Below, piece after piece: positions 1 to 34,045 of a stretch of DNA of 34,045 nucleotides (the stretch's first letter is position 1; the number at the start of each line of letters is the position of its first letter). The notes beneath the pieces are model-generated. The model saw only the letters and a list, made by a program, of their open reading frames with translations, did not search any database and was not told where the DNA came from. Source of the stretch: an uncultured Saprospiraceae bacterium (lineage in GTDB: Bacteria; Bacteroidota; Bacteroidia; Chitinophagales; Saprospiraceae); the NCBI GenBank assembly GCA_937929835.1, contig CALFUU010000143.1:1-34045 (forward strand), given 5' to 3'. Position numbers and translations under genes: made by a program.

Positions 1-1278
1 AAGTTTGTGCCGGGGTTGTTATTGGCGTATTTTATTCCTGCGCTGCTTAACTGGCCACTAGGCTTTATCTCTCCGCACTGGTATGGTGAGGGACTCAACG
101 AAGTCCTCTCCGCCCACGGCTTGACTCTACCTTCGGGACTCAGCTATGATCAGATAGGCATCTTTCTCGATCAGAGCGGCGTACCTGCTACAGAGTATAA
201 GGCCCATCAGCAGCACTCGAGCCTCTATTATGTGGCTTCTCGATATCTACTGCCGGCGAGTTTGGTCTTTTTCTGTCTCGGGATAGATTTTGCGGGTATC
301 AAAAAGCTCGGCTCTAAGGCCATCATTATGTTCTTGACAGCAACTCTAGGTATCATTATCGGTGGTCCCATTGCTCTGCTCGTCATCTCTTATGTCTTCC
401 CCAATGTAGTGGGCGGCAACCCCGATGAAATCTGGAGAGGCTTGGCGACAGTGGCAGGGAGTTGGATAGGTGGCGGTGCCAATCAGACAGCGATGAAAGA
501 AATCTATGAGGTCAAAGACAATCTCTTCGGGACGATGATCGTCGTCGATGTGGTGGTGGCCAACATCTGGATGGGCTTCCTTCTCTATGGGGCCAATATT
601 TCTGATAAAGTAGACAGATGGCTCAAAGCTGATAACTCTGCTATTGAAGATCTCAAAGAGCGGGTCGCCAATTACAGAGCGAGTATTGCAGAAATGCCGA
701 CAACCAGAACGCTTTTTATGTTGATGGCCTTGGGCTTTGGTGGTGTAGCTTTATCGCACTGGGGAGCAGATGTGCTGACACCGTTGATGGGCAGCTTCAA
801 AGAAACGTTGAACTCCCTGCGGCTCAATTCCCTGATGTCTCATTTCTTCTGGCTCATAGTTATCTCTACCACTTTTGGGATGTTGTTGTCTCTGACTAGA
901 TTTAGAAAACTCGAAGGTGTCGGCGCGAGCAGATGGGGTTCTATTTTCATATACATTCTAGTAGCAACGATAGGCATGAAGATGAACCTAGGAGAAGTGT
1001 TTGACAATCTAGGTCTCTTTGCCATAGGTATCGTGTGGATGCTGGTCCACGTGACGATATTACTGACCGTCGCCAAGATTATTAAGGCACCATTCTTTTT
1101 TGTTGCTGTCGGAAGTCAAGCCAATGTAGGGGGAGCAGCGTCTGCGCCAGTGGTGGCTTCTGCTTTCAGTACTTCTCTTGCACCAGTAGGCGTATTAATG
1201 GCCGTATTCGGATATGCGCTAGGAACCTATGGAGCGATTATCTGCGCGACGTTGATGCAGGTTGTGAGTGGTGGGTGA
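1..1278 (+). CDS. DUF819 family integral membrane protein, 5' end missing
   Basis: The reading frame is open from base 1 to a TGA at 1276-1278 (about 425 codons). The GTG at 7 lies inside the conserved start of the domain (VPGLLLAYFIPALLNWPLG), so I read the gene as beginning upstream of the window, with perhaps 30-40 residues missing. The protein is very hydrophobic with about ten membrane segments. The glycine- and asparagine-rich stretches GSWIGGGANQTAMKE and, near the C-terminus, GSQANVGGAASAPVVASAF are typical of the DUF819 (YjcL-like) family. The family resembles secondary transporters, but no substrate is established and I infer none. A charged cytoplasmic-type loop (about residues 195-235) separates the two halves. 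The gene converges on porZ across a repeat field, and I see no hairpin terminator after it. Confidence 0.85.
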   Translation, partial: KFVPGLLLAYFIPALLNWPLGFISPHWYGEGLNEVLSAHGLTLPSGLSYDQIGIFLDQSGVPATEYKAHQQHSSLYYVASRYLLPASLVFFCLGIDFAGIKKLGSKAIIMFLTATLGIIIGGPIALLVISYVFPNVVGGNPDEIWRGLATVAGSWIGGGANQTAMKEIYEVKDNLFGTMIVVDVVVANIWMGFLLYGANISDKVDRWLKADNSAIEDLKERVANYRASIAEMPTTRTLFMLMALGFGGVALSHWGADVLTPLMGSFKETLNSLRLNSLMSHFFWLIVISTTFGMLLSLTRFRKLEGVGASRWGSIFIYILVATIGMKMNLGEVFDNLGLFAIGIVWMLVHVTILLTVAKIIKAPFFFVAVGSQANVGGAASAPVVASAFSTSLAPVGVLMAVFGYALGTYGAIICATLMQVVSGG

Positions 1279-1364
1279 TAAATATCTTGCCTGCAACCTA
1301 CTAACGTCCTATAAGAAGAATCAGCTGCCGCGCTACTAATAAGCCAAGCACTACGCTATGCCCA

Positions 1365-2109
1365 CTATGCACTATGCACGAAAAAACTATGCACTAAAAG
1401 ACACTATGCACTAAAACGGTCAACCTATATCAGGGACGGACAATAAAAAATCTATTCTCTCTTATCTAAGAATAGCCCTTAGTAGCCTAGCCTTCAACTA
1501 TGCACTCTGCACTAATCAACTATGCACTAACAAAGTCAACCTATATCAGGGACGGACAACGGACAAAAAAAATCTATTATCTGTTATCTCTGCACTATTA
1601 TCTAACCCAACTATGCACTCTGAACTAGCTCAACTATGCACTAAAAAGAAACTATGCACTCTGCACTAATCAACTATGCACTAAAAGAAACTATGCACTA
1701 ACAAAGTCAACCTATATCAGCGACGGACAATAAAAAATCTATTATCTGTTATCTCTGCACTATTATCTAAAAAGCCAATGAGCTGCTCTTCTACCCTCTA
1801 GCTCCCTTAAGGGAGAACCGCCGCCCGCTCTGTTATCTCTTCTCTATTATCTAAAAAGTCGAGCCTCTGCCCACTGCACAACTGTCTGAATTAGGATTCA
1901 TAGGATTGGAGGATTATAGGATTTTGACTAGCTCAACTATGCACTCTGCACTAACCAACTATGCACTAAAAGAAACTATGCACTAAAAAAGTCAACCTAT
2001 ATCAGCGACGGACAATAAAAAATCTATTATCTGTTATCTCTGCACTATTATCTAACCCAACTATGCACTCTGCACTAATCAACTATGCACTAAAATAAAA
2101 CTATGCACT
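1365..2109. repeat. Dense intergenic repeat field (CTATGCAC words plus four long modules)
   Basis: This fills the gap between the convergent DUF819 and porZ genes. The word CTATGCAC starts at 1365, 1372, 1387, 1404, 1498, 1520, 1611, 1634, 1652, 1674, 1691, 1937, 1959, 1976, 2061, 2083 and 2101. Steps within clusters are mostly 17-18 or 22-23 bases. A longer module starting GTCAACCTATATCAG recurs at 1419, 1535, 1706 and 1991; the last two copies are identical over 65 bases (1706-1770 and 1991-2055) and end in TTATCT-rich sequence. All copies lie in the same orientation. No open reading frame or hairpin explains the pattern. It is not a CRISPR array because spacers are not unique and unit length varies. 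Confidence 0.93.
1802..1923. repeat. Foreign-looking insert within the repeat field: 14-bp palindrome and AGGATT repeats
   Basis: Between the third and fourth long modules the CTATGCAC pattern stops. It is replaced by a perfect 14-bp palindrome CTCCCTTAAGGGAG (1802-1815) and by four AGGATT words at 1893, 1902, 1910 and 1918, spaced 9, 8 and 8 bases apart. The CTATGCAC pattern resumes at 1937. No coding potential is visible. Confidence 0.7.
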
Positions 2110-2122
2110 AAAAGAATATCTT

Positions 2123-4432
2123 CTATCGAATCACCAAAATCTTGGTCACATACGTATCGATGTCGCTTAAGAAATCTGTAGTAGAACTATACACCAAATA
2201 GACACCTCCAGACACGGCATTGCCCTCTAAATTAAATCCATCCCATATAGCTTGCCCTCCTAAGGCGTCCGTCTTAAAGACCAACTTGCCATCGATGTCC
2301 GTTATCGAAACTTCTGCATCCTGCGCAAGACCTTTTATAGCTATAGGCCCACTGTATTCAGGCCGGACGGGATTAGGAAAAGCATAGACATCATTGCTGT
2401 GTATGGGCCGTGCGCCCGTTGTTTCTGTTCTGAGACTCTGCAGGCCATTGTTAGTGGCGATATACATCACACCAGAATTGGGTTCGAAAAACATATCCTG
2501 CACATTGTCATCAAATAAGGGACTGGTCTCCTCGTCGAAGCTGGCAATTTTTTCTTCTCCATTAGGCCCTTGTACGAAGATGCCGTTACGCGTACCGAAC
2601 CACTTTCTGTTAGCACCATCTGTCTCTACAGAAAGTACTTCCTCAGACTCAAGTAGAAAGGCCGTAATGCTATCCGTCTGTGTCCGTCGTCGAGAACCGA
2701 GACAAGTCTCTACATCAAAGGGTGAGCCGCCACAATCAAATACCACAGCACCTGCACCTGTACCGACCCAGATGGCACCTTCATTATCTTTTTCTAAATC
2801 AAAAAGAAAATTGGATTCTAACTCCGAGTTGCTAATATTGAAAAATCGCTGTCTGTCATCACTAGGATCCGCTAACGTCTCTCCTCTATCTAGTACGACG
2901 AGGCCCCCTGCACTTCCCCATATATTGATCCATACAAAATCATTGTCATCTACAGCAATTTCGGTGACCTTGGTGTCTGGAGAACTCGGCAACTTAAATG
3001 AGTGCCATACACCCTCAGGCGTCAACACTGCTATAGGATCCTCTGCAGAAAAATTACTGATCCATAGATTGCCTTCACTATCAAAATCCAAACCCGCTAT
3101 CCGCACACGTATATCGCCTACCTGTCTCTGCAGTGGGCTATTGGTGTCGTCATAGATCACCATATCACCGGTCCTTGGATCATACTCCAAGAGACCAGCA
3201 TAGAAGGAACCAAAGTAAACTTTATCAACTCTCGGATGTGTTGCAACTTGGTGCAATTCCAAAAAATCTTTCAGAATATCTTCTTCAAACTCATTGACCA
3301 GTATCCACTCATCTTCATCCAAAATGTAGAAACCTTCTCTATTGTTAGAGTTGAAAAAATTTTCGGTAACACCGCCTGACGCAAAATAAATTTTACCATC
3401 CTTTATCGCCATATCAGATACTGTCGGGCCGAGAGGACTATTGATATTATACAATTTACATTCGCCAGAAGCATTAATGTTCTTATAGCGGACAGAAAAC
3501 CATTCGTCGGCAAGAAATAGACGATCTTCCTCATCCAGAGAGGCATCCAGCACCCTTCTAGAGCACTGTTCGTCTTGCGCTAGCTGCTCATCGTTGTCAC
3601 CAAAATAAGTCACGTGGCTGCTAGGCCCAGAGCTCCCTTTGTCTCCGACAAGATAACCGCCCTTGCCTACTTGATGGATAAAGATAATGTCAAACTCGGT
3701 TTCGTAGATCGGCACAAAGGCACTGCCAGAATCTGACCTGTACAGTGTCGTAGCGTCAGCAACATAGATACTGCTCCCGCGCTGATAGACATCGGCAGGT
3801 GCGGCATCTTGTGGCAAGCCTTCTGTAAGTTTGTCCCACTCTTGGAAAAAAGCTGGTGCATTGGTCTGTGATAAATCTAGTGCATAAGCCCCTTCTTCTG
3901 TCGTTATAACCAGTGAAGTGCCATCACCCGAGACCTTATTGACCCGAGCAGATATATCTAGTGTAAAACCAAACTCCAATGTCGTCAAGTCATACTGGAC
4001 CAATCCAAATCCTGTGGCCAGATACAGAAAATTATTACCATCCACATAGAGGTCATTGATGCTCTTATCTCCTTGCAAATCTGATTTGTCTCTTATATCC
4101 TTAACCGTAAATACTTCTGAGCCTCTGACGATATCGATAGCGGAGCTCGTGTAAGCAACGATCAGTTGATCTTCGCGATCATCATACAGCATCTCAGAAA
4201 TACTAGCATCGGATAAGCCATCAATTTTAGAAAGAAATCGAAAAGACTGATCTTCTTGATCAATAATCACAATGGACTCATCCGTGCCATAAAAGGTCTT
4301 ACCATCTCCTGTCTCCACATGTGTAATTGTCAAGTAAGGGAGATGAGAATTCCATTCTCCGATTCTAAGATCACTTTGCGCAGAGAGAAGACCTGCAACT
4401 GTTAGGAGCAATAAGGCGTAGGCGAATTTCAT
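2123..4432 (-). CDS. porZ: PorZ-like T9SS protein: two-component-regulator-type beta-propeller with C-terminal sorting-like domain
   Basis: 769 residues. Residues 1-18 form a signal peptide ending LLSAQ. The mature N-terminus (IGEWNSHLPY) opens a long series of propeller blades of the kind shared with two-component regulator propellers, for example the segments ending FYGTDESIVIID, LATGFGLVQYD, LWISNFS and IWVGTGAGAVVFD. The last 85 residues (YAFPNPVRPEY ... GGVYLV ... TKILVIR) match a type IX secretion C-terminal domain. In characterised species PorZ is a surface subunit of the T9SS attachment complex that helps deliver anionic lipopolysaccharide to the sortase. The assignment rests on blade layout, N-terminal motif and CTD, so a different propeller cargo is possible. 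It lies 45 bases after nadD on the same strand and is probably cotranscribed with dnaN-nadD. Its 3' end abuts the repeat field. Confidence 0.75.
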   Translation of the reverse strand: MKFAYALLLLTVAGLLSAQSDLRIGEWNSHLPYLTITHVETGDGKTFYGTDESIVIIDQEDQSFRFLSKIDGLSDASISEMLYDDREDQLIVAYTSSAIDIVRGSEVFTVKDIRDKSDLQGDKSINDLYVDGNNFLYLATGFGLVQYDLTTLEFGFTLDISARVNKVSGDGTSLVITTEEGAYALDLSQTNAPAFFQEWDKLTEGLPQDAAPADVYQRGSSIYVADATTLYRSDSGSAFVPIYETEFDIIFIHQVGKGGYLVGDKGSSGPSSHVTYFGDNDEQLAQDEQCSRRVLDASLDEEDRLFLADEWFSVRYKNINASGECKLYNINSPLGPTVSDMAIKDGKIYFASGGVTENFFNSNNREGFYILDEDEWILVNEFEEDILKDFLELHQVATHPRVDKVYFGSFYAGLLEYDPRTGDMVIYDDTNSPLQRQVGDIRVRIAGLDFDSEGNLWISNFSAEDPIAVLTPEGVWHSFKLPSSPDTKVTEIAVDDNDFVWINIWGSAGGLVVLDRGETLADPSDDRQRFFNISNSELESNFLFDLEKDNEGAIWVGTGAGAVVFDCGGSPFDVETCLGSRRRTQTDSITAFLLESEEVLSVETDGANRKWFGTRNGIFVQGPNGEEKIASFDEETSPLFDDNVQDMFFEPNSGVMYIATNNGLQSLRTETTGARPIHSNDVYAFPNPVRPEYSGPIAIKGLAQDAEVSITDIDGKLVFKTDALGGQAIWDGFNLEGNAVSGGVYLVYSSTTDFLSDIDTYVTKILVIR

Positions 4433-4477
4433 AATATTAGTAGTTCTTGATCGTTTCGTGCTATTTATAACGCAACG

Positions 4478-5062
4478 CTAGTCCCCTAAGTTGTGGTACA
4501 TCACACTATCCTTGAGATAGTCATGTACTTTGTCGGGAACCAAGTATTCTATGGGCTTACCCTCTTTTATCAGCTGTCTGATGTAGGATGAAGAGATATC
4601 TAACATCGGTGCTTTGCTGATGATGACCCGAGGATGATCAGCGAGATCGGGAAGGTCATGCGTCGGTCGCTTATAGACATAGATATCGTGCCGCTCGAGT
4701 AGGAGCTCATAGTTTTTCCACTTATGAAAGGAAGCGAGATTATCTCCGCCCATAATCAACGCAAACTCCTTGCTCGGATATTTTTCCTGCAAGTAGGTCA
4801 TCGTATCGATGGTGTAGGAGGGTTGTGGCAGATTAAACTCTATGTCAGAAGGCTCTATCCGTGGATTATCATCTATCGCCAAGCGCACTAGATGCAGCCT
4901 GTCGTGATTCCGAGCCAGTGATTTCTTTTGCTTAAAAGGATTGTGCGGGGTGACGACCATCCAGACCTTATCCAGATCAGAGTTGTTGGCCATATGATTG
5001 GCGATAATCATGTGTCCGATATGCACAGGATTAAAGGAACCAAAATAGAGGCCTATCTTCAC
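4478..5062 (-). CDS. nadD: Nicotinate-nucleotide adenylyltransferase
   Basis: 194 residues, the normal length for NadD. The enzyme transfers AMP from ATP to nicotinate mononucleotide in NAD synthesis in the cytoplasm. The nucleotidyltransferase signature GSFNPVHIGHM is at residues 8-18, and the C-terminal ISSSYIR motif (about residues 156-162) completes the ATP site. The internal motif MGGDNLASFHKWKNYE is also typical of NadD rather than of CoaD. The ATG at 5062 places the signature at the usual distance from the N-terminus. The gene begins 11 bases after the dnaN stop and is followed 45 bases later by porZ, so a dnaN-nadD-porZ transcript is likely. Confidence 0.95.
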   Translation of the reverse strand: MKIGLYFGSFNPVHIGHMIIANHMANNSDLDKVWMVVTPHNPFKQKKSLARNHDRLHLVRLAIDDNPRIEPSDIEFNLPQPSYTIDTMTYLQEKYPSKEFALIMGGDNLASFHKWKNYELLLERHDIYVYKRPTHDLPDLADHPRVIISKAPMLDISSSYIRQLIKEGKPIEYLVPDKVHDYLKDSVMYHNLGD

Positions 5063-5073
5063 TTGTATCGATT

Positions 5074-6195
5074 CTAGTGACTCATCATTACCGGCATCAC
5101 CAGCATCATCAGATGCTCGCCTTCACCTTGCTCACTTGGTGTGAGTATACCCGCTTTATTGGGTGCTGATAACTCTAAGTTGATCTCATCATTACCTATA
5201 ACACCCAGCATCTCGACAAGAAACTTTGCATTAAAACCGATACTCATCGGATCACTCTTATAGCTACAGCCGATTTGCTCCGTCGCTTCATTAGAAAAAT
5301 CAAGATCTTGTGCTGAGATCGTGAGGCTATCTTCTGCTAGATTGAGGACCACTTGATTGGTTGTCTTATTGGCATAGATCACGATACGCTTTAGGGAGTT
5401 CTGGAAGTCTCCTCTATGTAGCGATAGATTCTTATCGTTATTGGCCGGTATGACGGCATTATAATCAGGATACTTAGCGTCTATCAGTCTACTGACGACC
5501 AAGGTGTCTCCACATTTGAGGAAGACATTCTTCTTATTAAATGACACCTTGACTGAGGCTTCGTCGGTATTGGCGACGGCATTCTTGAAGAGTGTGAGCC
5601 CTTTTTTAGGGATGATGATCGATTCCTTGAGTTCCGTATTGATGCCACCTATCGTATACTTAACGAGCTTGTGGGCATCTGTCGCGACGAAGATGACTTT
5701 GTTATAATCTATTTCCATCAATACACCCGTCATCGCCAACCTCAGCTCATCACTACTGGTCGCAAAGATGGTATTGTTGATGGCCTTGACTAGAGGGTCA
5801 GCACCCAGATCGACTAAACTGACATTCTCCTCAAACGGTGTCTCTGGAAAATCATCTGGACTATCGCCGGCGAGCTTATACTCTCCATAGGCAGATTTTA
5901 AGCTGATCGCATTATTAGAGGCATCTACCTTAAACTTGACAGGCTGTTCTGGTAGTGCTTTTAACGTTTCTAGAAGAATCTTAGCAGGTACTGCAACCTT
6001 ACCATCCTTACTTCCAGTGACTTCTAGAGTCGAGATAATGGTGACTTCTAGATTTGTAGCCGAGATCGTCAACTCATTACCTGCTAGGTCAAAGAGAAAA
6101 TCCTCTAAGATTGGAATCACAGGGTTGGAGCTAATCGCACCTCCGGCAACTTGCAGTTTTTTTAGTAGTTCACTCGACGAGACCTCGAAAATCAT
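5074..6195 (-). CDS. dnaN: DNA polymerase III beta subunit (sliding clamp)
   Basis: 373 residues, the standard size for a three-domain beta clamp. The N-terminus (MIFEVSSSELLKKLQVAGGAI) and the segments LEDFLFDLAGNELTISATNLE, VFVATDAHKLV and the C-terminal MLVMPVMM are characteristic of the clamp. Two clamps form a ring that holds the replicative polymerase and other DNA enzymes on DNA. The gene starts the minus-strand cluster dnaN-nadD-porZ and is transcribed away from the M16-like gene. A candidate promoter box (TATCTTTG on the minus strand, 6275-6268) lies 72 bases before the start codon. dnaA is not next to it in this window. Confidence 0.97.
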   Translation of the reverse strand: MIFEVSSSELLKKLQVAGGAISSNPVIPILEDFLFDLAGNELTISATNLEVTIISTLEVTGSKDGKVAVPAKILLETLKALPEQPVKFKVDASNNAISLKSAYGEYKLAGDSPDDFPETPFEENVSLVDLGADPLVKAINNTIFATSSDELRLAMTGVLMEIDYNKVIFVATDAHKLVKYTIGGINTELKESIIIPKKGLTLFKNAVANTDEASVKVSFNKKNVFLKCGDTLVVSRLIDAKYPDYNAVIPANNDKNLSLHRGDFQNSLKRIVIYANKTTNQVVLNLAEDSLTISAQDLDFSNEATEQIGCSYKSDPMSIGFNAKFLVEMLGVIGNDEINLELSAPNKAGILTPSEQGEGEHLMMLVMPVMMSH

Positions 6196-6267
6196 GGATT
6201 CAAATGGTTATGGGTTAATAATGCCCTCAGATATTTTGCCTAAGATTGCAATATATTGAAAATGGGG

Positions 6268-6275
6268 CAAAGATA
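6268..6275 (-). promoter_or_regulatory. Candidate -7 promoter box for dnaN
   Basis: On the minus strand this reads TATCTTTG, an exact match to the Bacteroidota -7 consensus TAnnTTTG. It would give a leader of roughly 65 bases before dnaN. No clear -33 TTG was found at the usual distance. It touches the ATG at 6276 chosen for the divergent M16-like gene. Confidence 0.4.
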
Positions 6276-7550
6276 ATGATAGACAGGAAGAAGGGGCCGG
6301 AAATAAAGAGCGATTTTGACCTGGAGCTGAAAGGTGTCCAAGCCACACGACTCCCCAATGGCCTAGAGTTTCTAGAGTCCAATGCAGGTACCCAAAACAT
6401 CATCAAAATAGAGCTGGTCTACAGGACTGGCCGCATCCACGAGCGCCAAAGAGCCGTCGCCAAGGCCGCCTTAAGCCTTATAAGAGAAGGTTCTACCCGA
6501 CATAGTAGCGAAGAACTGGCCGAGCTCTATGACTTCTATGGCGCCGTCGTCAAGTCCGCTGCGGGTATGGAAACGAGCACCATTAGCTTGGTTGTCGTAG
6601 AACGCTATTTTGAAAAAATCTGGCCGATCTGGCTACACATGGTCTTTTATCCACAATATGATCAGGATGAAATAGACAAGTACTGTCAAGTCGTCTCAAG
6701 CAAATTTGTCAATCAACTTGCCAAAAACGATGTCCAAGGCTATCGAAAGCTGACAGAGGAAATCTTTGGTGCTGACCATCCCTATGGGTACAACACAGAA
6801 GTAGCAGACATCCAAGCCCTTACTAGGGACAATATCCTGCACTATTACAATGAAAACTTTGGTCTAGATACGGCCTTAGTCGTCTTATCTGGACGGTACA
6901 GCGCTGAGACCCGAGATAGAATCAAGGCAGATCTGGGTACCAAGCAGAGACAGCATCAATCTCCAGAACCTCAGTTTCCAGAAAAACCACTGTTCCAGAA
7001 GACCTATACCATACAAACGGATAACGACGTGCAGGTGGCCATCAAGTATGGCAGAAAACTCTTTGATCGATTGCATCCAGACTACACCAGTGTGAGTTTT
7101 CTCAATACCATCTTAGGCGGATATTTCGGTTCTAGACTGATGAAGAATATAAGGGAGGAAAAAGGTTACACCTACGGTATCTACTCGGCTGTGCACGGAT
7201 GGCAGCGGGATGGATTTCTCTATATCAGTGCTGATGTCGCCAATGAGTATGTAGACGCTACCTTGTCTGAGATCCATAAAGAAATGGCCATTCTGAGGGA
7301 GGAGTTGGTGCCAACTGAGGAACTTGAGATGGTCAGAAATTACCTGCTCGGCCAGTCGCTCCACCTCCTAGACGGTCCCTTTGCAAAGGGGGAGCTCATC
7401 AAAAATCTAGCCTCTAAAAATCGAACTGTTCAAGATTTTAATAAGTCCATTCAAAAGTTTAAATCCATACAGTCTGAGGAGATCCGAGAGATGGCCCAGC
7501 GCTATCTGACAGAGGATACCTTTGTGACAGTCCTGGCCGGTTCCTTATAG
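6276..7550 (+). CDS. M16 family peptidase-like protein without the zinc-binding motif
   Basis: 424 residues from the ATG at 6276 (MIDRKKGPEI), preferred over an in-frame ATG at 6246 because related proteins begin with a similar short M-[IL]-[DN]-R stretch. The fold is an M16 (pitrilysin-type) half: N-terminal LPNGLEFLES, then SSEELAELYDFYG, and a C-terminal M16 domain with IREEKGYTYGIYSA. Where active members have HxxEH followed by a GT, this protein reads K-A-A-L-S (residues 63-67), so both histidines and the glutamate are missing. Inactive M16 proteins normally work as the second chamber half beside an active partner. No active partner lies next to it in this window. No signal peptide is visible. 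Confidence 0.85.
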   Translation: MIDRKKGPEIKSDFDLELKGVQATRLPNGLEFLESNAGTQNIIKIELVYRTGRIHERQRAVAKAALSLIREGSTRHSSEELAELYDFYGAVVKSAAGMETSTISLVVVERYFEKIWPIWLHMVFYPQYDQDEIDKYCQVVSSKFVNQLAKNDVQGYRKLTEEIFGADHPYGYNTEVADIQALTRDNILHYYNENFGLDTALVVLSGRYSAETRDRIKADLGTKQRQHQSPEPQFPEKPLFQKTYTIQTDNDVQVAIKYGRKLFDRLHPDYTSVSFLNTILGGYFGSRLMKNIREEKGYTYGIYSAVHGWQRDGFLYISADVANEYVDATLSEIHKEMAILREELVPTEELEMVRNYLLGQSLHLLDGPFAKGELIKNLASKNRTVQDFNKSIQKFKSIQSEEIREMAQRYLTEDTFVTVLAGSL

Positions 7551-7879
7551 GTACACTTGAGCCCTAAGATTAATATGTTGTAATTAGATACATAAGTCTA
7601 TGTATATCAACAGTTTATATCCATTTTCTGTCGTATCGGATAAAGAATAATTAGACAACGATAATTAAAATTGCAAGAAGTGCCAGCACAATGCCCCTTG
7701 TGGCTCGTTACTACAGGGAATATTGGTATTATTGTACTCGCAAAAGGCGAGAATCCATCCCAAAGGACGAAGTAATTCCAACCTTAAAGGCTCTCGCAAA
7801 TTATCATTCCATTTTTGACATCCTCTGATGAGGTATGTTTTTTGATATATGCTATAACTAACACCACTTTAGATAAAAA
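7551..7879. other. 329-base gap upstream of mreB, no convincing gene
   Basis: This stretch holds a weak stem-loop (CTCGC, 5-base loop, GCGAG at 7737-7751) and a 45-codon open frame (7691-7828) that I could not recognise. The mreB promoter is expected here. No hairpin with T-run terminates the upstream M16-like gene. Confidence 0.5.
7812..7841 (+). promoter_or_regulatory. Weak promoter candidate for the mre operon
   Basis: TTTTTG at 7812-7817 is followed after 16 bases by TATGTTTT at 7834-7841, one mismatch from TAnnTTTG. It would give a leader of about 32 bases before mreB. Spacing is slightly short for the Bacteroidota consensus. Confidence 0.3.
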
Positions 7880-8914
7880 ATGGGCTTATTCAGTTTTTTC
7901 AGACAGGAACTTGCTGTCGATCTCGGTACCGCCAACACTTTGATCATTCAAAATGGTGAGATTGTCATCAACGAGCCATCTATCGTCGCGATAGATCGCA
8001 AAACCAATCAGGTCCTCGCAGTAGGCACTAAGGCGATGTTGATGCATGAAAAAACTCACGCCAATCTAGAAACGATACGGCCACTCAAGGATGGTGTGAT
8101 CGCCGATTTCCAAGCTGCAGAATATCTTATCCATGGCCTGATAGGGATGATAGGAGAAAAGAGAAAATTCTTTTCACACCTTAAGATGGTGGTCTGTATT
8201 CCATCGGGTATCACAGAAGTAGAGAAGAGAGCGGTATTTGACTCAGCCGACCACGTAGATTCTAAGGAGACTTATCTTATCCACGAGCCTATGGCCGCCG
8301 CACTGGGTATAGGATTAGATGTCATGGCACCTCAGGGCAATATGATTGTCGACATCGGTGGGGGTACTACAGAGATTGCCGTTATCGCCTTATCTGGAAT
8401 CATAACGGATCAGTCGATAAGAGTCGCTGGAGATGAATTTACCAATGACATCGTGGATTATATGAAGCGGAAGCATAATCTCCTTATCGGAGAGCGGACC
8501 GCAGAGATGATCAAGATCAATATCGGCTCAGCACTAGAGACACTACCCAATCCACCAGAGCCTATGGGAGTCAATGGTCGTGATCTCCTCACGGGTATCC
8601 CTAAGCAAGTGATGGCAGACTATACAGAAGTAGCAGAAGCTATAGATAAGTCAGTATCCAAAATAGAAGAGGCTGTGCTCAAGGCACTTGAAGATACACC
8701 GCCAGAGCTCGCCTCTGACATCTACCAGAACGGTATCTATCTGACTGGAGGAGGTGCTTTATTGCGTGGTCTCGATGTACGATTATCTCGTAAGACCAAA
8801 CTGAATGTCCACGTGGCAGAGGATCCACTCAAGGCTGTAGTAAGAGGAACGGGATTAGCTTTGTCAAATACAGAAAAATTCACGACCTTTCTGATGGATA
8901 GACAATCTCTCTGA
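7880..8914 (+). CDS. mreB: Rod shape-determining protein MreB (actin-like)
   Basis: 344 residues, normal length. ATP-binding actin-fold motifs are all present: the phosphate-1 loop AVDLGTANT near residue 15, the phosphate-2 region MIVDIGGGTTEIAV near residue 155, and the adenosine motif LTGGGALLRGL near residue 290. MreB forms membrane-bound filaments that guide lateral wall synthesis through MreC, MreD and PBP2. The N-terminal MGLFSFF is a short amphipathic start that could help membrane binding (inference). It is the first gene of a seven-gene operon and is separated from mreC by 19 bases. Confidence 0.97.
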   Translation: MGLFSFFRQELAVDLGTANTLIIQNGEIVINEPSIVAIDRKTNQVLAVGTKAMLMHEKTHANLETIRPLKDGVIADFQAAEYLIHGLIGMIGEKRKFFSHLKMVVCIPSGITEVEKRAVFDSADHVDSKETYLIHEPMAAALGIGLDVMAPQGNMIVDIGGGTTEIAVIALSGIITDQSIRVAGDEFTNDIVDYMKRKHNLLIGERTAEMIKINIGSALETLPNPPEPMGVNGRDLLTGIPKQVMADYTEVAEAIDKSVSKIEEAVLKALEDTPPELASDIYQNGIYLTGGGALLRGLDVRLSRKTKLNVHVAEDPLKAVVRGTGLALSNTEKFTTFLMDRQSL

Positions 8915-8933
8915 CCTTATCTTATAATACCAG

Positions 8934-9770
8934 ATGCGGAATCTTCTTTACCTCATATTCCGATTCAGTGCCTTTCTGGCTTTTCTGGTTCTAGAACTTA
9001 TATGCTTTTACCTCATTGTCAACTACAATAAGAGTCAAGGTGAAATATGGGCACATTCTAGCAATCTTTTTGTCGGTAGCATCAATGCCCGCAGTCAGAA
9101 AGTAGAAGACTTCTTTGAACTCAATCAAAAAAACGACAGCCTTCTATTGGAAAATGCCAGACTCCTAGAGACCATTCTTAATTTTAGAATGACCTCGGAG
9201 AATAATGCATTTCAGGACTTCGAAGAGACTCTACAAGATAGTACCCTAGACTATCAATTGATCCCTGCCAATGTTGTTTCTAAGACGATACACCTTCGCA
9301 ATAATTACCTGACACTATCTAAGGGGAAGAAAGATGGTCTAAAAGTGGGTATGGGTGTACTTGGCAAAAACGGTGTCATCGGCATCATCAAATCGCTATC
9401 CGATAACTATGCAACAGTGCTCTTAATCCTCAATGGTCAAAGTCGTACTAGTGTCAAAATTCTGAATAAAGAATATCACGGCAATCTCGTATGGGAGTCC
9501 AGTGATCCTAGATTGATGAATCTCAAAGATGTCCCTAGGCACGCCAATATAAGTAAAGGAGATACCATTGTCACTAGTGGTTATTCTATCTCCTACCCCG
9601 CCAATGTACACCTGGGGACCATAGATGCCATCAACTATATAAAAGGAAGCAACAGTTATGATATAGATGTAAGATTGGATTATGACTTATCCAATATTTC
9701 TTATGCCTATGTGGTGGCCTTTCAGAAAAAGGAAGAAAAAGAAACAGTAGTAGAATTGCAAGATGAATAA
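8934..9770 (+). CDS. mreC: Rod shape-determining protein MreC
   Basis: 278 residues. One membrane anchor (about residues 7-29), then a coiled-coil-like stretch (about residues 55-85: QKVEDFFELNQKNDSLLLENARLLE), then the periplasmic double beta-barrel with LSKGKKDGLKVGMGVLGKNGVIGIIK and, later, GDTIVTSGYS, both standard for MreC. It links MreB filaments to PBP2 in the periplasm. The last eight bases overlap the mreD start (9763-9770), which suggests translational coupling. Confidence 0.93.
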   Translation: MRNLLYLIFRFSAFLAFLVLELICFYLIVNYNKSQGEIWAHSSNLFVGSINARSQKVEDFFELNQKNDSLLLENARLLETILNFRMTSENNAFQDFEETLQDSTLDYQLIPANVVSKTIHLRNNYLTLSKGKKDGLKVGMGVLGKNGVIGIIKSLSDNYATVLLILNGQSRTSVKILNKEYHGNLVWESSDPRLMNLKDVPRHANISKGDTIVTSGYSISYPANVHLGTIDAINYIKGSNSYDIDVRLDYDLSNISYAYVVAFQKKEEKETVVELQDE

Positions 9771-10278
9771 GCAGGTCACCCGAAATATTATCAGAGCAGT
9801 TTTTATACTCGCTATTCAAGTTATTCTTCTAAAAAGAAATCTAACATTAGGAGAATTTAACTATGTCCACTTGACAGTGTATTCGGTTATCATTGCGATG
9901 TTCCCTTACAATTGGAACAGAACCCTTATTATATTCTTAGGTTTTGCTACGGGATTATTTGTTGATATTTTTTATGATTCTATAGGTGTCCACGCTGGTG
10001 CTACTACTTTTATCGCTTATGTACGCTATTATATTCTCAACTGGATGTCGCCTACAGAGGGTTACAAAAAGGACTCGCTCACGGCTTATCAGTTGGGTGT
10101 GCCTTGGTTCTTTACCTATGTGGCCATAATGATTTTTCTACATCTGATCTTTTTGTATAGCCTAGAAGCCTTTTCTTTTGTATATCTTAAGGAAATAATA
10201 CTTAGGACCATATTTAGTTTTATAGCCTCCCTATTCTTGGTGATGTTCGGAAGCTTAATTTTTAATCCAAAATACTAG
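9763..10278 (+). CDS. mreD: Rod shape-determining protein MreD
   Basis: 171 residues with about five hydrophobic segments. The motif GLFVDIFYDSIGVHAGATTF fits MreD-type (RodZ/MreC partner) membrane proteins, a family with low sequence identity, so position in the operon is a large part of the assignment. It overlaps mreC by 8 bases and ends 2 bases before the mrdA start codon. Confidence 0.88.
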   Translation: MNKQVTRNIIRAVFILAIQVILLKRNLTLGEFNYVHLTVYSVIIAMFPYNWNRTLIIFLGFATGLFVDIFYDSIGVHAGATTFIAYVRYYILNWMSPTEGYKKDSLTAYQLGVPWFFTYVAIMIFLHLIFLYSLEAFSFVYLKEIILRTIFSFIASLFLVMFGSLIFNPKY

Positions 10279-10280
10279 CG

Positions 10281-12245
10281 TTGTTTTCAGACTATAGACA
10301 GACATCCATTATTGTAACCTTTTTGCTTAGCGCTAGTGTGCTGGTCTATAAGTTGGTAGAGTTGCAGTTGATAGATGACAGCTATAAAAAAATTGCTGAA
10401 AGAACTGTCCTCGACAAGCAAGTACAATATCCTTCCAGAGGCAATGTCTATGATCGATATGACAACATCCTCACCTACAATAAGCCCATCTATGACCTAG
10501 AGTGTATCTATCGAAATATCGACAAGGATATGGATACAACTCTTTTCTGTCAACTCCTAGAAATAGACGAGGCGACCTTTCTCAAAAACATAGAGAAAAA
10601 TTGGCGTAGCAACCGATACAACAAAGCGCTGCCCTTCACCTTTCTGTCTAAGATAAGTCCAGAAAAATATTCCAAATTCCAAGAGCAACTCTTCCGGTTT
10701 CCCGGCTTCTATCCGGTGATCAGAAATATCAGAGCCTACCCTCACGAGAATGCGGCACACGTCCTAGGCTACTTGGGGGAGGCCGATATGAATCTTATTG
10801 CCAAAAAAGGATCAGGTTATATCAGAGGTGATTACGTAGGACAGAGTGGCCTCGAGAAAGTCTACGAACAGGAACTTAAAGGAGAAAAAGGTGTCAAGTT
10901 TCTAATGCGGGATAATGTGGGTAGAGAAGTCTCCTCCTTTAACGAAGGAAAATTAGACTCTGTATCTCAGGAAGGTACAGATCTCTACTCTACACTAGAT
11001 CTAGAGCTACAGGCTTACTGCGAAAAGCTAATGACCAATAAGCGAGGCAGTATAGTCGCACTAGAGCCGAGCACGGGAGAAATTCTGACGATGGTCTCCT
11101 CTCCCGGCTACAACCCCAATGTCCTTAATCTAGATGAAGACAGAGGAAAGGCCTTTAAGCAACTGATGACGGATAAGATCCAGAAGCCCTTGCTGGACAG
11201 ATCAATTTCAGCTAAATATCCACCCGGATCTATCTTCAAGCCCATTCTCTCCTTGATAGCCTTCCAAGAAGGCGTATTTAGTCCATGGAGTCGCGTCTCT
11301 TGTAATGGTTATTATGAGTATCGGACCTTTAAGTTTGGCTGTCATAATCACACCAGTGCAGACAATGTGAAGCAAGCCCTGATGCACTCTTGCAACAGCT
11401 ACTTCTTTGAGATGGTGCGGAAACTCATAGAAAAAGAAGGGTACAATCAACCCGATATCGGTCTCAATATTCTGCGGTCACATCTCAATGATTTTGGTCT
11501 AGGTAGAAAGTTAGGCGTCGATATTCCGAATGAAAAAGCAGGCTTTGTCCCGACTCCAGAGTTCTATGACAACCTCTATAGAAATGCTGGTGGGAAGTGG
11601 AAATCCACCTACATCATGTCTATAGGCATCGGTCAGGGAGAACTGGACCTCACGACACTACAGATGGCCAACCTTGCCGCAATCATTGCCAACAGAGGCT
11701 ACTGGATCAAACCACATCTTATTAGAGGTTTTTCTCAAGACCGACAACTCTCTGATGAATTTACAGCAAAGCGGCTAGTAAGAGTAGATGCCCAACATTT
11801 TGAACCCGTTATAGAGGGTATGCGTAATACGATACTCTACGGAACTGGTTACCGTGCCAATACCGCAGGCATTACCATCTGTGGAAAAACAGGTACCTCT
11901 CAGAATCCACACGGAGATGATCATTCAGTTTTCTATGCATTTGCGCCCAAGGATAATCCCCAAATAGCACTCGCTGTATATGTTGAAAATGCAGGATTCG
12001 GTGGAGACATAGCCGCGCCTATAGCTGGCTTGGTTATAGAAAAATATATTAAAGGACAAGTCAAGCGACCACTCCTCGAAGAGCAAATGACCAACATCGA
12101 TCTTATATCAAAGGATCTCCCAGAACCTACACCTGAACCAGAACCCTCAGAAGAAGAGAAAAAAGAAACCGAAATCAACGACAATACTTCGCAACCCTCC
12201 AGCGCAGAAGAAGCGTCAGAATCAGACAAAACCCCAGATCAATGA
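10281..12245 (+). CDS. mrdA: Penicillin-binding protein 2 (peptidoglycan transpeptidase)
   Basis: 654 residues starting at TTG (10281), two bases after the mreD stop. The first in-frame ATG is far inside the conserved region, so TTG is the best start. A single N-terminal anchor (about residues 9-27) is followed by the PBP dimerisation domain (SRGNVYDRYDNIL) and the transpeptidase domain with SIFK (catalytic S317 and K320), SCN (370-372) and KTGTS (536-540). It cross-links lateral-wall peptidoglycan with MreBCD. The last 50 residues form an acidic proline/glutamate tail with no enzyme motif. The stop overlaps the folA ATG by four bases. rodA, which often follows this gene, is not here. Confidence 0.96.
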   Translation: MFSDYRQTSIIVTFLLSASVLVYKLVELQLIDDSYKKIAERTVLDKQVQYPSRGNVYDRYDNILTYNKPIYDLECIYRNIDKDMDTTLFCQLLEIDEATFLKNIEKNWRSNRYNKALPFTFLSKISPEKYSKFQEQLFRFPGFYPVIRNIRAYPHENAAHVLGYLGEADMNLIAKKGSGYIRGDYVGQSGLEKVYEQELKGEKGVKFLMRDNVGREVSSFNEGKLDSVSQEGTDLYSTLDLELQAYCEKLMTNKRGSIVALEPSTGEILTMVSSPGYNPNVLNLDEDRGKAFKQLMTDKIQKPLLDRSISAKYPPGSIFKPILSLIAFQEGVFSPWSRVSCNGYYEYRTFKFGCHNHTSADNVKQALMHSCNSYFFEMVRKLIEKEGYNQPDIGLNILRSHLNDFGLGRKLGVDIPNEKAGFVPTPEFYDNLYRNAGGKWKSTYIMSIGIGQGELDLTTLQMANLAAIIANRGYWIKPHLIRGFSQDRQLSDEFTAKRLVRVDAQHFEPVIEGMRNTILYGTGYRANTAGITICGKTGTSQNPHGDDHSVFYAFAPKDNPQIALAVYVENAGFGGDIAAPIAGLVIEKYIKGQVKRPLLEEQMTNIDLISKDLPEPTPEPEPSEEEKKETEINDNTSQPSSAEEASESDKTPDQ

Positions 12246-12739
12246 TTATCTCCAGTATCGTCGCCGTGAGCAACAACTACGCTATCGGTGTAGACAATGA
12301 CCTGCCTTGGCACCTCCCAGCTGATCTACAGTATTTTAAAGAAAAGACACTGGGACATTACGTATTGATGGGCAGAAAGAGTTTTGATTCCGTGGGCAGG
12401 CCTCTCCCTGGACGAACCAATATTGTAGTCACAAGAAATACAGACTTCTATCATAGCGGTATCCATATCGTACATTCGCTGAGCGATGGCCTCCTTATGG
12501 CAGCGCAGGCTGGTGTAGAGGAACTTTTTATCTTAGGTGGGAGTAATATCTATTTTCAGACTCAGAATCTGTGGGACAAACTTTATCTTACAAAAGTAGA
12601 TACGCATATCAGCAATGCCACAGCTTTCTTTCCTCAAGTCGACGAGAGCAAATGGAAACTTGTCAGCGAGGAAGCACATAAGGCCGATGATAAGAATCCA
12701 CACGATTATACTTTTTGTTTATACGAAAGACCTTCGTAA
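12242..12739 (+). CDS. folA: Dihydrofolate reductase
   Basis: 165 residues, the usual size of chromosomal DHFR. It reduces dihydrofolate to tetrahydrofolate with NADPH. Visible landmarks are the N-terminal IVAVSNNYAIGVDNDLPWHLP, active-site D28 after LPWHLPA, the cofactor motif LMGRKSFDSVGRPLPGRTNIVVTR, and FILGGSNIY. Its ATG overlaps the mrdA stop (ATGA, 12242-12245) and its stop overlaps the next ATG (TAATG, 12737-12741). It is therefore locked into the envelope operon. Confidence 0.97.
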   Translation: MIISSIVAVSNNYAIGVDNDLPWHLPADLQYFKEKTLGHYVLMGRKSFDSVGRPLPGRTNIVVTRNTDFYHSGIHIVHSLSDGLLMAAQAGVEELFILGGSNIYFQTQNLWDKLYLTKVDTHISNATAFFPQVDESKWKLVSEEAHKADDKNPHDYTFCLYERPS

Positions 12740-14007
12740 TGAAAGAAGAACTGCTGCACCACGTATGGAAAACCAAAAGATTTGATCTAGACGATCTCAG
12801 AACGGTCGATGGAGAGACCATTTCAATAAAAAACTTTGGTCTACACAATCACAATGCTGGGCCCGACTTCTTAGACGCTAGAGTACAAATCGACACTAAG
12901 TTATGGGCCGGCCACATCGAGATACACATCAATGCCTCTGATTGGAAAAAACATCTACATCATCATGATGAAGCGTACAACAATGTCATTCTCCACGTCG
13001 TCTATAACAACGACAAACCCATAGCCAACGAAAATGGGCAGCAACTCCCGACACTAGAACTCAAAGAACGGATACCTGAAAAGTATCTCTCCGACTATAG
13101 GCGCTTAACGCAATCGCTTAACTGGGTACCTTGTGCTCAGCAGCTACCTCAACTCGATCAGAAAAAATGGCCTTTCTTTTTTGAAAGAGTCCTAGTAAGT
13201 CGCTTAATGAAAAAGAAAGAGAGAATCGATGCCTTGCTGCAGAAAACTAAAAATGACTGGGAAGAAGTCCTCTACAGATTGTTATTAAGATATATGGGTC
13301 TTAAAGTTAATGGCGCCGCCTTTGAGACACTTGCAGATCACCTACCCTATGCCCTCCTCAAAAAGCAAGTAGAAAGTGTAGAAGAAAAAGAAAGTATTCT
13401 TCTCGGTCAAGCTGGCATACTAGAAGCAAAAGATGACTATACGACGCATTTAGCTGCGCTCTATAAGCATCAGAAAAATAAATTCTCACTATTGCCGATG
13501 ACAGGTGTAGAATGGAAATTTTCACGTCTCCGTCCAGCCAACTTTCCGAGTGTACGGATGGCCCAGATAGCTACGCTGTATCATGCGACGCCTAAGCTCT
13601 TCAATGCCTTTATCCATAGTGATTCCGTCACAGCTATAGAGAAGATACTAGACGTGACAGCTAGTCCATATTGGGATCAACACTATCTCCCTGGCAAAGA
13701 AAGTGCCGCTACGAGAAAAAAGAAAATCGGGCAAACAACCAAGCAAGTCCTTATCATCAATGCCGTCATTCCCCTCATCTTTGCCTATGGCATTACGCTA
13801 CAAGACGAAGCCCTAAAAGAGAAGGCCCTAGACCTGTTCTCTGCGCTACCGCCAGAAAAAAATAACATCCTCAGTAGATGGAAAGAACACGGTGTCAAAG
13901 CCCAATCAGCTGCTCAGAGCCAAGCGCTCATTGAATTAAAAACCGATTATTGCGACAATTACAATTGTCTAAATTGCCAGATCGGACAACAGATCATCTT
14001 TAGCTGA
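12739..14007 (+). CDS. DUF2851 family protein of unknown function
   Basis: 422 residues from the ATG at 12739. A longer frame to 12715 exists, but the ATG that overlaps the folA stop gives the family-like start MKEELLHHVWKTKRFD. The segment NHNAGPDFLDARVQIDTKLWAGHIEIHINASDW is the family hallmark. A C-terminal cluster YCDNYNCLNCQIGQQII carries cysteines that could bind a metal. DUF2851 proteins are common in Bacteroidota and have no settled role; I infer none. No signal peptide or membrane segment is visible. The gene ends 15 bases before lpxK. Confidence 0.9.
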   Translation: MKEELLHHVWKTKRFDLDDLRTVDGETISIKNFGLHNHNAGPDFLDARVQIDTKLWAGHIEIHINASDWKKHLHHHDEAYNNVILHVVYNNDKPIANENGQQLPTLELKERIPEKYLSDYRRLTQSLNWVPCAQQLPQLDQKKWPFFFERVLVSRLMKKKERIDALLQKTKNDWEEVLYRLLLRYMGLKVNGAAFETLADHLPYALLKKQVESVEEKESILLGQAGILEAKDDYTTHLAALYKHQKNKFSLLPMTGVEWKFSRLRPANFPSVRMAQIATLYHATPKLFNAFIHSDSVTAIEKILDVTASPYWDQHYLPGKESAATRKKKIGQTTKQVLIINAVIPLIFAYGITLQDEALKEKALDLFSALPPEKNNILSRWKEHGVKAQSAAQSQALIELKTDYCDNYNCLNCQIGQQIIFS

Positions 14008-14022
14008 TGTTGATAGAGTGAT

Positions 14023-15087
14023 ATGAAGAAGAATCCCATAGCTTTTATCCTTTTGTACCCATTCTCGCTGATATATGGGTCTCTCATCTCCTTAAGGAAT
14101 CTCTTCTACGAAGCCAAGCTCCTGCGGTCCACTAGCTTCAGCCTACCGATTATCAATGTCGGCAACCTATCTATGGGTGGAACCGGAAAGACGCCGCATA
14201 TCGAGTATCTCATCAAACTCTTATCCCCTTACATCAATGTCGCCACGCTAAGTAGAGGCTACAAGCGTAAATCCAAAGGCTTCAGAATGGTCCAACTCCA
14301 TGATGATGCACTTATGGCAGGAGACGAGCCGTTACAGTTCAAAAGAAAATTTCGTCAGATACCCGTAGCCGTATCAGAGAGTCGCAATATAGGCATCCCT
14401 ATGGTGCTCAAGCAGCATCCCGAGACACAAGCTATCCTTCTTGATGATGCCTTCCAGCATCGCTCCGTTGTGCCTGGTCTCAACATCTTATTGACACAAT
14501 ACAATGAACCCTTTTTCCAAGACCATCTCCTGCCATTGGGTACGCTAAGGGAGCCCCGCAGTGCTTATGAGCGCGGAGATATTATTGTAGTCAGTAAGTG
14601 TCCTGCACTTCTTTCAGATGAGGAGAAAGAGGATTATCTCACACTACTCAAACCCACTAAAAAGCAAAAAGTCTTCTTTACAAAATACAGGTATCAAGAC
14701 CCTTACTTTATGTACGACCCCAGTACTCGCATAAAGCTGGATAAGGACTCACATGTCATCCTGATCTCTGCCATTGCAAAAGTAGACTACCTACAAGAAC
14801 ACCTAGAGTCCGTAACCAATGTAGATAATGTTGTCAAGTTTGAAGACCACCACTATTTCTCAGATCTAGAACTGGAGCAATTCAAAAAAATCTACGACAA
14901 TATTGGTGAAGAAAATGCCTTTTTCTTGACTACAGAAAAAGATGCCATGCGTCTGGACCTTCATCGCCCCTATCTTATGAAACACAAGATTCCCATATTT
15001 GTCCTACCCATAGAAGTAGAATTTCTGGAAGATGAAGCAGGATTTCAAGAGGCAGTGAAAGAGTTTTTGGTGGAGTTTAAAGTGTAG
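14023..15087 (+). CDS. lpxK: Tetraacyldisaccharide 4'-kinase (lipid A synthesis)
   Basis: 354 residues, normal for LpxK. It phosphorylates the 4' position of the lipid A disaccharide at the inner membrane. The N-terminal hydrophobic helix (about residues 7-24) is the membrane-binding element. The Walker A motif is GNLSMGGTGKTP (residues 47-58), followed by TLSRGYKRKSKGF and by ILLDDAFQHR, both family-typical. It is the last gene of the mreB-lpxK run. A T-rich stretch follows the stop, without a stem. Confidence 0.95.
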   Translation: MKKNPIAFILLYPFSLIYGSLISLRNLFYEAKLLRSTSFSLPIINVGNLSMGGTGKTPHIEYLIKLLSPYINVATLSRGYKRKSKGFRMVQLHDDALMAGDEPLQFKRKFRQIPVAVSESRNIGIPMVLKQHPETQAILLDDAFQHRSVVPGLNILLTQYNEPFFQDHLLPLGTLREPRSAYERGDIIVVSKCPALLSDEEKEDYLTLLKPTKKQKVFFTKYRYQDPYFMYDPSTRIKLDKDSHVILISAIAKVDYLQEHLESVTNVDNVVKFEDHHYFSDLELEQFKKIYDNIGEENAFFLTTEKDAMRLDLHRPYLMKHKIPIFVLPIEVEFLEDEAGFQEAVKEFLVEFKV

Positions 15088-15117
15088 ATTTTTTTAGCAT
15101 ATTTTTCCCATAGTTAT

Positions 15118-15150
15118 CATTTCGACTGCAGCAAAGCGGAATAGAGAAAT
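15118..15150. repeat. REP-like imperfect inverted repeat starting CATTTCGACTG
   Basis: ATTTC (15119-15123) and GAAAT (15146-15150) are inverted around GACTGCAGCAAAGCGG. I recall similar CATTTCGACTG ... GAGAAAT elements between genes in Bacteroidota, but only one copy is present here, so repeat status is from memory and not shown in this window. Confidence 0.35.
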
Positions 15151-15420
15151 CCTCGATCTCGTAATGAATCCGCTATTAGAGGTCGTCAAATTTTTATTCT
15201 CTAGTTAAATGATCAAACAACAGTCCCGTGAAATTGGACTTTTGAATGACTATCAACCTAGGCGATTGTCAACCCATGCAACAAAAGAGCCTCTTCACAA
15301 GAAGAGGATACGTCAAAAGAGAAAAACACTACTTGCTTGAAAAGTACAAAGGAAACCCATAGAACCAGACCTATGTCCCAGCAGAGATACACCGCCTATT
15401 CAAATGAATACAATATGCCT

Positions 15421-15428
15421 TATTTTTG
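15421..15428 (+). promoter_or_regulatory. Candidate -7 promoter box for the RemB-like gene
   Basis: TATTTTTG matches TAnnTTTG exactly and ends only 7 bases before the ATG at 15436, so the transcript would be leaderless or nearly so. No clear -33 TTG was found upstream. Confidence 0.4.
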
Positions 15429-15435
15429 CTAGCGT

Positions 15436-17046
15436 ATGAGAATTGGATTAATACTCTCTATATGCACGCTATTGAGTTGGTCGCTTACATCGCAGGATAC
15501 ATTGATGCAGGCTGTCGCGTATCCGCACCATAGGCAAGGTGATCTTGGCAATATATTGATCGATAGAGCTGATGTATTGCGAGACAGCACGGCAGATGTG
15601 CATACAGCAGTGCGCCGCTATACGGCAACTCATAAGGATAGCCTTGGTCAACGAAGGGGATGGCTCGGCACTTTCTACAAAGACCCCCAGCATTTGTATT
15701 CTATCAGAACTAATGATTTTAGCTTGGGTCTTAATGTGTATTTTGATTTGAGGATAGGCAGAGATCTTTCAACTGAGGAAAATATCTTTTTGAATAAGCG
15801 TGGCATTGAGCTGTTTGGGAGCTTAGATAACAAACTCTATTTTTATTCCGCTTACGAAGAGAATCAATCGAACTTTCTCGAGTACAGAATACCGCTAATT
15901 GACAACTATGGTGCCATACGTGGCAAAGGCAACTATAAGCCCTACACCAGTAGTGTATTCGATGGTGTAGAAGGTTTTGACTATGGCTTTGCAACGGCTT
16001 ATCTCGGTTACAAAATATCTAAACATGCACGATTGGAGCTCGGTCACTCGAGACACTTTGTCGGCAACGGTATCCGCTCCTTGTTACTCAGCGACGAAAC
16101 CAATAACTATTTCAATGTCCGATTGGAAGCGAAATTTTGGAAGATTCACTATCAAAGTATCTTTGCTGAGCTGTCTTCTATATCTGCAAGGTTTAATAGA
16201 GGCAATCAGCTTTTACCTAAAAAATATATGGTCAACCACTACCTGAGTGTTAAGCCATTTAGAAATATGGAGGTGGGTATCTTTGAAGCCATCGTCTTTT
16301 CTCGTGAAAATCAATTTGAACTACAATATCTCAATCCAGTAATTTTTTATAGAACACTGGAGCACCAGCTGGACAGTCCTGACAATGTATTGCTCGGCGT
16401 TAATGGGAAGTGGAATCTCTTAAAGCATATCTCTCTCTATGGACAGTTCTTATTGGATGAGTTTAGGTTCAATCAATTCTTTTCGGGAGAGGGATGGTGG
16501 GGTAATAAGTTTGCCCTTCAGCTAGGCCTTAAATATTATGACGTACTAGGCCTAGCCAATCTCGATATGCAAATCGAGTACAATAGAGTACGACCGTTTA
16601 CCTACTCTCACTGGCAACAGTTGGAGGGGTTTGAGGAATTGTCTGTTTCTAACTACAGTCACTTTAACCAACCGCTAGCACATCCCCTAGGCGCCAACTT
16701 TACAGAGTTCATATTTCAGATCCGCTATAGACCTACACCACACCTCTCTACGGTTCTACGCTATGTGTCGGCGCATCAAGGTAGATCTTTAGAGCTGAAT
16801 GCAGGAGAAGATGTTCTCCTAGACAACGGCACGAGAAGCGCAGATTTCGGTCAGACTCAGAACCAAGGCCTCCTCACCTCTATCAACATACTGCGCTTGC
16901 AGCTTTCTTACGAGCTGACTCGGAAGCTGTATTGGGATGTCGAACTGCTTATACGTAATGAAACTAATACAGAGACAGATCTTTCCTCACAGCATATTGG
17001 GACAGGGTTGCGATACAATATAAGTCAGACGACTGTAGATTACTAG
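15436..17046 (+). CDS. RemB/Wzi-like outer-membrane beta-barrel protein
   Basis: 536 residues with a signal peptide (about 1-19, ending LTSQ). The rest is rich in alternating aromatic and polar strands, as in a large outer-membrane barrel. Segments such as NDFSLGLNVYFDLRIGRDLS, HSRHFVGNGIRSLLLSDETNNY and LAHPLGANFTEFIFQIRY resemble the gliding-motility protein RemB and the wider Wzi (capsule assembly) fold. Possible roles are surface polysaccharide anchoring or gliding-related surface display; the sequence does not decide. It stands alone on the plus strand, with a promoter box directly before the start. Nearby T9SS cargo genes fit a surface theme. Confidence 0.7.
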   Translation: MRIGLILSICTLLSWSLTSQDTLMQAVAYPHHRQGDLGNILIDRADVLRDSTADVHTAVRRYTATHKDSLGQRRGWLGTFYKDPQHLYSIRTNDFSLGLNVYFDLRIGRDLSTEENIFLNKRGIELFGSLDNKLYFYSAYEENQSNFLEYRIPLIDNYGAIRGKGNYKPYTSSVFDGVEGFDYGFATAYLGYKISKHARLELGHSRHFVGNGIRSLLLSDETNNYFNVRLEAKFWKIHYQSIFAELSSISARFNRGNQLLPKKYMVNHYLSVKPFRNMEVGIFEAIVFSRENQFELQYLNPVIFYRTLEHQLDSPDNVLLGVNGKWNLLKHISLYGQFLLDEFRFNQFFSGEGWWGNKFALQLGLKYYDVLGLANLDMQIEYNRVRPFTYSHWQQLEGFEELSVSNYSHFNQPLAHPLGANFTEFIFQIRYRPTPHLSTVLRYVSAHQGRSLELNAGEDVLLDNGTRSADFGQTQNQGLLTSINILRLQLSYELTRKLYWDVELLIRNETNTETDLSSQHIGTGLRYNISQTTVDY

Positions 17047-17184
17047 AATCTTAGAAGCAGTTGTAATACAAGGTGTGGGCTATCGTCCTTTTATTCTCAT
17101 ATCCTCGATATATTGGTTAAAAAATAATTTCTAGGAATAGGAAAATATACATTCCATTATTTCTTTTGAGTTTAGATCCCAATT

Positions 17185-17192
17185 TATCTTTG
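17185..17192 (+). promoter_or_regulatory. Candidate -7 promoter box for the small T9SS cargo gene
   Basis: TATCTTTG matches TAnnTTTG exactly. TTTTG at 17164-17168 lies 16 bases upstream and could serve as the -33 element. The ATG is 66 bases downstream of the box. Confidence 0.5.
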
Positions 17193-17258
17193 TAAAACCA
17201 CAAAAATTATACTTTTGAAAGTAGACTTATAAATCTTGTCTATCCTAAACAACAACTT

Positions 17259-18089
17259 ATGCGCAACTTATTAACTCTTCTGATATTACTGACTTCTTTA
17301 TCACTTGTCGGTCAAGATTACAACGACTGCAACGATGCCTTTCCTATCTGTGGAGATACTGTATTTACCTTTGAGAATATGACGACCTCTTCTGGTGAAG
17401 ATGACTATCCGCTCGACAATCTATGTGTTGATATTGAAGCTGCACCTATTTGGGTAGAATGGACGATGGAAGAAGCTGGCTCTTTAACTTTTGTACTGAC
17501 GCCAACTAATGAGACAGATGATCTGGACTTCATTGTATTTCAAGTCACAGGAGAATTGTGTGAAGAGATGACCCCTATAAGATGTATGGCCTCAGGTGAA
17601 TCAATAGGCTCTCCTTCAGAATCCTGTATGGGCCCTACGGGACTTGCAGAAGGTGAGACCGATGCTACAGAATTTCCAGGTTGTGACGGTGGCTCCAATA
17701 ATTTCCTAGCACCTATCCAGACGAATGTAGGAGATAGATATGTAATGCTTGTTAACAACTTCAGTGTATCTGGATTAGATTTTCAATTAGAATTTGATGG
17801 TGCCAAGATCGCAGATTGTGGCTCTACTTCTACCCAAGATCAGAGAACCGACAGACAATTCTTTACTGTTACCCAACAGAATTCTGAACTCATAATCAAC
17901 TTTGACGATAACAGCTCACAACCAGCCCAACTTGAAATCTACAACCTCTTTGGTCAGTTAATACAGAACGATCTTAACTTAAATAACAACAAAACTATAG
18001 ACGTTGCCAACATCCAAACTGGGCCATATCTCATCAGAGCAAAGAGAGGAAACGACGTAGAAACGAAGAAAATTTTTGTTGCACAATAA
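17259..18089 (+). CDS. Secreted protein with T9SS type A sorting domain
   Basis: 276 residues. Signal peptide about 1-18 (ending SLVGQ). The mature start DYNDCNDAFPICGD and further cysteines suggest disulfides in an extracellular beta-sandwich. The stretch PIWVEWTMEEAGSLTFVLTPTNETDDLDFIVFQV resembles domains found before T9SS tails in Bacteroidota adhesins and proteases. The last 75 residues (LEIYNLFGQLIQNDLNL ... GPYLIRAKRGNDVETKKIFVA) are a type A C-terminal sorting domain. It would be exported by Sec, passed through the T9SS and fixed to the surface. I see no enzyme motif. Confidence 0.8.
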   Translation: MRNLLTLLILLTSLSLVGQDYNDCNDAFPICGDTVFTFENMTTSSGEDDYPLDNLCVDIEAAPIWVEWTMEEAGSLTFVLTPTNETDDLDFIVFQVTGELCEEMTPIRCMASGESIGSPSESCMGPTGLAEGETDATEFPGCDGGSNNFLAPIQTNVGDRYVMLVNNFSVSGLDFQLEFDGAKIADCGSTSTQDQRTDRQFFTVTQQNSELIINFDDNSSQPAQLEIYNLFGQLIQNDLNLNNNKTIDVANIQTGPYLIRAKRGNDVETKKIFVAQ

Positions 18090-18543
18090 TGCCTTGGTGG
18101 CTAGTCCAATCATCATAGCGAAATTAATCAATAACCTAGATTAACACTATCGAGGAGATACCTATATAAAGCTCACCAATAGTCATAACTGAATAAAATA
18201 ACATCTAGTCTATCACACTAAGAGTACACGAATAATTTAGTGTAATATATTGCATCAAAAGCCGTAGCGTGGGTCGATCATGATTCAAATCCAACATCAA
18301 TAAAGAGAATTATTGGGAGCAGATAATAACTGGAGTCGCCTACATCTCTGCCCAGTTGTACTTGCCATATACAACGAAATCAACTTTTTCTTGCATCTCA
18401 TCTGGCAGTAACCTTTTACTACTTCAAGACATCAATTGGCAAGAAGATTAGTTTCTTAGAGTGTCGACCGCGACTTATTCTGTGCTAGATTCTAAAACTT
18501 CCTTCCTATATTTAGCATACAACTTTAGAACTAACTTAAAATT
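18090..18543. other. 454-base gap between two T9SS cargo genes, no gene supported
   Basis: No reading frame of credible length, tRNA or strong terminator is visible. A minus-strand frame near 18340-18405 encodes a short stretch resembling nothing I can name. TATATTTA at 18507-18514, one base off TAnnTTTG, may be the -7 box of the next gene, about 30 bases before its ATG. Confidence 0.5.
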
Positions 18544-21360
18544 ATGGCTACTTCACAGAACAACTTCAGCTTGTTGGTGCCCTTCTGCACCCTACTTTTT
18601 GCGACGACGCTTACTGCGCAAAATGAATGTCAAAATATCGGATTTGAATATGGAAACCTAGATGGTTTTGAGATTTTTATAGGCAGAACTCCCGACATCA
18701 CCAACAATCTACCGCTAGATCCTGGCTCAGAAGACGATCAACATGTCCTGCAGCGTCGGACAGATGGCAACGACTTTCTAGCAGAAATGTACTGCATACA
18801 AAACAGAGAACTGCCTGTGGTGGGACAAGGCCTTGGCGAGTATAGTATGCGCCTAGGCAATCACGAGGGTGGCAAGCGGGTAGCACAAATTGTAAGAGAA
18901 CTGACCGTAACACCAGAAAACAACTTTCTGATTCTGAGCTATGCTGTACTCCTAGAGGATCCTTCGCATACGATGATAGACCAACCTCGATTTGTATTCA
19001 AAATAAAAGATGTCGATGACAACTTACTCTCCTGCGGAACGTATGATGTCTTTTCGGGCCCCAATATAGAAGGCTTTGAAAACTGTCAAGACTGGAGAGT
19101 GCGGCCGTGGACCTCTGCTGGATTCGAACTACAATCCTTTCTTGGGCAGACTGTCAGACTAGAAATTACGGCTATAGATTGTGATCGAGGCGGTCACGGA
19201 GGGTATGCCTATGTCGACCTGACCTGCCGCCCGCTAGAGATTGTCCTGAGTAATTACTGTGAAGGAGAATCAGTAGCTTTTCTTACTGTTACAGAAGGCT
19301 TTGAACGATATCAGTGGAACACTGGACATACCACGAATCAAATTACCATCAATGACCCCGTCCCTGGAACAGAATATACTGTGCAAGTCACTTCAGCAAC
19401 TGGCTGTACGATTTCACTTACAGACACCTTACCCGCTTTTGAAGAATTACCTTTGGCCTCACTAGAGCAGACAGATGATATTAGACTATGCGAGTCGTCC
19501 AACTTCCTGTACTATCCTGAGGGAGAGCATATTTCTCGTCTAGAATTGATCGGCAGTGGCTACATTTCTGATTCTATTCTTATCAACACACTATCTGATC
19601 GGACTTATACTTTTGTCGCTACAGATGACTTTGGTTGTAATTCAGATACCATGTCATTTACAGTGTTTGTAGATCAGCCACCCTTTGTCACCTCTATGGA
19701 TATAGAAGACATCACGTGTGCCCGCAGTATGGGTAAGGCCACTATCTATACCGCCACTGATATCGGTAATCAATACACGATGGATGGTATAACTTTTCAA
19801 GATTCCAATGTCTTTGAAGGCTTAGAAGTGGGCAGCTATTTTGGCAACATCGTCAATTCTACAGGTTGTGTTGCAGAATTTAGTTTTGAGATAGATACGT
19901 TGTATTCAGAGCCAGTCGCTCGCATAGTTGATAACGTACAACCGCATTGTGATATGGACAACGGAATAGTAGAGATCTACGGCACAGACGGTCTGGGACC
20001 ATATCTTTATTCTACAGACAATGACACTTTTACTTCCTTACGTATATATGAAGATCTACCAGAAGGCACACATCAGTTTTACATTAAAGATGCTCTAGAG
20101 TGTATCGATTCTATCAGCGTCACATTGGTGGCGACACCTTCTGTCACAGCTACTGCAATAGATCAAATGGATCAACACTGCGGACAAGCCAATGGCGAAC
20201 TAAGTATCGCTGCAGAAAATGGAGTGCCCCCTTACCGCTTTACGCTTGCGACAACAACAAATGGTACTGGACAATTTCAAGATCTGGCCGCGGGAGAGCA
20301 TCTTGTAATTATAGCAGATAATGATGGTTGTCTGGATACCGTAACCACAACTATAAATTCTATTCCACAACTAGAAGTAGAACTTCTCGAAGTGGTCGAT
20401 GATAAATGCAGTCAGGAGATCGGCTCTTTTAGCTACAACGTTATGGGCGGCGTAGGGCCGTATGCATATATGCTCGATAATGTCTTGGTGCCTCACGCAA
20501 ACCAACAAACCAATCTCACGTATGGTGCTCACGAGCTACTGGTTACAGATAGTCTTGGTTGTACATCACAGATGGCTGTCTTGGTAGAAAATACACCAAA
20601 GCCAACCCTCTTTGTAGATGAAGTGAAACCCCACTGCAATGAACCCAATGGAGAACTGCGCGCGACTTATAGCTCTGGCACTGAGCCGATGATGTATGCG
20701 CTTAATGGAAGCACAACGCAATCTGACAATCTATTTGACAACCTCGCTCCTGGCACCTACCAGCTCATGATAGAAGACGTGCATGGGTGCACAGATATAC
20801 TAGATATCAATCTGACTGCCATCCCACCACCTAGCATATCAGACATCGCTACTCCAGAGATTAATGACTGCAATGACTATGAATCCCAAATTATAATGGA
20901 CGGCGCCAGAGGGACTGCACCCTATCAAATTATGTACGATCAGACGATAGAAAATTTCAATCAAGAGGTGACAATTACCTTACCGCCTGGAGAGCACGAC
21001 ATTACACTTATAGATGCCAATGGCTGTATCGTAGAAACTTATTTTGAGCTAGAAGATGTAGAGTATTTCTATATTCCCAACGCCATTATGACTGAAGATG
21101 CCTATGGGCAAAATGATAAATTTATTATCTCCAAACATAATCGTGCGACTGCTAGACTAGAAAGTCTTGTCATCTATGATCGCTGGGGTAATCCCGTGCA
21201 TCAAGTAGAAAACCAACCTTTAGATGAAAACGCCATCTATTGGGATGGCCGCTCTAACGGCGTAGATTGTCCCCCAGGCAATTATGCTTATCGCATAGAG
21301 CTTGCAGATGCGTGTGGAGAGCTAGATGTACGGCGGGGCAGTATTACCCTAATCCGTTAG
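18544..21360 (+). CDS. Large T9SS type B cargo with SprB-like repeats (adhesin-like)
   Basis: 938 residues. Signal peptide about 1-27 (ending TLTAQ). Residues about 30-235 form an N-terminal domain with GGHGGYAYVDLTC. An Ig-like module with CEGESVAFL and YQWNTGHTTNQITI follows. Six SprB-like repeats of 73-79 residues begin near residues 385, 461, 539, 616, 689 and 768, each with an early cysteine, a G-P-Y or A-P-Y core and a closing D-x-x-G-C-type motif. The last 100 residues (FYIPNAIM ... LVIYDRWGNPVHQV ... WDGRSNGVDCPPGNYAYRIEL) form a gliding-motility-associated type B sorting domain. In Flavobacterium, SprB is a moving surface adhesin; this smaller protein is likely an adhesin or matrix protein (inference). 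Confidence 0.88.
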   Translation: MATSQNNFSLLVPFCTLLFATTLTAQNECQNIGFEYGNLDGFEIFIGRTPDITNNLPLDPGSEDDQHVLQRRTDGNDFLAEMYCIQNRELPVVGQGLGEYSMRLGNHEGGKRVAQIVRELTVTPENNFLILSYAVLLEDPSHTMIDQPRFVFKIKDVDDNLLSCGTYDVFSGPNIEGFENCQDWRVRPWTSAGFELQSFLGQTVRLEITAIDCDRGGHGGYAYVDLTCRPLEIVLSNYCEGESVAFLTVTEGFERYQWNTGHTTNQITINDPVPGTEYTVQVTSATGCTISLTDTLPAFEELPLASLEQTDDIRLCESSNFLYYPEGEHISRLELIGSGYISDSILINTLSDRTYTFVATDDFGCNSDTMSFTVFVDQPPFVTSMDIEDITCARSMGKATIYTATDIGNQYTMDGITFQDSNVFEGLEVGSYFGNIVNSTGCVAEFSFEIDTLYSEPVARIVDNVQPHCDMDNGIVEIYGTDGLGPYLYSTDNDTFTSLRIYEDLPEGTHQFYIKDALECIDSISVTLVATPSVTATAIDQMDQHCGQANGELSIAAENGVPPYRFTLATTTNGTGQFQDLAAGEHLVIIADNDGCLDTVTTTINSIPQLEVELLEVVDDKCSQEIGSFSYNVMGGVGPYAYMLDNVLVPHANQQTNLTYGAHELLVTDSLGCTSQMAVLVENTPKPTLFVDEVKPHCNEPNGELRATYSSGTEPMMYALNGSTTQSDNLFDNLAPGTYQLMIEDVHGCTDILDINLTAIPPPSISDIATPEINDCNDYESQIIMDGARGTAPYQIMYDQTIENFNQEVTITLPPGEHDITLIDANGCIVETYFELEDVEYFYIPNAIMTEDAYGQNDKFIISKHNRATARLESLVIYDRWGNPVHQVENQPLDENAIYWDGRSNGVDCPPGNYAYRIELADACGELDVRRGSITLIR

Positions 21361-21390
21361 CAAGCACACTAGTCCTCATATTGTTACAGA

Positions 21391-21433
21391 AGAGACTATA
21401 TGTGCACAAGCTTATAGGTGCCTCTTGTTTTTT
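21391..21433 (+). terminator. Weak terminator candidate after the SprB-repeat gene
   Basis: AGAG-A-CTATA (21391-21400) can pair with TATAG-GTGC-CTCT (21413-21424) around a 12-base loop, followed by TGTTTTTT. The stem is imperfect, so this is a weak call. Confidence 0.3.
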
Positions 21434-21527
21434 AGGTAATATCTTAAGAAGACATTACATTCTTGCCTCAATTCTGTTAGGTATACAGGTATTCGTTGTA
21501 CCTTCTTGTTAAGTTTACAATAAACAT

Positions 21528-21725
21528 ATGCCCCGAAACAAAAAACCCTCTCCACTAGAAATCTTTATGGTTGTCTGTTGTGCCCTAGGTATTACCCTGA
21601 TGGTCTTACCTAAGTTTATAGAAACCCCTATAGAGCTAGCTACGATAGGCATAGCCTTTAATGGTGTGGGCATCTTTGCTCTGCTAAAAGTGATAACTGA
21701 TAAAAGTAAGGCGCCTTATGAATAA
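21528..21725 (+). CDS. Small two-helix membrane protein of unknown function
   Basis: 65 residues. Two hydrophobic segments (about 13-29 and 38-56) sit between a basic N-terminus (PRNKKPSP) and a charged C-terminus (KVITDKSKAPYE). I do not recognise a family. Its last eight bases overlap the start of the LOG-family gene (21718-21725), so the two are probably translated together. Near-consensus TAAGTTTA at 21509-21516 could be a promoter box, ending 11 bases before the ATG. That overlap and the lack of stops make it more credible than its size suggests. Confidence 0.65.
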   Translation: MPRNKKPSPLEIFMVVCCALGITLMVLPKFIETPIELATIGIAFNGVGIFALLKVITDKSKAPYE

Positions 21726-22260
21726 GCGAGTGTGCATTTTCTGTGGAGCCAATACAGGTAACTCTTCAGAAATTATCCAACAGGCGCTTGTGCTTTGTGA
21801 CTTGCTTGTAGAGGCGGGCTACGATCTGGTATATGGCGGCGGCGAAACCGGTCTTATGGGATTATGCGCCAATCGCTTTATCGCAAGCGGAAGAGCCGTC
21901 ATCGGGATAAGACCAAAAAAATTGATTGCGGATGAAAACTCACATAGCGGCCTGACAGAACTCATCGTTGTCGAGACGATGTCAGATCGCAAAAACAAAA
22001 TGATAGAACTCAGCGATTTTTTTATTGCGCTTCCAGGAGGAACAGGCACCCTAGATGAAATCATAGAAACGTATACACTTCATAAGATTGGCTTTATCAA
22101 TAAGCCTTCGGGTGTACTTAATACTGATGGCTACTATGATGGCCTTAAGATATTGTTAGACAAAATGGACGACAAAGGATTCCTCAAAGAGGCAGCCAAA
22201 GACCTACTGGTTATAGCAGATACACCTGATGCGTTGATGTCGGAGATGCGTTTAGACTAG
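21718..22260 (+). CDS. LOG family (TIGR00730-type) nucleoside monophosphate phosphoribohydrolase
   Basis: 180 residues with a Rossmann-like fold. The family motif PGGTGTLDE (residues 106-114) and the upstream arginine-lysine pair in SDRKNKM (about 90-96) form the active site. Members split N6-substituted adenosine 5'-phosphates or related nucleotides into base and ribose 5-phosphate; the true substrate here is unknown. It is translationally coupled to the small membrane protein upstream. It converges on the DUF2911 gene, with a hairpin terminator between them. Confidence 0.92.
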   Translation: MNKRVCIFCGANTGNSSEIIQQALVLCDLLVEAGYDLVYGGGETGLMGLCANRFIASGRAVIGIRPKKLIADENSHSGLTELIVVETMSDRKNKMIELSDFFIALPGGTGTLDEIIETYTLHKIGFINKPSGVLNTDGYYDGLKILLDKMDDKGFLKEAAKDLLVIADTPDALMSEMRLD

Positions 22261-22286
22261 AGAAGAATTTACCAATCTTACCACAT

Positions 22287-22323
22287 AAAAAAATGGAGTC
22301 TATGCACACTTACATAGACTCCA
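22287..22323 (-). terminator. Rho-independent terminator of the DUF2911 gene
   Basis: TGGAGTCTATG (22294-22304) pairs perfectly with CATAGACTCCA (22313-22323), an 11-bp stem with an 8-base loop. On the minus strand it is followed by seven T residues (A-run at 22287-22293). It lies 24 bases after the minus-strand stop. It may also slow plus-strand transcription from the LOG gene, although that side lacks a T-run. Confidence 0.9.
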
Positions 22324-22347
22324 CTCAATTATATTCGTGCTAGATTA

Positions 22348-23454
22348 TCACTTACTAAAGGTAATCGGGATTCTTGCTCTATGCTTTTCCCAAGCGACAA
22401 CGAGATCGACAGCACTGCCCTTCTCTTCAAAAATGATATTGAGAATTTCTAAATCTTCTGAATCCATTTCTACCTGAGCAGTATACGTCAATACATCTTT
22501 GGACTCATCACGGTTAGCAGCACCCCACGCTGGTCTATCACTACTAAAGATAAAATCCCAAGAGGACTCATTGACCATCGCATATAGATTATAAGTACCT
22601 CTACGCAGTTTTTGTCCATTGATCATCACATCAGAGTAGAAAGTTACCTCTGTAGACTCATTGGCCCCTACTCTCCATACTTTTCCATATTCTAATAGTT
22701 CTCCGAAGACCTTTCTTCCTTTTTTCTGAGGTCGTCCATAAGTCACCTTGACTTTAGGATCAGCACCTTCGAGCTCATCAGCTTTCAGATAATTCTGGAA
22801 CGCAGAGTTGCGTGGATAATGCACACGGTCCATAGGACTCTTATCCATAGGGTCCATCATCACAGGATTCATACCTATAGGAAGGCGTGCTCTGACGTTA
22901 TCCCATTCCATTACTAGGTGGGCTTGCTCGTCATCGATACGCTGAAAAGTCATCGATAGATTTTCCTTTGTCTCAGGAAGTGTCTCGGTCATCACTTTGA
23001 CCTTGGCGACAGTCTGCTCCATATCTCTGTTTTCTGATCCCCATATATTGTTCTGCGATGAGACATGTATCATCCAATGATCTTTTTGTGGTACAGCGGA
23101 TAGCGTATATGTTCCTCTAGGGACAGTAGTACCATCCATATCGACAGCGTTATACAAGGTCAATTCTGTGGCCTCGTTGGCGCCCAATCTCCATTCTTGT
23201 CCATAAGGCACTAGTGTACCGAAGATATCTCTATCCTTTTTTGCTGGACGAGAGTAAGTGATTCTCATCTGAGGTCTCTTTGTTCTATCTTCTCCTGTCA
23301 GATAATTTCTCCAAGCGGCGTTGGCAGGATAATAAGCCATATCGAGAGGGCTTTTATCTAATTCGGCCCATTTAGAGTCTTTTTGAGCATTGGCCTGTGT
23401 TAGACTCAACAGCATTCCCAATGCTAGAGCCATAAATAAAGTAAAGTATCGCAT
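22348..23454 (-). CDS. Exported protein with two tandem DUF2911 domains
   Basis: 368 residues. Signal peptide about 1-23 (ending ANAQ). Two copies of the DUF2911 domain follow: residues about 35-195 (ITYSRPAKKDRDIFG, WRLGANEATELTLY, PRGTYTLSAVP) and about 208-366 (VTYGRPQKKGRKVFG, WRVGANESTEVTFY, RRGTYNLYAMV). The two halves are clearly related, so the protein arose by internal duplication. DUF2911 proteins are periplasmic or surface proteins of unknown function in Bacteroidota; no catalytic motif stands out. A strong terminator follows, and the 5' leader has an 8-bp stem-loop (23485-23506). Confidence 0.9.
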   Translation of the reverse strand: MRYFTLFMALALGMLLSLTQANAQKDSKWAELDKSPLDMAYYPANAAWRNYLTGEDRTKRPQMRITYSRPAKKDRDIFGTLVPYGQEWRLGANEATELTLYNAVDMDGTTVPRGTYTLSAVPQKDHWMIHVSSQNNIWGSENRDMEQTVAKVKVMTETLPETKENLSMTFQRIDDEQAHLVMEWDNVRARLPIGMNPVMMDPMDKSPMDRVHYPRNSAFQNYLKADELEGADPKVKVTYGRPQKKGRKVFGELLEYGKVWRVGANESTEVTFYSDVMINGQKLRRGTYNLYAMVNESSWDFIFSSDRPAWGAANRDESKDVLTYTAQVEMDSEDLEILNIIFEEKGSAVDLVVAWEKHRARIPITFSK

Positions 23455-23484
23455 TTTATTGCTTTGTTATTAAGTAATAGGATA

Positions 23485-23506
23485 GTCTGCGCTCATCTGC
23501 GCAAAC
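23485..23506 (-). other. Stem-loop in the DUF2911 leader
   Basis: GTCTGCGC (23485-23492) faces GCGCAAAC (23499-23506) around a 6-base loop, giving 8 pairs with one G-T. It lies about 30 bases before the start codon. No riboswitch family is recognised. Confidence 0.4.
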
Positions 23507-23627
23507 AGGACCCCATTATAACTATTAGATCATATAAAGGTTGTCGTTTAGATGAGCTAGGTGCCATCTAGAAATAGTTATCCACCAAATTTTGAAGTGG
23601 TATGACACAATTGGAAGAATATCCAAT

Positions 23628-24947
23628 CTATGGTTTCCTTGTGATGATTGCCTCAATAGCCAGATTATGCCCTCTTATCTCCTCCGCTACTATTTCAAGC
23701 AATCTTTGATCTGAAAGGGTCTCTCCATACAGCACATTGTAACTTTTCTCTTTATAGCGGCCTTTAATTACAATTTTTGTTAGCTCAAACTCAATAGAAA
23801 TCCAAGACATATAATTTGTCTCTTCAAAACCTTCTCGATTAAAGCCCTCATAATAATAAGTGAACTTCAAATGATCTCCAGTAAGGGAAGTTCTGGCTTT
23901 GTCAATAATCTCCACTTTGGAATATGTAGTTCTTCGGCCATCTTTACTGAGCTCCATTTCATTATTAACATAGAACTTATCCAGCAAGCTGCCCTTCTGA
24001 ATATACTTTTTTATCAGTGGTTCAACTAATGCATCAAATGACCACTGTTTAGCATCCAAACTACGTGTCGTACCTATGGGGTTACCTAAGTTCTTTAGTT
24101 TCCTTTCAAGCAGTGCAACTTCTTTATCTATGTCATCTTCTTCCTCATAACTCTCACCTCGCGCAGCCTTAATCATCAAGACCAATGAATCATTCAAATT
24201 CCTAGCGATATAGCTGAAGAACGGCTCTATATCTCCAGAATCCGCTAGCTGTAGCATAGAAAAGTATTCTTCCTTATTCTCTGTACGAATTATAACAGGA
24301 GGATAACCAAATTTCAATAAAATGAAATTCATCAGTATTCTTGTTGTCCTTCCATTACCATCATCAAATGGATGAATTCTAATAAATCGATAATGAAATT
24401 CTGCAGCTAGAATAATAGGATTTATTGATGGATCACTTTCTTTAGCCCTATACCAAGCTACCAACTCTGACATCTTTATTGGTGTTTCCTCTGGAGATGA
24501 AAACCTGAACATTTCACCTGTCTTCGTCTTTACATGGTTTGGTGTTTTTTTGTATTCACCTATATGGATTCTTTTCTTAGTAGGCTTGCCGTCCGAAGTA
24601 ATAGCATCCACTTCGTACGATTCTTTGAGAATGAGTTTATGCAGTTCTCTGATAAAATTCTCGCTCAGTGACCTTTCGTCTTTTACGATATCCAATACCC
24701 ACTTTATAGCTTCATCATGTCCAGCAATCTCATAGTGATCTTTAAGTGTCTTGCCCTGTGCTGTTATTCCGTGTAATATAAGTGCTTTTGTTTCTCCAAA
24801 TGTCAGAGCATTTCCCTCAATATTATTTGAATGAAAATTCCAGTCTAATCTAAATTTTTGCAGCACTTGAGCCTCAGCTTCTTTGTCAAGTGGCCTCAGC
24901 AAATCCAATTCAGCCTTTAGCTTTGAAGCTTTATTTATCTCTTCCAT
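23628..24947 (-). CDS. Fic family protein (probable AMP transferase), class II
   Basis: 439 residues from the ATG at 24947 (MEEINKASKL); a TTG at 24965 would add six residues and is less likely. The Fic core motif HPFDDGNGRTTR is at residues 192-203. The inhibitory motif S-N-N-I-E-G-N at residues 40-46 lies N-terminal to the core, which defines class II, in which the glutamate blocks ATP until relieved. Such enzymes usually transfer AMP to hydroxyl groups of target proteins. The C-terminal 180 residues after the Fic domain are not recognised and may bind a target. Three 60-base lines sampled from the gene had about 28, 32 and 40% GC, below nearby genes, which suggests acquisition. No antitoxin-like gene is adjacent. 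Confidence 0.92.
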   Translation of the reverse strand: MEEINKASKLKAELDLLRPLDKEAEAQVLQKFRLDWNFHSNNIEGNALTFGETKALILHGITAQGKTLKDHYEIAGHDEAIKWVLDIVKDERSLSENFIRELHKLILKESYEVDAITSDGKPTKKRIHIGEYKKTPNHVKTKTGEMFRFSSPEETPIKMSELVAWYRAKESDPSINPIILAAEFHYRFIRIHPFDDGNGRTTRILMNFILLKFGYPPVIIRTENKEEYFSMLQLADSGDIEPFFSYIARNLNDSLVLMIKAARGESYEEEDDIDKEVALLERKLKNLGNPIGTTRSLDAKQWSFDALVEPLIKKYIQKGSLLDKFYVNNEMELSKDGRRTTYSKVEIIDKARTSLTGDHLKFTYYYEGFNREGFEETNYMSWISIEFELTKIVIKGRYKEKSYNVLYGETLSDQRLLEIVAEEIRGHNLAIEAIITRKP

Positions 24948-25029
24948 AAATATATATTCTACCAAATACAGTTGGCTACAGGACTCTTGGTCTCTCTAAT
25001 AAATTGATGTCTGATTGCAAGCACTCAAC

Positions 25030-25530
25030 CTACTCTCCTGCCATCACCTTAGCCACCTCCTCATTGCTTAGATTTACACCGACAATGTGGCCTTGAGGAT
25101 TGATAAGGTATTTGGTGGGCAGGTCAGTGACTTGATACTTGAGTGCTAGAGCATCTGTGGCCACCAACCTTGAGGTCCTCATAATATGATACGGCCATCT
25201 GAGACCATCTTTGGCAATGGCTTTTTTCCAAGTTTTATCATTTTTCTCAAGAGCGACAGAGACGATTTCTAAGCCTTGACTATTGTACCGATCATATAAT
25301 GCTACGAGATTGGGATTGTCTCTCCTACAAGGGGGACACCAGGATCCCCAGAAGTCCAGTAGTACATATTTTCCTTTGAGATCAGACAGCTTAAATGTAG
25401 AGCCATCCATCAAAACGGCTTCAAAATTTGGCGCCTTTTTGCCTTGGTTAGTAGCTGGTGTACGCATCTTGAAATAGATAAGAATTGCTAATATCACTAC
25501 ACAAAAAATAAGAAATATTGATCGTTTCAT
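25030..25530 (-). CDS. TlpA/ResA-like membrane-anchored thioredoxin-fold protein
   Basis: 166 residues. One N-terminal membrane anchor (about residues 4-20), then an AhpC/TSA-type domain facing the periplasm with the redox motif WCPPC (cysteines 65 and 68) after LLDFWGS. The later VTDLPTKYLINPQGHIVG holds the cis-proline loop expected in thioredoxin folds. It probably reduces disulfides of exported proteins or apocytochromes; the client is unknown. It starts 4 bases after the MtfA-like gene ends, so the two are an operon. Confidence 0.93.
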   Translation of the reverse strand: MKRSIFLIFCVVILAILIYFKMRTPATNQGKKAPNFEAVLMDGSTFKLSDLKGKYVLLDFWGSWCPPCRRDNPNLVALYDRYNSQGLEIVSVALEKNDKTWKKAIAKDGLRWPYHIMRTSRLVATDALALKYQVTDLPTKYLINPQGHIVGVNLSNEEVAKVMAGE

Positions 25531-25534
25531 AAGA

Positions 25535-26383
25535 CTACGTCATAGGTGATGTATCGTTAAATATAGCAGAAAATTCTCTAGCCATATTGGGGAGAACTTT
25601 CTTGAAGGCTGCCTGATGCTTAAAGTATAAAGTAATCAACACGGGCATAGGATCAATTTCCGAAAAACCCAATGTACCTAATATCTGCTGACGATTCTGT
25701 GGAGATATCTGCTCTATTGCCGTCCATATATCATTGGGCAGGATAGGGTACGGCTCCTTAGGATGCACGGATATGAACGCCTCCGCAAATGCATGAAAGC
25801 CGACATCATAATGGTGACTTGGCTGCATCATCGCTGCTTGTACGTGCTCGAGAGATAAGATAATCACGCCATCTTCCGCATGCGTTTCCATGGTATGCAA
25901 GAACTTATTCATCGGCGTAGGGAAAGGATGCTTATAGAGGATTATCCTATCAAAATGCTTTAAAGTAAAATCTTTTCTTCCTCTAGTTAACGTTACAGGA
26001 ATCTGGGATATCATACACTTGACGTCATACGGCACCTCCATATTTTCCGTCTCCATACCTTTGGCGATAAACTCTTTTCCCTCCGTAAATAAAAGTAACC
26101 GCTTGTGGAATTCATTTTTTACCTCTGGCGTCATCTGATCATAGTCAGGATTGACTTGCGACAACAAGTTTGTTATTTGCGGCTCTAGTTGGACTGGCCT
26201 TCTGCTGAGCCACCAATAGTTAATCTGCGGAGAAAAGAGATAAATCAAAATTAGCGCAACTGCAGGGACCAACCCCCAGAACAGATAATTCTCCAATGGA
26301 TATTCAAAAGCCAAGTACCCTATCGCAAAAGCCATAAGGATGAAAGGAAAAGCAACAACGTTAGCGAGTTTGTGAATAGTCAT
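25535..26383 (-). CDS. MtfA-like (peptidase family M90) membrane protein with degenerate metal site
   Basis: 282 residues. Two membrane segments near the N-terminus (about 8-26 and 32-50) precede a cytoplasmic-type domain resembling MtfA zinc peptidases: FLHTMETHAEDGVIILSLEHV aligns with the conserved region before the active site. Where MtfA has HEFAH, this protein has H197-A-F-A-E201, so the catalytic glutamate and second histidine are lost. The downstream DPxE-type ligand region is also altered to DPMPVLITLYF. I infer a non-catalytic role. It is cotranscribed with the TlpA-like gene (4-base gap). Confidence 0.7.
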   Translation of the reverse strand: MTIHKLANVVAFPFILMAFAIGYLAFEYPLENYLFWGLVPAVALILIYLFSPQINYWWLSRRPVQLEPQITNLLSQVNPDYDQMTPEVKNEFHKRLLLFTEGKEFIAKGMETENMEVPYDVKCMISQIPVTLTRGRKDFTLKHFDRIILYKHPFPTPMNKFLHTMETHAEDGVIILSLEHVQAAMMQPSHHYDVGFHAFAEAFISVHPKEPYPILPNDIWTAIEQISPQNRQQILGTLGFSEIDPMPVLITLYFKHQAAFKKVLPNMAREFSAIFNDTSPMT

Positions 26384-26512
26384 CTGGGTTATCTAACGCA
26401 TTTTGTAATTACAATAATATGTATTGCACTCTGTCACTAATTTCTACAGTATGCAATCAGCCTTGTTGTGCAACCTACTTGTTACAAATTAGCATATCAT
26501 AAATCGAGTCAC

Positions 26513-27562
26513 TTAGCTATGGGACCAATCGTATTCTCCGATCTTGATCAGGCAAGCTTTGAGCAAGTCGATACAATCTTGTAAGTCTTTCTTGCTTGCC
26601 ATTTCTATGACCTGATGCAAATATCTACAAGGCACAGAGATACCACCCGCTATGCTACCTCCATTAGCATGTCGCTGAAGACCTGCTGTATCTGTCCCTC
26701 CCTTAGGCAAGACTTCTAGCTGATAATCTATCTTACTTTCCTTAGCGACTTCTTTCATAAATCTGACCATTCTATAATCACAGACGGTCATTCCATCGAG
26801 CACTTTTATCGCTGCACCCTTACCGAGATCCGTTATCCGCTCGTGTGGAGCAGAGCCAGGCACATCACAAGCCAAGGTGACGTCGAGATTGATAACCATA
26901 TCCGGATTGATACCAGAGGCAATGGCCGTCGCACCCCTCAAGCCTATCTCTTCCTGTACCGTAAATACTGCATAGAGATCTGTAGACAGTTCTACATCCT
27001 TAAGTTCTTTAAGCGTCTGCACTAGCTGGTAGCAACAGATTCTATTGTCGAGAGATTTAGAATTGACCATATCGCCCATCTCTATAAATTCGCGCTCTCT
27101 CGTGATCGGATTACCGAGTTCTACTATCTTCTTGACTTCTTCTGCAGGTAATCCTGTGTCTATATAGTAATCTTCTATTTTAGGATTTTTGGCCCTCTCC
27201 TCAGCACTCATAATGTGGATAGGTCGAGTCCCCATTACACCTATAATATCTTTTGTGCCGTGTATAATAACCCTCTGAGCCGTCAATGTCTTAGGATCAA
27301 AACCGCCAAGGGTGTGAAACTTGATAAAGCCATCATCATCGATATGGGTCACCACAAAAGCTATTTCGTCCATATGTGCTGCCACAACCGTCTTCTTTTG
27401 AGTTGGGCTTTGCTTGACAGCGACGAGGTTGCCCATCGCATCGATATAGGTCTCATCGACATAGGGTGCAACCGCTTTTTCTAGATAAGCTCTGATTCTA
27501 TATTCATGGCCTGGGGCACCGGGTACTTGGGTGATTTCTTCGAGTAATTTTATGTCTATCAT
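26513..27562 (-). CDS. M42 family metallo-aminopeptidase (FrvX-like)
   Basis: 349 residues from the ATG at 27562 (MIDIKLLEEITQVPGAPGHE). An in-frame ATG at 27598 would add 12 residues that precede the usual family start, and a promoter box lies between the two ATGs, which favours the shorter form. Metal ligands and catalytic residues of the di-zinc site are visible: HMDE (histidine ligand), SLDNR (bridging aspartate), QEEIG (catalytic and ligand glutamates), NLDV, and a late CRYLHQVIE (histidine). These cytoplasmic enzymes form dodecamers and trim peptides. Nearest neighbours are the MtfA-like gene 129 bases downstream and a divergent flippase. Confidence 0.93.
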   Translation of the reverse strand: MIDIKLLEEITQVPGAPGHEYRIRAYLEKAVAPYVDETYIDAMGNLVAVKQSPTQKKTVVAAHMDEIAFVVTHIDDDGFIKFHTLGGFDPKTLTAQRVIIHGTKDIIGVMGTRPIHIMSAEERAKNPKIEDYYIDTGLPAEEVKKIVELGNPITREREFIEMGDMVNSKSLDNRICCYQLVQTLKELKDVELSTDLYAVFTVQEEIGLRGATAIASGINPDMVINLDVTLACDVPGSAPHERITDLGKGAAIKVLDGMTVCDYRMVRFMKEVAKESKIDYQLEVLPKGGTDTAGLQRHANGGSIAGGISVPCRYLHQVIEMASKKDLQDCIDLLKACLIKIGEYDWSHS

Positions 27563-27580
27563 CTGATATTTCAATTTGCC

Positions 27581-27588
27581 CAAAATTA
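27581..27588 (-). promoter_or_regulatory. Candidate -7 promoter box for the M42 peptidase gene
   Basis: The minus strand reads TAATTTTG, an exact TAnnTTTG match, 18 bases before the ATG at 27562. It lies downstream of the alternative ATG at 27598, so its use would fix the shorter protein. Confidence 0.4.
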
Positions 27589-27758
27589 AGCCTTTCATGC
27601 ATATTTAGGCTATAGTCTACCGTGTGTACTTGGTCTTAGAACTTGGTTCATTGTTGTGTATCGGCAAGCTCAACAGCACCGAAGTCTAGAGCACCTGACG
27701 AATTCTCTAAAAAAGTAGTCTCTTACACAACTCTAGCTAGTACAACACCCTATTGTGC

Positions 27759-27766
27759 TAACTTTG
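27759..27766 (+). promoter_or_regulatory. Candidate -7 promoter box for the flippase gene
   Basis: TAACTTTG matches TAnnTTTG exactly and ends 9 bases before the ATG at 27776, implying a leader of only a few bases. No good -33 TTG lies at the usual spacing. Confidence 0.4.
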
Positions 27767-27775
27767 CGGTCGATT

Positions 27776-29254
27776 ATGAGTGTAATCAGACAATTTGCAG
27801 GACAAACAGTCATCTATGGTATCGGATCAGTACTGTCGAGGATAGTCAACTATCTTGTCATCGTCATCTTACTGACCTATCTATTAGGTGAGCAGACGGG
27901 GGAATTTGGCACCTATGCCTACTTCTATGCTTATGCGACTGTGTTGGTGACTCTATTCTCCTTTAGGCTGGACACAGCTCTTTTTCGATTTGGCAATAAG
28001 AACGAAAACCTCAGTCACGCCTTTGGCACTTCTCTGACGCTTGTACTTGGCGCGGCTATTTTGCTGGTGCTCATTGGCAGCTTCCTCGCACAGCCGATAG
28101 CCAATCTCATCGGTTTCCCAAATGAAGCACGTTATGTCCAGTGGATGGCTTATATCATCGCCTTTGATGTCGTCAATCTCTTACCCTTTGCCAAACTGCG
28201 ACTGACCAACAAGGCCAAAGTATTTGCTATCTATAAGATACTCAATGTCGCCATTATGGTGACTTTGGTACTCCTATTTCTGATCCTCTTTCCCAAATTG
28301 AGAGCACTAGGATGGGATTGGTTGCCTGTACTGCCAGGCTTGATCGACTGGATGTTTATCGCCAATCTGATAGCTAGTGCGGCTTTATTCTTCTTGCTCT
28401 TGCCCCAACTCAAAAACTACACTCCGCAAGTTGATCGTGCACTGGCGATCAAGATGCTGCGCTATGCCTTCCCGCTCGTCATCGTTGGGATGGCCAATGG
28501 GTTTATTCAGTTTTTTGGCGTACCACTACAGAAGATGTTTCTCGGAGAAGATGTGTATAACAATCTGGAAAATGCGGGGATCTATGACTTTACACGGCGG
28601 GTAGCCGGCTTATTTGTTTTATTTACAACCGCCTTCAATTATGCGGCAGAACCCTTCTTCTTCAACAACTCTAGCAAAGAGGATCGTAAAGAGTTGTACG
28701 GAACCATCTGCCGGCTTTTTGTCCTTGTCAGTGGTATTGTCATTTTAGGTCTTTATCTAGGTCTAGACTTGATCAAATACTTAGCGGACAGCAATTATTG
28801 GGGCAGCCTTCATCTATTGCCCATTCTCTTGATGGCCTACCTCTTTCTAGGGATTTATTATAATGTATCGATCTGGTACAAGCTAGCAGATAAGACGAGT
28901 TATGGAGCGATGATCTCTATCATCGGTGTCATCATCACCTTATTTGTGAGCATAGTATTCTTGCCGCGAATAGGGTTTGCGGCCTCTGCGTGGGCAGCGC
29001 TACTGACCTACCTTGTGATGCTCATCATCGGGTATGTCACAGGACAAAAAAATTATCCTATTGCTTATCCAGTGGCGTCTATTGTAAAGGATGTGCTGGT
29101 GATTAGTTTGATTCTTTTAGTAGCGCATTGGGTAAGAGGGGAAGCCAGTGTCGTCGCCAAGTACACGACAAATTGTGTTCTGCTGATTGGATATCTCACC
29201 TATACGTGGACAACAGAGAAAGATGAATGGAAGAGGATGTTGAGGAGAGGCTGA
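27776..29254 (+). CDS. Oligosaccharide/polysaccharide flippase family membrane protein
   Basis: 492 residues from the ATG at 27776 (MSVIRQFAGQTVIYGIGSVLSRIVNYL); a GTG at 27755 would add seven residues that overlap the promoter box. About 12-14 hydrophobic segments run through the protein. The N-terminal motif and FGTYAYFYAYATVLVTLFSFRLDTALFRF are typical of Wzx/RfbX-type lipid-linked sugar flippases of the MOP superfamily. It likely moves an undecaprenyl-linked glycan across the inner membrane. No glycosyltransferases adjoin it, so it is not part of a visible surface polysaccharide cluster. Confidence 0.88.
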   Translation: MSVIRQFAGQTVIYGIGSVLSRIVNYLVIVILLTYLLGEQTGEFGTYAYFYAYATVLVTLFSFRLDTALFRFGNKNENLSHAFGTSLTLVLGAAILLVLIGSFLAQPIANLIGFPNEARYVQWMAYIIAFDVVNLLPFAKLRLTNKAKVFAIYKILNVAIMVTLVLLFLILFPKLRALGWDWLPVLPGLIDWMFIANLIASAALFFLLLPQLKNYTPQVDRALAIKMLRYAFPLVIVGMANGFIQFFGVPLQKMFLGEDVYNNLENAGIYDFTRRVAGLFVLFTTAFNYAAEPFFFNNSSKEDRKELYGTICRLFVLVSGIVILGLYLGLDLIKYLADSNYWGSLHLLPILLMAYLFLGIYYNVSIWYKLADKTSYGAMISIIGVIITLFVSIVFLPRIGFAASAWAALLTYLVMLIIGYVTGQKNYPIAYPVASIVKDVLVISLILLVAHWVRGEASVVAKYTTNCVLLIGYLTYTWTTEKDEWKRMLRRG

Positions 29255-29304
29255 TTGGGGTTTTGTGAAAATTAGCTTTTGTTGATGCAAATTTGCCCGC
29301 CCTC

Positions 29305-29328
29305 CTGAAACTGATGTTTCGGTTCACT
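29305..29328. repeat. Solo copy of hairpin I with TTCACT tail
   Basis: CTGAAAC, loop TGAT, GTTTCGG (29305-29322; one T-G wobble) followed by TTCACT. The flank before it (TTGCCCGCCC) recurs before the copy at 29514, so these two were copied as a longer unit. Confidence 0.8.
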
Positions 29329-29359
29329 TAGTTGCCCATCCAATAATGTCGAGTCGAAG

Positions 29360-29438
29360 CCGATGCTGATGCATCGGTTCACTCTCTTCAAAGGTCGATT
29401 TACGACCTTTGATGCAGCAGAGCTGTACCGTTCGTTCA
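29360..29438. repeat. Three-hairpin structured repeat, copy A
   Basis: 79 bases. Hairpin I: CCGATGC, TGAT, GCATCGG (29360-29377), then TTCACTCTCTT. Hairpin II: CAAAGGTCG, ATTTA, CGACCTTTG (29389-29411). Hairpin III: TGCAGC, AGA, GCTGTA (29413-29427), then CCGTTCGTTCA. It aligns without gaps to copy B, and the stem differences keep pairing. A partial third copy of hairpin III lies at 29447-29459. Confidence 0.9.
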
Positions 29439-29513
29439 CCTTTGAAGCAGCGGAGCTGCACCGTTACTATTTTTGGCGAAGGTAAGTGTGAGAAGAGCCG
29501 ATTGCCCGCCCAC

Positions 29514-29537
29514 CCGAAACTGATGTTTCGGTTCACT
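29514..29537. repeat. Second solo copy of hairpin I
   Basis: CCGAAAC, TGAT, GTTTCGG at 29514-29531 followed by TTCACT. It shares its upstream flank with the solo copy at 29305. Confidence 0.85.
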
Positions 29538-29571
29538 TACTCTTGCACATTCAATTGAAATTTTGCCTATG

Positions 29572-29650
29572 CCGAAACTGATGTTTCGGTTCACTCTCTT
29601 CAATGGTCCGTTTAGGACCATTGATGCAGCGGAGCTGCACCGTTCGTTCA
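29572..29650. repeat. Three-hairpin structured repeat, copy B
   Basis: 79 bases. Hairpin I: CCGAAAC, TGAT, GTTTCGG (29572-29589), TTCACTCTCTT. Hairpin II: CAATGGTCC, GTTTA, GGACCATTG (29601-29623). Hairpin III: TGCAGC, GGA, GCTGCA (29625-29639), then CCGTTCGTTCA. Its right end directly abuts the stop codon (29651-29653) of the small minus-strand gene. Confidence 0.9.
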
Positions 29651-29782
29651 TTACATGAAATAGGTCATCAAATGATCTTTGATGGCCACACGATTCATAA
29701 TCCCATAGACGAGAAGGGCTATGGCTCCGACGACAAAAAAAGTCTTGAATCTCTTCCAAGCAAGACGGTTCTTTTCACGCAT
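29651..29782 (-). CDS. Small single-helix membrane protein, 43 residues
   Basis: The frame from the ATG at 29782 to the TAA at 29651 encodes a basic N-terminus (MREKNRLAWKRFKTF), one hydrophobic segment (about residues 15-27, FFVVGAIALLVYG) and a short tail ending TYFM. The pattern of positive-inside charge plus one helix fits a small inner-membrane protein. It lies 34 bases after the TPR-like membrane protein gene on the same strand, so it is probably cotranscribed. I do not recognise a family. Its stop codon abuts the hairpin element copy B. Confidence 0.6.
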   Translation of the reverse strand: MREKNRLAWKRFKTFFVVGAIALLVYGIMNRVAIKDHLMTYFM

Positions 29783-29816
29783 CGTCTTGTACCTGTGTCT
29801 GCTTGTATAGGACAAA

Positions 29817-30467
29817 TTATTTCTTTTTGGTAAGCTGAGCGATTCTCCTTTTAGAGATCCATCGGATACTCAGCTCTTGATAAATTATCGAGAAGAGGGC
29901 AAAGCCAAAAATAATATTACGACACCACTCAAAGCCCGAAACCAAGTGCTCGAAGAAAGGATGAATGATCAGCAGTTGCACGCCAATCATCACACCAGTT
30001 ATCATCAACAGAATGATCGTCAGTGATCTAAACTTCTGACCTTCGTAACGCAGCTGGCTCACCTTATTTTGGTGAAAAACTTGCTGATAGGTCTTGTTGG
30101 TCTTATCTATTTTAATTAGCTCAGAAAAGATATGATCTGCCGCATAGAAGTCTACAACATTATGCAGCGCACAACCCTTGCGAAATAACAACTCCTGATA
30201 GATATCATCTCCATCTATACTGAAGACACTGTCTTCTATCGTGATCTCTAGGAGCTTATCGACGTACTTGAGGTATTGGTAATATTCTCCCACCTCAAAT
30301 AAGGCCACAGTATACTCTATACTGATCTCCAGACGCATCTCATAAGGAAGCTGATTGATATCAGACCTATTGTGCTCAAAGAAGCGAATCCGCTCTTGAT
30401 AGTCCTTGGGCTCTATGCACCTATAGTCTTGATAGACTAACTCAGATATTTCGTTTGTAAACTTCAC
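29817..30467 (-). CDS. Membrane protein with TPR-like N-terminus, function unknown
   Basis: 216 residues. The first 145 residues are helical, with repeated aromatic and acidic patterns (VALFEVGEYYQYLKYVDKLLE; FRKGCALHNVVDFYAADHIFSEL) that resemble tetratricopeptide repeats. Two hydrophobic segments follow (about 147-166 and 181-199), and the C-terminus is basic (SKRRIAQLTKKK). No catalytic motif is seen. I do not recognise a named family; a protein-protein scaffold at the membrane is a guess. Two TATATTTG boxes on the minus strand lie upstream. Confidence 0.75.
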   Translation of the reverse strand: MKFTNEISELVYQDYRCIEPKDYQERIRFFEHNRSDINQLPYEMRLEISIEYTVALFEVGEYYQYLKYVDKLLEITIEDSVFSIDGDDIYQELLFRKGCALHNVVDFYAADHIFSELIKIDKTNKTYQQVFHQNKVSQLRYEGQKFRSLTIILLMITGVMIGVQLLIIHPFFEHLVSGFEWCRNIIFGFALFSIIYQELSIRWISKRRIAQLTKKK

Positions 30468-30504
30468 TTTATTAAGGCTGCAAGGATCTTAATCCTTTGG
30501 ATAA

Positions 30505-30512
30505 CAAATATA
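30505..30512 (-). promoter_or_regulatory. Candidate -7 promoter box for the TPR-like gene (proximal)
   Basis: The minus strand reads TATATTTG, 37 bases before the ATG. TTTG lies 14 bases upstream of it, short of the usual spacing. Confidence 0.4.
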
Positions 30513-30569
30513 TACCAATGAGACTTTGCAAACAGTAACATTGCTGCACGTATATGGTTAAAAAATTGA

Positions 30570-30577
30570 CAAATATA
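30570..30577 (-). promoter_or_regulatory. Second -7 promoter box upstream of the TPR-like gene (distal)
   Basis: A second TATATTTG on the minus strand, 102 bases before the ATG. Two identical boxes suggest tandem promoters, but no -33 element is clear. Confidence 0.3.
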
Positions 30578-30657
30578 AACTCGGGTCATATGAGGTCTAC
30601 CAACAACCTTTGCTCCCCTAAGGTGTTAAGACGATATAATCAACAATTTTAGCGCAT

Positions 30658-31335
30658 ATGCAAGGACTTCTAGTAGTCGGTGGTAGTAGAGGAATAGGAA
30701 AAGCTATAATACAAAAGAGCCTGAACACCAGAGCAATACACAATCTGAGTCGTAATCCAGTGGATATAGAAGGTGTGCAGCACCATAGTCTAGACGTACT
30801 GCAAGATGCGCTTCCAAGTGTAGAGGACATCAATAGTCTGGTCTATTGCCCTGGTAGCATCAATCTCAAGCCGATCTCCTCACTCAAGGTAGAAGACTTC
30901 CGACAGGACCTAGAAATCAACCTTATAGGGGCTGTAAAAGCCATCAAGCATTACCACAAAGGTCTTAAGAAAGCCGAAAATGCGTCCATCGTCCTATTTA
31001 GTACGGTTGCCGTCGCACAAGGAATGCCTTTTCACGCCTCAGTAGCGGCTGCCAAAGCAGCTATAGAAGGCCTCACTAAGTCCCTAGCAGCAGAGTTTGC
31101 ACCCAAAATCAGAGTCAACTGTATCGCGCCCACGATCACCAACACACCCCTAGCTGCAGGCATCCTCAGAAGCGAAGAAGCTATAGAAAAAGTCAAACTC
31201 AGACACCCAACCAAAGACATCCTCTCAGCAGAAGAAGTCGCAGCGCTGGCCTGTTACCTGATGAGCCCAGAAGCCAAAGGTATCACTGGACAGATCTTTC
31301 ACATAGACGGCGGACTTTCCACTTTGAAGATATAA
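30658..31335 (+). CDS. SDR family oxidoreductase with altered catalytic tyrosine
   Basis: 225 residues, a compact short-chain dehydrogenase. The NAD(P) motif GGSRGIG is at residues 8-14, the NLIGA motif near 88-92, and a serine at 115 (FSTVAVA). The C-terminal GQIFHIDGGLSTL is also standard. The catalytic YxxxK is missing the tyrosine: the lysine at 133 (HASVAAAKAAIEGL) is preceded four residues earlier by valine. I recall relatives with the same HASxAAAK pattern, so this looks like a subfamily trait and not a recent mutation. Substrate is unknown. The gene is followed 36 bases later by a small Lacal_2735-type gene. Confidence 0.9.
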   Translation: MQGLLVVGGSRGIGKAIIQKSLNTRAIHNLSRNPVDIEGVQHHSLDVLQDALPSVEDINSLVYCPGSINLKPISSLKVEDFRQDLEINLIGAVKAIKHYHKGLKKAENASIVLFSTVAVAQGMPFHASVAAAKAAIEGLTKSLAAEFAPKIRVNCIAPTITNTPLAAGILRSEEAIEKVKLRHPTKDILSAEEVAALACYLMSPEAKGITGQIFHIDGGLSTLKI

Positions 31336-31371
31336 TCACATAATAGCTCACCACTTACAAACTACTTACCT

Positions 31372-31530
31372 ATGTTCTGGAAAAAAGACCCAATTAAGAA
31401 ATTGCAAAAGCAATACGAAGAGCTCAATAAAGAAGCCTTCCGCCTCTCTAAAATAGACCGTACCAAGTCTGATCAAAAGTATGCCGAAGCAGAAAAAGTC
31501 GCTCAAGAAATAGAAGCACTGAAAAAGTAG
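31372..31530 (+). CDS. Lacal_2735 family small protein, 52 residues
   Basis: The frame from ATG at 31372 to TAG at 31528 encodes MFWKKDPIKKLQKQYEELNK followed by EAFRLSKIDRTKSDQKYAEAE and an EIEALKK end. This matches the small, charged, helical Lacal_2735-type proteins common in Bacteroidota. The function is unknown; heptad-like spacing of leucine, tyrosine and alanine suggests a coiled coil. It lies 36 bases after the SDR gene and is likely cotranscribed. Confidence 0.85.
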   Translation: MFWKKDPIKKLQKQYEELNKEAFRLSKIDRTKSDQKYAEAEKVAQEIEALKK

Positions 31531-31611
31531 CCTCTCATAAAATCAAGTCTGCCCACCCACAATCCTACTTTTTTTCTTCTTCATAAAAAGGTGGTATAGA
31601 TAACTATTGCT

Positions 31612-31619
31612 TATCTTTT
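31612..31619 (+). promoter_or_regulatory. Near-consensus -7 box for the S10 peptidase gene
   Basis: TATCTTTT, one base off TAnnTTTG, ends 21 bases before the ATG at 31641. Confidence 0.3.
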
Positions 31620-31640
31620 CACAACTAACCAATGTGAATT

Positions 31641-33128
31641 ATGAAGAAGCCCCTCATTATGCTCGTCTGTATTGTTTCCTTTCTCGCTACACAAGCGCAG
31701 AAGAGGAGTATGCCTATAGACACTACTGTCATTACTGAGCACACCACGACGATCAATGGCCAATCCGTATCTTATACTGCTGAAACAGGTACACAACCAC
31801 TCTGGGATGAGATGGGTGAGCCTATCGCTACGCTTTTCTATACCTACTACAAAAGGAACAAGGTCAACAAGAGCGAAGAGAGACCTCTTGTCATATCATT
31901 TAATGGAGGCCCAGGATCAGCTTCAGTGTGGATGCACGTTGCCTATACAGGTCCCAAGGTGCTTAAAATAGACGAAGAGGGGCATCCCATACAACCCTAT
32001 GGTATCAAAGAGAATCCGCACTCAATCCTAGACGTCGCAGATATTGTGTTTGTCAATCCTGCCAACACAGGCTATTCCAGGACCATCCCTGAAAGTGGAA
32101 AGGAAGTCAATCGAGATAAATTCTTCGGTATCAATGCTGATATAAAATATCTGGCAGAATGGCTGACCACTTTTGTTTCGAGACACAACCGCTGGTTATC
32201 ACCCAAGTATCTTATCGGAGAAAGCTATGGTGGCACAAGGGTGTCGGGTCTGGCTCTAGAGTTGCAAGACAGGCAATGGATGTACCTCAACGGTGTCATC
32301 CTTGTCTCACCTGCAGACTATAAATCATACGGTGCTGACAATGCGCTTTCTTCTGGGCTCAACCTACCCTACTTTGCTGCTGCGGCTTGGTATCATAAGA
32401 TGCTGCCTAAAGAACTACAGCAAAAAGATCTACTAGAGGTGCTGCCAGAAGTGGAAGCTTATGCTATCAATAAAGTCATTCCTGGACTGGCCAAAGGTGG
32501 ATTCATATCTGAAAAAGAAAAGCAAGCCATAGCAGAAAAAATGGCTTACTATTCTGGCCTCTCCACTACCTCCATATTGCAACACAATCTCGATGTACCG
32601 ACTAGTTTTTTCTGGAAAGAATTACTGAGAGAAAGCAAAGGAATGACTATCGGTCGACTTGACTCTCGCTATCTCGGACTCGATAAGATGGATGCAGGTA
32701 GTCGTCCCGATGCCAATGCAGAACTCAAGTCTTGGCTGCACTCGTTTACACCAGCCATCAATTATTACATCAGAGAGGAGCTCAACTTCAAGACGGATCT
32801 AAAGTATAATATGTTCGGTCCAGTACGTCCTTGGGATCGACGGAACGATAATACAAGAGACAATCTAAGACAAGCAATGGCCAACAATCCTTATCTCAAT
32901 GTTCTATTCCAATCGGGCTACTATGATGGTGCCACTACTTACTTCAATGCCAAGTATACAATGTGGCAGATAGACCCGAGCGGGAAGATGAAAGACAGGT
33001 TTAGCTTTAAGGGGTACAGAAGCGGCCACATGATGTATCTACGGAAAGAAGATCTTGCAGCGGCCAACGATGACTTACGTGACTTCATTAAGCAGAGCTA
33101 TACAGAAGGCAAGTCAGCGAAATATTAA
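31641..33128 (+). CDS. Exported S10 family serine carboxypeptidase
   Basis: 495 residues. Signal peptide about 1-19 (ending ATQA). Alpha/beta-hydrolase core: oxyanion-region motif NGGPGSASVW (residues 89-98), nucleophile motif GESYGG with catalytic S195, an aspartate in SGYYDGATTYF (about residue 427) and the histidine in YRSGHMMYL (about residue 465). These are the S10 triad. It would remove C-terminal residues from peptides in the periplasm or outside the cell. The gene appears monocistronic, with 110 bases before it and 87 after. Confidence 0.93.
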   Translation: MKKPLIMLVCIVSFLATQAQKRSMPIDTTVITEHTTTINGQSVSYTAETGTQPLWDEMGEPIATLFYTYYKRNKVNKSEERPLVISFNGGPGSASVWMHVAYTGPKVLKIDEEGHPIQPYGIKENPHSILDVADIVFVNPANTGYSRTIPESGKEVNRDKFFGINADIKYLAEWLTTFVSRHNRWLSPKYLIGESYGGTRVSGLALELQDRQWMYLNGVILVSPADYKSYGADNALSSGLNLPYFAAAAWYHKMLPKELQQKDLLEVLPEVEAYAINKVIPGLAKGGFISEKEKQAIAEKMAYYSGLSTTSILQHNLDVPTSFFWKELLRESKGMTIGRLDSRYLGLDKMDAGSRPDANAELKSWLHSFTPAINYYIREELNFKTDLKYNMFGPVRPWDRRNDNTRDNLRQAMANNPYLNVLFQSGYYDGATTYFNAKYTMWQIDPSGKMKDRFSFKGYRSGHMMYLRKEDLAAANDDLRDFIKQSYTEGKSAKY

Positions 33129-33215
33129 ATCTAACCTACTGCTCAGGCATCCTTAAAAGAAAGGTGATTTTGGCTTAATCCTTGCACTTAGTTGGGTAGC
33201 CTAACCGTGTTACCT

Positions 33216-33629
33216 ATGCTATTCAAAACTTTGTTTAAGTCAGCTCCTTCTGGTGATACGTCCACGCCTACTAAGAAAAAAAGTATACGACTCACGCATA
33301 ATGTCTACGTCGTAGAACTATCTAGTCGCGTCTGGAGCGATAGCAAAAAATTTAGGGAAGCCAACCGGCACTATACAGGAACGATGGGTTGTCTCTATGT
33401 CGGAATGACCGCACACTCGCCCAATGAGCGCTTCAAAAAACATCTTACAGGTCATAGAAACAAAAAGGGCTATAAAGTCTCTTCAAAATTTGTCGAGAAA
33501 TACGGCATCTACCTCCGCCCTACCCTCTACAACAAATTCAACCCGCTAACACGTGAAGATGCAGCTGTCCTGGAACGCCAATTGGCTGAGAGCTTAAAGA
33601 AGCGTGGGTATGCGGTGTGGTGGAATTGA
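33216..33629 (+). CDS. GIY-YIG nuclease-like small protein
   Basis: 137 residues from the ATG at 33216 (MLFKTLFKSAPSG); a TTG at 33192 would add eight residues and is less likely. The core reads NVYVVELSSRVW ... GCLYVGMTAHSPNERFKKHLTGH, which resembles a GIY-YIG arrangement (first strand, second strand YVGMT, then R-F-x-x-H), with a later glutamate in VLERQLAESL. The first GIY is changed to VYV, so activity is uncertain. No other DNA-repair domains are fused. Confidence 0.65.
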   Translation: MLFKTLFKSAPSGDTSTPTKKKSIRLTHNVYVVELSSRVWSDSKKFREANRHYTGTMGCLYVGMTAHSPNERFKKHLTGHRNKKGYKVSSKFVEKYGIYLRPTLYNKFNPLTREDAAVLERQLAESLKKRGYAVWWN

Positions 33630-33767
33630 GGTTCCGTTAAAGTACACACACTGAAATTTCTTTCAGACAGCTCCAATCTTAGTTACAATTCGATACTAAA
33701 AATCTGCAGTGGCTGATTACTCCATGCGTATAGAGAATACTAGGATGCAATTCCATCGTGAGCATTC

Positions 33768-33796
33768 TTGACAAATACGTGCAAAAGCTCTATACT
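33768..33796 (+). promoter_or_regulatory. Strong sigma70-like promoter for the antitoxin gene
   Basis: TTGACA (33768-33773) and TATACT (33791-33796) are separated by exactly 17 bases. TATACTTG also nearly fits the Bacteroidota -7 box (one mismatch). The start site would fall near 33803, about 13 bases before the ATG. Confidence 0.7.
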
Positions 33797-33807
33797 TGTA
33801 CGTACAA
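33796..33807. promoter_or_regulatory. Candidate operator: perfect 12-bp palindrome TTGTACGTACAA
   Basis: The palindrome overlaps the last base of the -10 box and the predicted transcription start. Antitoxins of the ribbon-helix-helix type commonly repress their own promoter through such sites, so this is a likely autoregulatory operator (inference). Confidence 0.55.
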
Positions 33808-33815
33808 CAATTCTT

Positions 33816-33929
33816 ATGGATAGTAAACTAACACTTAAATTAAACTCAGACATTATTCAAGAAGCAAAAAAATATGCAAAAGAATCTAATACAAGTCTGT
33901 CAAAATTAATGGTTCTAGGCCGAATCTAG
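33816..33929 (+). pseudogene. Antitoxin-like gene (DUF6364/ribbon-helix-helix type), truncated by an IS element
   Basis: The frame starts MDSKLTLKLNSDIIQEAKKY and continues AKESNTSLSKL, matching small RHH-type antitoxins that normally continue for another 40 or so residues (S-L-S-x-L-[VI]-E-x-Y-L). After about 31 host codons it enters sequence that looks like an IS end at 33911 and stops at TAG 33927-33929. A partner toxin gene would be expected downstream, beyond the IS and outside the window. Confidence 0.7.
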
Positions 33930-34045
33930 TGGGTCTCTTATATTTGATGTATGAAAAACAAAGAACTATTTGCGCTTGGATTAGGCTTAGAAGATCCTTG
34001 GCGGATTCGATCCCTTGAGTTAGAAGGTGCAGAAGACAACAGCAA
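33911..34045 (+). mobile_element. Left end of an ISL3-like insertion sequence, cut by the window edge
   Basis: The break in the antitoxin frame coincides with GGTTCTAGGCCGAATCTAG at 33911, resembling the GG-x-TCT start of ISL3 terminal repeats. A transposase-like start codon follows 40 bases inside. The right end and target duplication lie outside the window, so the boundary is inferred. Confidence 0.6.
33951..34045 (+). CDS. ISL3-like transposase, N-terminal fragment
   Basis: The frame from the ATG at 33951 runs open to the window edge (31 complete codons): MKNKELFALGLGLEDPW, then RIRSLELEGAEDNS. ISL3 transposases typically begin with K-[DE]-L-F-x-x-x-L-G-L-x-x-P-W followed by a beta strand, which this fits. 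Zinc-binding and DDE motifs would lie beyond the edge. It is read in the same direction as the antitoxin it interrupts. Confidence 0.65.
   Translation, partial: MKNKELFALGLGLEDPWRIRSLELEGAEDNS

Follow-up and report, generated by a model that had tools for sequence, protein, structure and literature searches.

An interspersed four-helix palindromic repeat of Saprospiraceae that may act as folded single-stranded DNA

The palindromic elements of Rickettsia and Wolbachia (RPE and WPE) enter genes, and the ERIC and BOX repeats are modular units of about 100 bp that fold into hairpins and carry internal insertions. In integron attC sites it is the structure of a single DNA strand that is conserved, more than its sequence; the stem contains unpaired positions, and these sites are marked by the R-box GTTRRRY and by an integron integrase. 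According to passages of one published account, known REPs are palindromes of 20-40 bp, most of them tagged GTAG or CGTC, and the RPE sequences of R. conorii end in CGTC (PMC3733652).

The window analysed here, a stretch of 34,045 nucleotides from an uncultured Saprospiraceae bacterium (contig CALFUU010000143.1), contains two full-length copies of a hairpin repeat that the original prediction could place in no named family. Rfam bears this out, with 0 matches in the window at the gathering score and, within 29000-29900, none with E values as high as 10, and no published description of the element family was found in a literature search conducted outside most subscription journals.

The copies in the window and their fold

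Both copies lie at the predicted positions, align without gaps (86% over 80 nt) and, on a recount, differ at the 11 positions claimed, nine in stems and two in loops. All nine stem differences preserve pairing, as had been proposed: in each of hairpins I and II two pairs are changed on both sides, and in hairpin III a G-T pair is replaced by G-C. The features of the region are given below, with scores from R1, a covariance model built from 15 copies.

29360..29438, + strand: element copy 1, full length (79 nt), R1 score 96.1 bits
29360..29377, + strand: hairpin I of copy 1
29378..29386 with 29430..29438: helix P0 of copy 1, on the basis of family-wide mutual information
29388..29412, + strand: hairpin II of copy 1, loop ATTTA
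29413..29427, + strand: hairpin III of copy 1
29572..29650, + strand: element copy 2, full length (79 nt), R1 score 98.5 bits; order of parts on this strand: hairpin I, linker, hairpin II, hairpin III, tail
29572..29589, + strand: hairpin I of copy 2, loop TGAT
29590..29598 (linker) with 29642..29650 (tail): helix P0 of copy 2, on the basis of family-wide mutual information and of other genera
29600..29624, + strand: hairpin II of copy 2, loop GTTTA
29625..29639, + strand: hairpin III of copy 2
29305..29331, + strand: hairpin-I-only copy with GTTCACTTA
29438..29465, + strand: fragment with hairpin III and part of a hairpin II arm
29514..29540, + strand: second hairpin-I-only copy
29651..29782, - strand: small ORF of 43 codons plus TAA (read by eye), stopping directly at the element's TGA

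A listed 107-aa minus-strand ORF (29436-29759) overlaps copy 2 in a frame other than that of the 43-codon ORF and is probably spurious. ARAGORN found nothing in the whole window. The original prediction did not mention the three partial copies at 29305-29331, 29438-29465 and 29514-29540.

Both strands of the two copies fold much more stably than their dinucleotide shuffles do, whether treated as RNA or as DNA (z -5.2 to -7.1). Hairpins I to III of the predicted three-hairpin layout stand, but the layout was incomplete, a fourth helix, P0, having been missed. P0 forms between the 3' tail and the linker that follows hairpin I, and it thereby encloses hairpins II and III; this helix is absent from standard energy folds of both window copies and was detected in a family alignment, A2, of 146 model matches (143 distinct) from 87 fetched sources, which was fitted to stems I-III and not to P0. 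Linker and tail are complete in 131 of these matches, 57 of which are less than 80% identical to each other and serve as representatives. Over the four helices, standard pairs fill 90.2% of the cells in the 146 matches against 60.6% in shuffles, in a set whose choice by covariance model may under-sample poorly paired copies; the covariation score is 0.643 against 0.166, and slid versions of the layout reach at most 39.4% standard pairs. The fold of the element is no chance feature.

Among the representatives, mutual information between linker and tail tops on the antidiagonal (0.84, 0.61, 0.45, 0.45 and 0.25, with peaks at 22:76, 26:72, 23:75, 27:71 and 24:74), the best off-diagonal value being 0.26. 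P0 alternates Watson-Crick pairs with conserved T.C or C.T mismatches, present in 51-52 of the 57 representatives, and about 73% of its cells are paired, versus 95-98% in stems I-III. Because these mismatches are tandem G.A/A.G on the minus strand, lying there between pairs, P0 should form well on that strand only, and the minus strand is likely the folded one. Read in this sense, the element runs from 5'-RRSA, directly before TGA-N-YGA-N..., through hairpin III and hairpin II (loop TAAAY) to ...n-GAR-n-GAA-CC, hairpin I (loop ATCA) and NTGGG-3'.

P0 was also examined in other genera, in 36 matches from 22 loci (34 usable) found with R1, a model that lacks this helix. At the four covarying P0 positions 108 of 136 cells pair, the shuffled mean being 75.6, or 78.6 without the unusable rows. 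Leaving out four loci that are also in A2 gives 94 paired cells of 120, where shuffles average 68.3; a set reduced to a single match per locus gives 62 of 72, where they average 42.3. In each of the latter two tests none of 5000 shuffles scored as high, although kinship among copies inflates all these comparisons. Stem differences keep pairing across the genome, the genus and the family, in support of the original prediction.

Spread, insertion sites and gene ends

A covariance-model search, as had been suggested, revealed the element to be an interspersed family in the host genome and its relatives. The host genome has 18 BLAST matches, partial ones counted, and at least 42 R1 matches at E<=1 among the 150 of 1086 candidates that were scored; matches occur in 18 of 60 genomes (the host's own and 59 relatives) and, within the host's genus, in 13 of 14, its own counted. 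A further model, R2, matched at least 30 genomes in a sample of 150 from the host's family, covering at least 27 of 112 genera, and in a sample of the phylum at least one of 148, namely the host's own; these counts are lower bounds, because 31 candidates were scored per genome under stricter filters that drop weak matches. One 23-base pattern had 0 matches in viral_contigs, so that carriage by viruses found no support, and the eight stretches in named genomes that such a pattern retrieved are all titled uncultured Saprospiraceae. In these samples, composed mostly of drafts in which several contigs end at or near element repeats, the element is seen within one family only.

Copies look mobile, since they split tRNA genes and other copies; the original prediction had made no such proposal. 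A tRNA match lies in the 60 nt upstream (minus sense) of 11 of the 137 elements with both flanks, compared with 10 of 2608 control windows from the same loci (Fisher p 7e-10), and in the 60 nt downstream of five; within the same upstream distance the other 126 have none. Six of the 11 upstream tRNAs are in sense, reach within 2 nt of the element and end at tRNA positions 23, 23, 24, 27, 27 and 40, which places their ends close to the far side of either the D-arm or the anticodon arm, while two matches abut the tRNA 5' end in antisense and three are more distant from the element. One tRNA-Glu is split in a relative (G006; G and L numbers denote genomes and loci) and whole in G000 and G001. A tRNA intron was considered but rejected, since by eye the anticodon arm seems to have lost part of its far side in comparison with relatives; a search for another tRNA-Glu in G006 gave no match at E<=0.01, with a query that missed most relatives too.

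Sequence of other copies is found in the 45 nt upstream of 23 of 135 elements and downstream of 15 of 135, against 1 of 2639 controls, and many of these are tandem neighbours. At L010 one element sits inside another, with positions 1-40 of the host copy before it, positions 52-78 after it and 11 missing, and an intact paralogue lies nearby; L113 has a similar nested copy with 10 positions missing. Eight of 14 copies inspected by eye in G026 directly follow a 5' fragment of another copy. Copy 1 of the window, which lies between the 29438-29465 fragment and the 29305-29331 remainder, would be nested as in L010, and these two pieces are possibly the 5' and 3' remainders (minus sense), respectively, of an element that copy 1 split. 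Exact repeats adjoin the element at a few sites, not most (86 nt at L146, 57 at L131, 56 at L137, 29 at L163 and 28 at L143), and long target duplication was rejected as a rule.

Other repeats and genes were observed near some copies. A longer conserved repeat (GGCCTCTTTCATTTTAGG...), which looks like a larger folded unit, lies upstream in L012, L013, L110, L121, L164 and L165 from several species, with the element near its end; Rfam gave nothing for L012 and one chance-level match for L164. The hairpin II loop of L123, L122, L016 and L042 contains an insert of 24 nt that could fold into a separate hairpin; this insert is lacking in L009, the G000 counterpart of L123. In L015, L112, L115 and L133 another dispersed palindrome, of the CATTCGACT.CGCTCAG type, apparently sits in element hairpin loops (by eye). 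Near-identical Y1-like genes adjoin the tmRNA on two host-genome contigs (L022 and L023). In L024 a gene for a 208-aa RAYT-like protein seems, by eye, to be flanked by its own hairpin repeat GGTCGAGGTTTGTAACCTCGA (about 1350-1390 and 2030-2049), which is unlike the element, and L130 holds at 834-995 a tRNA-like cluster with YrlA (Y RNA-like) matches of 37.4 and 35.2 bits, below the cut-off of 69.

Several copies stand at the 3' ends of genes. The G011 counterpart of the window locus (L122) shows the same end of the small ORF followed by the start of the element, and L124, L161 and L136, from three species, have the element where similar genes end. A P0 pair varies among these three loci as C:G, T:A and A:T, and the differences in hairpins I and III likewise preserve pairing. 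These compensated changes point to constraint after insertion and are the strongest argument for a function at 3' ends; mobility alone is no sufficient account of changes made in step in P0, hairpin I and hairpin III. Among the 43 of 57 representatives with usable flanks, the upstream ORFs (at least 80 aa, picked by length) were sense in 26 and antisense in 10, with none in seven (p 0.011, uncorrected for kinship of loci), a co-orientation that would equally be expected from an RNA-level role.

DNA or RNA fold, and the search for a mobiliser

The original prediction had left open a folded RNA or a single-stranded DNA. Of the 1267 cells of stems I-III in the 57 representatives, 1211 are Watson-Crick, 9 G.T, 15 A.C and 32 other. 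In contrast, 43 tRNAs taken from these loci have 301 acceptor-stem cells, of which 275 are Watson-Crick, 24 G.T, none A.C and two other (a control that took the 3' offset with most Watson-Crick pairs, for 43 tRNAs among 44 tRNA and tmRNA sequences). One-strand G.U wobbles in variable stems, the mark of a folded RNA, are thus not what stems I-III display; with little wobble and no strand preference, these stems behave as DNA palindromes. The RNA half of the prediction is unsupported, given the stem wobbles and the contrast with tRNAs, and the fold resembles that of a DNA more than that of an RNA. P0 has 18 A.C wobbles, which read as G.U on the minus strand, against 10 G.T; this weakly favours that strand.

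The same comparison bears on the possibility that the element is an RNA element of mRNA 3' ends on the minus strand, for example a terminator, a 3'-end barrier or a protein-binding site, with a selected fold. The co-oriented upstream genes would suit it, as would the gene end shared by three species, where the stop codon lies within a compensated P0; RNA accommodates tandem G.A pairs well, and the excess of A.C over G.T in P0 has the expected direction. The lack in stems I-III of the G.U pairs and strand asymmetry of same-locus tRNAs, the copies inside tRNA genes and the lack of an Rfam match speak against it, and we hold it unlikely. A terminator in particular was rejected, no T-tract being found within the first 20 nt downstream of the element. 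Quasi-palindrome correction, in which one arm templates the other at replication, would give both-sided changes with no need of selection, and the nearly perfect Watson-Crick arms with few wobble intermediates are what it would leave; it should, however, erase the mismatches that P0 keeps while covarying, and loops I and II are conserved. As a full explanation we consider it distinctly unlikely, although it may join the best explanation for stems I-III.

Surveys of Y1_Tnp, RVT_1 and neighbouring ORFs identified no mobiliser, and no excised form of the element was encountered. A REP/BIME-type repeat mobilised by a Y1 transposase (RAYT, IS200/IS605) would resemble the element in being a short hairpin repeat with many, mostly extragenic copies; Y1_Tnp matches were found in 28 of 36 genomes, the host's included with three, and at E<=1 in eight of 11 element-bearing genomes, and at L279 a Y1 gene and an element-like match (24.8 bits) are some 0.7 kb apart. 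However, no convincing element was present at the 32 Y1 loci scanned (best E 1.8) or at 25 of 26 further ones (26 of the 30 fetched), the exception being the weak match at L279; G011, G026 and G087 bear elements but give no Y1_Tnp match at E<=1, and the flank profile of 50 of the 57 representatives reads RRSA upstream and NTGGG downstream, lacking a GTAG or CGTC tag. Y1/RAYT is unsupported as the general mobiliser, and we judge this explanation very improbable. Even less credible to us is that the copies are decayed ends of a known insertion sequence or retroelement: truncated and tandem copies do occur, and RVT_1 is present in the element-bearing G181, G085, G183, G069 and G087, as well as in G001, G002, G008, G012 and G013, but none of the protein clusters among the 274 ORFs beside elements (87 loci) spans more than four loci, and RVT_1 had no match in the drafts G000, G004, G005, G006, G011, G026, G121, G112, G117 and G114, several of them element-rich. 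On this evidence from drafts, a reverse transcriptase seems a doubtful mobiliser. G011 and G026 match neither Y1_Tnp nor RVT_1, and the two element-rich drafts with no match to either family are 95% and 97% complete. By the neighbouring-ORF survey and these two protein families, no insertion sequence was found behind the copies, an origin that would have refuted the original prediction on its own terms.

We therefore lean, with moderate confidence, towards the element being an interspersed mobile palindromic DNA repeat that acts as folded single-stranded DNA, and no classical RNA gene. The minus single-stranded form would be what is recognised or copied, and exposed hairpins would be the points of entry for new copies, which at several sites would have taken the place of the target's far arm. 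Movement could proceed via a trans-acting enzyme or by template switching at hairpins during replication, and some copies at gene 3' ends might then be retained, perhaps as 3' ends or barriers. A more specific version, which we put forward as a tentative conjecture, is that of a transposase-free or unknown-enzyme element spreading from hairpin to hairpin, its P0-closed minus strand replacing far arms in tRNA genes and in its own copies, possibly by template switching.

With many copies in many genera, the family offers a natural system for the spread of palindromic repeats with no obvious transposase, and its tRNA-gene insertions are comparable with intact relatives. Wobble content could tell DNA-fold from RNA-fold constraint, and P0, in which paired letters change together while the mismatches between them stay fixed, offers a design for recognition that is open to testing.

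Comparison with described repeats

The TAACTGA direct repeats, in the part of their description available (PMC4679880), are a different unit. The element shares with REP, BIME and REPIN sequences and their RAYTs the character of short palindromic extragenic high-copy bacterial repeats, but with about 79 nt and four helices it differs from the 20-40 bp palindromes that the passages cited above describe, and it has no consistent Y1 partner, three of 11 element-bearing genomes being free of Y1_Tnp at E<=1. By size, flank tag and Y1 partnership it falls outside the REP/RAYT class.

RPE and WPE are likewise palindromic and gene-entering but belong to another phylum, and we know of no replacement of a target hairpin arm by them; the separation is one of description. 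The same holds for ERIC and BOX, modular hairpin repeats of other taxa that are also set apart by description, for which we are aware of no mismatch-laced enclosing helix. In its one-strand structural conservation with unpaired stem positions the element resembles integron attC sites, a likeness of general description. Overall, the element fits among palindromic interspersed repeats, and its fourth helix, P0, is unusual.
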